From Calothrix sp. PCC 7507 (GTDB taxonomy: Bacteria > Cyanobacteriota > Cyanobacteriia > Cyanobacteriales > Nostocaceae), in assembly GCF_000316575.1 (NCBI RefSeq), contig NC_019682.1, forward strand, positions 5,454,001 to 5,518,000: DNA of 64,000 nt. Direction: 5' to 3'. How positions within the stretch are numbered: the stretch's first letter is position 1; each line of letters starts with the position of its first letter. The notes under the pieces are model-generated. The model made no database searches. It was not told the DNA's origin and saw nothing but the letters and a program-made list of their open reading frames with translations. This document shows, piece by piece, positions 1 to 64,000 of this stretch. Position numbers and translations under genes: made by a program.

Positions 1-69
1 AAACGACCCAAAGCCTAGCAATCTCACAGTACGTATCCAAATCAAGCCCCTGCCTTAAGAATTAGATAC

Positions 70-98
70 TTGAATATTCTATAAAACTATGCTATCTT
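70..98 (+). promoter_or_regulatory. Putative promoter of tRNA-Gly
   Basis: TTGAAT at 70-75 and TATCTT at 93-98 are separated by 17 bases and lie just upstream of the tRNA at 116. This is a sigma70-like match only. Confidence 0.35.
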
Positions 99-115
99 TT
101 TAAAGTTGGAAGTTA

Positions 116-186
116 GCGGGCGTAGTTTAGTGGTAAAACTATAGCCTTCCAAGCTATTAATGCGGGTTCGATTCCCGCCGCCCGCT
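116..186 (+). tRNA. tRNA-Gly (anticodon UCC)
   Basis: A complete 71-nt cloverleaf. The acceptor arms GCGGGCG and CGCCCGC pair perfectly and the discriminator base is T186. The anticodon loop CTTCCAA gives UCC, which reads GGA/GGG glycine codons. The T-arm has the usual GGTTCGATTCC. CCA is not encoded. A hairpin terminator follows directly. Confidence 0.96.
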
Positions 187-197
187 TAAAAAACATG

Positions 198-229
198 ACC
201 CTTGTAAGTTAAAGCTTTCAAGGGTTTTT
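198..229 (+). terminator. Rho-independent terminator of tRNA-Gly
   Basis: ACCCTTG (198-204) pairs with CAAGGGT (219-225) and a T-run follows. It begins 12 nt after the tRNA end. Confidence 0.8.
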
Positions 230-246
230 TGTATTTATTCCCACGA

Positions 247-669
247 TCACGTTGATAGATTAATTGGCATATCTGGATCAATCTCAATCACGGTGATTTT
301 GGCATTCTCAACTACCGTATTTCCCACAATTGTGTTGTGCATTGCCTCAAACTTCGATTCTTCCTCAGCAATGTGTTCGTAGTGCAAAATTACATGGTAA
401 TGCTTGGTAATTGGTTCTCCAGAGTCCGATTGCTCCGCTGTATCCCAATTTATGTTTTGTCGTTCTTCCGCCATCCGACGATAATCATCGGCTAGCTGTT
501 CTAAGGCGATGGCGATCGCGTGTTCTTTTGTTTGACCATAGCATCGCAAGTTCTCCGTGGGAAAATCAGTCAGAGATGGCGACATCTGGCAAATGTACTT
601 TCCATCGTTTTGGGATAGCACTGCGATCGTAATGGTTCCAGTAATTTGATCGGGGTTCTCATCCGTCAT
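247..669 (-). CDS. Conserved hypothetical protein, 140 aa
   Basis: No function is recognised with confidence. The N-terminal half (about residues 12-60) has an alternating strand pattern and then the helix AIAIALEQLADDYRRMAEE, loosely like a HicB-type domain, but no HicA partner is adjacent. It is acidic and has no membrane segment or signal peptide. I start at ATG 669; the reading frame extends 15 nt further to a TTG, but the ATG is the more natural start. It lies convergent to the tRNA and downstream of pstB on the same strand, separated from pstB by a terminator-like hairpin, so it is probably transcribed alone. Confidence 0.6.
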   Translation of the reverse strand: MTDENPDQITGTITIAVLSQNDGKYICQMSPSLTDFPTENLRCYGQTKEHAIAIALEQLADDYRRMAEERQNINWDTAEQSDSGEPITKHYHVILHYEHIAEEESKFEAMHNTIVGNTVVENAKITVIEIDPDMPINLST

Positions 670-735
670 AGTACCGCGCTGCAAGATTTAAAGTCGTGGT
701 TGAGTTGTTAGCGCATCGCTTTGCTCAGTCAACAT

Positions 736-767
736 AAAAACGCTCCCTGAGCGTAGTCGAAGGGAGC
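736..767 (-). terminator. Terminator-like hairpin downstream of pstB
   Basis: On the minus strand GCTCCC and GGGAGC form a stem around a 14-nt loop and a T-tract follows (736-741). The loop contains the dispersed core TGAGCGTAGTCGAA, so a repeat appears to have been used as a terminator. Confidence 0.5.
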
Positions 768-855
768 AAATGAAGTCAATAAGAAAAGCGGCGATCGCTC
801 ATAAATTTTTGCGTGACTGTCAAATTTCAACAGCCGCACCGGAGTTTTGCACAAT

Positions 856-1662
856 TTAACCAAATCTACCGCTAACGTAATCGCGAGTATCTTGCTGTTG
901 AGGATTGTTGAAGATTACTTCTGTGGCGTCATACTCAACCAGGAAGCCAGTACGACCACCTTTATCTGATGATTTGACGTTGAAAAAAGCTGTTTTATCG
1001 GATACCCGTGCAGCTTGCTGCATGTTATGAGTAACAATAACGATGGTGTATTGCTCTTTCAGTTCGTGAATGAGTTCTTCAACCCGCAGGGTGGAGATGG
1101 GGTCAAGAGCAGAGCAAGGTTCATCCATCAGGATAATTTCTGGTTGTACTGCGATCGCTCTAGCAATACATAAACGCTGTTGTTGTCCACCAGATAAAGA
1201 TGAGCCGCTTTGTCTGAGTTTGTCTTTGACTTCATCCCACAAAGCCGCTTGGCGTAAACTCCGCTCTACTAATTCTTCCAGATCGCCTTTGTAACCGTTG
1301 ATTTTAGCCCCGTAGGTAATGTTGTCAAAAATCGATTTCGGAAATGGGTTCGGTCTTTGAAATACCATCCCGATTCGACGACGCACTTCTACAGCGTCAA
1401 CGTCGGGTGCATACAAGTTTTTATCGTAATAAAAGACCTTACCTTCTGCTCGAAACGATTCAATTAGGTCGTTGAGACGGTTATAACATCTCAATAATGT
1501 GCTTTTACCGCAACCTGAAGGACCAATAAAGGCTGTCACCCGATTTTTCGGGATATCTAGCCAAATATTCTGCACAGCTAAGAAGTTGCCGTAGTAGATG
1601 TTAAGGTTTTCTGTACGTAGAACGGTTTGGGTGCCATTCACTGTGCCAATGTTAGTAGCCAT
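856..1662 (-). CDS. pstB: Phosphate ABC transporter ATP-binding protein PstB
   Basis: Hydrolyses ATP to drive high-affinity phosphate import through PstC/PstA at the cytoplasmic membrane. In the 268-aa product the Walker A GPSGCGKS is at about 47-54, the Q-loop region FQRPNPFP at about 101-108, the ABC signature LSGGQQQ at about 156-162 and Walker B IILMDEP at about 176-182; the H-loop is in VIVTHNMQQ. The start is ATG 1662 (MATNIGT); the longer reading frame to 1800 would overlap pstA and has no family support. It is the last gene of pstS-pstC-pstA-pstB, and no phoU follows. Confidence 0.96.
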
Positions 1663-1718
1663 GATATAGTGTGGTGTCGGTTTGTGGGATGTGAATATGC
1701 CCTTGTGACGTGGTTGCG

Positions 1719-2600
1719 CTAGGCTTTTTGGCGAGTAGCCCAGCGAGCAATGATACTGGTGATCAATACCATCAGTACCAGGATTAGGGACGCTGCCCAA
1801 GCTAATGATTGGAGATTTTTAAAGGGAGTAGTAGCGAAGTTATAAACTAATACAGCTAGGGAAGCTGTGGGTTTAAACAGGCTATCCGGCCAAAATGGCG
1901 AGAAGAGAGCCGTGAATAGTAGAGGTGCTGTTTCTCCAGATGCGCGAGCGATCGCCAAGGTTGAACCAGTTACAATAGCTGGTAAGGCTGCCGGTAAAAC
2001 TACTTGTGTTACTGTCTGAAAGTGTGTCGCACCTAACCCAGTAGATGCTTGTCGCAAATCTTGGGATACTAACTGCAAAGCTTCATCAGCAGTACGGACA
2101 ATAATTGGCAACATCAAAATTGCTAAAGCGAAACCCCCACCTACAGCCGAGTAGGAACCTAAATTGAGCTTTGTTAAGGTCAAAACCACAATCCCGTAGG
2201 CAAATACCCCAGCAATAATGGAGGGAACTCCACTGAGAATGTTAGTTGCAAATCTTACCCATCTTGCTATCTTAGCCGAACTAAATTCTGTTAAATAGAT
2301 TGCTGCCAAAACACCAAATGGGACGCTAATCAAAGCAGCAATCCCTACCATCAATAAAGTTCCCAAAATAGCGTTACCAAAACCGCCGCCCTTTCTGAGT
2401 GGTGCGGGTGGTAGCTCAAAAAATACGCTGGGACTCAGACTACTAAAGCCTTGGATAATGACGTAAGAGAGTACTGCCAGTAAAGGCAACAGTACCAAGG
2501 CTCCACAGACAAACGCTAAAACCGTCATCCCTGTGTTAAACAGCGTCCTCTTAGACATGGGAGCGCGAGTCAGGCTGCTTTCTGAAAAACTAGAACTCAT
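1719..2600 (-). CDS. pstA: Phosphate ABC transporter permease PstA
   Basis: Integral membrane permease of the Pst phosphate importer, 293 aa, with about six hydrophobic segments. The binding-protein-dependent transport (EAA) loop is visible around [20 protein letters not shown], where PstB docks. The first 20 or so residues are a hydrophilic Ser-rich tail before the first membrane helix. It starts 19 nt after the pstC stop, consistent with co-transcription, and is followed by pstB after 56 nt. Confidence 0.95.
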
Positions 2601-2619
2601 AATTCAACACCCAACTAAG

Positions 2620-3570
2620 CTAAATTCGCTTGACTCGGAGAACGATGAACTCTGCTAGCACATTGACTACAAGTGTCAAGAAAAACAGCACTAATGCAGC
2701 GTACATCAAAGCCGCAACTTGCAGACCACTAGCTTCTGAAAATTGATTTGCTAATAAAGAAGAAATTGTATTGCCTGGTGCTAAAAGAGAAAGACTCAGG
2801 TTGTTGGAGTTACCAATTAACATGGTGACAGCCATCGTTTCTCCCATTGCCCGACCTAGTGATAACATCACCGCACTAACGATGCCAGAAAAAGCAGCAG
2901 GAATCAGAACTTGAAAAATAGTTTCCCAGCGGGTTGCGCCCAGTCCTAAAGACGCTTGGCGTAAACTTGGGGGGACGGAAATCAACGCATCCCTGGATAT
3001 AGCTGTGATGATGGGCAAAGTCATAACTGCTAATATCACCCCTGCCGGCAACATTCCCGGGCCAGTGGGAGGAGTACTAAAAAATGGTAAAAAACCCAAA
3101 GAACTATGGAGCCATTTACCCACGTTGGTAATGATTGGCACTAAAACGAAAATGCCCCATACGCCGTAAACAACGCTGGGGATAGCTGCTAGAAGTTCTA
3201 CTAGAAATACTAATACTAACCGGACTTTTGCTGGCAAAAAATCTTCGCTTAACAAAATGGCGGTGCCAACACCAATGGGTACAGCTATGAGTAGACCAAT
3301 AAAAGAACTAACTAGAGTTCCATAAACTGCAGGTAGAACTCCATAGTCGCTATTAACCGGGTTCCAGTTGGTTTTGACTAAAAAGCCAAGACCAAATGCT
3401 TGGATGGCAGGCCAAGCGCCAATAGCTACCTGTAGGGTGATCCATAATAGAATGCCTGCGATCGCCAGTGCAAAAATCTTAGTCAGCGAAATAAAGCCCT
3501 GGTCTAGGTTCTTTTCTACTCCGGAGCGATTTTTAATCGCTGATGACAGATTTTGAGGTTGTGTAGTCAT
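2620..3570 (-). CDS. pstC: Phosphate ABC transporter permease PstC
   Basis: Second membrane permease of the Pst importer, forming a heterodimer with PstA. The 316-aa protein has a hydrophilic N-terminus of about 30 residues, six or more membrane segments and the EAA-type loop SLRQASLGLGATRWETIF in its C-terminal half. ATG 3570 is a normal start and the length fits PstC. The pstS stop lies 185 nt upstream; that gap may let pstS be expressed more strongly, as is common in pst operons, but no attenuator is obvious. Confidence 0.95.
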   Translation of the reverse strand: MTTQPQNLSSAIKNRSGVEKNLDQGFISLTKIFALAIAGILLWITLQVAIGAWPAIQAFGLGFLVKTNWNPVNSDYGVLPAVYGTLVSSFIGLLIAVPIGVGTAILLSEDFLPAKVRLVLVFLVELLAAIPSVVYGVWGIFVLVPIITNVGKWLHSSLGFLPFFSTPPTGPGMLPAGVILAVMTLPIITAISRDALISVPPSLRQASLGLGATRWETIFQVLIPAAFSGIVSAVMLSLGRAMGETMAVTMLIGNSNNLSLSLLAPGNTISSLLANQFSEASGLQVAALMYAALVLFFLTLVVNVLAEFIVLRVKRI

Positions 3571-3755
3571 GGATACTGACTTTAACGATTAAATCAGAAA
3601 GAATGTGTGAGGAAACTAAATTCGTCAAATTATCGGCTGTTTACTTAAATCTAACCTGAGACTCTGACAACGCACAGATCCCAGCGGCGAATATCCCAGA
3701 AGCACAGGCATTAAGTATTCAGGCAATCAAGTACTTTATAAATCCAGAATTTTGG

Positions 3756-4928
3756 CTATTTGCTAGCGCTAGTACCGCCGCCAACAGCAATCTTATAGTC
3801 TGGAGTGATTTGATCGGCAGCAGCAGCCACCTTGGTAATCACACTTTGGGGTAGAGGAACATACCCTAGTTCTTTAGCAATCTTCTGACCCTCAGTCAAA
3901 GCATATTCAATCGCGGCTTCAACTGCTTTGGCTTTTGCAGCTTCAGGATATTTCTTGTAAACCAGAAGCCAAGTGTAAGTCACAATAGGATAAGAATCTG
4001 CACCTTCTGGATCTGTAATAAAGGCTCGGAGGTCTGCGGGTAAGGTTACGGCTTCAAGAGTTTTAGCCGCTGATTCATCAGTAGCTGGAACGATTTTGCC
4101 GCTTTTGTTTTCCAAAGACGCAAACTTGAGGTTATTTTGTTTGGCGTAACCGTATTCTGTGTAACCGATTGCACCTTGAGTTTGTTGGACTTGGGCTGTC
4201 ACACCTTCATTACCCTTTGCACCAACGCCCACAGGCCATTTTACACTCTTACCATCGCCAACTTTAGTCTTCCACTCTGGACTAATGGTGCTGAGGTGTT
4301 TTGTAAATACTCCGGTCGTGCCGCTACCATCAGAACGATATATAACAGTGATTGGCTGCTTAGGAAGTTTCGCATCTGGATTAGCTTTAGCAATCAGTGG
4401 GTCATCCCAAGACTTGATTTTGCCTAGCAAGATGTCGGTGTAAACTGCCCGTGGTAACTTGAGTTCTGGCACATCGGGCAAGTTATAAGCTAGAACAATA
4501 CTACCAGCAGTCACGGGTAGCAAAATCACACCCTTGTCCACCTTCTTGATTTCTTCATCTTTCATGGCTACATCGCTGGCACCAAAATCCACAGTACCTT
4601 TGATGAATTGCTCTACACCAGCACCACTACCAACTGACTGATAGTTAACTTGCAAGTTCGGATATTTTTTATTCAAGTCATTGAACCAACTTGCATACAG
4701 CGGTGCGGGAAAAGAAGCTCCAGCACCAGTTAGAGTGACGTTTCCACCCAGATCCAGCTTGGCTGGGTTAGAAGCAGTAGTATCCTGAGCAGATCCAGGA
4801 GTTTCTTTAGTAGCTGTATTTTCTGGGCTTTGCTGTCCGCCACAAGCAGCTAGACTTAATGCCAGTGCTAACACTGGTATTGAAGCTGTGAGGCGATTAT
4901 TTTTCATTGCACTTAGAAGTGATAGCAT
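3756..4928 (-). CDS. pstS: Phosphate-binding lipoprotein PstS
   Basis: Periplasmic phosphate receptor that delivers phosphate to PstCA. A lipoprotein signal is clear: a short basic n-region (KNNR), a hydrophobic stretch and the lipobox LAAC followed by GG. Phosphate-site segments typical of PstS are present: TGAGASFPAPLY, GSGAGVEQF and YRSDGSGTTGVF. ATG 4928 is used; an alternative ATG at 4907 (MKNNRLT) would also leave a full signal peptide. The gene is first in the operon and has Pho-box-like repeats about 55-85 nt upstream, so induction by low phosphate is likely. Confidence 0.94.
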   Translation of the reverse strand: MLSLLSAMKNNRLTASIPVLALALSLAACGGQQSPENTATKETPGSAQDTTASNPAKLDLGGNVTLTGAGASFPAPLYASWFNDLNKKYPNLQVNYQSVGSGAGVEQFIKGTVDFGASDVAMKDEEIKKVDKGVILLPVTAGSIVLAYNLPDVPELKLPRAVYTDILLGKIKSWDDPLIAKANPDAKLPKQPITVIYRSDGSGTTGVFTKHLSTISPEWKTKVGDGKSVKWPVGVGAKGNEGVTAQVQQTQGAIGYTEYGYAKQNNLKFASLENKSGKIVPATDESAAKTLEAVTLPADLRAFITDPEGADSYPIVTYTWLLVYKKYPEAAKAKAVEAAIEYALTEGQKIAKELGYVPLPQSVITKVAAAADQITPDYKIAVGGGTSASK

Positions 4929-5476
4929 CGCTGTCAATCTTTAATCAATTTCCAGGTGAGCGCCTCTAAGATACCCCTAAAAGGTAAGCCTTAAGGTTAA
5001 CAATGGGTTAACTAAGTTAAAAATATCGTTTTTTTTAGCTGAACTTTAAATGTCGAATCCACCATATTTTAGCTACATTTTATACTCTGTTTTGGTAAAT
5101 TTGTAGCGTATTGATGTTTGCTTGTCTGTGTAAGAAAAATATATAGAACTTTTTAATAGTCTGGTTTTCTTGCTCAAGCTATAGAAAAACCATGCAAGTT
5201 CATCACAATGAGTGGTATTATTAGTGATTTAAGCTTTTTGAAAATAAATGTAGACTCGTAGCTGCTAGTCCTCAGACATAGCCAAATTTTCATCCTTGCC
5301 TTCTGGAAGCTGTGCGATCGCCCCAATAGTAGGTCAAGAAAATTCCAAAAGTACTTCAGGCAAAATAAAATACGATACTCCTTAATGTGTCAGTGCTAAT
5401 TTTACTGAAATATTCAACGCATTAGTGTCTACCCTGGTTGCCGAGACTTTTCCCTATTGCCCCTTTTCTCTGATAA
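4929..5476. other. Intergenic region between pstS and bioY
   Basis: 548 bases between divergent genes. It holds the Pho-box-like repeats next to pstS. Apart from AT-rich stretches and one GCGATCGC-like site near 5316, I see no gene or clear RNA. Confidence 0.5.
4982..5011 (-). promoter_or_regulatory. Pho-box-like repeats upstream of pstS
   Basis: On the minus strand TTAACC occurs at 5011-5006 and again at 5000-4995, an exact 11-base period, followed by the degenerate unit CTTACCT at 4988-4982. Tandem TTAACC-type octamers separated by three bases are the known SphR/PhoB-type site in cyanobacteria. The position before pstS fits. Confidence 0.65.
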
Positions 5477-6064
5477 ATGTTTGCCGCTTCCAATCAATTG
5501 TTATGGTCCATGATTGGCTTACTGCTCACAATGGGTGGCACATTCCTAGAATCCTATGGTATTAGCCTGCCTTGGAATTGGAGTAAGCAAGGAATTCAGA
5601 CTTTTTCTTTAGGTGTCAGTTATCAAATTGGCGCTGTGCTTTTAGTCGGTTGCTTAGGTGGAAAAAATGCTGGTGCGCTTTCGCAGATTGCCTATTTAGT
5701 TATGGGATTAACTTTACTACCTGTATTTTCTGAGGGGGGCGGTATTGGTTACGTCAAGCTATCTCACTTTGGCTATCTGCTAGGCTTTATTCCAGGAGCT
5801 TGGATTTGTGGATTTTTAGCCTTTAAAGCTAGGCCTCGACTAGAAACTCTCGCCTTTAGTTGTATTTGTGGCTTGTTAACTGTCCACGTCTGCGGTATTA
5901 CTTATTTAATTTTGAGCTATTTTTTTCAGTGGCAAGGCACAGAAAATCTGACATTAATACAAGCTATTATCAGCTACTCATGGTCTAAACTACCAGGGCA
6001 ACTAGCTGTAGTCTGTGCCGTTACAGTAATAGCATATATACTACGTCACCTAATGTTTTACTAG
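5477..6064 (+). CDS. bioY: BioY-family biotin transporter substrate-binding subunit
   Basis: S-component of an ECF-type vitamin transporter that captures biotin in the membrane. The 195-aa protein has about six hydrophobic segments. Family-typical pieces are GAVLLVGCLGGKNAGALSQ, a Gly-rich loop SEGGGIGYV and the helix FGYLLGFIPGAWICGFL. No EcfA/EcfT genes are nearby, as is usual for cyanobacteria, where solitary BioY or unlinked energy-coupling genes occur. It is followed 87 nt later by lspA on the same strand; the two are often neighbours in this group, and a heptad repeat array fills the gap. Confidence 0.85.
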   Translation: MFAASNQLLWSMIGLLLTMGGTFLESYGISLPWNWSKQGIQTFSLGVSYQIGAVLLVGCLGGKNAGALSQIAYLVMGLTLLPVFSEGGGIGYVKLSHFGYLLGFIPGAWICGFLAFKARPRLETLAFSCICGLLTVHVCGITYLILSYFFQWQGTENLTLIQAIISYSWSKLPGQLAVVCAVTVIAYILRHLMFY

Positions 6065-6103
6065 TCAATTGTCATTCGTCCTGTGTTCTTTGTCAAAAAC
6101 ATA

Positions 6104-6145
6104 CGACCAATGACCAATGACTAACGACTAATGACCAATGACTAA
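6104..6145. repeat. Heptanucleotide short tandem repeats (bioY-lspA gap)
   Basis: About six degenerate copies of aatgacc/aatgact in tandem. This is the STRR class typical of heterocystous cyanobacteria. Confidence 0.8.
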
Positions 6146-6151
6146 TTTGCC

Positions 6152-6628
6152 ATGCGCTTAAAAAATCGCCTTTTTTGGCTCACTGCCTTCATAGCTTTTT
6201 TCATCGATCAACTGACAAAATACTGGATTGTGCAAACCTTTAAATTGGGACAAACTTTACCACTCTTGCCAGAGATATTTCACCTCACCTATGTCACCAA
6301 CACCGGTGCGGCTTTTAGCTTGTTAAGCGGGAAAGTAGAGTGGTTACGCTGGTTATCCTTCGGAGTAAGTTTAGTCTTGATTGGGCTAGCATTACTTGGT
6401 CCAGCATTAAGTTTTTGGGATCAGCTTGGCTATGGGTTGATTTTGGGCGGGGCTATGGGCAATGGTATTGATCGGTTTGCTTTAGGCTACGTAGTTGATT
6501 TTCTTGATTTTCGACTGATTAATTTTGCTGTATTTAATATGGCAGATTCATTTATAAGTATTGGTATTGTTTGCTTGCTAATTGCTTCCTTGCAAAAACC
6601 ACCAACTTCACACCATAGGTCACGATAG
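6152..6628 (+). CDS. lspA: Lipoprotein signal peptidase (signal peptidase II)
   Basis: Aspartic membrane protease that removes signal peptides from diacylglyceryl-prolipoproteins such as PstS. The 158-aa protein has four predicted membrane segments. All family blocks are present: FFIDQLTKYW (residues 16-25), NTGAAFSL (50-57), GNGIDRFALGYVVDFLDF (103-120) and FNMADSFI (128-135), the last two supplying the catalytic aspartates. The length is normal and the start is ATG 6152. Confidence 0.95.
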   Translation: MRLKNRLFWLTAFIAFFIDQLTKYWIVQTFKLGQTLPLLPEIFHLTYVTNTGAAFSLLSGKVEWLRWLSFGVSLVLIGLALLGPALSFWDQLGYGLILGGAMGNGIDRFALGYVVDFLDFRLINFAVFNMADSFISIGIVCLLIASLQKPPTSHHRSR

Positions 6629-6851
6629 ATTGCAATTTTATATCGCAGCTTTGTCAATCTTTGGTATCAATCTGTTGGCAAAAAATTTGTACAATGAAGC
6701 CTGAGAGTTATTACCCCCAGGCTATTAGTAACTGAAACCTCGACTCAGTTAGACATGATTGGTTTCAGTGATTATTATTGCACAATGACTCATGGAACTA
6801 ATACCGTTTCTTTGTGAAGCTGCATATAATTCACCCCCCGGCTATCGCCGT

Positions 6852-6870
6852 CCCCCCTTACCAAGGGGGG
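6852..6870. repeat. C-rich/G-rich small hairpin
   Basis: CCCCCCTT and AAGGGGGG pair perfectly around a 3-nt loop. It resembles a small dispersed repeat rather than a terminator, since no T-run follows. Confidence 0.6.
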
Positions 6871-6937
6871 GACTACAGGGGGGTATTATTATGTGCATCT
6901 TTATACAAAATAGGTATCAGGTTTGTTGCATTAAATT

Positions 6938-7093
6938 TGAGAGGTTAATTAGTTCGTAGTCAGGACTTCAATCCTGGAATAGTTTAAGCACTAAACTACT
7001 CACTATAATTTCTCATCATTAATGAGACTGCGGGGCTGCGATATCCCCGACTTCTTTAAAGAAGTCGGGGGCATGAAAACCACGAACCTCTCA
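6938..7093. repeat. Dispersed palindromic element (MITE-like)
   Basis: It is bounded by inverted TGAGAGGTT/AACCTCTCA. Inside are the ttcgtagt.aggactt.a.tcct motif, shared with the element at 29578-29696, and a perfect palindrome of two 13-nt arms, 7045-7057 and 7058-7070 (CCCCGACTTCTTT and its complement). Confidence 0.5.
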
Positions 7094-7186
7094 CAACTTT
7101 AGGGACAGACCATTAGTGCAAAATGTCGGATTTACAAACTATCTGATCATTGATAGCAAATTTTTATCAGCACCGTACTTCAGCTT

Positions 7187-7801
7187 TTAATTACCTATAG
7201 TAGTTCCAGGTGCGGGAGTTGCGGGTGCTGGAGCTAAGTTGTTGGGAGCGCCAGATTCAGGTGCGGGAGTTACGGGTGCTGGAGCTAAGTTGCTGGGAGC
7301 GCCAGATTCAGGTGCGGGAGTTACGGGTGCTGGAGCTAAGTTGCTGGGAGCGCCAGATTCAGGTGCTGGGGTTATTTTGGTAGGAGAGCTAGCATCAGGC
7401 GCTGGAGTTACAGGTGCTGGAGTTAAGTTGCTAGGAGTAACAGACTCAGGCGCGGGAGTTAAATTGCTGGGAGTGCCAGCGTCAGGCGCGGGAGTTGCGG
7501 GTACTGGAGTAACTGTGGTGCTAGGAGTATTACCACCTTCAAAAGACTTGCTTTCTGGTATTGTAGTGCCACCAGAAGCGGCAGGCGAGAGAGGTGTACC
7601 ACCCGGACAACGGGAATTAAGGGGGGAACGCTCACACAGCACTTTAAACCCTTCTGCCGACAGCTTGATTTCCGTTGCTGAACCTGCGGATGAGCTACTG
7701 GATTCGTCTATAGGGGATTTACTTGATTGAGCAACAGCAACATTGGTGGTTAGAGCCAAAGTTAGGGCTGCACCAAACAAGCTCAGAGATTTTCCCTTCA
7801 T
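7187..7801 (-). CDS. Secreted Pro/Ala-rich repeat protein
   Basis: 204-aa exported protein of unknown function. Residues 1-24 form a signal peptide (basic MKGK, hydrophobic core, AVAQ cleavage region). A small middle part has two cysteines (ERSPLNSRCPGG). The C-terminal half is low-complexity with APVTPAPESGAPSNL-type repeats of 17 residues, preceded by shorter diverged copies. This looks like a flexible, possibly cell-wall-spanning linker. It stands alone between repeat-filled gaps. The DNA repeats are nearly identical, so copy number may vary between strains. Confidence 0.7.
   Translation of the reverse strand: MKGKSLSLFGAALTLALTTNVAVAQSSKSPIDESSSSSAGSATEIKLSAEGFKVLCERSPLNSRCPGGTPLSPAASGGTTIPESKSFEGGNTPSTTVTPVPATPAPDAGTPSNLTPAPESVTPSNLTPAPVTPAPDASSPTKITPAPESGAPSNLAPAPVTPAPESGAPSNLAPAPVTPAPESGAPNNLAPAPATPAPGTTIGN
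7209..7361. repeat. Three 51-bp tandem repeats inside the Pro/Ala protein gene
   Basis: The motif ggtgcggg recurs at 7209 and 7260 and again at 7311, giving a 51-bp period (17 codons, in frame). Copies differ at only a few bases. Confidence 0.85.
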
Positions 7802-8234
7802 TCTGAATTAACCTCAACGGAACACTCGCCCCATTAAATCAGACAAAATAATTTAGAAAATCTTCCTAAATGGGGATGTATAGGTTTACTGCAAAATATG
7901 TGGATTTGTTAAAGCTATAAAAGATACATCATTTGCCTTTAATTGGTGGTTTTGAGCAATACAAAAGCAAATGCGCTGTTTTTTGTTCGTAAAGCTAGTG
8001 ATAGTAAATAAAATCGGCATTTGAAAACAGAGAGAAGAATGTTGTCTATGTAAATAAATGATCAAGATTAACAGCGTAAATTAGCTGACTAGATATTGTC
8101 TTGGTGTAAGATTGACTCGTAAATAATTCCGTATAGCTAATTTATGATTTGGCTTACGAGTAAAATGATTGAAGACCAGCATCAAGATTTTAAATCCCTG
8201 CATTTTTTACTCATAAACGTGATGTGAATAGCCG
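7802..8234. other. Intergenic region upstream of divergent genes
   Basis: 433 AT-rich bases between the secreted repeat protein and the PBP gene. It presumably holds both promoters. I see no gene, RNA or repeat here. Confidence 0.4.
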
Positions 8235-10505
8235 ATGAGTTCCCCGCAACCCCCTCAAAAGCCACAAACTTTACTTGGTCAACTGACTCAAGCAGTACAT
8301 ACAATCCAAGCTAGGGTTGATTTTTCCAAACTGGCGCTCAAACCTAATGCCAAAGTACCAGAACTTTGGGTGCAGGATGCGGGGGCGGATAAGGCGGAGA
8401 TATATCCGCTGTTGGGCGATCGCTATATGCTAGGTCGTAGTTCTAAATCCTGCGATATAGTCGTCCGCAACCCAGTAGTTAGCCAAATTCATTTGTCACT
8501 ATCACGGGATTCTACACAACGCACCCCCGTTTTCGTGATTAAAGATGAAAACTCCACTAATGGCATTTATCGTGGCAAGCGACGAGTTTCTTCCCTAGAA
8601 TTGCGTCACGGTGATATCCTCACTCTCGGACCACCAGAACTTGCTGCTTCTGTGCGACTGCAATATGTTGATCCGCCTGAATGGTATGTCAAAACAGCAA
8701 CTTGGGCTGCTTATGGCGTTGGTGGTGTCAGCGCCCTGGTATCGTTAGTCATTGGTGTAGAATGGCTGAAGTTTTCTGCCAACCTTGTACCTCCCACTAA
8801 TCGCGCCCCAGTTATAGTTTACGCCCGTGATGGACAAACTCCCCTACGTGAGCCTCGTACCACCTCTCACGTAGACATGAAACGGTTAGAAGATTTTGGC
8901 CCCTATTTGCCTGTGGCGGTGGTAGCGTCAGAAGATAGTCGCTATTATTGGCACTTTGGGGTTGACCCATTGGGGATTTTACGAGCTGTATTAATTAATA
9001 GCCGTAGTGGGGATGTACAGCAAGGCGCTAGTACAGTCACCCAGCAAGTCGCCCGGAGTTTGTTCCGCGATTATGTAGGGAGACAAGACTCCCTGGGGCG
9101 GAAATTACGAGAGGCGGTTGTTGCTTTAAAACTAGAAACGTTTCACAGCAAAGATGAAATTTTGCTGGCATACTTGAATCGGGTGTTTTTGGGGGCTGAT
9201 ACCTCTGGGTTTGAAGATGCATCCCAGTATTATTTTGGCAAATCGGCTAAAGAATTGACTTTAGCGGAAGCAGCGACTTTGGTGGGGATTTTGCCTGGGC
9301 CAAACGCTTTTGATTTTTGTGGGAATGGGCCGAATAAGCTCCAAGCAGCAGAATACCGCAATCGTGTAATTAAGCGGATGCTGGAGATGGGCAAAATCAA
9401 AGTAGAGGAAGCAAACCGCGCCAGACGTTCAATAGTCCAAGTCACCCCCAAAGTCTGCGAACAGCAAGCCAAAACGCTGAGTCCTTATTTTTACAGCTAC
9501 GTTTTTCAAGAACTCGAAGCAAGATTGGGAGAAGGGGCGGCCAAAGAAGGCAACTATATTATTGAAACCCAGCTAGATCCCAAGATGCAAGCACAAGCAG
9601 AATCAGCTTTGCAGAATTCAGTCAAAAATTCTGGTGCTAGTTTTGGTTTTTCTCAAGGGGCGATCGTTACCTTAGATTCCAGTACTGGCGCTATCCTGGC
9701 AATGGTGGGTGGAACCGACTATAAAACAAGTCAGTTCAATCGTGCTGTTCAAGCCAAAAGACAACCAGGTTCTACCTTTAAAATCTTTGCTTACACCGCT
9801 GCAATACAGCAAGGGATTTCGGCATCGAAGAGTTATTCTTGCGCTCCTTTAACTTGGCAAGGCTTTACTTACAAACCCTGTCGTGCTGGCGCTGACACTA
9901 GTTTTGACATCGCTACCGGACTGGCTCTTTCAGAAAACCCGATCGCACTGCGGGTAGCTAAAGAAATTGGGCTGGATAAGGTTGTCGCTATGGCAGAGCG
10001 TTTAGGGGTAAAATCACCACTCGATCCGGTTCCGGGCTTGGTATTAGGTCAAAGTGTAGTAGATGTTTTAGAAATGACCGGTGCTTTCGGCGCCATTGGT
10101 AATCGCGGTGTCTGGAATCGTCCCCACGCAATTACGCGGATTTTAGACAGCAGCTCTTGCAGCGATCCCAAAGATACTAAAACCTGCCGTGTTATCTACT
10201 CCTTTGACCAAGACAAAGACGCCAACAAGCGTGTACTGCCTAATGGAGTAGCCGAAGAAATGACAAGTTTGATGCGTGGGGTGGTATCCAGGGGTACTGG
10301 GCGCAGTGCTGCCATTGGACTAGGGGAAGCCGGTAAAACTGGTACAACCAATAACAACGTTGACTTATGGTTCATTGGTTTTATTCCCAATCGGCGACTT
10401 GTCACTGGTGTTTGGCTAGGAAATGACAATAATTCCCCAACATCGGGTAGCAGCGCTCAAGCCGCTCAACTGTGGGGAAATTATATGGGTAGAATTACCA
10501 GATGA
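8235..10505 (+). CDS. Class A penicillin-binding protein with N-terminal FHA domain
   Basis: Bifunctional peptidoglycan synthase (glycosyltransferase plus transpeptidase) fused to a cytoplasmic phosphothreonine-binding domain, 756 aa. An FHA domain spans about residues 55-140 (YMLGRSSKSCDIV, QIHLSLS, NSTNGIYRG). One membrane helix lies at about 156-176. The GT51 domain follows with SEDSRYYWHFGVD (232-244, catalytic Glu233) and QGASTVTQQVARSLF (263-277). The transpeptidase has STFK (Ser513), SEN (566-568) and KTGTT (701-705), so both activities look intact. The FHA domain suggests control by Ser/Thr kinases. The start is ATG 8235; the following gene is convergent. Confidence 0.93.
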   Translation: MSSPQPPQKPQTLLGQLTQAVHTIQARVDFSKLALKPNAKVPELWVQDAGADKAEIYPLLGDRYMLGRSSKSCDIVVRNPVVSQIHLSLSRDSTQRTPVFVIKDENSTNGIYRGKRRVSSLELRHGDILTLGPPELAASVRLQYVDPPEWYVKTATWAAYGVGGVSALVSLVIGVEWLKFSANLVPPTNRAPVIVYARDGQTPLREPRTTSHVDMKRLEDFGPYLPVAVVASEDSRYYWHFGVDPLGILRAVLINSRSGDVQQGASTVTQQVARSLFRDYVGRQDSLGRKLREAVVALKLETFHSKDEILLAYLNRVFLGADTSGFEDASQYYFGKSAKELTLAEAATLVGILPGPNAFDFCGNGPNKLQAAEYRNRVIKRMLEMGKIKVEEANRARRSIVQVTPKVCEQQAKTLSPYFYSYVFQELEARLGEGAAKEGNYIIETQLDPKMQAQAESALQNSVKNSGASFGFSQGAIVTLDSSTGAILAMVGGTDYKTSQFNRAVQAKRQPGSTFKIFAYTAAIQQGISASKSYSCAPLTWQGFTYKPCRAGADTSFDIATGLALSENPIALRVAKEIGLDKVVAMAERLGVKSPLDPVPGLVLGQSVVDVLEMTGAFGAIGNRGVWNRPHAITRILDSSSCSDPKDTKTCRVIYSFDQDKDANKRVLPNGVAEEMTSLMRGVVSRGTGRSAAIGLGEAGKTGTTNNNVDLWFIGFIPNRRLVTGVWLGNDNNSPTSGSSAQAAQLWGNYMGRITR

Positions 10506-10530
10506 TTAGTCAGTTATCAGTTACTTGTAC

Positions 10531-10544
10531 TGAGCGGAGTCGAA
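10531..10544 (+). repeat. Dispersed repeat core TGAGCGGAGTCGAA
   Basis: One of five copies of TGAGCGNAG(T/C)CGAA in the window (others at 748-761, 13830-13842, 24880-24893 and 24957-24970). Confidence 0.6.
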
Positions 10545-10622
10545 GTATCAGTAATCAGTTATCAGTGATTTGTACTGGACAAAGTTAAAGTATCAATTCG
10601 TTCACTGTTCACTGTTCACCGA

Positions 10623-12083
10623 TTACCGATATCCCTGCCAGGGTAAGACTTCTAATTTGCCACTAGGCTGAAACACAACCTGGAAATGAGCAAGAGGTTC
10701 TTTACTGTTGGGAGCCACTAAATTTGAGCCGTAAACTGCTTGTAACATCTTAGGAAGGGGCGTTTCCTTTTGATAGTCAACGGCAATTTGGTTAAGTGGT
10801 TCATAGTCGGAGATGGAACCATCTTTGTTGACAGCTACTCGATATCTCAATTCTCGTTCAAAGCTGGGTGTGCCTCCCCAATTTTGACGAACTGTGCTGT
10901 AGAGCTTTTGGTTTAAACTCTTAACCGTTTTTGGCTCAGTGATTTTTGCCCCAACTACATCTGGAATTCTCGTATATCCACGCCAGGGACTCACTTCCGG
11001 CACACCGCTACTAGTAAAAACTACTCTAAATTGGGCAATTGGTTCATTGGTAACGGAACTACGGTTAGCAGGATTATAGAGTAGGTTAGGCAAAGGAGTT
11101 TTATTCACTTCCTCATTTGCCTTTTGATTCACCGCTTTGTAACCGACGATCGCCCCATCCATCCCCACACCCACACGATAGACCAAATCTTCTTTCAATC
11201 CGGCGCGATTAGTCCAGGCTGGATTAATTTGGTTATAAAGTTGGCGATTCAAAGCCCGCAGTTGAGATGCATCGGTAATTTCGGGAACTGTATTTAAAAG
11301 TGCTTCTAAATCTTTAACAACTGGTGTGGAAGTTGGTGTTGGTGTAGGAGTTACCGAGGCTATGGGTGTTGGTGTTAACGAGGCTGTAGGCGTAGGAGTT
11401 GGTGCGGTAGACTGAGTAGCAACAGGAGTAGCGCTAGGTGTTGCAGAGCTAGATTGTTCCTGCGGTTTTGGCTCTGGTGGACGTACTTGAGGCGCTGGAA
11501 TTAAGCTAAAAGCGAGTGCTGCCACTGCTACACTTGAGACGCCGATACCCGCAGGTATTACCTGTTTATACACCGCTTGACTAGCAATACCACTGCGTCT
11601 AGCAACAGGTTGTAATTCTAATGACAACTCTGGTAAGGTTTGGGTATCAGCAAAAAACTGATCCACCGCTTCCACTAGATCAAACAGCTGCACAGTATTT
11701 AAGTCTATTTGAACTGGTGATTTTGTATATTTAGAATTAGCATCAAAGGTTTCTGCGTCAGCTTCTGAATGCACAACTAACCTATGTCTGTTGCTATCTA
11801 TTTTCTGCAACTCCACCAGTTCTGAGTCATGGCTGTGTGCTTGTGGGTTCGGTACGCTACTTAAAAATTCTTGGGCATAGGCGCTAACTGCCCTCACCAA
11901 ACTTTCAAAAAATTCCCGCCCTCCCACTAATGGCTGATCATGGCTAGACAAATAGCATTCTGCATTTACCAAAATTGACAGTTCCGGGCGCATCTCCTGA
12001 AAGTGTACAGCCCTGCTGGCATCGCTTAAGCCTTCTAAGAGCAACGTACAATTAGGTAGACTATACTTTCGTTGGATATTCAT
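10623..12083 (-). CDS. DUF4335 domain-containing protein
   Basis: 486-aa cyanobacterial protein of unknown function. The N-terminal region (about 1-190) matches my memory of DUF4335. A hydrophobic segment follows (about 180-195), then a Pro/Thr-rich linker with repeated TPTPTASLTPTP, then two similar C-terminal blocks (about 255-365 and 385-486), each with a LNRQLYNQI/LNQKLYSTV start and an FRVVFTSSG/FQVVFQPSG end. Its ATG overlaps the stop of the DUF3038 gene by four bases (ATGA), so translation is probably coupled. The topology suggests an inner-membrane protein with a long extracytoplasmic part. Confidence 0.75.
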   Translation of the reverse strand: MNIQRKYSLPNCTLLLEGLSDASRAVHFQEMRPELSILVNAECYLSSHDQPLVGGREFFESLVRAVSAYAQEFLSSVPNPQAHSHDSELVELQKIDSNRHRLVVHSEADAETFDANSKYTKSPVQIDLNTVQLFDLVEAVDQFFADTQTLPELSLELQPVARRSGIASQAVYKQVIPAGIGVSSVAVAALAFSLIPAPQVRPPEPKPQEQSSSATPSATPVATQSTAPTPTPTASLTPTPIASVTPTPTPTSTPVVKDLEALLNTVPEITDASQLRALNRQLYNQINPAWTNRAGLKEDLVYRVGVGMDGAIVGYKAVNQKANEEVNKTPLPNLLYNPANRSSVTNEPIAQFRVVFTSSGVPEVSPWRGYTRIPDVVGAKITEPKTVKSLNQKLYSTVRQNWGGTPSFERELRYRVAVNKDGSISDYEPLNQIAVDYQKETPLPKMLQAVYGSNLVAPNSKEPLAHFQVVFQPSGKLEVLPWQGYR

Positions 12084-12706
12084 TCTACTTCACCGTCAAA
12101 AAGACTGATCCAAAACCGCTGCATTCCAGCCGTGCCAGTACAGAATAATAATTGGCCTAACAGATTTATAGCTAGTTCATCTAATTTTTCATCAGAATTT
12201 AATGCCAGAACACCGGAACGTCGGGCACTCATTCTACTGCGAAAATGGGTTTTAAATCGCTCTAGGTAATTAGATAGGCGCAAATTCTGCTCTAGTGGAA
12301 TTTGCTTTTCATACATTTGTTGATAAATCATCAGCAATTGGCGGATGACGACTGTTAAACGCCTTGCTATGTAACTGGCAATCACAACCAAAGCTTTTGC
12401 TTCCATGATACTTAAAGGGCGGCGCATATGCGCTCGTCGCAGCGGGTTAGAGCTACGCATTCGCCATAAATTCACCCTGTCTTTAATAATTACTTTCAAT
12501 TCTAATTCTTCAGCAAATGTCAGAATAGCTTCAGAACCACCGAGTTCTAAAGCTTCAATTGCCAGTAAAATTAGATCAATTTGCAACCGGGTTCTCCGGG
12601 GACATCCCTGTCCCTCAACCACCGGATCTGGTAAAGTGTCCAGAATCATCGGCAATGACTGGGGGGTTGGACTGTTGAACGGCGTTAAACTCGCGGAAAC
12701 ATTCAT
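12080..12706 (-). CDS. DUF3038 domain-containing protein
   Basis: 208-aa helical protein of a cyanobacteria-specific family with no assigned function. It has no membrane segment or signal peptide and is Arg- and Leu-rich. ATG 12706 is preferred over a TTG at 12733 because an AAGG motif sits in a plausible position upstream. The gene overlaps the following DUF4335 gene by 4 nt. The two families occur side by side in many cyanobacteria, so they probably act together. Confidence 0.75.
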   Translation of the reverse strand: MNVSASLTPFNSPTPQSLPMILDTLPDPVVEGQGCPRRTRLQIDLILLAIEALELGGSEAILTFAEELELKVIIKDRVNLWRMRSSNPLRRAHMRRPLSIMEAKALVVIASYIARRLTVVIRQLLMIYQQMYEKQIPLEQNLRLSNYLERFKTHFRSRMSARRSGVLALNSDEKLDELAINLLGQLLFCTGTAGMQRFWISLFDGEVE

Positions 12707-13257
12707 TCTATAAAATACCTTGTGCGCTTCCAACAGACTAGTACCGCTACCCTTTGGGAACCCCTTCGGGAAACGCGGAATTCAAAACTTAAAATTCAAA
12801 AAGCTTGCTTGATCAGCTTTCCAGTAATTTTAAATGGTTGAGCTATTTACTTACTCCGTACTGTACTAGGTAAAACTAATTTAAGATAGGTAGCCAAATA
12901 AGAACATGACACTTGTGGCAGTAATCGTACTGCCTGATATATATACATTACTTACATGTTCTACTCAAAGGTTCCCGTATACTGAAATCTAAGTTTTTAA
13001 GACATAAGCCCATTTCCCTGATTTTGGTAGTGCAATCTTATCTTTAGCTTGGGTTAGATTCTAATTATCGTCAATGGATGGCGAAACATAGACTACGATC
13101 CCCAGCGTATGACATTATAGTGTACGATTTTTCAGGTATGTGGAATTGGGGACTGGGAACTAGGGGCTAGGGAGGAATGGTAGTTAATTATTTCCTAACA
13201 CCCAATTCTCCGGACCTAATCCCTAGTAACCGAACACCAATCCCTAAGACTAATTTT
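12707..13257. other. Intergenic region upstream of apt
   Basis: 551 bases. Near 12744-12780 there is a dispersed-repeat fragment (ggaaccccttcgggaa). Near 13140-13170 there are short ggggact/aggggct heptads. No gene is supported; in-frame codons upstream of apt are repeat-like and not conserved APRT sequence. Confidence 0.4.
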
Positions 13258-13776
13258 ATGGATTTAAAGTCTCTAATTCGTGACATCCCAGATTTCCCTA
13301 AACCCGGAATTTTATTTCGGGATATCACTACACTACTACGCGATCCAGATGGATTACGTTACACGATTGACTTTTTTTCTCAAAAATGCATTGACAACGG
13401 ATTGAGAGCAGATTACGTTGTGGGTATGGAGTCGAGGGGGTTCATTTTTGGCGCTCCCTTAGCTTATAAATTAGGCGCGGGTTTTATCCCCGCACGCAAA
13501 AAAGGTAAGTTACCAGGGGCAGTTCACTCGATTGAATATGAACTAGAGTATGGTACTGACTCCTTGGAAGTGCATCAGGATGCCTTACACCCAGGTAGCA
13601 AAGTTTTGATTGTGGATGATCTGATTGCTACTGGTGGAACAGCAAGTGCTACAGCCAAATTGGTGCAGAAGATCGGCTGCGAACTAGTGGGTTTTGGGTT
13701 TATTATCGAGCTACGGGATTTACAAGGGCGTAAACATCTGCCAGATGTGCCGATTATTTCTCTGATTGAATATTAG
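13258..13776 (+). CDS. apt: Adenine phosphoribosyltransferase
   Basis: Purine salvage enzyme that makes AMP from adenine and PRPP. The 172-aa product begins [20 protein letters not shown], a typical APRT start, and carries the PRPP-binding motif [14 protein letters not shown] and the ESRGFIFG substrate loop. The frame is open 27 codons further upstream to 13177, but that stretch is repeat-derived ([15 protein letters not shown]), so ATG 13258 is chosen. The gene is monocistronic or leads into the permease 99 nt downstream. Confidence 0.94.
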
Positions 13777-13822
13777 TCAAGAGTCCAAAGTTCAAAGTCC
13801 AACATAATTAGGTTATTGACTC

Positions 13823-13850
13823 TTGACGGTTCGACTACGCTCACCGTCAA
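13823..13850. repeat. Hairpin carrying a dispersed repeat core
   Basis: TTGACGGT and ACCGTCAA form an 8-bp stem. The loop is TCGACTACGCTC, the reverse complement of the TGAGCGTAGTCGAA core. It may act as an apt terminator although no T-run follows. Confidence 0.5.
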
Positions 13851-13875
13851 CTCTTGACCCTTGAATAAACTACAT

Positions 13876-14925
13876 ATGACTGCGACAAAAATTTCCTGGG
13901 AGACATTTTGGGACTGGCTGATTAGGCTGGTGACGAGCGAAACTTTTATTTATGTATTAAAGCGGCTATTGCAGGCGCTGTTCACTTTGTTGTTGGCATC
14001 AGCGCTGTCGTTTTTAATTATTCAACTGGCTCCAGGGGATTATGTAGACACGCTACGATCGCAAAACCAGAAACTTTCTCCAGCAAGGCTGGCGGAAATC
14101 AAGAAACAGTTTGGTTTGGATAAGTCTTGGACAGAACAGTTTGTGCTGTGGCTGTGGCGAATTTTCACTAAAGGAGATTTTGGCACAAGTTTTGTTTACC
14201 AGCGTTCGGTAGCGTCGCTGTTATGGGAACGGATACCGGCGACTTTGCTGTTGGCGATCGCTTCTTTAATTGCGACATGGGCGATCGCTATTCCTTTAGG
14301 TATCTTCGCTGCTGTCAAACAAAATCAGCTAGCTGACCGCATTTTGCAGGTGATTAGCTATGCTGGACAAGGGTTTCCCAGCTTCATCACCGCTCTAGCC
14401 CTGCTAGTCTTTGCTCAAATTACCTCACCTCTGTTCCCGGTGGGTAGCATGACTAGCATTAATCACTCAGAATTGTCGTGGTTTGGTAAATTCCTAGATG
14501 TCGGTTGGCACATGATTTTACCCACTATTGCACTCTCAATTACGAGTTTCGCTGGCTTACAACGCATCACTCGCGGCGAATTATTAGATGTTCTACGCCA
14601 AGATTACATCCAAACAGCTCGCGCTAAAGGATTACCAGAAAACCGCGTCATCTATGTTCATGCTCTCCGCAACGCTATAAATCCCTTAATTACTTTATTG
14701 GGTTTTGAGCTAGCTGGTTTGTTAAACGGTGCGTTTATTGCTGAACAATTTTTCAACTGGCCTGGTTTAGGAAGATTGACATTACAAGCTCTACAAGCTC
14801 AAGATTTGTATTTATTAATGGCCAGCTTAGTTATGGGTGCCGTGTTGTTAATTATCGGCAATTTAATCGCTGATTTATTGCTGAAAGCCGCTGATCCACG
14901 CATTCGTATAGAAAATTTGAATTAG
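13876..14925 (+). CDS. ABC transporter permease (DppB/OppB family)
   Basis: Inner-membrane permease for a peptide, nickel or similar substrate importer, 349 aa, with about six membrane segments. The family signature runs through GDYVDTLRSQNQKLSPARL after the first helix and an EAA loop RAKGLPENRVIYVHALRNA near the C-terminus where the ATPase docks. ATG 13876 is preferred to the in-frame TTG at 13861. No partner permease, ATPase or binding protein is adjacent; in cyanobacteria such orphan permeases usually work with subunits encoded elsewhere, so the substrate is unknown. Confidence 0.88.
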   Translation: MTATKISWETFWDWLIRLVTSETFIYVLKRLLQALFTLLLASALSFLIIQLAPGDYVDTLRSQNQKLSPARLAEIKKQFGLDKSWTEQFVLWLWRIFTKGDFGTSFVYQRSVASLLWERIPATLLLAIASLIATWAIAIPLGIFAAVKQNQLADRILQVISYAGQGFPSFITALALLVFAQITSPLFPVGSMTSINHSELSWFGKFLDVGWHMILPTIALSITSFAGLQRITRGELLDVLRQDYIQTARAKGLPENRVIYVHALRNAINPLITLLGFELAGLLNGAFIAEQFFNWPGLGRLTLQALQAQDLYLLMASLVMGAVLLIIGNLIADLLLKAADPRIRIENLN

Positions 14926-14993
14926 TCATTTGTTATTTGTCATTTGTCATTTGTTCTTAGTCCTCCCCAATCCCCATTTCCCATTTCCCCCAA

Positions 14994-15275
14994 ATGCTGT
15001 CTGAAGTTTATTACCTGTTGCGCTCAAAATCTGATGGTCGTTATCTCACAGCTCGTCCTAATGCTGAAGCATCCGGCTATCTATTATTGTTTCCGGAAGA
15101 CTTTGATGCGATGAGTTATCTTAATACCCACGCTGCAGAAGTCGCGCATCGTTTTGCAGTGGAATCTATTTCTGGTACACAGGTAGTAAGTTTATTGAAA
15201 CGCTGGGGTTTTAGTGGTGTAGGAATTGTGACTGATCCTTTGTTACCCAAGGTTAATTTTTTGCAACCCAGTTAA
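14994..15275 (+). CDS. Small conserved hypothetical protein, 93 aa
   Basis: A short soluble protein beginning MLSEVYYLLRSKSDGRYL. No catalytic motif is visible. It has strong codon-structured sequence, a clean ATG and a position just after the permease gene, so it is likely real. STRR heptads (tcatttg) fill the 68-nt gap before it. I do not recognise a named family. Confidence 0.65.
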   Translation: MLSEVYYLLRSKSDGRYLTARPNAEASGYLLLFPEDFDAMSYLNTHAAEVAHRFAVESISGTQVVSLLKRWGFSGVGIVTDPLLPKVNFLQPS

Positions 15276-15289
15276 TATTGCCGCATTTC

Positions 15290-15739
15290 TTAATCGGGTA
15301 ACCACTCAGTATCCAGTAATTGCTCCAGGGAATAGGGACATTCTGGGGGAAAACTGACAGAATTTTGACTTTTAATTTTCACGAATCCTAACGCATCTTT
15401 ATAGATAGAATTCAATTCTGACTCTAAATAGTTACGCAGGTTGCTAGTAATTCTTCTTCTCAATTGAGTTCTAAAAGTATATATTTCTCCTTGCCAGTGA
15501 ACTGTATTATATTCTGATTCACTTGTCCAATATTGTAGTAATAATAAATGACGAATTATTTGCTCTAAAAGGCTGGAAACAGTATTTTTCTTTTCCCTTC
15601 CCAAATCCTCTAACTCCTCAATTAGATTCTCTATATCTAGCTCTTGAAATTGCCGATTTTTAATCAAGTTAACTGTTTCATCTAGCCATTGAGAATCATC
15701 AAGTTCGTAGAGATTTTTTAAATTAGTAAGATTCATCAT
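15290..15739 (-). CDS. DUF29 domain-containing protein
   Basis: 149-aa alpha-helical protein of the DUF29 family, common in cyanobacteria and of unknown role. The characteristic core is LDIENLIEELEDLGREKK, then a long helix with LLEQIIRHLLLLQYW and the RTQLRRRITSNLRNYLESEL segment. There are two adjacent ATG codons at the start (15739 and 15736). It is convergent with the gene before it, with 14 nt between the stops. Confidence 0.85.
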   Translation of the reverse strand: MMNLTNLKNLYELDDSQWLDETVNLIKNRQFQELDIENLIEELEDLGREKKNTVSSLLEQIIRHLLLLQYWTSESEYNTVHWQGEIYTFRTQLRRRITSNLRNYLESELNSIYKDALGFVKIKSQNSVSFPPECPYSLEQLLDTEWLPD

Positions 15740-15984
15740 AAATCGTACCTGAAAATCAAGGCATGGGAGAATTACAAATTTAAGCTGTAGGTACTGGAAT
15801 AGAAACGTAGCTGCTTCATTAGTTCAGACATTGGGCCTACTAAATTAATTGTACAAGGAAGCGATCGCTCCTCCAATTGTCTGATACTGGCGTTAACGTC
15901 AGTTTACTAGGCAGGTTTCCCCGCCCCTGCATACCTTCCTTACCCATAGGCGACAAGACTGAACTTACCGCGTGGCTCACTGAC

Positions 15985-16845
15985 TTAATTTTGCTCTGAT
16001 GTTGGCTCTGGAGATTTATCTGACTCTTTCTTCTCTGGCTGTGGCTCATTTCCTTGTTGCACTTGCTGGAGATGAATATTATTTACTTGCACAACAAAAT
16101 ATTCTAGTGCTTGGCTAACCTTTTGTTGCTGTTGGATTTCATCAGACACATCATAGACACGATAAGGCGGAGTTACCCCCAAAATAAATTTTTCTTGTTC
16201 AGCTTCTAACAATTCAACAGCGGTGTTAGCGGCTACCCAATTCTTTTGAAAAGGAAAGGAAGTGACTATACTGGCGACTATAGAAGCCAATGCTGGACAA
16301 ATTACGGGAAGCCATTTGAGCCAAGCTTGTCCTGCTTCTAATTTATCTACCAAAACTAAAATTGGTGTAACACCCGATAAGACAACAGTTGAAATTTGCA
16401 AAACATAGTAGAGATTCCTCGATACATCACGAGTTTTTTTATAGTCGTTAACTAAGTCTTGAGAATACTGTAAAGCCTTACTTCTCGCAGGTGTGAGTGT
16501 ATTTTTACCTGAGGAGTTATTGTTGTTCAATAGATAACTAAAAAGTTCCGCTTTTTTGTTGAGTTCAGATTGGTTGACGGCATTTTGGGAATCCTGAAAT
16601 GCTGTTCTGTTGATGAGAAACAAAAAAACTGCGATGATTAGAGAAATTGCTGCACCAACTACAGCTTGTTGATTATCCGGATACACAATAATCACAATAC
16701 CAGAAGAGAAAAAAGCTGCGAGTAATAAATACTCAAACAGCTTCAAGGTAAACAAAGTTTTTTGTCCTGATGCCAAGAAGGAACTATCAGCGAGTGTTTC
16801 CCTCTGATTCTTCTGGTCAAAATTAGTTAATTCCGAAGTAGTCAT
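15985..16845 (-). CDS. DUF4231-type membrane protein
   Basis: 286-aa protein with two pairs of hydrophobic segments (about 35-55 and 60-80, then 145-165 and 175-195), a charged region between them (YKKTRDVSRNLYY) and a hydrophilic C-terminal tail rich in Gln, Glu and Pro. The FPFQKNWVAANTAVELLEAE segment after the last helix resembles DUF4231/SLATT-like proteins. Members of such families are sometimes found in nucleotide-signal defence systems, but no partner is present here, so the role is open. Confidence 0.65.
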   Translation of the reverse strand: MTTSELTNFDQKNQRETLADSSFLASGQKTLFTLKLFEYLLLAAFFSSGIVIIVYPDNQQAVVGAAISLIIAVFLFLINRTAFQDSQNAVNQSELNKKAELFSYLLNNNNSSGKNTLTPARSKALQYSQDLVNDYKKTRDVSRNLYYVLQISTVVLSGVTPILVLVDKLEAGQAWLKWLPVICPALASIVASIVTSFPFQKNWVAANTAVELLEAEQEKFILGVTPPYRVYDVSDEIQQQQKVSQALEYFVVQVNNIHLQQVQQGNEPQPEKKESDKSPEPTSEQN

Positions 16846-17278
16846 TGCTTAGTACTCAATTTATCATCATGTAAAGGGTAGCATTAAGTACTTACACTTG
16901 ACATGATTTTGTGTGTACTAAGTATATTTTTTATTAATTTGTAATAAATGATGCTGACTGAATATCTCTTAATTGAGCAGAGTAGAACTTGCTAGCTCTG
17001 CATATATTGCAAAAATCAAATACTAGCTTTATGGCGCTTTGGAATACGGGCTTTGCTGGATACTTTTATTTTACTGGTGTGCATTGCCAAAACTGCGAGT
17101 TTAAATTAGAACAGCGCAAATGTTGATAGGGAGATGTCTAATGATGATTAATTAAACAGGCGAGCGATGTCTACGACGGGCTACGCCTACGAACAAGTAA
17201 ATCCAGGTAATAATGGTGATGTCAATTCTCTAATGATGATTAATTAAACAAGCGAGCGATGTCTACGACGGGCTACGC
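16846..17278. other. Intergenic region with a 92-bp tandem duplication
   Basis: 433 bases. The left 290 bases are AT-rich with no gene. The right part holds the first copy and most of the second copy of a 92-bp direct repeat that runs into the end of the Uma2 gene. Confidence 0.6.
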
Positions 17279-17320
17279 CTACGCACAACTAAATCCAGGC
17301 AATAATGGTGATGTCAATTC
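17137..17320. repeat. Two tandem 92-bp copies including the 3' end of the Uma2 gene
   Basis: Copy 1 is 17137-17228 and copy 2 is 17229-17320, differing at only a few bases. Each contains the dispersed motif gtctacgacgggctacgcct and the last codons of the Uma2 gene, reading LLPGFTCS-stop in copy 1 and LLPGFSCA-stop in copy 2. Confidence 0.9.
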
Positions 17321-17827
17321 ATCATCCTGGAACAACGTCGCAGCTAATTTTAAACTTCCTTGTTCCCGTCGATACACTTCTACTTGTGGTTGTCGCCAAT
17401 CTACTATCCAGTATTCTCTGACACCCCGTGATGAGTAGAGCTTAAGTTTAAATTCTCTGTCCCGCTTTTCATTTTCAATCCCGGCAGATAGCACCTCTAC
17501 TACCAGTTCTGGCGCTGCAGTCAAATGCCCTGCTGCGTCTAAAAGTAGGGCTAATCTTTCATTGCTAGCCCACACAATATCAGGAATTACATTATCATTA
17601 TCGCCAAAAATTATGCCTGGAGAAGTGACAACTTCTCCTAAACCAGTGGTGTGTGACCAGGTATCTAGAGGAGTGCTAATTCTGACACAAGTTTTTTGAT
17701 GATTCCAGTGAGGCGCTCTCGTCACAAACAATTCTCCGTCGATAATTTCATAGCGGTTCCCGTTATCTGGAAACCATTCTAAATCGGCGGTAGTCCAGCG
17801 CACTCTCTCAGTTGTTGGCTGATTCAT
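17279..17827 (-). CDS. Uma2 family endonuclease-like protein
   Basis: 182-aa member of the Uma2/DUF820 family with a restriction-endonuclease-like PD-(D/E)xK fold, very common in cyanobacteria. Visible blocks are YEIIDGELFVTRAPHWNHQ, the metal-ligand segment NVIPDIVW, PELVVEVLSAG (acidic residue) and the REYWIVDWRQPQVEVYR strand pair. The C-terminus is short: the last two codons and the TAG come from a dispersed repeat, so a few residues of the usual tail may be lost. ATG 17827 is a normal start. The biological role of the family is not settled. Confidence 0.88.
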   Translation of the reverse strand: MNQPTTERVRWTTADLEWFPDNGNRYEIIDGELFVTRAPHWNHQKTCVRISTPLDTWSHTTGLGEVVTSPGIIFGDNDNVIPDIVWASNERLALLLDAAGHLTAAPELVVEVLSAGIENEKRDREFKLKLYSSRGVREYWIVDWRQPQVEVYRREQGSLKLAATLFQDDELTSPLLPGFSCA

Positions 17828-17994
17828 AAAACATCTTGGTTGGGGACTTACTCAACATTTATCAGTTATCAGTTGCCAGAGTCCCCCAGGTAATGATTAC
17901 TGTTCGCTGATTTAATTCTAGCTTGGGTGGGGATTGTTCAAGGTTACAGAGTCATCAATTCTCTTATCCCCTACCATTCCCCAATCCCCAGTTC

Positions 17995-19494
17995 TTACAC
18001 CACTACCTTTTCTAATATCAACTTAGAACGCTTAACCTGTTCTGGAATGGGAACAGGGTAATCTCCAGTAAAACAGGCGGAACAAAAATTATTGGTGTCT
18101 TCTTGGGTTGCTTCTAGCATTCCTTCCCAACTGAGATAGGCGAGGGTGTCTACTTCGAGTTGTTTGGCGATTTCTGCCACTGACTTAGTAGCTGCAATTA
18201 ACTGATCTTGGCTATCGGTATCGATGCCATAGAAACAAGGGTGTGTAACTGGGGGCGAGGAAATTCGCATATGTACTTCCACAGCACCCGCGTCACGTAG
18301 GGCTTTAACCAGTTTCCGGCTGGTGGTGCCTCTGACGATGGAGTCATCGACGATAATCACTCGTTTACCTCGCAGTACATCTTTGAGGGGATTGAGTTTC
18401 ATGCGGATGCCTGATTCACGCATGGTTTGGGTTGGCTGAATGAAGGTGCGGCCAACGTAGCGATTTTTAATCAGCCCTTCAGCATAGGGAACGCCAGAAG
18501 TTTGCGAAAATCCAATGGCGGCGGGTATGCCGGAATCAGGAACACCAAAGACCATATCAGCATCAACGGTTGATTCTACTGCTAGTCGCCGTCCTAATCG
18601 CATCCGATAACTGTATAGACTTTCTTCGTGCATGATGCTGTCAGGGCGGGCAAAGTAAATCATCTCAAAGATACACAGCTTCTTTTGGGGCTGTTGACTC
18701 CACTGGCGGGAAGTCAAACCTGCTTCGGTGATCCAAACTAACTCTCCTGGTTCTACATCACGCAGATAATCAGCACCAATGATGTCTAAACCGCAAGTTT
18801 CTGAAGCTAAGACGTAACGGTCTGGATTATCTGCTAAAGTGCCAATTACTAAGGGGCGTATCCCATTGGGGTCACGCACACCCATGATGCCGACAGGAGT
18901 GCCAATTACTAAACTAAAGGCACCTTGGCAGCGGTGAAACGCCTGGATACAAGCATCTAGCCAATCCGCACCAGCGTTGACTTCTTGGGCGATCGCAAAG
19001 GCGATCATTTCTGAGTCTGTTGTCGTGATGAGGTTACACTTGCTCTCAAGTAACTCTGCTCGCAACTGCACAGTGTTGACTAAATTGCCATTGTGTGCAA
19101 GAGCTACCGAACCTAAGCGGGTTTCCACAATAGCTGGCTGGGCATTAACTCTGCGACTGGAACCTGTGGTGGAATAACGAGTGTGGCCGATGGCTAGGCT
19201 ACCGGGCAACGTATTCAAGATAGTTTCATTAAAAACTTGAGACACCAAACCCATGTCTTTGTGTGAGTGGACTTGCTTACCCTCAAAAGTGGCAATTCCC
19301 GCTGATTCTTGACCCCGGTGCTGTAGGGCATACAATCCAAAGTAAGTCAGTTTAGCAACGTCTTCTCCTGGTGCGTAGATGCCAAAAACACCGCAAGCTT
19401 CTTCTGGCTTGTCGGGACGATTCTCATGACTATTTATTAAGTTGTGAGTCTGTTCGGAATGGTCATCCGAAGTGACGGGATTGATGGGAATCAT
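17995..19494 (-). CDS. purF: Amidophosphoribosyltransferase
   Basis: First committed enzyme of purine synthesis, making phosphoribosylamine from PRPP and glutamine. The 499-aa protein has a 33-residue propeptide before the N-terminal nucleophile Cys34 (CGVFGIY), as in Bacillus-type enzymes. The PRPP motif VIIVDDSIVRGTTS is in the C-terminal half, and cysteines CIFEMIYFARPDS and NFCSACFTGDYP match the 4Fe-4S class. It lies 150 nt downstream of purL on the same strand, so purL-purF probably form one unit. Confidence 0.96.
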   Translation of the reverse strand: MIPINPVTSDDHSEQTHNLINSHENRPDKPEEACGVFGIYAPGEDVAKLTYFGLYALQHRGQESAGIATFEGKQVHSHKDMGLVSQVFNETILNTLPGSLAIGHTRYSTTGSSRRVNAQPAIVETRLGSVALAHNGNLVNTVQLRAELLESKCNLITTTDSEMIAFAIAQEVNAGADWLDACIQAFHRCQGAFSLVIGTPVGIMGVRDPNGIRPLVIGTLADNPDRYVLASETCGLDIIGADYLRDVEPGELVWITEAGLTSRQWSQQPQKKLCIFEMIYFARPDSIMHEESLYSYRMRLGRRLAVESTVDADMVFGVPDSGIPAAIGFSQTSGVPYAEGLIKNRYVGRTFIQPTQTMRESGIRMKLNPLKDVLRGKRVIIVDDSIVRGTTSRKLVKALRDAGAVEVHMRISSPPVTHPCFYGIDTDSQDQLIAATKSVAEIAKQLEVDTLAYLSWEGMLEATQEDTNNFCSACFTGDYPVPIPEQVKRSKLILEKVVV

Positions 19495-19644
19495 GCTAGC
19501 TTTGCTCCTGGTGGGGGTCTCAAGTCACTGGCATTAAGCGAGTGGATAATCACAGATTTCTTAATAAAACTTTAACCATCCATTAAAACAGTACCTTAAT
19601 TAAGGGTGAAGGATGAAATATCAATGATGAAATTTCCGCCTTTT

Positions 19645-22600
19645 TTAGGTAGTGGCATGGATTGCTAGCCGTTTAGCGATCGCTTGGGAATAGCGATCGC
19701 TTACATCTTTGATGCTAACCTTGATTAACGTTTGGTTATTAGAGGTTAAAACCCCCAAACCCTGTTCATAATTAGCAACCGTGCCAATTTTTTGCCATTC
19801 TTTCCCTAGATTTTCTGTTAAGTAAGATTCCCAAATTTCTTGTTGTGCTGGTGCGACAGAAACCAAAATTCGTCCACCGCCTTCACCAAACAGCACTTCA
19901 TCAAGGCGCGGTGGCTGATTTTCTGGTATTTCTAATGTAATTTCCGCACCAAAGTTGCCAGCGATCGCACATTCTGCCAAAGCAACTGCTAAACCACCCT
20001 CAGCGCAATCATGGGCTGATCGTACCCAACCAGTGCGAATTCCCTCACGGCAAACTTTTTGTACGCGACGTTCCCAATCAAAATCTACCCGTGGGGGAAT
20101 GCCTGCCACAGTGCCGTGAATCGTGGCTAAATACTCAGATGCTCCCAAAGTAATGTTAGATCCAGGTAAGCCCAAAAGATAAATCACATCACCCACTGCT
20201 TGCCAAGCTTGACCACAAATTTTGTTTAAATCGGGAATCAATCCCACCATGCCCACAACAGGGGTAGGGTAGATTGGTTGCGGATTGCCTTGAGAATCGA
20301 GGGTTTCATTGTAAAGAGAGACATTCCCACCAGTCACAGGTGTTGCTAACTCTCGACAACCTTCAGCCAAACCACGACAAGCTTCTGCTAATTGCCAATA
20401 ACCAATCGGTTTTTCTGGACTACCAAAATTTAAATTATCTGTCACCGCCAGAGGTTCAGCACCCACACAACTAAGATTGCGTGCCGCCTCTGCCACGACA
20501 GCCTTCGCACCCTCATAGGGATCAAGGTAAACATAGCGAGGATTGCAATCAACAGTAGCCGCAACTGCCGATTTTAGATTTTGGATTTTGGATTTTGGAT
20601 TGGGGACTTGTTCTATTGGTCGTAAGCGCACTACCGCCGCATCTGCGCCCCCTGGGAGGATGACGGTGTTGTTTTGTACTTGATGGTCATATTGACGATA
20701 TACCCAATTTTTTGAGGCGATCGTGGGCGTGTCAAGCAACGTTAACAAAATATCATTCCAACTTTGCAGACTTCCTTGGATTTCAATACCAGCAGTTGTT
20801 GCCGGAGGTAAAGCATCAGATGACCACTCCCAAGCTTTGCGTGCATATTCTGGAGGTTCTGTCAATAACTCACGATGATACAGTGGCGTATTTTCTGCCA
20901 AAGCATCAGCGGGAATTTCTGCAGCTACTCCACCTTGGAAAAGAATTCGGACTATTGGGTCAGCAATCACCATACCCGCAACCACAGCTTGCAATCCCCA
21001 ACGATGGAAAATATCAATTAACTCCTGTTCTCGTCCCTTGTGGGCAACAAACAGCATTCTTTCTTGCGATTCCGACAGCAGATATTCATAGGGAACCATC
21101 CCCAATTCCCGCACGGGAATTTTATCTAAATCTAATTCAATTCCAACACCACCCTTAGCAGCCATCTCGGAAGTGGAACAAGTGATCCCCGCCGCCCCCA
21201 TATCTTGTGCAGCGACAACAGCACCTGTTTTAAATGCCTCTAAACAAGCTTCAATTAACGACTTTTCTAAAAATGGGTCGCCTACTTGCACAGCAGGACG
21301 GTTATCTATAGACTGATCACTCAATTCTGCACTTGCAAAACTCGCCCCTCCCATCCCATCGCGCCCGGTAGTAGAACCGACATACAGCACCGGGTTTCCT
21401 AAGCCTGATGCCCCAGATTTGACGATTTCTGAGGTTTCCATCAATCCCAATGCCATGACATTCACCAGGGGATTACCAGCATAAGCAGGATCAAAGTAAA
21501 CTTCGCCGCCAACTGTGGGAACTCCAACACAGTTGTGTGTGACAATGCCGGATGTAGTGACGAAAAGATGTGTGTTGTCTACTTCCACATCGTAAACATC
21601 ACATTCATCAACGGTATTGGTTTCTATACTCTTAATTTGGACAACTACTACTGCATCGGAAAAGTTACGGAAACGAGGGAAAGAATACTTTGTACCTTCA
21701 TAGCGTGCCAAAGCAGTAGCTAATTGTGCCGTTCTTTCTGTAGCAAAGACATTTGCTAAGGCGGTGAGTCCCGCAAAGTTGCTAACTTCTAGCTGCCATA
21801 ATGGTAGTCGCTGATGGTGACGACCTTCTATTTGTCCTGTAGATGGCGATCGCTGATAAATATATGGTATCGCCCCCTGATTTTGAATCAGCATCAAAGT
21901 TTGCTCAAATAGCTTGTGGCTTGTTGTCGCAAATGATATTTTGGCATGATTGCCATGCGTTTTTGTGGTTAGGGAACCATCACCTCGTAATAAACCTTTC
22001 AAGACTTCCCGTTGTAAGCTACTTGGCCATGTAAAAACAAATGCTGGACAAGCTTTATTGCTTGCTCTATTACCACACTGCCAAACATTTTTCAAGAGAT
22101 GCCCAAATAGCCATGAAGTAGCATAAACAGCGATCGTTGCAGTCCGTGTTTCCACACATGGGCGTAATCCCAAATGTTTTAAAGCACTCACAACGTCATT
22201 GACATATTCGCTTTCATGGTGGGCGAAGGTGAAGATAATTTTATAAGTATTACCATTTTGAGAAGTGCATCCTTCAGAAAGGTAATAGCCGAGTAAGCGG
22301 GCAAACTCTGCATCTGGCTGGATAACAGCCCGCATATAGTTAGCTTTGCCGCGACGAAACAGGCAGATTTCCTGACGGGATACTTTAAGTAAGGGTTCTA
22401 AGCTGAGAAAATGTGCTAAAGGCAGTTTCCCATATGTGAGATATTGATGACGCTTGCTGACAGAAGGTTCGAGTAACTGCAAAGCTGTGCGGATCAGTGC
22501 TGTTGCTTGCCAAGTCTCTGGAAGTTTTACAAATACATCCCTACCAGTCGCATCGTCAGGATTCAATGTGGCGATTAAATCCAGTGGAGGAATTGTTTCT

Positions 22601-23451
22601 GCACTGGCGATTTCTGGTAATGATGTCAGTATGGGGATTTCATCACCTACTTGTAAAGATTGGGCAGTACAGGTGTCCCAGCTACCTTTTGACCGCATCA
22701 AAATTGGATGATCTGGTGTAACGGTGAGGGTGCGTCCTAGGGCTGTGCGTATAGTTACTAAGGTTTGAGTGCGTCTTTTAAACACACGCCGCACACGCTG
22801 CCAACAACTAGTATGGGTGTCAGGATCTAAGGAAAGAGTTTCAGGGGCGATCGCATCATCTAATTCCAGAGTAGTCTGATCTGAACTCAACCGCGATTCC
22901 ACAAAGTTACCAATAGTGTCAAAATGCACACCAGCTTGATCTCTCCAGATAAATGTTTCATTACCTACCAGACAATTACCATAATGTGAAATCCCTGCAA
23001 CTACGCCTTGGAACAGCCGTTGAGTTTTAGCATCTTCTAGAGAACCGAAGCGCAGAGAATTTAATAAAGCAATGGGACGCGCACCCATTGTAAAAATATC
23101 TCTGAGAATACCGCCTACTCCTGTTGCTGCACCTTGGAATGGTTCCACTGCTGAGGGGTGGTTATGGGACTCTATCTTAAATGCTAGTTCCAGTCCATCG
23201 CCTAAGTCCACAACACCAGCATTTTCACCAGGGCCAACCAAAATGCGAGATCCCGTCGTGGGAAACTGTTTGAGTAAAGGGCGGGAATTTTTATAACAGC
23301 AATGCTCTGACCACATCACCCCAAACATACCCAGTTCAGCTTTGTTGGGATGTCGCCCTAGGCGGCGGACAATTTCTGCATATTCTTCTGGCTTGAGGCC
23401 TTCGGCGGCAATTTCTTGTGGAGAAAAGGGAGCAGGAGATGTGGCAGTCAT
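19645..23451 (-). CDS. purL: Phosphoribosylformylglycinamidine synthase PurL, intein-containing
   Basis: FGAM synthase large subunit of the small-PurL type, which works with PurQ and PurS. The 1268-residue precursor contains a 481-aa intein (C160-N640). Removing it joins AGISHYGN to [11 protein letters not shown] and leaves 787 aa, normal for cyanobacterial PurL. N-extein motifs include [15 protein letters not shown] and [21 protein letters not shown] (ATP/metal site); the C-extein carries [11 protein letters not shown] and [15 protein letters not shown]. The C-extein also holds a repeat-derived insert [12 protein letters not shown] near 20571-20607. Without splicing the ATP site would be broken, so splicing is presumably required for purine synthesis. 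It precedes purF. Confidence 0.95.
20571..20607. repeat. attttgg-type short tandem repeat inside purL
   Basis: About four copies of gattttg/gattttgg run in frame through the C-extein coding region, giving [12 protein letters not shown]. The same repeat class normally sits between genes in these genomes. Confidence 0.75.
21532..22974 (-). mobile_element. PurL intein with LAGLIDADG homing endonuclease
   Basis: 481-residue intein, residues 160-640 of the precursor. Block A is CLVGNETFI with Cys1. Block B is TVTPDHPIL (TxxH). Block F is [13 protein letters not shown] and block G is SGIVTHN, followed by Cys+1 of the C-extein, which is the standard class 1 set. Between them are two dodecapeptides, LLGYYLSEG (386-394) and LKGLLRGDG (484-492), each keeping its acidic residue (Glu393, Asp491), so a DOD-type homing endonuclease may still be active. 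The insertion point GN/CVGVPT is a conserved part of PurL, typical of intein sites. Confidence 0.95.
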
Positions 23452-23561
23452 GGAAATAATGCACCAAGGGGACAGAGGATTATTCTATCGATTTACTGGC
23501 GCTATGGGTGCAACTAACACTTCTGTTACAGTAAAAGTATCTTCAAGCCCGCTACTTGATC

Positions 23562-23759
23562 ATGAACATCATTACCATCAGAATTCTTGATGAGGATTGA
23601 TTGAAGTTGCAAGAAATAGCCACTCGCTTAGGTGTATCAGTAGAAGAACTAGTACTAATCGGTGTTGAAGAATTGCTAAATTAGCCAGAACCATTTTTTA
23701 AAGATGCCATAGACTATATACTCAGTAAAAATGCTGAATTTTACAAGCGGCTGGCATAG
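23562..23759 (+). pseudogene. Degraded antitoxin-like gene with two in-frame stops
   Basis: Reading from ATG 23562 gives MNIITIRILDED, a TGA at 23598, then LKLQEIATRLGVSVEELV...EELLN, a TAG at 23682, then PEPFFKDAIDYILSKNAEFY and KRLA before the true stop at 23757. The three pieces line up in a single frame as a 65-aa small antitoxin of a type common in Nostocales. Both stops can arise from single C-to-T changes (CGA to TGA, CAG to TAG). The sequence after it, GTG CGC TAT..., may be the start of the lost toxin gene but stops within 11 codons. Confidence 0.7.
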
Positions 23760-24030
23760 TGCGCTATCCTGTTCTTCCAGCTTTTGTCTGATGATATGAT
23801 TTTGATAGAAAGTTTTAAATTTGTATTTTAAGTAACATTCTTTGGAATTCTGACATAGCCCATTCTACCGAAAACGAGAAATTGCCGGAATAAATACAGC
23901 TTACCTGTGATTATCAAGTGATGAACATCACTAGTTCCCATGATTATGATCGTCACATTAAAATTGGCAAATTGGCATAATTACTTACAACTGAACTCTA
24001 GCCGAGTCATTAATAGGGAACACACTAATT

Positions 24031-24065
24031 GCCGACAGCCTTTGCAAAAGACTGTCGGCTTTTTG
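24031..24065 (+). terminator. Strong rho-independent terminator
   Basis: GCCGACAG (24031-24038) pairs with CTGTCGGC (24052-24059) and TTTTT follows. It lies on the plus strand 270 nt after the antitoxin pseudogene and faces away from purL and apcD, so it terminates an unannotated plus-strand transcript, perhaps an RNA. Confidence 0.8.
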
Positions 24066-24288
24066 TATCTTGGTCAGTTGTTCTTAGCAAATGACTGATG
24101 ACTGATGACTGTTGATTAACCATAAAATTTCCCCACAGGTGGTTGATAACTTGACACAGAATATGCCACAGCCACTACCAAGTGTGGGGAGAGTATGATC
24201 AAATTGGAAATGTTATCGATGTCGAGTGCTAATATTCGGCACTCTAGTAGAGCAAAAGTCCACTACTCGAAATAGCATACATTTTGTA

Positions 24289-24774
24289 TCAAGACATGGC
24301 TTGAATGATGTAATCAAAGTAGGGTGCTGTTTCGGCAGCATCTTCAGTACTCAATAAATCAAGGGAGGCTTTTTTCAGGGAATTGATAGCTTCTACCATT
24401 CCTGGGACGGGAACACCCAGTGAGTTATACATTTCGCGGACGCCAATCAAACCAATTTTTTCAATTGGCTCTTTGTCACCAGCAAGTACACCATACGTGA
24501 TCAGGCGTAAGTACCAGCCGAAGTCCCGGATACATAGTGAACGCTGACGTTCTCCGTAGGCATTACCGCCAGGAGAAATAAAGTCAGGGCGTTTCTGCCA
24601 AAGTTGCTTGGTTGCTTCCTGAACAATCTTTTTTTCATTTTCCGCTAGGGTGGCAGCAATCCGAGTCCTTTGGATACCGGTTTGCAAAAAGTTTTGGATA
24701 CTTTTGAGTTCGCCACTGCTGGGATAACGCAGTTCGTCGTCGGCTTTGAAAATAACTTGGCTAATTACAGTCAT
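24289..24774 (-). CDS. apcD: Allophycocyanin alpha-B subunit (terminal emitter)
   Basis: Phycobilisome core chromoprotein that passes energy towards photosystem I and II. The 161-aa product begins [20 protein letters not shown] and has the bilin site region [18 protein letters not shown], whose Cys binds phycocyanobilin, followed by the conserved [15 protein letters not shown]. The ending [10 protein letters not shown] is typical. The sequence fits ApcD better than ApcA (for example SLCIRDFGW in place of ATCLRDLDY). ATG 24774 is chosen over the upstream in-frame ATG 24786. As usual for apcD, it is not next to other phycobilisome genes. Confidence 0.92.
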
Positions 24775-24870
24775 GATGTATTGCAATCAAGCGAAATATT
24801 AATTGCTAGTTTAGCGAGTCTGAGGTACAGAAGTGAAGGAAAAAGTTATTTTGGGGAATGGAGCATGGGG

Positions 24871-24979
24871 AACTTGTACTGAGCGAAGTCGAAGTATGGG
24901 GAATTCGGAATGGACAAGAGGCAATCTTGTAAAAAATTATTACCTATTGCCTATGCTTCGGCTCCGCTCAGTACAAGTT
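24871..24979. repeat. Small element with 27-bp inverted ends (MITE-like)
   Basis: Positions 24871-24897 and the complement of 24953-24979 match at 24 of 27 bases (AACTTGTACTGAGCG...). The ends carry the TGAGCGNAGTCGAA core. It sits just upstream of rlmD. Confidence 0.7.
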
Positions 24980-25010
24980 GCCTATTGCCTATTCCCTTTT
25001 TTAATAAATA

Positions 25011-26378
25011 ATGACTAAAATACTTTGGCAGCAAGGCGAATTAATTGAAGTGACGATCGCTGATTTGAGTGATACGGGCGATGGTGTGGGGCGCTATGAC
25101 GATCGCGTAGTTTTTATCCCAGATACAGTCCCAGGCGATCGCGCAATTGTCCGCTTGCTACATGTTAAGCCTAAATACGCCCACGGTCAGCTGCAGCAGC
25201 TATTGACACCATCTCCTCATCGTCTGCGTCCAAGTTGCATTGTGGCTGATAAGTGTGGTGGCTGTCAGTGGCAGCATATTGATTATGAGTTTCAACTGGC
25301 AGCCAAGCGCAATCAAGTTATCCAAGCTTTGGAACGCATTGGTGGTTTTATGCAGCCACCAGTAGATCCAGTTTTAGTAGCTGCTTCGTCTTTGGGATAT
25401 CGCAACAAATCTACATATCCTCTGGGCAAATCAGCAACTGGACAAGTACAAGCTGGTTATTACCAAAAAGCTAGCCACCAATTAGTTAACTTGAATCAAT
25501 GCCCAGTGCAAGACTCAAGATTAAATCCCATCCTTGCCCAAGTGAAGCAGGATATCCAACAACAGGGTTGGCCAATTTATGACGAAAATCGTCACCAAGG
25601 GCAAATCCGCCATCTCAGCTTGCGGATTGGACGACGTACTGGGGAAATGTTATTGACTTTGGTGGTGAAAGACTGGAATTTACCGAGAATTGCTCACCAA
25701 GCACAGGAGTGGTTAAAATCTTATCCTGGTCTGATGGGAGTTTCATTAAATCGTAACAGCGATCGCACAAATGCTATCTTCGGCAACGAAACCCGTTGTA
25801 TTGCTGGAGTTCCCTACCTGCAGGAAAAATTCGCTGGTTTGGAATTTCAAATCCGCCCGGAGACGTTTTTTCAAGTTTATACTGAAGCAGCAGAGGCACT
25901 ATTGGCGGTCATTCAGTCAGAACTGAATCTCCAAGGACATGAAGTGTTAGTTGATGCTTACTGTGGCATTGGGACTTTAACTTTGCCTCTAGCCCAACAA
26001 GCACGACAGGTTACGGGTTTGGAAGTCCAAGCAGCAGCGGTGTCACAAGCGATTTTAAACGCCCAGCACAATGGAATTCATAATATTACATTTCAAGTGG
26101 GGGCAGTAGAGAAAGTCCTTCCGAATTTGGGCATTATACCAGAAGTGGTGTTACTTGACCCGCCACGCAAAGGATGCGATCGCGCTGTTATAGAAACATT
26201 ACGGCAACTGAAACCATCTCGGATTGTCTACGTCAGTTGTAAAGTAGCCACTCTTGCTCGTGACCTCAAACTACTTTGTCAAGAGGGGCTATACACTCTC
26301 ACACGAGTACAACCTGCTGATTTTTTCCCCCAAACCGCTCATGTGGAAGCTGCCGCTTTTCTTGTGCTATCACATTGA
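25011..26378 (+). CDS. rlmD: 23S rRNA (uracil-5-)-methyltransferase RlmD
   Basis: SAM-dependent enzyme that makes m5U in 23S rRNA (U1939 in E. coli numbering). The 455-aa protein has an N-terminal TRAM RNA-binding domain (about 5-65), a 4Fe-4S cluster set with Cys76, Cys82, Cys85 and Cys164 (KCGGCQWQH, NQCPVQ), and the methyltransferase domain with DAYCGIGTLTLPLA for SAM, LDPPRKGCDRAV and the nucleophilic Cys in VYVSCKVATL. The exact uridine modified cannot be told from sequence, since RlmC, RlmD and RlmCD are related. Confidence 0.92.
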   Translation: MTKILWQQGELIEVTIADLSDTGDGVGRYDDRVVFIPDTVPGDRAIVRLLHVKPKYAHGQLQQLLTPSPHRLRPSCIVADKCGGCQWQHIDYEFQLAAKRNQVIQALERIGGFMQPPVDPVLVAASSLGYRNKSTYPLGKSATGQVQAGYYQKASHQLVNLNQCPVQDSRLNPILAQVKQDIQQQGWPIYDENRHQGQIRHLSLRIGRRTGEMLLTLVVKDWNLPRIAHQAQEWLKSYPGLMGVSLNRNSDRTNAIFGNETRCIAGVPYLQEKFAGLEFQIRPETFFQVYTEAAEALLAVIQSELNLQGHEVLVDAYCGIGTLTLPLAQQARQVTGLEVQAAAVSQAILNAQHNGIHNITFQVGAVEKVLPNLGIIPEVVLLDPPRKGCDRAVIETLRQLKPSRIVYVSCKVATLARDLKLLCQEGLYTLTRVQPADFFPQTAHVEAAAFLVLSH

Positions 26379-26804
26379 TGAAGAGGGTGCAAAGTTCTTT
26401 CAAAAAACTCAAATCAGAAATTTGTAGTCTAGTGCATAGTAAAAATGCTAAAATCGAATTAACCTAAAAATAAGATTGATTTTGTTTAAAAAATTTGATG
26501 TTGCATAGGCTCTAAAGAGTTATGAATAAGATTGTTTAGGTTACAAATCGACAAATACACAAGAGTATGATAATACTCCTTAAAGTTTTTAGCACCTCTT
26601 AATTCGGTGCCTGCATTAGCAGGTTTTTCCTAGTTGTATTTGTAAACTATCCAACCTCATAAACCGAGCCAATGCTCCCTAGCATTTTCAAAATTTAGTT
26701 TTAAAGACGCAAGTTTGAAGGCAGCATGACCACCTCAATTTTTATCAGGGTGCCTGTGACAGCAAACTGATGTCTAGCTAACTGAAAGCTATGGGGTTTC
26801 TCTT
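26379..26804. other. Intergenic region before the anti-sigma-type ATPase gene
   Basis: 426 AT-rich bases. It holds a run of three hairpins ending in a T-run (26563-26628), a candidate small RNA or attenuator. Otherwise nothing is recognised. Confidence 0.4.
26563..26628 (+). ncRNA. Candidate small RNA or leader with three hairpins
   Basis: Consecutive stems GAGTAT/ATACTC (26563-26578), GCACC/GGTGC (26592-26610) and CCTGC/GCAGG (26610-26623), the last followed by TTTTT. Either an independent sRNA or a terminator/attenuator between rlmD and the ATPase gene. It does not match the conserved ACUCCUCACAC of Yfr1. Confidence 0.35.
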
Positions 26805-27260
26805 GTGATTACCATTTCGCTCCGTCCAGTTGGACGATATTGGGGCACTATTAGTTTTGCCTCAACCCTCTATCTTTGTCCAATCTTAGATTTGCTATTG
26901 GCAGAGATTCCAGTAAAATTACAAGCGGAACTGCGACTAGGACTTCAAGAAGCCTTAGTCAACGCAGCTAAACATGGCAATAATCTTGATCCTGGCAAAA
27001 CTGTTGTAGTCCGTTTTTCGTTAATAGATAATCAGTATTGGTGGGTGATATCAGATCAGGGTGGAGGCTTTAGTCCTGCATCAGAACCTGATCTAGATAT
27101 CGAGCCAACAGACTATCTACCACCAGATGAGTCAGAAAGCGGTCGAGGTATGTGCCTGCTCCATCAAATTTTTGATCAGGTACAGTGGAACCGCAAAGGC
27201 ACAGAATTAAGACTTTGTAAACAACTAGAAACTCGTTCCCGCTTATCTCTGCGACGTTAA
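26805..27260 (+). CDS. Anti-sigma-factor-type ATP-binding protein (RsbW-like)
   Basis: 151-aa HATPase_c domain protein of the RsbW/SpoIIAB serine-kinase type. The N-box is GLQEALVNAAKHGNN (residues 47-60; Glu49, Asn53), the G1 box is ISDQGGGFSP and the G2 region is SESGRGMCLLHQIFD. Such proteins bind and phosphorylate anti-sigma antagonists or act in partner-switching; no antagonist or phosphatase gene is adjacent. It starts with GTG 26805. The hairpin cluster just upstream may set its expression. Confidence 0.85.
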   Translation: MITISLRPVGRYWGTISFASTLYLCPILDLLLAEIPVKLQAELRLGLQEALVNAAKHGNNLDPGKTVVVRFSLIDNQYWWVISDQGGGFSPASEPDLDIEPTDYLPPDESESGRGMCLLHQIFDQVQWNRKGTELRLCKQLETRSRLSLRR

Positions 27261-27336
27261 ATCAGTGAACAGTTAACAGTTATCACGGCCATTGTGTTGT
27301 TGACTTTTCACTGATAACTGTTAAAACTTATCTCCC

Positions 27337-27618
27337 TTACTTCTTCTCGCCGTGACTAGGACAAGGAGGAGCAGAAATTGAGCGATCTAACCAACTAGCC
27401 GCTTGTTGTAATCTGGCGATCGCTTCTTGCGGTTGCTCCTTGATAAGAAATAAAAGAGCGGCGGCGGCTTGCTCACTGGCGCGAGAATTGCGGTTAGACT
27501 TGAGGCGATGCCAATCATTAGGAGAAATACTCAGTCTCTCCATCAGAGCTTGAGCTAGCTCTAGATTGCTAAATTCGTTTAATTGACTGGATTTAGGCAG
27601 CTGGGTTGATTGAGACAT
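27337..27618 (-). CDS. Small conserved cyanobacterial protein, 93 aa
   Basis: Helical soluble protein with no recognisable motif. The core SNLELAQALMERLSISPNDWH and AIARLQQAASWLDRSI look conserved, and it may belong to a cyanobacterial DUF family whose number I am not sure of. The start is ATG 27618 (MSQSTQL), with another ATG three codons upstream. Its 5' end abuts a long gtcaaga STRR array. It is convergent with the anti-sigma-type gene. Confidence 0.65.
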   Translation of the reverse strand: MSQSTQLPKSSQLNEFSNLELAQALMERLSISPNDWHRLKSNRNSRASEQAAAALLFLIKEQPQEAIARLQQAASWLDRSISAPPCPSHGEKK

Positions 27619-27627
27619 AATGGTCAA

Positions 27628-27680
27628 GAGTCAGGAGTCAAGAGTCAAGAGTCAAGAATCAAGAGTCAAGAGTCTATTGA
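27628..27680. repeat. gtcaaga heptanucleotide repeat array
   Basis: About seven tandem copies of gtcaaga with few changes, followed by diverged ttgactg units up to about 27715. It sits between two divergent genes. Confidence 0.9.
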
Positions 27681-27734
27681 CCGTTGACTGTTGAGAGTTG
27701 ACCATTGACTAATACTCAATCTTACTACTTGTAC

Positions 27735-28097
27735 ATGAAGCCGCGTAAACAATCCCAGCCGCCGGAAGAAAATCCAGAAATAGACTTTGGACAAGAACTA
27801 GAGGAAGTAGAGCGATCGCTTCTAGATTTAAAAGAACGCTACACTCAATTGCAGAGCGATCGCCAACAAAAAGCAGAGTGGGAACAGCGTCGCCACCAAC
27901 TAAATCAAAATAAACATCACACACCAGAAATCAAAGCTGAGTTACGCCAGATTAAACAGCGGCTGGAAGTGTTAGAAATAAACTTAGAAAGCCAGTTATT
28001 TTCTTGGGGTAGCCTCAAAAAACCATTCTGGCAAGCCGTCCGCTTTGGTGGAATGGGCGTTATCATAGGCTGGATATTAAAGTCCTGTGTTGGGTAA
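27735..28097 (+). CDS. Hypothetical coiled-coil protein with C-terminal membrane anchor
   Basis: 120-aa protein. Residues about 20-85 form a charged coiled coil ([33 protein letters not shown]) and the last 20 ([19 protein letters not shown]) are a membrane segment, so it is likely tail-anchored. ATG 27735 is used; the frame extends to a TTG within the repeat array. It ends 2 nt before asnS, so the two are probably co-transcribed. No function is known. Confidence 0.65.
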
Positions 28098-28099
28098 AT

Positions 28100-29491
28100 A
28101 TGGTAAATCAAAGGATTGCAGAAATATTGCGAAGTGGTCAACCTGATGAGTCTCTCCTAGTCCAAGGCTGGGTAAGGACAAAACGTGAGTTGAAGGGGTT
28201 TGCTTTTATCGAAGTTAATGACGGCTCATCCCTAGCTAATTTGCAAGTTGTCATCAATCAGGATTTGCCAGATTATGCAGCAATAGTCAAGCAGCTGAAC
28301 ACGGGTGCTTCCGTTGAAGTGACAGGAATATTGGTAGCATCTCAAGGTAAGGGACAGCGGGTTGAATTAAAAGCCGAAACCGTGAAAGTCCACGGGGAAG
28401 CTGATCCCGATACTTATCCACTACAAAAGAAACGCCATTCCTTTGAATTTTTGCGGACTATTGGACATTTGCGATCGCGGACTAATTCTTTTGGTGCAGT
28501 TTTCCGCGTCAGAAACGCCTGTTCTACAGCCATTCACCAATTTTTCCAAACACGAGGCTTTTTGTGGGTTCACACACCCATCATCACCGCTAGCGATTGC
28601 GAAGGCGCAGGCGAATTATTTAGCGTCAGTAGTTTGGATCTCAAGAATATTCCCAGGATAAAAGACCAAGCAGTCGATTACAGTCAAGATTTTTTTGCCA
28701 AACCCACATATTTAACAGTTAGTGGACAGTTGGAAGCGGAAGTTATGGCGATGGCGTTCTCTAACGTCTACACATTTGGTCCCACCTTCCGTGCAGAAAA
28801 TTCCAACACTTCCCGCCACTTAGCAGAATTTTGGATGGTTGAGCCAGAAATGGCATTTTGTGACTTAGAAGGCGATATGGATTTAGCTGAAGAGTTCCTC
28901 AAACACATTTTTAAATATGTGTTGGAAACGTGTCCAGAAGACATGGAATTTTTCAATCAGCGCATTGATAATACCGTTTTAGCAACAGCCGAAAATATTA
29001 TTAACAATCAATTTGAACGCCTAACTTATACAGAAGCCATCAAACTTTTAGAAAAAGCTGATGTCAAGTTTGAGTATCCTGTGAGTTGGGGTTTAGATTT
29101 ACAATCAGAACACGAACGTTACCTCGCTGAACAACAGTTTAAAAAGCCAGTAATTGTCACAGATTACCCAGTACAAATCAAAGCCTTTTATATGCGCTTG
29201 AACGAGGATGAAAAAACCGTTCGCGCTATGGATATTCTTGCACCTAAAATCGGCGAAATTGTTGGTGGTTCCCAGCGGGAAGAACGTTTAGAAGTCCTAG
29301 AACGGCGAATTAAAGCTCAAGGAATGCAGCCAGAAGACTTGTGGTGGTATTTAGATTTACGTCGTTATGGTACAGTTCCCCACGCTGGTTTTGGGTTGGG
29401 ATTTGAGCGACTCGTGCAATTTATCACGGGTATGGCAAATATCCGCGACGTGATTCCCTTCCCCCGCACACCCCAAAACGCCGAGTTTTAG
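28100..29491 (+). CDS. asnS: Asparaginyl-tRNA synthetase
   Basis: Class IIb aminoacyl-tRNA synthetase charging tRNA-Asn, 463 aa. The N-terminal OB fold ([20 protein letters not shown]) binds the anticodon. Motif 2 is [19 protein letters not shown] and motif 3 is [13 protein letters not shown] near the end, with the characteristic [11 protein letters not shown] tail. Length and start are normal. A dedicated AsnS means Asn-tRNA need not come only from the GatCAB route. Confidence 0.97.
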
Positions 29492-29577
29492 CACCAGCCT
29501 GGAAATGCTTTTTATCTGTAGAGGAAGTTAGTTCTGCGATCGCTATTCTGTGACTTTCAATACAATCAATAAGACCA

Positions 29578-29696
29578 CTAGTGGTCTATCGCATTAATTC
29601 TGAAGGGTCTTAGTTCGTAGTGAGGACTTTAGTCCTCCTCTTAAGCACTGAAGTGCTTACTACGAACCTATCAAAACTTTTGCGATAGATCACTAG
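29578..29696. mobile_element. MITE-like element, 119 bp
   Basis: Terminal inverted repeats CTAGTGGTCTATCGCA (29578-29593) and the complement of 29681-29696 differ at one base. Inside are nested palindromes: gttcgtag/ctacgaac, aggactttagtcct and aagcactgaagtgctt. There is no coding capacity. Similar internal motifs occur at about 6950-7000 and 46256-46310. Confidence 0.75.
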
Positions 29697-30115
29697 AGTA
29701 ATTGGCAAAAAAATACGTTTTGAACTGGTAGATGTTATTTAAAAGGAGGTGTGGGTTTGTGTATCTCAACCCAACCTGATAGAGGGGGGAAATTTCTCGT
29801 CCTTACACTTTTCAAGGAGAGTAAAGGGAATTGCTGTTTGCGATCAAGCAAAAGCGCCTCATGTGTACAGTCAAATAGTAAGGCACACAACAGAGGTAAT
29901 GATTAATACTGATACTGAATATTACTATTGGCTCTAAAATGCGTAAGTAGGTAAAGTAGCAAATTTTTCTGTGTAGGAGTGAAAAGGAAAGTTAAAAAGA
30001 ATTTTCAGTGGGTCAAAAAACAGTTTTATCCAGTGAATACCTTGGTGTCATTGGGCTTCACGCCTCAATCCCGAATAGATACTATCAGGAAAACAAGAGT
30101 GGAGGAGTTGAGTTT

Positions 30116-30143
30116 TTGACAATCTCCATGATATATTTATACT
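30116..30143 (+). promoter_or_regulatory. Strong sigma70-type promoter upstream of the NIL-domain gene
   Basis: TTGACA (30116-30121) and TATACT (30138-30143) with a 16-base spacer. Transcription would begin near 30150, giving a leader of about 380 nt before the ORF at 30530. Confidence 0.55.
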
Positions 30144-30297
30144 AGAAAAATAAACATTATAATACTGGTATCAAAAACGAAGTTCACTTAGGGAAATAGC
30201 CCTTAAACATCCGTGTTTTCTTTTCTTTAGGCTTTACGCAGTAAGTTAGTTACAATCCGTTAGGAAGCTAAAACAGTTTGGGGTAATCATTGTTTGA

Positions 30298-30435
30298 TCA
30301 GCATTTGAGAATGCTGAGATATCCAAGTATAAGTTTTATATTCAAGTTGACTGGAGCGAACTATGTGTATGTTTTACATAGAAAACTCCCTCCTGAACAA
30401 AACAAGATAGAGACAGCATTTGTAGATGCTGTCTC
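30298..30435 (+). other. Twin hairpins in the leader of the NIL-domain gene
   Basis: Hairpin 1 is TCAGCATT/AATGCTGA (30298-30317). Hairpin 2 is GAGACAGCAT/ATGCTGTCTC (30410-30435). Both share CAGCATTTG...ATGCTG. They may be a regulatory leader or part of a separate RNA. Confidence 0.4.
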
Positions 30436-30529
30436 ACTTGTAAGGGTTTTGCTAAAGACCCTAGATCATAAAAAAGTTGTGCAACGTCAAACCTGCGTCC
30501 AAGAAGTTGAACTTGAATAGGAAGCTACA

Positions 30530-30838
30530 ATGGCAACTCCCAGCAAACAGGTTAAGTCTACTACTCATGTAGCAGATCAGCGACGTACCCAGACTCGCGT
30601 CCAGATATGCATCCCCAAACACTTACATGGAGAGCCAGTGATTTCAAGACTGGCATCGCATTACAGTGTCACAGTGTACATTGCATCTGCTCAAATGGAT
30701 GAAACCATGACAGGAAATAGCTGTTTTATTTTGGAACTACGAGGAACAAAACCCCAAATTGACAGCGCTCTAACCTATCTAGATGAGCTGGACATAGAAT
30801 TCTTACACCAATCAACCCCTGAAGAAGATGGGTGGTAA
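30530..30838 (+). CDS. NIL domain-containing protein
   Basis: 102-aa soluble protein with a NIL domain, a ferredoxin-fold ligand-binding module otherwise found at the end of MetN ATPases. The core is RVQICIPKHLHGEPVISRLA, a middle strand SVTVYIASAQMDETM and the pair ELRGTKPQIDSALTYLDEL. Stand-alone NIL proteins are common in cyanobacteria; a role in sulfur metabolism or amino-acid sensing is only inferred. It ends 67 nt before the convergent response regulator gene. Confidence 0.85.
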   Translation: MATPSKQVKSTTHVADQRRTQTRVQICIPKHLHGEPVISRLASHYSVTVYIASAQMDETMTGNSCFILELRGTKPQIDSALTYLDELDIEFLHQSTPEEDGW

Positions 30839-30905
30839 CCTCAAGGTATAGAGCTTAAAAGCTGAAGGATAAAATGTCTAGGAATTCATCCTTCATTCTT
30901 TTAAT

Positions 30906-31583
30906 TTATGCCATTTGATTTTCAATCGCCCATCGCGCTAGCTCAGTGCGATTGTGGAGATTAGTTTTGCCCAACATGTTGGACACATGGCTTTCAACGG
31001 TGCGCTGGCTAACATTTAGCTCTTCAGCTATTTCCCGGTTAGCTAAACCCCTAGCTACGAACTGTACTACTTTCAGTTCTGTTGGGGTTAACTGCACATC
31101 AAAGGGAACTTGAATTCGGGAACCGTTTTCTCCTCCTTTTGCTTGGTGTTCTTTCCAACGGATAGTTTGTTTCAGCGAGGATTCTACTTGCGCTACGAGT
31201 TCTTCTGGTTCAAAGGGCTTGACCATGTACACATCAGCGCCTTTATTCAGACCTTTAACTCGGTCTGCGCTTTGTCCCTTAGCTGAAAGGAAAAGAACGG
31301 GAATCCAGCTGGTGCGTTCGTTTTGCCGGACTTGTTCCACAAAAGTATATCCGTCCATTTCCGGCATCATCACGTCGCAGATAATCATGTCTGGAACATC
31401 TTGCTCTAAAATTTCCAGAGCTTCGCGTCCGTTTTCAGCGGTGATGACTTCATATCCCCGGAATTCTAAGTAATCCTTCACCAGCAAGATGAGGTTAGGG
31501 TCATCATCAATCAGTAGAAGTCGTTTGTGATCTTTCATGCTGGGTTCTTTCATAGCAGTGGCACTTGTCGCGCTTCGGTCCAT
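30906..31583 (-). CDS. NarL-family response regulator (Rre1/Ycf29-like)
   Basis: 225-aa transcription factor with an N-terminal receiver (phosphoacceptor Asp70 in IICDVMMPEMDGY; Lys in VYMVKPFEPEEL) and a C-terminal LuxR-type helix-turn-helix (LTPTELKVVQFVARGLANRE, VSQRTVESHVSNMLGK). Length and sequence resemble the Rre1/Ycf29 group, which in cyanobacteria regulates heat-shock genes together with Hik34; that assignment is from memory. The ATG at 31583 is preferred to the preceding TTG. It lies about 1.1 kb from groESL. No kinase is adjacent. Confidence 0.88.
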   Translation of the reverse strand: MDRSATSATAMKEPSMKDHKRLLLIDDDPNLILLVKDYLEFRGYEVITAENGREALEILEQDVPDMIICDVMMPEMDGYTFVEQVRQNERTSWIPVLFLSAKGQSADRVKGLNKGADVYMVKPFEPEELVAQVESSLKQTIRWKEHQAKGGENGSRIQVPFDVQLTPTELKVVQFVARGLANREIAEELNVSQRTVESHVSNMLGKTNLHNRTELARWAIENQMA

Positions 31584-31985
31584 CAAGGTCTTGTATCGTT
31601 ATCCTCTATGTGGATTAGTTTGAGATGTTGTCGTTTTGTCGAACTTAACTTGCTTTTGCTGCTGGGCAGTCTCATGAGTGATAATCACTTTTGAGAGACT
31701 ACTAGCTCATTGGCAAAATTCCAGTAAGGATACGTAGAGTAGTAGTAACTATAATGCGTTATTATATATCGCTTTGAAAGTGGCGGGTGAAAAAACACTG
31801 ATTAAATAATAATCCTTCCAATTCACAAGTTAAGTATTGGCTTAAGATGACCCCAGCTCAAAACCAACCCCCGCTTCAAAGCGCTCACTACTTTTTACGA
31901 TATCCTTTGGATGTTAAGCCTCTATCATTTGTTCACAAGCAACTAGAGAAGTTTTTGGCACAGGATGGGTTAAAAATATATATTT
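31584..31985. other. Intergenic region upstream of the response regulator
   Basis: 402 AT-rich bases. A 60-codon open frame begins at 31847 on the plus strand but has no family support and overlaps the end of the minus-strand ferredoxin-like gene. It presumably contains the response-regulator promoter. Confidence 0.35.
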
Positions 31986-32359
31986 TTATTTTTCCACCAC
32001 CATTATGCCTATCAAGTGTTCTTCAATGATCCGCTCAACAACTTCTAGGTTTGCTTGGCGATACCAGACACCATCCGGGTAAACCACCATTATCAGTCCA
32101 GAACAACAAACTCGCAAGCAATTGACCTTAGTTCTGAAGACGCAACTGGGACGACTCTTTTGCGGCTGGTCGAGTTTTAGCTCTTGAAGTCGCTTTTGTA
32201 AGTACTCCCAGGATTCCAGACTAGCTTGTTTTGAGCAGGAGTTAGCATTTGTCTGGTCAACACAAATAAAAATGTGCTGCGGAGTTAGGGTTTTTTGTCT
32301 AGATATTTAGTGGTTTGGGGGATTTGACGGCTAGACTGGATCACTGTAATGTTACTCAT
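31986..32359 (-). pseudogene. (2Fe-2S) ferredoxin-like gene with an apparent -1 frameshift
   Basis: From ATG 32359 the frame reads MSNITVIQSSRQIPQTTKYL and DKKP, then stops. Stepping back one base at the A6 run (plus-strand T6 at 32291-32296) continues the protein: TLTPQHIFICVDQTNANSCS..., LESWEYLQKRL, RPSCVFRTKVNCLRVCC, IMVVYPDGVWY, ending VERIIEEHLIGIMVVEK with stop at 31986. The joined 124-aa product matches the thioredoxin-like 2Fe-2S ferredoxin family and keeps its Cys residues. The distal frame has no start codon of its own. It is either a one-base deletion, a sequencing or assembly error in the homopolymer, or programmed slippage. Confidence 0.75.
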
Positions 32360-32428
32360 CGAGTAGATCCCTGATTACAGTTCTATAACAATTTCCCAGC
32401 TTTGCAAATAAAGTTGGGAAAAAAGGAA

Positions 32429-32507
32429 TTTGTCATTTGTCATTTGTCATTTCTCCCCAGTCCCCAATCCCCAATCCCCAGTCCCCAGTCCCCAGTCCCC
32501 AGTCCCT
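32429..32507. repeat. tcatttg and ccccagt heptad repeat arrays
   Basis: Three tcatttg units, then about eight tandem ccccaat/ccccagt units. This is the STRR class, lying between the ferredoxin-like gene and groES. Confidence 0.9.
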
Positions 32508-32592
32508 ATCAAAATATTCGTAATTTACCGAACAGAACCTGAAAGTTGGGACTAATTAGGTATTTATTCTTAAGTAAGGCTACCCTTGCGGA

Positions 32593-32608
32593 GTTCGGGA
32601 ACCCGTAC
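32593..32608 (+). promoter_or_regulatory. K-box upstream of groES
   Basis: The sequence GTTCGGGAACCCGTAC matches the cyanobacterial K-box pattern GTTCGG-NNAN-CCNNAC exactly. This element has been linked to light- and heat-responsive groE transcription independent of HrcA. Confidence 0.7.
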
Positions 32609-32647
32609 ACCAAGAATTCTTGCCATTGGTTGCTGTATTTCGGTAGA

Positions 32648-32674
32648 TTAGCACTCAGGAGTCGAGAGTGCTAA
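32648..32674 (+). promoter_or_regulatory. CIRCE element (HrcA operator)
   Basis: A perfect TTAGCACTC-N9-GAGTGCTAA inverted repeat ending 17 nt before the groES ATG. HrcA binding here represses groESL at normal temperature. Confidence 0.97.
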
Positions 32675-32691
32675 CTCTGGAGAAATATTAT

Positions 32692-33003
32692 ATGGCAGCA
32701 GTATCTCTAAGCGTTTCTACAGTTAAACCTCTGGGCGATCGCGTTTTCGTGAAAGTGAGCGCCTCAGAAGAAAAGACCGCAGGTGGTTTGTATTTACCGG
32801 ACACCGCTAAGGAAAAGCCCCAGGTAGGGGAAGTAGTTGCCCTTGGGCCTGGTAAGCGCAACGACGACGGTTCTCGTCAGGAATTGGAAATCAAAGTTGG
32901 CGACAAGGTGTTGTACTCCAAGTACGCTGGCACCGACGTTAAGCTCGGCACAGAAGAATACGTATTGCTTTCTGAAAAAGACATTTTAGCAGTCGTTGCC
33001 TAA
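32692..33003 (+). CDS. groES: Co-chaperonin GroES
   Basis: 10-kDa lid of the GroEL chaperonin, 103 aa. Visible family blocks are [12 protein letters not shown], the mobile loop [35 protein letters not shown] and [17 protein letters not shown] 32692 is the start; the frame is open to 32668 but that would place codons inside CIRCE. It is the first gene of the groES-groEL operon, controlled by CIRCE and K-box. Confidence 0.97.
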
Positions 33004-34730
<1,727 letters not shown>

Positions 34731-34754
34731 TAATCTATAGTCCCTGATTTGTGA

Positions 34755-34791
34755 AAACAGCTGCTTCCTGGGGGAGGCGGCTGTTTTTTTT
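34755..34791 (+). terminator. Terminator of groESL
   Basis: AAACAGCTGC pairs with GCGGCTGTTT (one mismatch) around TTCCTGGGGGAG, and a run of T follows. Confidence 0.85.
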
Positions 34792-34897
34792 GTCTCACAT
34801 TCAGGTATTTCAAACGATAAAATAAGGAATTAATAATGTTAAAAGAATTGCTATTTAATAATATACTGATCAAGCTTAAACGCTAAGTTTGCTAAGT

Positions 34898-35332
34898 ATG
34901 GAAGATTACCAAGCCGCTTTTATGCATCGTCACCTTGATACTGAAACACTATGTCAGTCTGGAAGGAAAGTAGCAGCTATGCACTTTGGAGGTGTAACCA
35001 TTGAGTGTTTATTAAAAGCAATGATTTTTGCTACCTTACCAAAAAGTGCAACTCAGGAATGGAAGACAGATTCTACTAATCCAGGGCATACTATTACTAA
35101 TCCGGGACATAGTTACATAGAAGCATTAAACCGGCACAATCGACTTAAATCTAGAATTGCTAATTTTCCTGAAGTGCGAAAGTGGCTTGACGAAGTGGAA
35201 AATCCAAACAGCCAAAGTTTTATAGATATGCGTTATTCTGGCTTTGAGCCTGATGATGAAAGTTACAAACGCTGGTTAAAAGCCTATCACAGTCTCAAAG
35301 GGTGGTTACAAAAGCAAACTACTCAACTTTAA
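34898..35332 (+). CDS. HEPN-like domain protein
   Basis: 144-aa helical protein. The segment GRKVAAMHFGGVTIECLLKAM (about 22-42) is the hallmark helix of HEPN proteins, many of which are RNases in toxin-antitoxin and defence systems. R23 and H29 lie in that helix, but the classical Rx4-6H site is not clearly placed, so catalysis is uncertain. The second half (HNRLKSRIANFPEVRKWLDE, KRWLKAYHSLKGWLQ) is also helical. ATG 34898 is chosen over the TTG at 34889. It ends 4-16 nt before the two-NTPase gene, so the two are surely one operon, and the DNA is more AT-rich than groESL. Confidence 0.7.
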   Translation: MEDYQAAFMHRHLDTETLCQSGRKVAAMHFGGVTIECLLKAMIFATLPKSATQEWKTDSTNPGHTITNPGHSYIEALNRHNRLKSRIANFPEVRKWLDEVENPNSQSFIDMRYSGFEPDDESYKRWLKAYHSLKGWLQKQTTQL

Positions 35333-35348
35333 CGAGGTGGTCAATCAA

Positions 35349-38042
35349 ATGCAGGAAAATTGGCAGATTTTGCTAAAGCAGGAAATTACAAACCAGTATG
35401 TGCATAATTCCCAAGAATGGCTCGATTTAAATATTTCTACATCGGGGTTAGTGAATTTGACGATTGTGAGTGATCGCTTTATTAATTTATCTATTCCTCA
35501 ACGAAAAGAACAAATTTCTAACTTATTTAAATCACAAGTTCCTCATTTATCTCCTGGGTTTATTTCCTTATATACGCATCAAGAAGCAGATTCACTGAAT
35601 CTTTCAGCACCACAGGTTTTTAATACAGCTTCAGTACAAACTTGGCAAGATTTAGCAATTCAAGCAGCAAATCCGCAAAATAAACCTCAACTTCCGCAGC
35701 GCGAACACAGTTTACCCAGAACCATAACTTTTTATTCCTTTAAAGGAGGAGTAGGTAGAACTACTGCATTAACCCATGTTGCCTCAATTTTGGCAGCGCG
35801 TGGTCTTAAAGTCGTAGCTGTGGATTTAGATTTAGAAGCGCCTGGTTTGAGTACAGCATTCAACCTCAAGCCGCAACCAAAGTATGGAATAGTTGACTAT
35901 TTTTATGAGCGTTCCTACTTACCAGATGAAGTAGAACCAAGTATTTCAATTGCTGAAATATTTGGTGAAGTGAAAATCTCTAACGCCACAGGAAGATTAT
36001 TTGTTGTTCCTGCTGGTTATCTTAATCTTGATTATGTCTCCAAAGTTGATGATCTTCATGCTACTACTATTATTGATGGAGATCAAAATCTTTGGTCTGT
36101 TTTTAAACGTGAAATTTACGAACAATTAAAACCTGATATTATCTTAATTGATTCGAGAACTGGAATCAATCAATGGGGAGCTTTATCATTAATTCAAGCA
36201 GCTGACGAAGCAATTATATTTCTTTTTCCTAACGAACAAAATAAACAAGGAATAGAACTGTTAATACAATCCCTGCAATGGGTAAAAAATTTATCCATTA
36301 ATTTTGTTTTTTCTCCTGTTCCTGATGTTACTGAGATTGGTTTGTCGAAAGTAAAACAAATTTGGTACTCATTGCTGAACAGATTAAATACAGTAACAAA
36401 TGAAAACTATGAAACAGATGAAGATGAGCCAGATTTAGATAATTATCAAACTCCAATAGAAAAACTTTTAGTAGTCCCTTATCTTTTGCCAATCGCTTTG
36501 GCTGATAGCTATCCTGTACAAGGGATGCAAGATTACTACACAAAAATTGCTAACTTAATTGATGAAAAAACTGATGAACTCAAACGTAGTAATGTTTTAA
36601 ATACAATAGATCATCGGTGGAATATTATTGAAAGTCTGCAATTTCCTGAAGTAAATGCTGCTGATCCAAGACAAGATTTGAATCTACTCTTTCAGCGTAC
36701 TACTGATTTTGAAAGATTTTTAGACGATACAACCTGCCTAATTAGAGGGCGAAAAGGCACAGGCAAAACTGCACTTTATTGGCTTTTTCTAAAACATAAA
36801 AGTGTTGCTCAAAAACTAGCTCATGGACGATTAGATAATACTGTATTTTTGTCAGCACATGGTAGATTTCAGGAAAGTCGTCCATCTCGTGATGAATTTC
36901 AAATCATCCATCAAACTTTACAACAAAACAGAGGCACATGGGAAGCTTTCTGGAGAGCTTATTTACTACTTAGATGTCATCAGGAAAATTTGTTTAACTT
37001 TCCTAAAGGAAAGAAAAGTCCAAAGTATAGTGAATTGAGAAAAATTCTTAATAATTTACCTAAAGAAAGATGGCAGTCTGAATCTACTCAAGTTTTGTTA
37101 GAATTATCCACTAACTCTGAACTACGGCTCATAGTCAAAGATGCCATAGATATTTTGCTTAATGAAGAAGCCAAAAATAATTCTCAAAAACTCTGGTTTC
37201 TTTACGATGATTTAGATGAAGATTTTCCTGAAGTAGGAGGAATAAGACAGCAAGCACTCACTGGCTTATTTCAATTAGTGCAATCTTGTGATGCTAACAG
37301 ATTAACAGAAATTAGATTTAAAATCTTTTTAAGAGAAGATATATGGAACCGTTTAAGTTTTGACAATAAAAGTCATTTTACTGGGCGGGATATTATCTTA
37401 CAGTGGACTAGGATTGATTTTTTACGATTAGCACTTCGTCAAGCAATACAATCTGAAGATTTCAAGAATTTGGTTGACCGTATTTCTCCTGTTGCTTTTG
37501 AAAGTATTGATCAAGCTACAGAAGAGGCAATTGATAAAGCCTTAGAATTACTGTGGGGAAGTCGCCGCAGAGGTGGAAATAGAGCTAAAAATGTATCTCG
37601 ATGGGTTTATGAAAGATTAACAGACTCAAGTAGCACTACTTTTCCTCGGAGTTTAAGTATATTACTGAAAGGAGCAAAAGAACAAGAACTAAGCTATAAG
37701 GGACAATCATCAACCAAATTTCGTACAGACCGCCTACTTCAAGGAAAATCCTTAGAATTTGGCTTAAAAAAAGCATCAGAAAAGCGGTGTGAAGAAATTA
37801 AAGAGGAATATCCTGATTTGACTAAGTTTTTTGATTCTCTTAAGGGTAAATTAGCCTTCTTATCTAAAGAACAGTTACAAACAGTATGGCAAGAGTCAGC
37901 ACATGACATAGCAGACTTTGAAGAATTTGCTTCTTTTTTAAGTGAAATTGGCATTATTGAATGGCGGGAAAAAGAGAAACGCTATAAGGTTGCTGATATC
38001 TATGTATATGGTTTTGAAATGGATCGTAGAGGCGCAGTATAA
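35349..38042 (+). CDS. Two-NTPase protein: KGGVGRTT ParA-like ATPase fused to P-loop (Sll1717-type) ATPase
   Basis: 897-aa protein of unknown role, partner of the HEPN-like gene. Numbered from the GTG at 35337, residues 1-125 form a small domain with a BolA-like pattern (VSDRFINLS...ISLYTHQEAD). Domain 2 is ParA/MinD-like with the variant Walker A FKGGVGRTT (135-143), VDLDLEAPGL (162-171) and Walker B DIILIDSRTG (267-276). Domain 3 is a second NTPase with RGRKGTGKTAL (470-480) and LWFLYDDLDEDFP (619-631), then a helical tail. ATG 35349 is preferred, with GAGG 11 nt upstream; GTG 35337 is the alternative. The AT-rich sequence suggests transfer. A conflict or defence role is inferred. Confidence 0.75.
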   Translation: MQENWQILLKQEITNQYVHNSQEWLDLNISTSGLVNLTIVSDRFINLSIPQRKEQISNLFKSQVPHLSPGFISLYTHQEADSLNLSAPQVFNTASVQTWQDLAIQAANPQNKPQLPQREHSLPRTITFYSFKGGVGRTTALTHVASILAARGLKVVAVDLDLEAPGLSTAFNLKPQPKYGIVDYFYERSYLPDEVEPSISIAEIFGEVKISNATGRLFVVPAGYLNLDYVSKVDDLHATTIIDGDQNLWSVFKREIYEQLKPDIILIDSRTGINQWGALSLIQAADEAIIFLFPNEQNKQGIELLIQSLQWVKNLSINFVFSPVPDVTEIGLSKVKQIWYSLLNRLNTVTNENYETDEDEPDLDNYQTPIEKLLVVPYLLPIALADSYPVQGMQDYYTKIANLIDEKTDELKRSNVLNTIDHRWNIIESLQFPEVNAADPRQDLNLLFQRTTDFERFLDDTTCLIRGRKGTGKTALYWLFLKHKSVAQKLAHGRLDNTVFLSAHGRFQESRPSRDEFQIIHQTLQQNRGTWEAFWRAYLLLRCHQENLFNFPKGKKSPKYSELRKILNNLPKERWQSESTQVLLELSTNSELRLIVKDAIDILLNEEAKNNSQKLWFLYDDLDEDFPEVGGIRQQALTGLFQLVQSCDANRLTEIRFKIFLREDIWNRLSFDNKSHFTGRDIILQWTRIDFLRLALRQAIQSEDFKNLVDRISPVAFESIDQATEEAIDKALELLWGSRRRGGNRAKNVSRWVYERLTDSSSTTFPRSLSILLKGAKEQELSYKGQSSTKFRTDRLLQGKSLEFGLKKASEKRCEEIKEEYPDLTKFFDSLKGKLAFLSKEQLQTVWQESAHDIADFEEFASFLSEIGIIEWREKEKRYKVADIYVYGFEMDRRGAV

Positions 38043-38187
38043 AAATATGTTTAACTTTATATTGCTGGTTGTGTGGCAGTTCTCGCAGGTTTATGGTTGC
38101 AAAAGGATTTGATTTGCTTTCTGGAAATAGAGATATCGCCACCATTTCTTCTTTCATATATTAATTATTAGTTTTACAAAAACATAA

Positions 38188-38964
38188 ATGAGCGAAACAC
38201 ACACAATACCCCTATATACTCTGAATCCCGTAAATAGATTTTCTGACAGAGCAGAAGATTATGTAAAATATCGACCTGGCTACCCATCTACAGCTATTGA
38301 TATTATTTTGGAGGGATTAAATACAATGTCGCCAATCATAGTCGCTGATATTGGCGCGGGTACAGGAATTTCCTCTCGATTATTGGCTGAAAGAGGAGTT
38401 AATGTTATTGCTATAGAACCAAATGCGGCGATGAGAGAAGCTGCTCAACCTCACCCTTTAGTAGAGTTTTGTGATGGGACAGCAGAATCTACTCAAATAC
38501 CTGACAAGTCTGTTGATTTAGTTACTTGTTTTCAAGCTTTTCATTGGTTTAATCCAGAACCAACGTTATTAGAGTTTCACCGGATTTTAAAACCAGCCGG
38601 GCGGTTGGCTGTAGTGTGGAATAACCGCGACAAAGAAGATGCTTTAACAGCAGAATATAGCCGATTGGTACGTGAAGCATCCAACAATCATCCAGCAGAA
38701 TCGCGGATGCAATCGGTAGAACCGTTGTTAACAACGCCTCATTTTGTTAACTTCCGAGAATATATGTTTGTTTATCGACAAGAATTAGATTTAACTGGAC
38801 TGATTGGACGTGCTAAGAGTGTTTCTTACTTACCTAGTGAAGGTTTGGTATACGATCGCCTGATTGCTGGTTTGCAGGATTTATATCAGCAATTTCGTGA
38901 TGAGACTGGTTTTGTTTATATGACATATCGCACTAGTGTACATCTGAGCGAAGCAGTTAATTAA
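38188..38964 (+). CDS. Class I SAM-dependent methyltransferase
   Basis: 258-aa enzyme of the UbiE/Methyltransf_11 class. Motif I is VADIGAGTGISSRLL (about 52-66), followed by VIAIEPNAAM, the VDLVTCFQAFHWF motif and LKPAGRLAVVWNNRD. The sequence RAEDYVKYRPGYP near the start is typical of a widespread group of uncharacterised methyltransferases. The substrate is unknown. It lies 145 nt after the two-NTPase gene on the same strand and may be independent of it. Confidence 0.88.
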   Translation: MSETHTIPLYTLNPVNRFSDRAEDYVKYRPGYPSTAIDIILEGLNTMSPIIVADIGAGTGISSRLLAERGVNVIAIEPNAAMREAAQPHPLVEFCDGTAESTQIPDKSVDLVTCFQAFHWFNPEPTLLEFHRILKPAGRLAVVWNNRDKEDALTAEYSRLVREASNNHPAESRMQSVEPLLTTPHFVNFREYMFVYRQELDLTGLIGRAKSVSYLPSEGLVYDRLIAGLQDLYQQFRDETGFVYMTYRTSVHLSEAVN

Positions 38965-39094
38965 ACTTCATGTCAAGCTAATTTTAGCGCCTGCTTTGTG
39001 CGGAGAGTGCGATCGCCAACGGTAAGCCACTTTGATTTCCGATGCAGCATTAGTAAAAAAGCTAAGATAGATATATTATTTTAAGCAAAAACTT

Positions 39095-39310
39095 ATGCTA
39101 CCCATTAACAAAAAAATTGTGACTGATGAAGCGATGCGCCCAGTAGCTGTTTTGATTGATTATCAAGACTGGGAAAAAATTGAGCAAATCTTAAATACTT
39201 ATCAATTACAACAAGAAGTAAATTTCGATTTAAATAAATATGCAGGTGTCATTAAATTGACTCAAGACCCTTTGGAATATCAACAACAGATTAGGGATGA
39301 ATGGAGTTGA
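39095..39310 (+). CDS. Antitoxin of a VapBC-type pair
   Basis: 71-aa protein. The N-terminal TDEAMRPVAVLIDYQDWEKIEQIL resembles Phd/YefM-like antitoxins; the C-terminal part (FDLNKYAGVIKLTQDPLEYQ) would wrap the toxin. The last 10 nt overlap the PIN-domain toxin gene, the usual arrangement for translational coupling. The pair probably autoregulates its own promoter in the 130-nt gap upstream. Confidence 0.8.
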   Translation: MLPINKKIVTDEAMRPVAVLIDYQDWEKIEQILNTYQLQQEVNFDLNKYAGVIKLTQDPLEYQQQIRDEWS

Positions 39311-39675
39311 TGCAGCCTTTAATATTATTAGATACAAATATAGTACTGTATTTTTTAGGTGGTAGGTTAGCCAGCCAATTACCATCTGGACAATATTTTA
39401 TTTCAATGATTACTGAAATTGAACTGTTATCTTATCCAGGTCTTAGTTCAGATGAAGAAACGCAAATAATTGATTTTTTAAATAAAATTACAGTTGTAAA
39501 TATTGATAATAATATCAAAAAACTAACGATCGCACTTCGTAAACAATATAAACTCAGGCTTCCTGACGCAATAATTGTCGCAACTACAGAATCTCCAGAC
39601 GCAACGTTATTTACGAATGATGTCAAACTAGCTAATTTAACAGAAATTAATACTCAAACGGTGCAAATTGTGTAA
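39301..39675 (+). CDS. PIN-domain toxin (VapC family)
   Basis: 124-aa ribonuclease toxin. The PIN acidic residues are in place: Asp11 in LLDTNIVLYFL, Glu in ITEIELLSYPG, Asp in LRLPDAIIVATT and Asp in LFTNDVKLA, so it looks active. Such toxins cleave tRNA or rRNA when freed from the antitoxin. It overlaps the antitoxin gene by 10 nt. ATG 39301 or ATG 39310 (MQPLILL) could be the start. Confidence 0.88.
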   Translation: MELMQPLILLDTNIVLYFLGGRLASQLPSGQYFISMITEIELLSYPGLSSDEETQIIDFLNKITVVNIDNNIKKLTIALRKQYKLRLPDAIIVATTESPDATLFTNDVKLANLTEINTQTVQIV

Positions 39676-40111
39676 TTGAGGTAGGGACACAAGGACTTCT
39701 CAGAGGCTAACGATGGATTTCCCTACGCCCTGAGCCGATGCGCTTCAAGTTGAAAAATAAACTGTGCGCCATGCTTACCAGGAACTATCCCACTCTATGG
39801 AAAAGCTTACTCTGGATCGGTTCGCCTCAGAAATTAGCAGGCAAATACCCCTCAACTTGCCGTTCTGAACGACGGACTGCTAACTTAGGTGCTACTACAA
39901 AGTTTACTAGTCATGATTCAATGAATTAGTAATTATTTACTAAAAAACTCAGCTAATTCACAGCTATCGAAAACTTCAGTAGTCTTTTGCTGCTTATTTA
40001 CAAGTAAACAATGTTTATTACATAGGAGGGTAAGTGTAGAAAAACAGAAAATATTGCTCCAAATACAGCTAATTTAGCCAAAATTAACTTTTACCTATCT
40101 CTTACTACTAA
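39676..40111. other. Intergenic region upstream of the hybrid kinase
   Basis: 436 bases. A frame from GTG 39769 encodes about 34 residues (ending SEISRQIPLNLPF) that look like a protein tail, possibly a gene remnant, but I cannot name it. The 63-codon frame 39738-39929 is not supported. Confidence 0.35.
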
Positions 40112-41257
40112 ATGAATTCGCAATCTTCTCGTGCTGACAAAATCCTAGTTGTTGATGATTCTCCTGATAACGTGTTTCTGATTAAAACTATTTTGGAAGA
40201 GGAAGGCTACATAATTAGCACTGCAGAAAATGGTATTTCGGCATTGGCGCAACTGGAAGCATCTCCTTGTGACTTGGTGTTACTGGATTTGATGATGCCA
40301 GGAATGGATGGCTACGAAGTTACTAAACGTGTACGTGGAAATACGCAATTGCAGCAATATATTCCGATTTTGCTGATTACTGCCCATGATGCGCCCAATG
40401 TCGCGCAGGGATTAGACTTGGGTGCTGATGATTTTATCCGCAAGCCTGTAACTGTGGATGAATTATTAGCGAGAGTGCGATCGCTCTTGCGGTTAAAGCA
40501 CAGTATAGATGAACGTGACGAAATTGCTAGGCAACGGGAAGATTTTGTCTCTCGCCTCACCCATGACTTACGCACTCCTCTAGTCGCAGCCGATCGCATT
40601 CTCATGTTGTTTCAGCAGGGTGCTTTGGGGGCGCTATCCTCACAAATGCAAGAGGTGATTGCCATTATGGCTCGCAGTAATACCAACCTGCTGGCTATGG
40701 TTAATACTTTATTAGAAGTTTATCGTTTTGAAGCTGGTCGTAAAACCCTGGCGTTGCAACCAGTGAATCTCGCCCAGTTATTAGAAGAAGTGACTGGGGA
40801 ATTGACACCCCTAGCTCAGGAAAAAGCACTGCCAATCAATTTAGATTTTACGGAAGATGCAACTAAAAGTATAGTCATGGGCGATCGCTTAGAACTACAT
40901 CGCCTATTCACTAACCTCATCGGCAACGCTATCAAGTTTACCGAATCCGGCTCAGTAAATATCTCCCTCACTTCTGGATTTGAGAGTGACAAAGGCTTCC
41001 ACCCTAATTTTTCGCTTAATTCCGCTACCACTGACTATATTACTATCGAGGTGGCAGACACAGGCTCAGGTATTCCGCCTAAAGAACAACCTACCTTGTT
41101 TGAACGATTTCGCCAAGGTAGCCATAAGAGTTCTGGTAGTGGCTTGGGACTCTACCTTTCTCGTCGCATTGTCGAAGCACATCAAGGCGCTATTTTAGTT
41201 AAGTCTGAGTTAGGTAAAGGTAGTCTATTTATTGTACTTTTACCTATTAAACCGTAG
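40112..41257 (+). CDS. Hybrid response regulator-histidine kinase
   Basis: 381-aa cytoplasmic two-component protein. The receiver comes first (about 10-127, phosphoacceptor Asp59 in LVLLDLMMPGMDGY, Lys in FIRKPVT), then a HisKA domain with His151 in SRLTHDLRTPLVAAD and a HATPase_c domain with N-box NLIGNAIKFTESG, G1 VADTGSGIPP and GSGLGLYLSRRIVEAHQG. There is no sensor or membrane segment, so the input probably comes through phosphorylation of the receiver. No partner is adjacent and the signal is unknown. Confidence 0.94.
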   Translation: MNSQSSRADKILVVDDSPDNVFLIKTILEEEGYIISTAENGISALAQLEASPCDLVLLDLMMPGMDGYEVTKRVRGNTQLQQYIPILLITAHDAPNVAQGLDLGADDFIRKPVTVDELLARVRSLLRLKHSIDERDEIARQREDFVSRLTHDLRTPLVAADRILMLFQQGALGALSSQMQEVIAIMARSNTNLLAMVNTLLEVYRFEAGRKTLALQPVNLAQLLEEVTGELTPLAQEKALPINLDFTEDATKSIVMGDRLELHRLFTNLIGNAIKFTESGSVNISLTSGFESDKGFHPNFSLNSATTDYITIEVADTGSGIPPKEQPTLFERFRQGSHKSSGSGLGLYLSRRIVEAHQGAILVKSELGKGSLFIVLLPIKP

Positions 41258-41322
41258 AGAATTGGAGAAATAATTAATGATCCTTGATTCTTAACAAATG
41301 AAACGCGAAGCGAGTAAAAAGC

Positions 41323-42705
41323 ATGGTTAGTGAATTAACAATTTCCGCTGTGGATATTATTCGTAAACAACGTGAATTTTTTCAAACTGGAAAAACGAAA
41401 GATGTTTATTTCCGGATTGGGCAACTTAAAATCTTAAAGCAGGCAATTATTGAGCATGAACAAGCGATTACCCAAACATTAAAAGCAGATTTAAATAAGC
41501 CTGAATTTGAGACTTACGCCGCAGAAATTTTAGTCACCAAAGAAATTGATTATGCCATCAAGCATATTCAAACTTGGACAAAACCCCAAAAAGCCCCAGT
41601 ACCACTGAACTTTTTTCCTTATTCAGCAAAGATTTACCCAGAACCACTGGGAGTTGTTTTGATTATTGGTGCTTGGAACTATCCCTTTCAATTAACTATC
41701 TCACCATTAGTAGGTGCGATCGCTGCTGGCAATTGTGCAATTATTAAGCCTTCCGAACTTGCTCCTCATACCTCTAATCTCTTAGCTGAGATAATTCCTA
41801 AATATTTCGACTCAAGATATATTGCAGTCGTCGAAGGAGGTGTAGAAACTAGTCAAAAATTACTGGCGGAGAAATTTGATCATATCTTTTTCACTGGTAG
41901 CACGACTGTAGGCAAAATTGTCATGACAGCAGCGGCTAAAAATCTCACGCCAGTGACTTTAGAATTAGGTGGAAAAAGTCCTTGTATTGTAGATACAGAA
42001 ATTAATCTAGAACATACTGTTAAAAGAATTGTGTGGGGCAAGTTTATTAATGCCGGGCAAAGTTGTATTGCTCCTGATTATCTTTTAGTTGATAAAAAAA
42101 TCAAAAATAATCTGGTAGATATTCTCAGAAAAACCCTCAAAGAATTTTACGGCGATAATCCTGCTAACAGTCCTGATTATGCCCGGATTATCAATCACAA
42201 ACATTTTGGGAGATTGGTTCATTTTCTCAAAGATGGTGAAATTATTATTGGTGGGAAAACTAATTCAGAAGAACTTTATATAGCTCCCACAATAATTAAT
42301 AATGTCTCCTGGACAGATCCAATCATGCAGGAAGAGATTTTTGGGCCGATTTTGCCAATAATTGAGTATTCCGATATTACAGAAGCGATCGCCTTAATTA
42401 ATTCTCGACCAAAACCTTTAGCTTTATACTTATTTTCTCAAAACAAAAACCTGCAAAAGCGAGTATTGCAGGAAACAACATCCGGTGGAGTCTGTCTTAA
42501 CGACACAATGATACAGTTTAGTGTTTCATCTTTACCATTTGGTGGTGTGGGTGATAGCGGTATCGGTAGCTATCACGGTAAAGCCAGTTTTGACACCTTT
42601 TCCCATTACAAAAGTGTCTTGCAAAACTCATTTTTGCTGGATTTAAATTGGCGATATGCTCCCTATAAAGGCAAACTATCTTTATTGAAGCGACTTCTTG
42701 GGTAA
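41323..42705 (+). CDS. Aldehyde dehydrogenase (ALDH3-like)
   Basis: 460-aa NAD(P)-dependent aldehyde dehydrogenase. It has the catalytic Cys248 in NAGQSCIAPDY, Glu214 in LELGGKSP, the Rossmann FTGSTTVGK (190-198) and the late QEEIFGPILPI. The short length and the C-terminal hydrophobic FLLDLNWRYAPYKGKL are like class 3 fatty-aldehyde dehydrogenases. In cyanobacteria such enzymes can oxidise fatty aldehydes or apocarotenals; the substrate is inferred. It is convergent with the RTX gene, 7 nt between stops. Confidence 0.93.
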   Translation: MVSELTISAVDIIRKQREFFQTGKTKDVYFRIGQLKILKQAIIEHEQAITQTLKADLNKPEFETYAAEILVTKEIDYAIKHIQTWTKPQKAPVPLNFFPYSAKIYPEPLGVVLIIGAWNYPFQLTISPLVGAIAAGNCAIIKPSELAPHTSNLLAEIIPKYFDSRYIAVVEGGVETSQKLLAEKFDHIFFTGSTTVGKIVMTAAAKNLTPVTLELGGKSPCIVDTEINLEHTVKRIVWGKFINAGQSCIAPDYLLVDKKIKNNLVDILRKTLKEFYGDNPANSPDYARIINHKHFGRLVHFLKDGEIIIGGKTNSEELYIAPTIINNVSWTDPIMQEEIFGPILPIIEYSDITEAIALINSRPKPLALYLFSQNKNLQKRVLQETTSGGVCLNDTMIQFSVSSLPFGGVGDSGIGSYHGKASFDTFSHYKSVLQNSFLLDLNWRYAPYKGKLSLLKRLLG

Positions 42706-42712
42706 TTGAGTG

Positions 42713-44860
42713 TTAAATGGTGAAAAAACTATCAAATTTGATGTTACTAGCTTGTACCCAGCTTAGAGAGGCTAAAAGTTTATCACCTGTGTTAATTAAG
42801 GCACTGCCATTACCTTGAATGATTGTCAAATCATCATAAGTCAAACCACCTGATAAGCCAATCATTGTTTGTCCTACTTGGAAGTTGTTGACAGTATCAA
42901 TTCCATCACCTTTTGCCAGAACGACTATATCTCTACCACCACCTAACCAGATGGTATCGTTACCAACGCCACCACTGATAAAATCATTACCTGAACCTGT
43001 ATAAATCAGGTCATCGCCAGCACCGCCAAAGACAGTGTTTACACCTTCGTTAGCAAAAATAGTATCGTTGCCTTTTTCACCATAAATAGTATCAGCCTGA
43101 GAGCCACCGTAGATGAGATCATCGCCAGTCCCACCAAAAATAGTGTTGTTGCCCTCGCTAGCAAAAATTTGGTCGTTACCACCCAGAGCATAGATAATAT
43201 CATTGCTGGCATTACCAAAAATGGTTTCAGCATCACGTGTTCCCACGATCGCACCATCTGGAATTTCCGCTCCATTAATAGTGACAGTTACAGAAGCGAT
43301 ATCTGTAGCGCCATAACTATCAGAAACTGTGTAATCGAAGCTATCTGTAGCAGATGTTCCTTTTGAAAGGGATTCAAATTGACCGTTGGGGTCATAATCG
43401 AATGTACCGTCACTATTGAGAGTTAGCAACGCACCAGAATCTAAGGTAATCTCAGTACCTACATTAGCAGCATTGCCGTTCACTGCCGTCACAGTCATCA
43501 AATCGAGTTCAATATCGGCGTCGCTGGTGAGGATATTCTCGCTGAGAACAAAATGTTCATCAGTACTAAAGAAATCATCAATTGCGATGGGAGAATTGTT
43601 GTTAATCGACCCATCAATTGATGTGATGAAACCACCTGTCGCCCCCTTTTCTGGTACGATAGCCACAATTTCTAAAGGAGAATTATAACTACCTATGACT
43701 TTTAGTGGTCCATAGGTTGCTTCTTCATAAATATTAATCTTTATCCCAAGTTTTGGAATTGTAAAATAATCTGCTGACTGCTGAGGATTATTCGTATTTG
43801 TTGTTGCTAAATAGGTGGAGAAAACTTTAGCTGTACCATCGGTCGATTGGGGACCAAATATAGGATCGTCAATATTACGTTGAACACTAAAGCTCAAAAT
43901 TGGGTTAGCAATGACATTAGTCCCAACAAAACTAATGTTGTTTTTAATCCACAATTTTCCAACTTCAAAAGGACCTTCTATTTCAGCATAAGGATGTGTG
44001 AATATTCTTCCTTCAAAAGTCAATTTAAATCTAGCATCTTCAGGCAAATTATCATAAGTTATCCAATCAGAAGAAACTGTTGGTAATCCTAAAGCAGAAT
44101 CTAAACTATTATTTAAATCCGTGAGATTTTGTTGCGTTTGAATAATATTGGATCTTGTTTTATCAAGCTGTGTCGTAGTTTCGCTAACTTCTTGTTTCAG
44201 TGAGTTTAGTTCTCCTTGGAAAGCAACTAAAAGCACTGCAAAATCTTTTAAAAATAGATTAATTCCGGGTATTGCTAAAAATTCAAAGACTTTCTTAGTA
44301 GTAGATTCTAAAAGTCGGCTTGCTTTATCTAAGTTAGCAGAATATGCTTTGATAGCAGAGAGGCTATTATCTACTAAAGTTAATGAATTACCTATTTTAT
44401 TCTGAGCATTTTTTACTCTAGATTGCAAATCTTGAGCGTCTCGTCTAGCACTACCACTGACAAGAATAGCGTAGTAGTCTGCTAAAGTCGGTAATTCAAT
44501 TGGCTTACCTATTTTTGAGCTATATTCTTTTAAGACATTTTCAAGATTGTTTAAGCCCTGTGTAACATCACTAGTGTTAATCGGTGAAAAAACAGTTGAT
44601 AAGTCTTGAATTTCTTTGGCTGTAGTAACACCTAGTATATTCTGTAAATCACCTAAAAGAGTGATTACACTAATGTATTTATTATTTGCTACTGTATTAG
44701 CACTACTCAATGAAGCAAAGAAAATATTCAAATAGTCTATAGAGGCAGATGCATTTATATCTAATTTATTCAGTTCTGCTTCACTTGAACTAACAGCTTT
44801 TTTGATATCTCCTAATTCCGCGTAATCTGTAAGGTTAAAATTTACATTTATATTATTCAT
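42713..44860 (-). CDS. RTX (hemolysin-type) calcium-binding repeat protein
   Basis: 715-aa secreted-type protein. The N-terminal 250 residues are helical and coiled-coil-rich (EVSETTTQLDKTRSNIIQTQ). A beta-rich region follows. At about 430-545 there is a VCBS/cadherin-like repeat (NNSPIAIDDFFST...FDYTVSDSYGATDIASVT). Residues about 550-690 carry nonapeptide RTX repeats such as GGTGDDLIYGG, GEKGNDTIF and GGVGNDTIW. There is no signal peptide; RTX proteins usually leave by type I secretion through a C-terminal signal. No TolC/HlyB/HlyD genes are nearby. Its cargo function is unknown. Confidence 0.9.
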   Translation of the reverse strand: MNNINVNFNLTDYAELGDIKKAVSSSEAELNKLDINASASIDYLNIFFASLSSANTVANNKYISVITLLGDLQNILGVTTAKEIQDLSTVFSPINTSDVTQGLNNLENVLKEYSSKIGKPIELPTLADYYAILVSGSARRDAQDLQSRVKNAQNKIGNSLTLVDNSLSAIKAYSANLDKASRLLESTTKKVFEFLAIPGINLFLKDFAVLLVAFQGELNSLKQEVSETTTQLDKTRSNIIQTQQNLTDLNNSLDSALGLPTVSSDWITYDNLPEDARFKLTFEGRIFTHPYAEIEGPFEVGKLWIKNNISFVGTNVIANPILSFSVQRNIDDPIFGPQSTDGTAKVFSTYLATTNTNNPQQSADYFTIPKLGIKINIYEEATYGPLKVIGSYNSPLEIVAIVPEKGATGGFITSIDGSINNNSPIAIDDFFSTDEHFVLSENILTSDADIELDLMTVTAVNGNAANVGTEITLDSGALLTLNSDGTFDYDPNGQFESLSKGTSATDSFDYTVSDSYGATDIASVTVTINGAEIPDGAIVGTRDAETIFGNASNDIIYALGGNDQIFASEGNNTIFGGTGDDLIYGGSQADTIYGEKGNDTIFANEGVNTVFGGAGDDLIYTGSGNDFISGGVGNDTIWLGGGRDIVVLAKGDGIDTVNNFQVGQTMIGLSGGLTYDDLTIIQGNGSALINTGDKLLASLSWVQASNIKFDSFFTI

Positions 44861-45081
44861 AATCAAACAAGTCAATAATTGTTTGTGCTTGCCATTGATG
44901 ATTCAAGGCAAAAAAGTGATGCTAGTATTAATCGTTGGTGGGTTGTCACTAACGTATTTAATATTATTTACAGATTATTTTCATTGCTGTCTAGTACTTC
45001 TGCTGATTAAATAAATTATTTAGCCAAAGCTTTATATAAATCACAGTGAGAATACAGGCAATATGAAGACGACATAAAATA

Positions 45082-45115
45082 AAAAACTCCATACCGCTTG
45101 CGGTATGGAGTTTTT
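45082..45115 (-). terminator. Bidirectional terminator
   Basis: CTCCATACCG (45087-45096) pairs perfectly with CGGTATGGAG (45101-45110), flanked by A5 and T5. It lies 21 nt beyond the stop of the small minus-strand ORF, so it probably ends that transcript. Confidence 0.85.
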
Positions 45116-45135
45116 GGGAATGGGGAAAAAGTTAC

Positions 45136-45294
45136 TTATAACGCCACTTGCTTCAAGAGAGAGAACCCGCCGATGGTAATTTCCTGGGTGTTTTTATGGC
45201 AAACAGAATAAAAAGATTTGCCATTTCCCTCTATGTTGAGATAGAATTGCGCGATAAATTGTAGGAAGATTGAAAGTAGAGATTCGTCATTCAT
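45136..45294 (-). CDS. Possible small protein, 52 aa
   Basis: ATG 45294 to TAA 45136 encodes MNDESLLSIFLQFIAQFY and so on, ending GGFSLLKQVAL. It has one Cys (SVCHKNTQEI) and an amphipathic N-terminus. No family is recognised. Support is a clean frame, varied composition and a strong terminator right after the stop. It could also be a leftover fragment of a larger gene. Confidence 0.4.
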   Translation of the reverse strand: MNDESLLSIFLQFIAQFYLNIEGNGKSFYSVCHKNTQEITIGGFSLLKQVAL

Positions 45295-45449
45295 CACAGC
45301 TTTTTAGAGGAGAAGATTTTGATATAGCGATTAAAGTTTAGATAAATGACGCCAAAATATATCTAAATACCTGAAAATAATATAAATTGTCCTCATTTAG
45401 TAACCACAACCTGATTAAAAAATACCAGAATTGAGATAAAATTTTAAAT

Positions 45450-45821
45450 ATGAATTATCTAACACATTTAGAGATCAAATATAAAAAAATCCTTCCTATT
45501 TTCATGCTCATTTGTAGTATGTTTATACTTTACGTATCATTTTTAGTCGGATTTTCAGTCAACACAATCACAAGTTTAATACTTTTGGTTGTAAGTGTTT
45601 TAATGTTGACACGCAATCTAGCTGTGATTACTCCAAATGAGATTCAAATGATGAATTTATTGGGAACTACAGTGAAAAGATATTCCTTCACTCCCGAACA
45701 AATTGTAATTACAAATAACGATGTTTATATTGATGGTAAAAAAATTCTTTCAACTTGGTGGGCAGATATCAATATTAAAGAAGTGAGAAAATTTTTATTA
45801 CAAACACAAGACGAACAATAA
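45450..45821 (+). CDS. Hypothetical membrane protein with C-terminal PH-like part
   Basis: 123-aa protein with two membrane segments in the first 55 residues (ILPIFMLICSMFILYVSFLV and TITSLILLVVSVLML), then a soluble tail. The tail (LAVITPNEIQMMNLLGTTVK, YSFTPEQIVI, VYIDGKKI) has the strand pattern of bacterial PH-like domains. It is AT-rich. Function is unknown. Confidence 0.6.
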   Translation: MNYLTHLEIKYKKILPIFMLICSMFILYVSFLVGFSVNTITSLILLVVSVLMLTRNLAVITPNEIQMMNLLGTTVKRYSFTPEQIVITNNDVYIDGKKILSTWWADINIKEVRKFLLQTQDEQ

Positions 45822-46344
45822 ACTTGGATTTTAGTATTTCCTCGAATTGACGCACCCACTGCTTTTAACGTGCTGCTGGCAAATCAAGACTGAGTCCCTC
45901 ATAGTAGTCTGTTCCATATAATTTCGATAAGTTCGTATAGCAATTCTCGGTTACGTGAGATACACCCGTAAGGGCACAGCAGTGCCCATTGGTGTCAACT
46001 TAACGCGAAACCCATATCCCGCCTCAGAATGAATTCTGAGTCTAATAACCCAAGTCATCTGAAGATGACTAAAAATTCTCAAAAATCCCCAGTTTACTTT
46101 AGTAAACTTTGGCTATTAGCCTTGGAATTCATTCCCAGGCGGGTAGGTAAGCCTTGCAATAAGCCATCTGTAGCTTAAGTTGACACCTATAGGCAGTGCC
46201 GTGCCCCTACCGCTTGCGATATAATTTAGTACCACATCTGAATGGGAACCACTATAGTAAAGACTTCAGTGCTTAGAAGATTAGGACTAAAGTCCTTACT
46301 ACGAGCCTATTTTACCCTTCAGAAAGTGGATTCAGGCGATAATC
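45822..46344. other. Repeat-filled gap before the sulfite-oxidase-like gene
   Basis: Holds the 243-bp element and, at 46256-46310, a partial copy of the aggactaaagtcct/ctacga repeat seen at 29578-29696. No gene. Confidence 0.55.
45968..46210. mobile_element. Multi-hairpin dispersed element, 243 bp
   Basis: The ends (45968-46003 and the complement of 46175-46210) match over about 36 bases, including a perfect 13-bp GGTGTCAACTTAA pair. Inside are perfect palindromes CTCAGAAT/ATTCTGAG, AGTCATCT/AGATGACT and AGTTTACT/AGTAAACT, nested between CCCGCCT and AGGCGGG. There is no coding capacity. It looks like a non-autonomous mobile repeat or structured RNA element. Confidence 0.7.
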
Positions 46345-46941
46345 CTAGATGCTGCTATAACGCTCCTCTGCCCAAGGTTCGCCACGGGTATGATAGCCAT
46401 TACGCTCCCAAAACCCAAGTTCTTCGCGTTCTAAAAACTCTAAACCATTAATCCACTTGGCACTTTTCCAAGCATACAGATGGGGAACAACTAACCGCAT
46501 TGGCCCACCGTGTTCTGCTGTTAACGGTTCACCAAAAGCTTTAAAAGCGAAGAAGTTTTCTTCTTTCACAAGGTCAGCGATCGCAATATTAGTGGTATAA
46601 CCCCCATAACAGTGTTCCATAACATGGGCTGCTTTGGGATCTAACTCAATCAGACTGAAGAAATCTGTCACCTTAATCCCCGTCCACTTGACATCGAGTT
46701 TAGACCAGCGCGTTACACAGTGGAAGTCCGCTGTAAATTCGTGCTGAGGTAACGCCATAAAATCTTTCCAGGTAAAGGCGACGGGTTTTACCAATCCCCA
46801 AACCCGAAATTCCCATTCTTCCGTGGTAATTTTAGGCGTTGCACCATAAGTTAATACCGGAAAACCCTTGGTTAAGTGTTGTCCTGGAGGAACCCGTTCG
46901 CTATCTTGCGCCTCTGGTTTCTGAAAAAATTTTCCTAGCAT
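46345..46941 (-). CDS. Sulfite oxidase-like molybdopterin oxidoreductase
   Basis: 198-aa protein with the SUOX/YedY-type molybdopterin fold. The cofactor Cys is Cys75 in DFHCVTRWSKLDVKWTG; other family segments are EWEFRVWGLVKPVAFTWKDF and HGGPMRLVVPHLYAWKSAKW. It lacks a Tat signal and a haem domain, so it is probably cytoplasmic and needs a redox partner. The physiological substrate is unknown. Confidence 0.9.
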   Translation of the reverse strand: MLGKFFQKPEAQDSERVPPGQHLTKGFPVLTYGATPKITTEEWEFRVWGLVKPVAFTWKDFMALPQHEFTADFHCVTRWSKLDVKWTGIKVTDFFSLIELDPKAAHVMEHCYGGYTTNIAIADLVKEENFFAFKAFGEPLTAEHGGPMRLVVPHLYAWKSAKWINGLEFLEREELGFWERNGYHTRGEPWAEERYSSI

Positions 46942-47151
46942 ACTCCTAGAAAAATAAGTTTTTTCAAGTTAGTTATCTCTTGTGAATTGCCCAATAATCA
47001 ATCGTTTTTATTTGTTGACAGTTAACTGTTAACTGTCAACATCATGAAATATGCAACTTTGATGTGGAACACCTTGTGAGAATCATCCATTACCGGATTC
47101 TGATTAACTGGATGAGCTTTTTTAGACCATTTAATAATCCATAAAGCGACG

Positions 47152-47176
47152 AAAAAGCGCTGATTGAGTAGCGCTG
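47152..47176 (-). terminator. Terminator of rpmF
   Basis: On the minus strand AGCGCT...AGCGCT forms a stem followed by TTTT, starting 18 nt after the rpmF stop. Confidence 0.65.
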
Positions 47177-47193
47177 TTCGTGCTTATACTGAA

Positions 47194-47373
47194 TTATGAT
47201 TCTTCGTCTGCGTCCTCGTCTTCAGCAGTTGGATAGACAAATGTAGAACGTCCAGTCAAAATCGATTTACCGAGAGAGAGTGCTTTTTGAGCTTCAACAA
47301 CAGCCTTATGCCTCCAAGTAGCGCGGCGTTTGTCTCTTTTGGATTTGGATGTTTTCTTCTTAGGAACAGCCAT
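47194..47373 (-). CDS. rpmF: 50S ribosomal protein L32
   Basis: 59-aa ribosomal protein. It begins [20 protein letters not shown], the classic L32 start, followed by the helix [17 protein letters not shown], and ends in an acidic tail. No zinc-binding Cys pair is present, as usual in cyanobacteria. ATG 47373 is the start; nine more codons in frame upstream have no family support. A terminator follows. Confidence 0.96.
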
Positions 47374-47491
47374 GATAGCGGATATCGCAATTCTTGACAA
47401 CCTTACTATTCTAAGCCATCAATTGGCTAAAGAAGTCTCTAGTGTGAAGGATAAAGGATGAAATAATTAGCTTAACCTTCACATAGACAAA

Positions 47492-47971
47492 CTACTTGGT
47501 TGTAGCTGTTTGTCCGGGAGTCAGGTTTTGCTCAAAAAACAGCAGCGATCGCGCAGTTTTAAAGTAAGTTGCCCAACGCTGCGGATCGGGGCGAGTGCGC
47601 CATTGTGGACGACTCACATCTAAAGCCAGAACTGGGGCGATCGCTCCATAACTTTGTACGGAGACAATAATTGACACATCTGTCACCAAAATATCTTGAT
47701 CGAAACTCCTTTGAGCGGATGCTCTCGCCACCGCTTCTGCCCTCCGCAGAATAGTTTCATAGTTTTCATCCGGTAGACGATCAATGGCTAGATCAACTCT
47801 AGCTGTGTAAGCTTGCACAATCTGGGGGGCGATCGCTTCCCTCAAAAACCACACAGGAAGCGTAGATAAAAGCAAAACTAATAACGGAACTATCCGGATT
47901 TTTCTGGCAATTTGGCTAATAAATGAAGAGGTAATGATCGATGATGGTTGACAAGCAACACTCTTGCTCAT
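47492..47971 (-). CDS. Hypothetical membrane-anchored protein, 159 aa
   Basis: One N-terminal membrane helix (about 28-47, RIVPLLVLLLSTLPVWFL) anchors a soluble domain outside the cytoplasm or in the periplasm. The soluble part includes ENYETILRRAEAVARASAQR and ILVTDVSIIVSVQSYGAIAP, which look conserved. No motif points to activity. It lies between rpmF and the caspase-like gene and probably has its own promoter. Confidence 0.65.
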   Translation of the reverse strand: MSKSVACQPSSIITSSFISQIARKIRIVPLLVLLLSTLPVWFLREAIAPQIVQAYTARVDLAIDRLPDENYETILRRAEAVARASAQRSFDQDILVTDVSIIVSVQSYGAIAPVLALDVSRPQWRTRPDPQRWATYFKTARSLLFFEQNLTPGQTATTK

Positions 47972-48165
47972 GACTTTGTAACTCCTTAACTAATGATCTG
48001 TAATTTAAATTGAGTGAAAGTATTTTCCGGCAAAATAATGTAATAAATACTACATTGTATCTTGGGTTCGATGAGAATCTCCTAGACTATAAGACATAGG
48101 TTAGCCTTGTTTTTTCAGCAAAGCCAACCAAAATTTTACGCAAACAACAACCGACAAAGAGCGGG

Positions 48166-50145
48166 ATGGCAAATTACTGGGCGATTGTTATTGGCATCAA
48201 TCAATATGATTTATTTCAACCTTTACGTTGCGCCCAAGCTGATGCTGAGGCGCTAAAGGCATTTTTAGTAGAAGAAGCCGGTTTTAAACCGCAAAACTGC
48301 CTGCTAATGACGGATACTTCGCCGCCAATTAGAGATAAATCCACTTATCCCACAAAGGAGAATATTCTCCTTTTATTAGAGGACTTCGCAGCCTCATCTT
48401 GGCAACCGCAAGACCACGTGTGGTTATTCTTCAGCGGTTACGGGATTAACTACAAAGGAAATGATTATTTAATGCCAGTGGAAGGAAACCCTGACCTTGT
48501 GCAGGAGACTGGTATAGAAGTGCGATCGCTCATGCAAAGTCTCCAACTGGCTGACTTGTATGTGTTGCTGATGCTGGATATCAACCGCGCTTTTGGCACT
48601 CAAGCAGATGCTCCGGTTGGACAAGAAACCATAGAACTCGCGCAAGAACTACAACTCGCCACAATTCTTTCTTGCCAACCAGAGCAATTTTCCCACGAAA
48701 GTAGCGAACTAGGTCATGGATTCTTCACAGCAGCGTTGTTAGCAGCTTTAAATTCTGGTCATGGCAGTAGTTTGACAGATTTAGCCAATTATCTCAGCAC
48801 TCTCACGCCGCAATTATGCCAACACCATTGGCGACCCACACAAAATCCTGTCACCGTTATCCCATCACAACAGCAACCAATTTTGCCATATTTGGAAAAA
48901 CAGGGAAGCGATCGCACACCAGCCAAAAGCGAAGCAGCTCCCGTGATTTTTCCCGAAGAATCTTTTGCTGTCGCCCTAGCAGCCCCCACCCTCGAAGAGA
49001 ATTCCGCCAAATCTACGCCTAAGTTGACAAAAACAGGCGTTTGGCCAGAATCCCAAGGGGTGGAAACCACTGTCAACCCCAGAGCCGAGCATTTAAAGCT
49101 GCCAACATCTACAGCATGGATTGAGAATCTCAAGTCGGAACTGGTTTCCCAACCACGTTCTGCCCCAAGTCGGAGCGTCAAACAGCAACCCCAAATGCTC
49201 CCTTCTTCCCAAGAGACATCTGGGGGAGGCAGGTATATTCCCAATACTTCCCAAACTAATTTTGAGCGATCGCCCAAAAATCAGGCAAACGCCTCATTTT
49301 GGCAACAGCTTTTATGGTGGGGCGGCGGCTGCATACTGATAGTCAGTTTAGTAGCAATAGTTTTTCTGCGTAATCAAACCAGATTTAAAAGTCAGGAAAT
49401 CTTAAGAACACCGCCGAATGCTGGCACTGGTGACACAAGAGTCATCAACACTTCACCAAATACTAGCGCTCCCAATGCCGCCGCACCAACTCCAGTCAAA
49501 AATCCCCCCATCTCGGAATTTGCTCCTAGTTCCCAATCAAAAAAGCGGAACCAAGCGGTGTTAGATCTGGCGAAAATGTCACTGCGACAAACTCAGGCTA
49601 GCGATTTGAATTTAGCGATCGCTACAGCTAAAAAAATTAAACCAGGCGAACCCCTATATGAACAAGCTCAAGAAAATATTCAAATTTGGAGCCGGATGAT
49701 TTTAGACTTAGCAGAGGGACGCGCTCAACAAAGACAGTATGCAAATGCAGTTGCAGCCGCTCAATTAATCACTAAAGAAGCAGATGTTTATCCCAAAGCT
49801 CAAGCTTCAATTAATCAATGGCGACTGGAAGCCAAACAGTATGTCAGCAACAGAACCCTTTTAGATGCCGCTAATGGCTTAATTAAACCCGGACAAGCCT
49901 CTACCTACAATCGGGCGATCGAAGTTGCCAAAAAAGTCCCACCAGGACAACCAGGCTTTGATATGGCGCAAAAATCAATCAATAAATGGAGTGAAAGAAT
50001 TTTAGATATCGCCAAAACCCGCGCCTCCCAAGGAGATTTGAACGCCGCCATTGAAACCGCTGCCTTAATCCCAGAATCTACAGCCGCCTATGAAGATACT
50101 CAAGAAGCAATCCAAAAATGGCAAGTGAGGCGAATTAAAAAGTAG
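48166..50145 (+). CDS. Caspase-fold pseudo-protease (orthocaspase homologue)
   Basis: 659-aa protein with an N-terminal peptidase C14 (p20) domain (about 1-215). The catalytic His is replaced by Tyr92 (FFSGYG, normally SGHG) and the catalytic Cys by Asn140 (LLMLDINRAFG, normally LDxCH), so proteolysis is not expected. A low-complexity linker follows, then one membrane helix (about 383-404, GGGCILIVSLVAIVFL), then three alpha-helical repeats each ending near QENIQIW/QASINQW/QKSINKW. HC-to-YN or YS variants are known in cyanobacterial orthocaspases (from memory). A scaffold or regulatory role is likely. Confidence 0.9.
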   Translation: MANYWAIVIGINQYDLFQPLRCAQADAEALKAFLVEEAGFKPQNCLLMTDTSPPIRDKSTYPTKENILLLLEDFAASSWQPQDHVWLFFSGYGINYKGNDYLMPVEGNPDLVQETGIEVRSLMQSLQLADLYVLLMLDINRAFGTQADAPVGQETIELAQELQLATILSCQPEQFSHESSELGHGFFTAALLAALNSGHGSSLTDLANYLSTLTPQLCQHHWRPTQNPVTVIPSQQQPILPYLEKQGSDRTPAKSEAAPVIFPEESFAVALAAPTLEENSAKSTPKLTKTGVWPESQGVETTVNPRAEHLKLPTSTAWIENLKSELVSQPRSAPSRSVKQQPQMLPSSQETSGGGRYIPNTSQTNFERSPKNQANASFWQQLLWWGGGCILIVSLVAIVFLRNQTRFKSQEILRTPPNAGTGDTRVINTSPNTSAPNAAAPTPVKNPPISEFAPSSQSKKRNQAVLDLAKMSLRQTQASDLNLAIATAKKIKPGEPLYEQAQENIQIWSRMILDLAEGRAQQRQYANAVAAAQLITKEADVYPKAQASINQWRLEAKQYVSNRTLLDAANGLIKPGQASTYNRAIEVAKKVPPGQPGFDMAQKSINKWSERILDIAKTRASQGDLNAAIETAALIPESTAAYEDTQEAIQKWQVRRIKK

Positions 50146-50205
50146 GGACTGGGGACTGGGGAGGATGGGGAAGATAATAACCTTGACTCTTGACTCTTGA
50201 CAAAT

Positions 50206-50252
50206 TAAAAAATCCAGTGTCAGTAGCAGGCTGCTTTGACACTGGACTTTTG
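50206..50252 (+). terminator. Bidirectional terminator between convergent genes
   Basis: TCCAGTGTCA (50213-50222) pairs perfectly with TGACACTGGA (50237-50246), flanked by an A-run and CTTTT. It serves the caspase-like gene and the convergent nitrogenase-family gene. Confidence 0.8.
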
Positions 50253-50267
50253 ACTCAGAACTCTGTA

Positions 50268-50645
50268 TTAACAGTACTGAGAAATATCCTCTCCACATTC
50301 ATCAGCTAAATAGCACATAGCTCGAAAACGTAAGCTAACTACTTCTTCATACAAGGGGTTGAGTTTGCACATTGGCGGAATGTGAAACAGGGTTTTGCCG
50401 AATAGTTTGACATCACGCTCAAAGGGACACTGAGAAGGGATCAGTTGGCACAGGCGGTGGGCTAGTTGGCGATCGCGTACTTGAATATTGTCTACCTGTC
50501 GTCGCAGGGGTAAAAGAACATCACAAAAAACTTTGGGAGTTGGCTCTTGCAGCTGGGTTACAGGGGTGTTGCTAGCTTCTGTGTGGCTTATTGACACCCA
50601 GCTTGCAAGAAAAATTCTTTTTGTGGTATTATCAAATACCTTCAT
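50268..50645 (-). CDS. Mo-dependent nitrogenase C-terminal family protein
   Basis: 125-aa protein of the family named after a C-terminal domain of Mo-dependent nitrogenase. Its core includes LIPSQCPFERDVKLFGKTLF, HIPPMCKLNPLYEEVVSLRF and the cysteine-bearing end RAMCYLADECGEDISQYC. Stand-alone members are widespread in cyanobacteria, including non-fixers, so this alone does not prove nitrogen fixation. Conserved cysteines hint at metal or redox binding. Function is unproven. Confidence 0.85.
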   Translation of the reverse strand: MKVFDNTTKRIFLASWVSISHTEASNTPVTQLQEPTPKVFCDVLLPLRRQVDNIQVRDRQLAHRLCQLIPSQCPFERDVKLFGKTLFHIPPMCKLNPLYEEVVSLRFRAMCYLADECGEDISQYC

Positions 50646-51025
50646 GATTAGTCCTCTATTTTATTGAGGGTATTCACCTTTCCGATGAACATATACAAAG
50701 TGGGAACATCTTTTCCCGGAAAAATCATGTCCTGACTGCGATCCGATTGGAATATTATCCGTAATCACTGAAATCAGAACCTTTTTATTACTACGTCAAG
50801 TTAAACGCAATTTTCCCGGAAGCGGAAGTGTAATAATCCGATCTTGTTCATAACTTGACACATATTAAATTTTAGTGAAGACATCTATCTTTTGACAGGT
50901 TTTTTGGTAACATTTACAAAACTTTATATAAGCAAGTTCTACACTTACTCTTACTGAGTATAAATAACTATAATAAAAAATCTTTTGCCAGTGGTTAAAC
51001 TGCTCTCAGTAGCTTTGTAAACAAA
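50646..51025. other. Divergent promoter region
   Basis: 380 bases between divergent genes. The motif ttttcccgga occurs twice (about 50709 and 50812). TTGACA at 50892 with TACAAA 17 bases later could be a promoter for the anion transporter. No gene. Confidence 0.35.
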
Positions 51026-52222
51026 GTGATATTCCGCCAATTTGCCATCTATGGCGTGCTAGGGCTAACTTATCTAGGTTTGGCCTTGGGCTATATTCCT
51101 GGTTTACGCATGAACCGCACCACTATTGCCCTAGTGGGGTCTGGCTTTTTAATTGCTCTGGGTGCTTTAAATTTACAGGAAGCATGGCAAGCGATCGATG
51201 CCAATACCATCATATTTCTTTTGAGCATGATGGTAGTTAACGCTAATCTAGCCTATGCCGGGTTTTTTCGACAGGCGATATCGGTGCTGTTGAGTTTAAC
51301 TCGCAGTCCTCTAGGCTTGTTAATTGCCTTAACATTTGCTAGTGGCGTACTCTCAGCTTTATTTCTCAACGACACCATCGCGCTGATTTTTACACCACTG
51401 ACTTTGAGCCTGACTCAAGCTTTAGGCTTAAATCCCATACCTTATCTACTAGCAGTTGCAGGTGCAACTAATATAGGTTCTGTTGCCACATTAAGCGGTA
51501 ATCCCCAAAATATTCTGATTGGCTCCTTTTCCGGTATCAGTTATCTAGATTTTTTACGCGCCTTAACTCCAGTTGCCATCATCGGCTTAGTAATTCAGAT
51601 AGGATTACTTTGGCTACTTTACCCTGATGTGCGCTCAACCAAAGCTAGCCAGATATTACCTAATAGCAAGCAACGCATTTTCAAACCGTTATTTAATAAA
51701 ACCCTAGTCATCACCATCGGGTTACTCATTGCCTTTGCTATCGGCTTGCCTCTAGCAGAGTCTACCTTAGTAGCTGCCAGTTTGTTGCTCATTACTCGCC
51801 GGGTAAAACCACAGCGCATTTTGAACAAGGTAGATTGGAATCTACTGGTAATGTTTTCAGGACTATTTATCCTCACAAGAGTCACACAAAAGTTAAATTT
51901 AATACAGCCATTTACCCATTTTGTCAATTCTGCTGCGAGTTTATTTGGTGTAACTGTAGTTCTATCTAACCTAATTTCTAATGTTCCGGCTGTATTGCTA
52001 CTGCAACCACTAATTTCTCAGAGTGATACCCAATCTTGGCTCTTACTAGCAGCAGGCTCAACTCTTGCAGGTAATCTGACTTTATTTGGTTCAGTCGCTA
52101 ACTTGATAGTTTTAGAAGCCGCTAATGATTTAGGCTACAAACTCACTTTCTGGGAGCATCTCCGCTTTGGAGTGCCATTGACACTATGTACTCTACTTCT
52201 AGTTTACCTCTGGGTTCACTGA
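51026..52222 (+). CDS. Anion transporter (ArsB/NhaD/SLC13 superfamily)
   Basis: 398-aa membrane protein with about ten to eleven helices. The two inverted halves have typical loops: FLLSMMVVNANLAYAGFF, SALFLNDTIALIFTPL and NIGSVATLSGNPQNILIGS in the first, FSGLFILTRVTQ and LISNVPAVLLLQPLIS and LAGNLTLFGSVANLIV in the second. Substrate may be arsenite, sulfate or dicarboxylate; sequence alone does not decide. It starts with GTG 51026. It is convergent with the iron permease gene. Confidence 0.85.
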   Translation: MIFRQFAIYGVLGLTYLGLALGYIPGLRMNRTTIALVGSGFLIALGALNLQEAWQAIDANTIIFLLSMMVVNANLAYAGFFRQAISVLLSLTRSPLGLLIALTFASGVLSALFLNDTIALIFTPLTLSLTQALGLNPIPYLLAVAGATNIGSVATLSGNPQNILIGSFSGISYLDFLRALTPVAIIGLVIQIGLLWLLYPDVRSTKASQILPNSKQRIFKPLFNKTLVITIGLLIAFAIGLPLAESTLVAASLLLITRRVKPQRILNKVDWNLLVMFSGLFILTRVTQKLNLIQPFTHFVNSAASLFGVTVVLSNLISNVPAVLLLQPLISQSDTQSWLLLAAGSTLAGNLTLFGSVANLIVLEAANDLGYKLTFWEHLRFGVPLTLCTLLLVYLWVH

Positions 52223-52311
52223 ATGTTGTGAGGCAGGAGTTTCCAAGCTGAGAAGTTGTGATTTTACCTCTGAGGATAATTTTTGGGGAAATTGACTTTG
52301 AGAAATTGAGA

Positions 52312-53232
52312 TTAATTGAGTTTGTTGGCTGGTTTTAGTTGTGCAGGTTGGCTCAGACTACGGAAGTAAAGGCTACCGACGATCGCCCAAAACATGAGAT
52401 ATCCTACAGCCTGTACTAAATAGAGCTTTTGGGTATAGCCAAAGATAGTTTTCAGCAAAATCCCCGGAAACTGTCGGTCAGGTAAACTAGTTGAAAGATC
52501 CCAAATTTGGGGACCTAAAATACAGGAAGTCTTTTCTACTCCACAAATAATAGTAGATGAGGAGATGTGGCTAAAAGCGATCGCCGCCGCGTCAAGATGG
52601 CGGAACATGGAAATTACCAATCCAGAGACAATCAGCAGCAGGAACACACCCATCACCTGGAAAAATTGGCTCAAATTGATGCGGATGCTCCATTTAAATA
52701 GCAGCATACCAATTACAACCGCTACGCCTAGTCCTCCTATCGCTCCGAGTACTGGTGTCCAGCCTTCTTGAAACTTAGCGACGATAAACAAAGCCGTCTC
52801 CAAGCCTTCCCGAAATACAGCAATAAAGATTAAGCTAAAAATTCCCCAAGCGGCGCGATTATCTTCACCCAAAGCACTTTTTACTGAGTCGGTGATTTCC
52901 GCTTTGAGAAATCGTGCTTGTCGCGTCATCCAAATCAGCATCCAACTGAGCATAGCGATCGCGATTACGCCTAATCCCACCTCAAACAATTGCTTGAAGA
53001 CAGGCGCATACAACAAATCAGATGTCTGTAATCCTTGGATTCCTAGATTTAGTAGTAAACCAACAACAAAACTAGCTAAAGTAGCGCTGAGAACACCTAA
53101 ATATACCCAGCGATGCAATTTTTTTTGTTCCGCTTGTTGTAGACAAGCAAAAACAATACCGACAACTAAAGCAGCTTCTACACCTTCTCGTAAAGTAATA
53201 AAGAAGGTTGGTAATGCAGTACTCCAATTCAT
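52312..53232 (-). CDS. FTR1-family iron permease
   Basis: 306-aa high-affinity iron permease with about seven membrane helices. Both REGxE iron-binding motifs are present: ITLREGVEAALVVG near the N-terminus and VFREGLETALFIVA at about 138-151. A periplasmic loop with two cysteines (IICGVEKTSCILG) lies near the C-terminus. It is 10 nt downstream of the His-rich exported protein gene, so the two form an iron-uptake operon. Bacterial FTR1 proteins often need a periplasmic cupredoxin or His-rich partner. Confidence 0.92.
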   Translation of the reverse strand: MNWSTALPTFFITLREGVEAALVVGIVFACLQQAEQKKLHRWVYLGVLSATLASFVVGLLLNLGIQGLQTSDLLYAPVFKQLFEVGLGVIAIAMLSWMLIWMTRQARFLKAEITDSVKSALGEDNRAAWGIFSLIFIAVFREGLETALFIVAKFQEGWTPVLGAIGGLGVAVVIGMLLFKWSIRINLSQFFQVMGVFLLLIVSGLVISMFRHLDAAAIAFSHISSSTIICGVEKTSCILGPQIWDLSTSLPDRQFPGILLKTIFGYTQKLYLVQAVGYLMFWAIVGSLYFRSLSQPAQLKPANKLN

Positions 53233-53242
53233 GGGATGTTAA

Positions 53243-53557
53243 TTAAATAATTTCAGTGGTTGATACTTCTGGTGGGTTAACCACGGCAGATTTTTCTTTG
53301 TGTCGATGATGCTTGGGCTTTTTAGAATGGTGTTTATGGTCTTTTTCGGCTATAGTCGCCACTGAATCTGTTTGTGCATCTGTTAATTTTTCTGTAGTGT
53401 CATAATGCTTTGACTTTTTTCCCTGATGTCCGTGGTGCTTTTTCTTTTTAGCTTTAACATCTTCTGTCTCGTAAGGTGTTGCTAAAGCTGTGGTGGGTAG
53501 CAGAACAGCAGATGCGATCGCACTCAGGGTGTTACCAAAAAAAATTCTCCGGTACAT
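53243..53557 (-). CDS. His/Lys-rich exported protein, likely metal-binding partner of FTR1
   Basis: 104-aa protein. Residues 1-26 form a signal peptide (MYRRIFFGN, hydrophobic stretch, TALA cleavage region). The mature part has clusters KKKKHHGHQGKKSKHYD and KDHKHHSKKPKHHRHKEK, rich in metal-binding His and in Lys. No named family is recognised. Being first in an operon with the iron permease, it probably binds or buffers Fe or another metal in the periplasm; this is inferred from composition and context. Confidence 0.75.
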   Translation of the reverse strand: MYRRIFFGNTLSAIASAVLLPTTALATPYETEDVKAKKKKHHGHQGKKSKHYDTTEKLTDAQTDSVATIAEKDHKHHSKKPKHHRHKEKSAVVNPPEVSTTEII

Positions 53558-53685
53558 AGTTTTGTTGACCTTTACCTACGCTAAGTACCATTAGCTTTGC
53601 ACAGAAAAATAACAGAAAAATAACAGCTTGGTTATTGATTGTTATTTAGCAAAACTCATCATTTTTCACAATCTTGTGGATTTTG

Positions 53686-54081
53686 TTATTTAGAATACAA
53701 AACTTGTTGTAGTTCCGCTACTGTATTTGCAATTTTGATAGCTTGTTGAATCGCTTTTAATCGTTGTAAATCATGAATTTGCGAGATAATGGGCATGAGT
53801 TCTAAACCAGGAATGCCAAATTTAATCTCCAACGCCAATTCAATACCGGCTCGTAGTCCGCGCTCTTCACCAATTTGTAGTCCGCGTTCTTCACCGCGCT
53901 TCTCACCCTCGCGTAAAATTTCTTGATACCAAGGAGACTCCTGTAATACAGCCATATCCCACCTCATAATTTTCTTTACTAACTCGCTGTCTAGTGGTTT
54001 GTCAATTTTGTTTTGAGGGGTTTTTGGTAGTGCGGGCCGAAAAGCCCGCGTGAGCGAGACGCTCACACTACAGTCCCTCAT
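53686..54081 (-). pseudogene. Truncated Rpn/PD-(D/E)xK-type protein (C-terminal fragment)
   Basis: The 131-codon frame reads SELVKKIMRWDMAVLQESPW, then a charged repeat EGEKRGEERGLQIGEERGLR and the tail ELQQVLYSK, which matches only the C-terminal part of Rpn-family nuclease/transposase-like proteins; the catalytic N-terminal domain is missing. The first 25 or so codons (MRDCSVSVSLTRAFRPALPK) come from a dispersed palindromic repeat (tgtgagcgtctcgctcacgc) that has replaced the upstream part. Probably non-functional. Confidence 0.65.
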
Positions 54082-54676
54082 TTCAACCCTGACAGACTAC
54101 TAGTACAAAAGTAGCAAAAAAAGCTAAAACGGTTTCCAACAGTTTCCTTTCTCCTGATATATTATGAATTTACCTCACGCAATCGCTCTTAGCGATCCCG
54201 CAGGGTAGGCGCATTCGACGAAGTCGTTCCCGAAGGGTAGACGCAAAGAATAAGAGTTAAAGAAATATATTTCATATCTTGATTCAGCAATGCTCTATTT
54301 TGGCAGTGTATACCTTGCTCAAAATTGGACTCAGCTGTTTATGAAGTGTTACTTTGAGAAAAATTACTTTCTAAGCAAATACTCTGGACTAATTGTATTT
54401 TTTGGTGTGAAATTAATTATAAAAAATATTAGAAAATTTTAAACTAGCTCAGTTTAAGCACTGTGGTAATCAATAGATGGATTGTGCCACAAATATCTTA
54501 GGTAACTACTATTTCTGTGGCCATCAATAAAAACTGAGTATTAAAGGCGACCATAGTATGACAATAGGAGATCACGTTTTTCATAAAAAGCAAAAGATTT
54601 TTTTTAAATCTCACGACGAAGACGCAAGGCTCATCTTTGCACCTTTGCGTCTTTGCGTCTTTGCGTGAGCTAATTC
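54082..54676. other. Gene-free region downstream of rnj
   Basis: 595 AT-rich bases. It holds a dispersed repeat near 54188-54246 (gatcccgcagggtaggcgca...) and a ctttgcg(t/c) nonamer array at 54635-54665 just after the rnj stop. No gene. Confidence 0.5.
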
Positions 54677-56449
54677 TTAAGATGCAACCTGCGCTGCAGT
54701 CCGAGTCCGCCGTCTTCTACCATCAGCAACCTTCACTGGCGGTTCATCAGGAATTTGCATCAATAATGTCACTGTTGGTTGACATTGTAATTCTCGACGG
54801 ATAGAACGCTGTAATTCTCGCTCTAAAGTCCCTTGCAATCCACCCCAATCTACTTCTAATTGCTCGTTTTCAGTCGGCTGGGCAAATTCTGACCAACGAA
54901 CGCCGAGGATTTCTTCAATGCGCTGTTGTACCCATTTTTGCACAAGCGATCGCTCTACACTTGTGACTACACCCCGCAGGTGAATTTCTGGTTTAGCTAG
55001 TAGCTTGCCGTTCCAATCGATGGCGGCGGCGATGGTGACAATACCTTCTGAAGCCATGCGTTGGCGTTCTTGCAAGACTTTAGCGCTCACCATCCCAGAA
55101 CTAGTAGTATCCACCAATTCAATACCCGATGGCACTTTACCAGCAACGCGAATAGAATCCTCTGTCAGTTCTATGACATCCCCATTCTGTAGAATTACCA
55201 TATTTTCTGCTGGGATGCCTGTACTTCGGGCCGTTTCTGCGTGCTTCACCAGCATTCGATGTTCACCGTGGAATGGCACAAAGAACTTGGGTCGAGTTAA
55301 AGCAATCATCAGTTTTTGGTCTTCTTGACAGCCGTGACCAGAAACGTGAATTCCTTTATCCCTTCCATAGACTACTTTCGCACCCTGAATCATCAATTTA
55401 TCGATGGTATTGACAACGGCGATCGTGTTTCCGGGAATGGGGTTGGCGGAGAATACTACTGTATCTCCTTGGCGAATTCTGATGTGGGGATGTTCTTTGT
55501 TGGCAATGCGGGTCATTGCTGACATTGTTTCACCCTGAGAACCAGTAGTAAGAATCAATACTCTTTCATCTGGCAGATTGCGGACACTGTGCAACGGCTG
55601 TAGTAGATTATCGTCACATTTGATGTAACCAAGATTACGCGCATGGGCAATCAAATTTAGCATCGAACGCCCCACAACCGTGACTACACGGTTTTGCTTC
55701 TTCGCTATATCCAAAATCATGTTGATGCGATGGACACTAGAGGCGAAGGTGGTGACAAATAGTCGCCCAGTAGCTTGAGAGAAGACCCGTTCCAGATTGG
55801 GATAAACTGAACGTTCTGAAGGTGTAAATCCTGGTATTTCTGAGTTAGTGGAGTCACTCAATAGGCACAACACGCCTTTCTCACCATGTTCTGCTAGCCG
55901 TTGGAAGTCGAATTTCTCACCATCCACTGGAGTATGGTCAATTTTAAAATCTCCTGTGTGGATAACTACACCTAAAGGCGTATGGATGGCAACGGTGAAG
56001 CTATCGGCGATGGAGTGAGTGTTGCGAATGTATTCTACTAAAAAGTTCTTGCCAATCCGCACCATGTCCCGTGGTTGGACTGTTCTTAATTCCGTGCGAT
56101 CGCGTACTCCCGCTTCTTCTAATTTACCCTCTAGCATGGCTAACGCTAGTCTTGGCCCATAAATTACAGGAATTTCAAATTGCTTCAGGTGAAAAGCAAT
56201 CCCGCCTATATGGTCTTCATGACCGTGGGTAACGATCATCCCTTTAATTTTTTCTCGGTTTTCCCGTAGATATGTTGTGTCTGGTAGGACAATATTTACA
56301 CCATGCATTGCCTCTGTAGGAAAGGCTAATCCTGCATCTAACAGGATAATTTCGTCTTCATACTCGAAAACGCAGGTATTTTTACCAATTTCATGCAAGC
56401 CGCCCAAAGGAATGATTTTTAGGGCGGAGTTAGCTTCGTTTTTAGCCAT
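54677..56449 (-). CDS. rnj: Ribonuclease J
   Basis: Metallo-beta-lactamase/beta-CASP RNase with endo- and 5'-exonuclease activity, central to mRNA decay and rRNA processing. The 590-aa protein has the zinc motif THGHEDHIGG (74-83), GPRLALAMLEGKL, the beta-CASP part with SDSTNSEIPGFTPSE and the late VSGHGCQEDQKLMI and PFHGEHRML motifs. The C-terminal tail is basic and Arg-rich. It is the last gene of the asd-dapA-rnj group on the minus strand, an order frequently kept in cyanobacteria. Confidence 0.95.
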   Translation of the reverse strand: MAKNEANSALKIIPLGGLHEIGKNTCVFEYEDEIILLDAGLAFPTEAMHGVNIVLPDTTYLRENREKIKGMIVTHGHEDHIGGIAFHLKQFEIPVIYGPRLALAMLEGKLEEAGVRDRTELRTVQPRDMVRIGKNFLVEYIRNTHSIADSFTVAIHTPLGVVIHTGDFKIDHTPVDGEKFDFQRLAEHGEKGVLCLLSDSTNSEIPGFTPSERSVYPNLERVFSQATGRLFVTTFASSVHRINMILDIAKKQNRVVTVVGRSMLNLIAHARNLGYIKCDDNLLQPLHSVRNLPDERVLILTTGSQGETMSAMTRIANKEHPHIRIRQGDTVVFSANPIPGNTIAVVNTIDKLMIQGAKVVYGRDKGIHVSGHGCQEDQKLMIALTRPKFFVPFHGEHRMLVKHAETARSTGIPAENMVILQNGDVIELTEDSIRVAGKVPSGIELVDTTSSGMVSAKVLQERQRMASEGIVTIAAAIDWNGKLLAKPEIHLRGVVTSVERSLVQKWVQQRIEEILGVRWSEFAQPTENEQLEVDWGGLQGTLERELQRSIRRELQCQPTVTLLMQIPDEPPVKVADGRRRRTRTAAQVAS

Positions 56450-56730
56450 TTTCTCCTGAGATTGTTGTTTGTGGTTGATTTAAGTTAAAAGTTACCGTTT
56501 TTGTATTAAAGACAACATCAGATATCTATGAAGTCAATTTGAAAGCAGCCAAGCTGGAATGAGATGTGCAATCGTTTGTTCAATAAATATGGACTTGATT
56601 CTGAAGAATTCTATAGTATTTCTCTCAGTCGTAGCACAGATTTTCAAAGTGCAACCTGGTAAAAATTATATCCTTTGTTTATATGTATCTTTAGCTACCC
56701 GAACCTGGCAAGTGCTTAACAATTTGGTGC

Positions 56731-57615
56731 TTAGACTAAACTCAGTTCTTTAAGAACTACCTCTAATTTGCGACTAACTTCTAAGTCAGCTTCGCATAGT
56801 GGCGGGCGAGTAGAACCAACTTCCCAACCTTGTAGATTCAGTGCTTTTTTAACTGGAATGGGATTCGTAGTTATAAATAAAGCTTTAAACAACGGAAATA
56901 GCTGGAGGTGAATTTCAGTAGCAACTTGAACATTCCCTGCACTGAATGCTTGAATCATCTGCTGTAGTTGGGTTCCTACCAGATGTGAAGCGACACTTAC
57001 AACTCCCTTAGCCCCGATTGCTAACAAGGGCAGGGTTAAAGAGTCGTCTCCAGCGTAAATCTGAAATTCTTTGGGTGTCAAGCGGCGAATTTCACTCGCC
57101 TGATCTAAACTACCACTAGCTTCTTTTATCCCAACAATATTATCAATCTCCGCTAACCGGACAACTGTTTCGGGATTGAGATTTTGACCGGTACGACCAG
57201 GGACGTTGTATAACAACAGCGGTAGGTCGGGACAGGATTGTGCTATTGCCCGAAAGTGCGCTTCCAGTCCTGCTTGTGGCGGTTTATTGTAATAAGGAAC
57301 AACTTGTAATGAACCATGTACTCCTATTCTAGCGGCCTTTTGGGTGGCAGCGATCGCTTCTTTTGTGGAATTAGAACCGCATCCTGCTATCACCTTGGCT
57401 TTGCCAGCTACAGACTGCAACACTTCCACAAACAACTGGTATTCCTCTTCCCAAGTCAAGGTAGGAGATTCACCCGTTGTACCACACACCACCAATGTAT
57501 CTGTACCGTTCTTAGCTAGATGTGCTGCTAGCTTTGCCGCTACATCATAGTTGACACTACCGTCTTCTTTCAACGGCGTAATCATAGCGGTTACAACTCT
57601 GCCAAAATCTGCCAC
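56731..57615 (-). CDS. dapA: 4-Hydroxy-tetrahydrodipicolinate synthase
   Basis: Condenses pyruvate with aspartate semialdehyde in the lysine/diaminopimelate pathway. The 294-aa TIM barrel has the Schiff-base Lys164 (VGIKEASG), Tyr136 in [10 protein letters not shown], and GTTGESPTL near the N-terminus. It starts with GTG 57615. It lies between asd (the enzyme that makes its substrate) and rnj, all on the minus strand. Confidence 0.96.
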
Positions 57616-57781
57616 CCTTTTTTCACTCCCGATTACCTTTTTTGTTTCTTGTGTCTTGGTGGTTTTCTATTTTAATAACCTATCTGCAAATTGCTTGCAA
57701 GCGTGATCTGCACATTTGCATTTATTTTTTTGTATCTTTCGAGCGTTAAGTTCCTAAACAAGATTTTATTTTCTATTTTCT

Positions 57782-58825
57782 CTAACTCGAAACATATGCC
57801 GTTGAAGGCTTTAGCAGATTTTTTTCTACCAATAATTCGGCAATTTGTACTGCATTTAAAGCTGCACCTTTACGAATTTGATCACCACATAGCCACAGTT
57901 CTAAGCCGCACGGATGAGAAATATCCTGACGAATTCTTCCCACTAAAACCTCATCCCTACCAGTGGCTTCAATCGGCATCGGAAAATAATTTGCTCTCCA
58001 ATCTTCTACCAATTTGACACCAGGGGCGGAACTTAAAATTTCTCTGGCTTCATCTGGGCTAAATGGTGTCTGGAACTCTATGTTAATAGCTTCCGAGTGG
58101 GCACGGAGTACGGGAACCCGCACACAAGTGGCAGTAATCCTGATTTGTTGCGTACCAAAAATTTTCCGAGTTTCATTGACCATTTTCATTTCTTCCTCAC
58201 AGTACCCTACATCATTTAAAGGAGAGTTGTGTGGGAATAAATTAAACGCCAACGGGTAGGGTAATACCTCCGCCACTGGTGGTTGTCCTTGTAAGATAGC
58301 GCTGGCTTGGGTTTTGACTTCTGCCATTGCTTTGGCACCCGCACCACTTGCTGATTGGTAGGTTGCAGCGACAATGCGTTGCACTGGTTTCACTTGATGC
58401 AAGGGCCATACTGCCACTGCTAGCAAAATTGTTGTGCAGTTGGGATTAGCGATAATACCTTTGTGGGTAGCTGCCGCTTGCGGATTGACTTCTGGCACTA
58501 TTAAGGGCACTTCGGGGTGCATCCGGAAGGCGCTGGAGTTGTCAATTACTACTGCACCCTTTTCCACAGCTTTGGCAGCCCAAGCTTTGGATATAGAACC
58601 ACCGGCGCTAGCTAGCACCAAATCCACATTTTCAAAGGCGCGATCGCTAACTGACTCTATCGGTAAATCCTCCCCCTTAAACCGCAACGTCCGCCCTACA
58701 CTCCTTTGTGAGGCCAATAACTTCAGATGAGATACCGGAAAATTACGACTTTCTAGTAATTCTAGCAACTCAGTGCCAACAGCACCAGTCGCTCCTAAAA
58801 TAGCTACAGCATAGGATTTAGACAA
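57782..58825 (-). CDS. asd: Aspartate-semialdehyde dehydrogenase
   Basis: Reduces aspartyl phosphate to aspartate semialdehyde for lysine, threonine and methionine synthesis. The 347-aa enzyme has the NADP motif LGATGAVGTEL (10-20), catalytic Cys130 in ANPNCTT, the SGAGAKAM segment and His in VLRAHSEAI. The start is TTG 58825, supported by a perfect AGGAGG 8 nt upstream; no ATG lies nearby in frame. It is followed by dapA, the next pathway enzyme, and is divergent from tig. Confidence 0.95.
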   Translation of the reverse strand: MSKSYAVAILGATGAVGTELLELLESRNFPVSHLKLLASQRSVGRTLRFKGEDLPIESVSDRAFENVDLVLASAGGSISKAWAAKAVEKGAVVIDNSSAFRMHPEVPLIVPEVNPQAAATHKGIIANPNCTTILLAVAVWPLHQVKPVQRIVAATYQSASGAGAKAMAEVKTQASAILQGQPPVAEVLPYPLAFNLFPHNSPLNDVGYCEEEMKMVNETRKIFGTQQIRITATCVRVPVLRAHSEAINIEFQTPFSPDEAREILSSAPGVKLVEDWRANYFPMPIEATGRDEVLVGRIRQDISHPCGLELWLCGDQIRKGAALNAVQIAELLVEKNLLKPSTAYVSS

Positions 58826-59607
58826 CCTGGCTTCCTCCTTTAAGAGGTTATTTACAATTTAATTTCCACAATCGACTATTTATCTGCATTTAAATTACAG
58901 TGGCAGACATTAAATAAAAAATATTTTTTTAGATTTAACGGTTCTTCTTTAATTTATTACATCTAGTTCAGTTTATTGGGGATGTTAAGTGATGTTGCAG
59001 TTTCCGACAATTGCTGCTTTTACTTATCAACTTTTTTAAAGTCTGTATTATTATACAGCAAACTGATACCCATCTGAAATATGGTCATATCTGCACTTGG
59101 TCATTATACAAACATCCTATTTGTCAAGCAAACAAATATTTCGCCTGTCAGGTGGATTTCTAGGACGATGAATGTACTATGATCCAAATGGACTAAAGCC
59201 ACCACAGCAACGATCTGGACTGTGGGAAACTTGCGAGTACTAATTGCTGGTTGAGAAACAGGATATCACGGCATTAGCCTGCTGATGACAAGTCCACTAG
59301 TTCTAAGTGCCGAATTTATGAGTAAAAAGCCCGCAACAGCAGAAAATTTCACAGGTTTGTCAGTATTTAGGGATTGATTGCAGTTGAGCAATCAGGACTA
59401 GTGATTAATCGTGGAGGTGTAATCAGTAAAGTTATGGCGGTAAAGTGTGAAGTCCTTTGCCATTAGCAGTAAACTAGATCCTTGCTCAAGCACACCATGA
59501 TAGATTAATACCTCTCATCCTAGCCAAGAAACATCAAAGAGCAGAAGCGATCAATCGCGTCTTGTGTGTACTCGGAGTCAAAAATACCAGAAATACAGAA
59601 ACTAAGC
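58826..59607. other. Divergent intergenic region between asd and tig
   Basis: 782 bases. It includes the asd Shine-Dalgarno at its left edge and presumably both promoters. No ORF or clear hairpin terminator is supported. The span 59170-59560 is less AT-rich and might hold a transcribed leader. Confidence 0.4.
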
Positions 59608-61035
59608 ATGAAAGTCACCCAGGAAAAACTTCCCGCGAGCCAAATAGGGCTAGAAATAGAGATTACACCAGAAACTACCAAACAAACTTACGAACAAGTC
59701 ATTAAAAACCTAGCTAGTACGGCAAATATTCCTGGGTTTCGCAAAGGTAAAGTGCCTCGGCAAATATTGTTACAGCGTCTTGGCGTCATACGTATCAAGG
59801 CCACAGCTCTGGAAGAACTAATTCAAGATGGCATTGAGCAAGCGGTCAAACAAGAAGCAATTCCGGCGATTGGCCAACCGCAATTACGCTCTTCTTTTGA
59901 TGAATTGATTAGTAATTATGAACCAGGTAAACCGCTGACGATTTCTGCTGCGGTCGATGTGGAGCCGGAAATACATCTAGCCCAGTACACCGACTTGCAA
60001 GCTAAAGCAGAAGAAATCAAGTATGACCCAGCTCGTGTGGATGAGGTCTTAGAGAAAGAACGCCAAGAACTAGCGACGTTGATTCCTGTGGAAGGGCGCG
60101 CCGCTCAAATTGGTGATGTCGCCGTCCTCGATTTTAAAGGTCTACTAGCCAAAACCGAGGGTGAAGACGAAAACGCGGAGCTAAAACCCATTCCTGGCGG
60201 AGAAGCAACTGATTTTCAAGTGGAGTTGTATGAAGATCGGTTTATTCCAGGATTTGTCTCTGGGATTATAGGGATTGGTTTGGGAGAAACCAGAGAAATT
60301 TCTGCTCAGTTCCCCGATCCTTATGCTAACGAAGACCTAGCAGGCAAAGCGGCTCTGTTTACAGTGACGCTCAAAGAACTGAAAGAAAAAGAACTACCAG
60401 AGTTAAATGATGATTTTGCTCAAGAAGTCAGTGACTTCGATACATTAGCGGAATTGCGTGCATCTTTAGAAGAACGCTATCAAAAAGAAGCAGAGCAAAA
60501 AACTAAAGCGAATCAGCAGGAAGCCTTGTTAGCTGAACTGCTTAAGCATGTAGAGGTGGACTTACCAGCAACATTAATTGAGCAGGAAGTCGATGCAATG
60601 CTGACACAAACAGCAGCTCGGCTTTCGCAGCAAGGATTGGATGTGAGAAAGTTGTTTACTCAAGATATTATTCCCCAATTAAGGGCGCGATCGCGCGATG
60701 AAGCCATTGAAAGGCTCAAGCGCTCCCTGTGCCTACAGGAAATTAGTAAACGCGAATCCATCCAGGTGACACCGGAAGAAATTAAAGCCAGAGTCACAGA
60801 ACTGTTAAAGGAGTACCCTGATGAAGAAGTAGATCCAGTAAAACTGCAATCGGTCATAGAAAATGAACTCGCAACCGAGAAGGTATTTGATTGGTTGTTA
60901 GCACATTCCGCTGTTGAATTAGTACCTGAAGGCTCTTTGACGCCTACAGAGGTAGAGGAAACAGATGCAGAACTTGCTGAAGCCGAGGAACTAAGTGGCG
61001 ACGTTGATAATAGCGAGTCCACCAATCCTGAGTAA
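59608..61035 (+). CDS. tig: Trigger factor
   Basis: Ribosome-associated chaperone and prolyl isomerase, 475 aa. The ribosome-docking signature GFRKGKVPRQ is in the N-terminal domain, the FKBP-type domain is at about 155-240 (GDVAVLDFKG, FIPGFVSGIIG), and the helical chaperone domain follows with an acidic tail. ATG 59608 (MKVTQEK) is the family start; upstream in-frame ATGs lack support. It begins the tig-clpP-clpX cluster. Confidence 0.95.
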   Translation: MKVTQEKLPASQIGLEIEITPETTKQTYEQVIKNLASTANIPGFRKGKVPRQILLQRLGVIRIKATALEELIQDGIEQAVKQEAIPAIGQPQLRSSFDELISNYEPGKPLTISAAVDVEPEIHLAQYTDLQAKAEEIKYDPARVDEVLEKERQELATLIPVEGRAAQIGDVAVLDFKGLLAKTEGEDENAELKPIPGGEATDFQVELYEDRFIPGFVSGIIGIGLGETREISAQFPDPYANEDLAGKAALFTVTLKELKEKELPELNDDFAQEVSDFDTLAELRASLEERYQKEAEQKTKANQQEALLAELLKHVEVDLPATLIEQEVDAMLTQTAARLSQQGLDVRKLFTQDIIPQLRARSRDEAIERLKRSLCLQEISKRESIQVTPEEIKARVTELLKEYPDEEVDPVKLQSVIENELATEKVFDWLLAHSAVELVPEGSLTPTEVEETDAELAEAEELSGDVDNSESTNPE

Positions 61036-61421
61036 AGGGATGGGCAGATAATAAACAGTGTGAGCGGAGGCTTCCTCCGTTCTCCGGGACGGTTAACGTC
61101 ACTTTACGCTTCAGCAAGCTATGTGTAAAAGTCTTTGTCAGGAGCAGATAGGCAAAATAGCTCTTAAAAGCTTGACTATTGCTTCCTCCACACCCAATGC
61201 TGCCCCCCATAGGATGATTAAAAAAAGTTAAATAAATAAAAATATAGGATCATCATCTTAGCTTGATACTGAATTACACGAGAAGAATTTAGATGAGGCA
61301 TAATGGTTAGCACATAGCTTAAATAGAAATCCCATCCGTTCAAAAGGCAGCATCCGCGATTGCCGTCGGCAAAGCCACTGTTGCTTTTACCAATGTCCTA
61401 CTTACTCTTAAATGTTCTTGT
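61036..61421. other. Gap between tig and clpP
   Basis: 386 bases. A GGAGG/CCTCC hairpin (about 61063-61080) follows tig without a T-run. Presumably a clpP promoter lies here. No gene. Confidence 0.4.
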
Positions 61422-62120
61422 ATGCTTGTATCGCAGTCGGGGAATTACCCAATCAGCAGTTCTAGTCGAATAAACATTAACTCCCACTTGAGCAGCCCGA
61501 GCAATATCGTGCCGATGGTGGTAGAGCAATCTGGTATGGGAGAAAGGGCGTTCGATATCTACTCCCGCCTACTGCGAGAGCGGATTATCTTTTTGGGAAC
61601 ACCAATAGATGATACCGTTGCTAATTCGATTGTTGCCCAGTTGTTATTTCTAGATGCCGAAGATTCCGAAAAGGATATTCAACTGTATATTAATTCCCCT
61701 GGCGGCTCGGTCTACGCAGGGATGGCAATCTATGATACAATGCAACAAATTCGTCCTGATGTTGTCACCATCTGTTTTGGATTAGCCGCGAGCATGGGAG
61801 CATTCTTGTTAACGGCAGGGGCAGCGGGTAAACGCATGTCTCTACCCGACTCCCGGATTATGATTCACCAACCACTCGGCGGTGCTCAAGGGCAAGCCAT
61901 TGACATAGAAATTCAAGCTAGAGAAATTCTTTACATTAAGGCTAAGTTGAATCAGTTGATGTCTCAGCACACTGGTCAATCCTTAGAAAAAATTGAGGCA
62001 GATACAGAACGCGACTTTTTCATGTCGGCAGAAGAGGCGAAGAACTACGGTTTGATCGATCAGGTCATTTCCAGACAAAATATTCCCACCGCAGGGGAAA
62101 ATGTCACCATTCTGAAATAA
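61422..62120 (+). CDS. clpP: ATP-dependent Clp protease proteolytic subunit
   Basis: Serine protease of the ClpXP machine, 232 aa. The triad residues Ser124 ([10 protein letters not shown]) and His149 (MIHQPLGG) are present. The canonical protein would begin near [20 protein letters not shown]; the frame starts 31 residues earlier at ATG 61422, so either there is an N-terminal extension or ATG 61515 is used. It is followed by clpX after 9 nt, so the two are co-transcribed. Confidence 0.95.
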
Positions 62121-62129
62121 GAGGCTGGT

Positions 62130-63470
62130 ATGTCTAAGTACGACTCCCATTTGAAATGTTCGTTTTGTGGCAAGTCTCAAGAGCAGGTGCGTAAATTAAT
62201 CGCAGGGCCGGGAGTCTACATCTGCGATGAATGCGTTGACTTGTGTAATGAAATACTAGACGAGGAGTTACTCGACACAAATAGTGCGGCAGCGGCACAA
62301 CCAGCACCAAGGTCAGAGCCACCTCAAAAACGCCGTACACGCTCATCCAGTCTCTCATTTAATCAAATACCCAAACCAAGAGAGATTAAGAAATATCTAG
62401 ACGAACACGTCATTGGTCAAGACGAAGCCAAAAAAGTGCTATCGGTCGCGGTTTATAATCACTACAAACGGCTGGCAATACTCCAGTCTAAAGGTAGCGG
62501 TAAACCTGGTGCTGATGATGTTGTAGAACTGCAAAAATCCAACATTTTGTTGATTGGCCCGACTGGTTGCGGCAAAACTCTCTTGGCGCAGACGCTGGCA
62601 AAAATCTTGGATGTACCCTTTGCTGTTGCCGATGCCACAACACTGACGGAAGCGGGGTATGTGGGAGAAGATGTAGAAAATATCTTGCTGCGACTGTTAC
62701 AAGTGGCAGATTTAGATGTTGAGGAAGCACAGCGAGGGATTATCTACATCGATGAAATTGATAAAATTGCTCGGAAGAGTGAGAACCCATCGATTACACG
62801 GGATGTTTCCGGGGAAGGTGTACAGCAAGCTTTGCTGAAAATGTTGGAAGGGACGATCGCTAATGTACCACCCCAAGGAGGACGTAAGCATCCCTATCAA
62901 GACTGCATCCAGATTGATACCAGCAATATCTTATTCGTCTGTGGCGGCGCATTCGTTGGCTTAGAAAAGGTTGTAGACCAGAGAGTTGGCAAAAAGGCAA
63001 TGGGCTTTGTACAACCGGGAGAAGGGACGAAGGAAAAGCGGGCTGCAGATACTCTCCGTTACCTAGAACCTGATGATTTGGTGAAATTTGGGATGATTCC
63101 CGAATTTATCGGGCGGATACCAATGGTAGCGGTGGTAGAGCCACTCGATGAAGAGGCTCTAATGGCGATTCTCACCCAACCACGCAGTGCTTTGGTGAAG
63201 CAGTACCAGAAACTGTTGAAGATGGATAACGTCCAGTTAGATTTTAAATCAGATGCGTTGCGAGCGATCGCCCAAGAAGCCTACCGCCGTAAAACTGGGG
63301 CGAGGGCGCTGCGGGGTATTGTGGAAGAACTAATGCTGGATGTGATGTATGAGTTACCATCTCGTAAGGACGTGACTCGCTGTACAGTCACACGGGAGAT
63401 GGTTGAGAAGCGTTCAACCGCTGAACTACTAGTACATCCTTCTTCACTACCTAAGCCGGAATCAGCTTAG
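62130..63470 (+). CDS. clpX: ATP-dependent Clp protease ATP-binding subunit ClpX
   Basis: Unfoldase of ClpXP, 446 aa. The zinc-binding domain has Cys10, Cys13, Cys32 and Cys35 ([19 protein letters not shown]). Walker A is GPTGCGKT (143-150), Walker B is [10 protein letters not shown], and the pore-loop region follows [13 protein letters not shown] Shine-Dalgarno lies 5 nt before the ATG. The start and length are normal. A long heptad array follows the stop. Confidence 0.97.
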
Positions 63471-63574
63471 GAGTCAAGAGTCAAGAGTCAAGAGTCAAGG
63501 GTCAAACATTAACTATTTTGGACTTTTGACTTTGGACTTTTGACTTTGGACTTTTGACTTTGGACTTTTGACAA
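63471..63574. repeat. gtcaaga array and 14-bp gacttttgactttg tandem repeats
   Basis: Four gtcaaga units follow the clpX stop; after a short spacer about four copies of a 14-bp unit (gacttttgactttg) run up to the next start codon. Confidence 0.9.
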
Positions 63575-64000
63575 ATGCCTTACATTAATGTTCGTGGGGT
63601 TGAGCATTACTACGAGTGGGTGAAAAAACCATCTGGTTCATCAGTTAAGCCAGTTATGGTTTTTTTGCATGGTTGGGCCGGTTCGGCTAGGTATTGGACA
63701 AGCACTGCTCAAGATTTATCAGATCAATTTGATTGCTTACTCTACGATATGCGGGGTTTTGGTCGTTCTGGCGGGAAACCAACCATCGCCCAAGCCAGCG
63801 AGTCTGTGGTTGAGTCCCAATCCCTCCAAGCAGAATCGGTGGCTATCAAAGCGTTAACGTATGAGTTAGAAGAATACGCTGACGACTTAGCAGCTTTGTT
63901 AGATGAGTTGCACTTGCAGCGTGTCTATATCCATGCTCATTCAATGGGCGCATCAATAGCCGCTTTGTTTTTCAACCGCTACCCCGAACGCGTGGAACGC
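63575..64000 (+). CDS. Alpha/beta hydrolase (partial, cut by the window end)
   Basis: The first 142 codons of a serine hydrolase. It begins MPYINVRGVEHYYEWV and has the oxyanion-hole strand MVFLHGWAGSARYW, the LLYDMRGFGRSG segment and the nucleophile elbow HAHSMGAS at about 126-133, so the catalytic Ser is present. The Asp and His would lie beyond the window. A charged insert (QSLQAESVAIKALTYELEEY) precedes the elbow. The start lies directly after a tandem-repeat array. Confidence 0.88.
   Translation, partial: MPYINVRGVEHYYEWVKKPSGSSVKPVMVFLHGWAGSARYWTSTAQDLSDQFDCLLYDMRGFGRSGGKPTIAQASESVVESQSLQAESVAIKALTYELEEYADDLAALLDELHLQRVYIHAHSMGASIAALFFNRYPERVER

Follow-up and report, generated by a model that had tools for sequence, protein, structure and literature searches.

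The purL gene of Calothrix sp. PCC 7507 very probably contains a self-splicing, endonuclease-bearing class-1 intein that spreads by homing, with splicing and DNA cutting predicted from conserved residues and a modelled fold. The gene is located in the window, by which we mean the whole analysed stretch of 64,000 nucleotides of contig NC_019682.1 (positions 5,454,001 to 5,518,000). Empty, intact-endonuclease, decayed, endonuclease-deleted and fossil forms of the element were all found at one PurL site. Since all these stages coexist at one cyanobacterial site, the life cycle of a selfish element becomes readable in a single gene, and some of the bearers are named strains.

In the proposed scheme, PurL would be made as a 138-kDa precursor in which the Hint domain moves the acyl group of Asn-1 to Cys1, to be taken over next by Cys+1. 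Cyclisation of Asn481 would free the intein, and an S-to-N shift would join the exteins into an 84-kDa PurL, as suggested by the conserved residues and the fold. This order of steps is the established chemistry of class-1 inteins. The LAGLIDADG domain of the excised intein is a predicted site-specific endonuclease that would cut empty purL around the GGTAAT/TGT junction, and repair from an occupied copy would insert the intein. It would spread among cyanobacteria and be lost from some lineages, while in others the endonuclease would decay or be deleted and splicing would be kept. Divergence patterns in relatives show that the intein moves.

The intein-bearing purL frame

The purL frame (19645..23451, minus strand), taken from the list of open reading frames, encodes a precursor of 1268 amino acids with the intein in frame, and exceeds the cut-offs of NF002290 and TIGR01736. 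The precursor matches only once in the genome, which consists of one contig of 7,023,215 bases, so a single purL was found, with one copy of the PurL intein. As the only purL copy is interrupted, PurL function should depend on splicing.

The intein, 481 amino acids long from Cys1 to Asn481 (21532..22974, minus strand), corresponds to purL codons 160-640 and is supported by motifs, Pfam, NCBIfam, AlphaFold and Foldseek. It is inserted between GISHYGN, the last residues of the 159-codon N-extein (22975..23451, minus strand), and CVGVPTVGG of the C-extein, which comprises 628 codons and the stop (19645..21531, minus strand). NCBIfam PurL models match both flanks of the insert. The extein without the intein has 787 amino acids, and the calculated masses are 138.1 kDa for the precursor, 53.9 kDa for the intein and 84.2 kDa for the extein. 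The earlier note on this DNA had reported a 481-residue extra segment in purL, and its coordinates proved exact; the masses it gave, about 84 kDa spliced and about 138 kDa for the precursor, agree with the calculation. Its statement that excision restores a conserved 16-residue PurL junction also holds, as GISHYGN then adjoins CVGVPTVGG in the same way as in empty alleles.

The intein sequence begins with Cys, includes a 14-residue stretch and LLRGDGSL in its interior, and terminates with VTHN, after which Cys follows. Cys1 (22972..22974, on the minus strand as are all features below) is the first splicing nucleophile by established class-1 chemistry, and TPDH at intein residues 86-89 (22708..22719) represents splicing block B (TxxH). 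The two LAGLIDADG motifs are LGYYLSEG at residues 228-235 (22270..22293) with the acid Glu234, and LLRGDGSL at residues 328-335 (21970..21993) with the acid Asp332. The C-terminal splicing blocks form a 23-residue segment at positions 459-481 (21532..21600) that includes His469, His480 and Asn481. They are followed by Cys+1 of the C-extein (21529..21531), the second nucleophile and a native PurL residue. Across an alignment of 21 inteins, the window's and 20 homologues that share 45-73% identity with it, Cys1, Thr86, His89, His469, His480 and Asn481 are invariant. The class-1 residue set, Cys1, T86-H89, His480, Asn481 and Cys+1, is therefore complete, and the motifs listed in the earlier note (Cys1, TxxH, two dodecapeptides with their acids kept, and the HN/C end) were each found as described.

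Searched with Pfam, the protein matches Intein_splicing (PF14890; E 1.8e-15) and LAGLIDADG_3 (E 1e-11), each above the curated threshold for the protein, and NCBIfam places intein_Nterm at intein residues 1-92 and intein_Cterm at 459-481, also over cut-off. Among the best 25 of 28 NCBIfam matches of the precursor, "exception" models for intein-bearing proteins concern GyrA, Tes and RtcB-related proteins, and none concerns PurL. The AlphaFold model of the intein, built with a 37-sequence input, has a pLDDT of 91.0 and a pTM of 0.91, with LAGLIDADG helices at 222-234 and 318-328; the Hint fold is indicated both by PF14890 and by resemblance of the model to intein structures. With splicing and endonuclease families over cut-off, both acids kept and the fold in agreement, the earlier description of a full-length LAGLIDADG intein is confirmed. 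Base composition was uninformative as to a foreign origin (GC 0.438 in the intein, 0.470 in the extein and 0.423 in the window; GC3 0.347 and 0.355 in intein and extein).

A six-frame scan of the genome with PF14890 gave 10 matches, two of which are halves of the PurL intein; the model caught it only as these pieces, both below cut-off (28.7 and 27.3 bits vs 35.8). Other inteins of this genome are found in a SNF2-type helicase and in DnaX, both named by eye, at G000:C1:5649038-5650303 and G000:C1:1529601-1529795. In the C-extein, an 11-residue piece of the PurL linker (20569-20601, minus strand) is encoded by tandem CAAAATC-like repeats, and near profile position 433 this linker is expanded in many relatives.

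Distribution and forms of the element

Among 100 near genomes, 13 match the intein, the window's own included; six of them carry it in full length at high score, i.e. the window and five others, all in PurL and at the same site. In the order sample, 38 of 388 genomes match at E 1e-40 or better, again including the window's own. PurL models match in 373 of the same genomes. The intein-bearing genomes fall in 21 of 149 genera, and in 12 of these 21 the empty site is present as well, according to our reading of the order sample or of the same-genus genome G001 (genera g1, g28, g68, g71, g74, g102, g107, g108, g111, g117, g127 and g143). For this count, a site was considered empty if one uninterrupted PurL match occurred without an intein match, or if the site was read directly. 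A sporadic distribution at a fixed site is thus seen. In the phylum sample, eight of 386 genomes match at 1e-20; a single one, G618, lies outside the order, and its intein too is in PurL at the same site. The earlier remark that PurL is not a common intein host stands in so far as our open-access literature search returned no PurL intein, but in cyanobacteria, with 38 of 388 order genomes, such inteins are not rare.

A scan of named genomes disclosed 69 loci, and in 41 of them the intein-bearing frame also matches PurL. Two of these (L114 and L115) use a second site, and the other 39 use the site of the window as far as readable: 37 have both junctions in a single frame, L102 has them in two, and L107, cut by a contig end, shows the downstream junction alone. 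The 39 include three archaeal loci. The two frames of L102 overlap, on a MAG contig with a coverage of 1.9, and a probable sequencing error was preferred to a natural split intein. A phage or plasmid origin was rejected: 50,697 phage records gave a single weak match (anaerobic ribonucleotide reductase of an Aeromonas phage, 23%), and 72,556 plasmid records gave no match. Of 33 loci on viral contigs, 32 have a listed frame, none matching PurL, and L174 gave no row.

Intein-less alleles in sister strains, which the earlier note had proposed to look for, do exist. The site was read directly in 36 genomes chosen for having no intein match, G001 among them, and the two PurL halves directly abut in all of them. 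The +1 residue is Cys in 34, Ala in one and Ser in one, so Cys at this position is not strictly kept in PurL. These values replace an initial count of 79/79, which was circular since it came from a pattern that demands Cys. L184 and L194 are the empty purL loci whose +1 residue is Ser or Ala. With Ala at this position the intein would be unable to splice, and such alleles may represent resistant hosts. By our count, 36 genomes of the order sample have PurL in two or more pieces and no intein match; a different intein as the cause was rejected for the 14 examined, which all have an empty intein site. In nine of them PurL breaks at profile positions ~427-459, where the linker is expanded, and in the remaining five the break is due to contig ends or overlapping frames. 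In L059/L075 (G149) and L063/L068 (G287), PurL is broken at the expanded linker into two frames, by a real split or a sequencing error.

In the 44 distinct full-length cyanobacterial inteins, both catalytic acids are kept in 34 and at least one is lost in 10. The 34 include L090, in which a deletion immediately follows motif 2. Seven loci from different hosts contain mini-inteins of 200, 208, 217 and 261 amino acids, with all splicing residues kept; two of the loci, L116 and L119, apparently repeat L053 and L054. These natural mini-inteins (200-261 amino acids) are possible splicing scaffolds. Furthermore, PurL of Spirirestis rafaelensis is empty, and ~1.6 kb upstream of it lies a fragment corresponding to intein residues 189-275 with 77% identity (L123, 4001-4261). 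This endonuclease fossil sits beside a short frame that by eye resembles Doc/Fic.

Movement, descent and the endonuclease core

Divergence of inteins and their host genes was compared as pairwise NG86 dS for the 44 inteins left after removal of duplicates (L034 and L037 were dropped as such before tree building). Pairs with less than 85% ungapped extein identity or extein dS over 1.2 were omitted, and the incomplete L102 and L107 were left out of trees and pair counts. When both endonucleases are intact and extein dS is below 0.9, the intein/extein dS ratio is 0.01-0.67 in 25 of 25 pairs, which come from ~6 clades and are not independent within a clade. At extein dS of 0.9-1.2, the ratio of intact pairs is below 1 in 7 of 14. 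In Chamaesiphon, where both acids are lost, the ratio is 1.25-2.74 in 17 of 17 pairs, all from this one genus and 11 of them near NG86 saturation (intein dS 1.27-2.14); the six closest pairs, with unsaturated intein dS of 0.49-0.81, have ratios of 1.25-1.44. Under vertical descent, a ratio above 1 may come from stronger codon constraint in the extein, and if such constraint raises vertical ratios, the low ratios stand out even more.

The clearest case of movement is the pair G283/G334. Their inteins are 99.8% identical over 1446 bp and the 100 bp upstream are 100% identical, while the first 100 bp downstream are 88% identical; identity in the other 18 hundred-base steps of the compared gene part is 0.90-0.99. 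For the window's intein, five pairs have dS ratios of 1.11-1.65 and show no recent transfer partner; their extein dS values all exceed 1, a range in which recent movement would not be visible. In trees of 37 rows, the intein data reject the extein topology and vice versa (AU p 5e-7 and 4e-4). Nine splits supported at 95 or above are common to both trees, against a single supported conflict, so much of the inheritance is vertical or between close kin. As judged from sequence divergence, the low ratios of close intact pairs show recent movement between close kin, and the trees show an older shared descent of the intein and its host gene; by the same measure, the Chamaesiphon intein is vertically inherited. 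The homing-cycle model can be tested directly by pairing the state of the endonuclease with the divergence of intein and host.

The order sample includes nine genomes under the genus code of Chamaesiphon; eight carry the intein and the ninth is 82% complete with a partial PurL match. Both acids are absent in all seven full-length copies in which they were read. In four close species, dN/dS of the endonuclease core (residues 216-403) is 0.058 (bootstrap 0.035-0.085), compared with 0.082 in Hint-N and 0.44 (0.28-0.71) in the tail (404-440); in seven species, the core and tail values are 0.091 and 0.52. The core of four intact clades has 0.066-0.099, a constraint like that of the dead core, and the intact pair L086/L026 has 2.46, based on very few changes. 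Two of the four intact clades likewise have a relaxed tail, at 0.35 and 0.23 with broad intervals, so that relaxation of this segment does not set the dead clade apart. When the dead form is modelled with AlphaFold (pLDDT 85.3), the core is retained and confidence is low at 407-437. We tentatively consider, as a possibility short of even odds, that the dead core has been taken over for another task, either in precursor folding or splicing or in DNA binding at purL; the intein would then be a selfish element domesticated inside an enzyme of purine synthesis. The mildest explanation of the constraint would be that this lineage requires the core structurally, for folding or splicing; a putative DNA-binding role would be the bolder one.

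Three other readings were weighed against a splicing and homing intein. It is extremely improbable that the insert is a lineage-specific structural or regulatory domain staying in the mature PurL: its in-frame position and the purifying selection on Hint and endonuclease regions in the tested clades would fit such a domain, but the splicing residues are invariant, the fold is that of Hint with LAGLIDADG, and endonuclease-less mini forms occur in four sizes in different hosts. Moreover, 350 of the 388 order genomes have no intein match at E 1e-40 and the 36 sites read are without any insert, which disposes of an ordinary PurL domain, the finding that the earlier note had named as its refutation. 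Less easily set aside, and still rather unlikely, is an intein that splices while its endonuclease is already inactive or without a target, so that it is now inherited vertically in Calothrix. The ratios above 1 in the window's five pairs and the loss of at least one acid in 10 of 44 distinct full-length inteins speak for it. On the other side, the catalytic acids and the fold of the window's copy are intact, and the empty site of G001 in the same genus (extein dS 0.655) indicates that targets exist nearby.

Conditional splicing, e.g. redox-dependent through Cys1 and Cys+1, by which the intein would regulate purine synthesis, has a small probability, below that of an inactive endonuclease and well above that of a retained domain. 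The host is an enzyme of central metabolism and the insertion lies directly before a PurL Cys kept in 34 of 36 relatives read, and conditional splicing of other inteins, reported in PMC8557812, provides a precedent. Absence of the intein from close relatives argues against such a role. The self-splicing intein with a homing endonuclease hence remains the preferred reading.

Relation to known inteins and to the homing cycle

PI-PkoII (PDB 2cw7) is the best PDB match by sequence (E 2.4e-12; profile 1.4e-33) and the best Foldseek PDB match (E 1.2e-26, TM 0.65 by query length), followed in Foldseek by TliVMA (7qsu and 7qss) and PI-PfuI (1dq3). It likewise has a Hint domain with an inserted two-motif LAGLIDADG endonuclease; it differs in its length of 537 amino acids, in only 18% identity over the fold alignment, and in its host, which we take to be the DNA polymerase of an archaeon.

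The closest non-PurL relatives found are inteins of nucleotide-sugar (UDP-glucose type) dehydrogenases, of which L117, L118, L125, L126, L128 and L146 match residues 1 to 481 with 26-33% identity. Like the PurL intein, they are inserted directly before a Cys, in this case of GGHC-I and presumably the catalytic one, but in another host gene, named by eye. These inteins, together with L120, come from Chloroflexota, Planctomycetota, Omnitrophota, Elusimicrobiota, a desulfobacterium and a viral contig. The tree of 38 inteins separates PurL inteins from the seven dehydrogenase inteins with 100/99 and groups the same-site archaeal and cyanobacterial PurL inteins at 94/82, which does not reach the tool's star; the dehydrogenase rows and L114 were flagged for long branches and unusual composition. 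UDP-glucose 6-dehydrogenase is already listed as an intein host in PMC4071816. A PurL intein was not found in the open-access literature search, and the element is of a known kind, in a host gene and at a site that are apparently new.

Inteins of Bathyarchaeota/Crenarchaeota MAGs (L111-L113) share the PurL site, with GI[AS]DYGN followed by C at the upstream junction and a THN end followed by CIGVPT, and differ in their archaeal hosts and 29-30% identity. Homologous inteins with 29-31% identity are also present in PurL of Methanomicrobia archaeon LH_S13 and LH_S14 (L114, L115), at the second site between GGIVRDVV and CMGAQPIAL, by eye ~40 residues upstream of the window's. The PurL intein thus places such an element in a purine-synthesis enzyme of bacteria and archaea.

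The empty, active-looking, decayed and deleted-endonuclease forms at one site resemble the homing cycle as reviewed in PMC1654191. In that review, the simple model expects decay after endonuclease function is lost, with a functionless endonuclease left to drift, but the Chamaesiphon core does not drift. The conserved dead core is a case unforeseen by the simple homing-cycle model.
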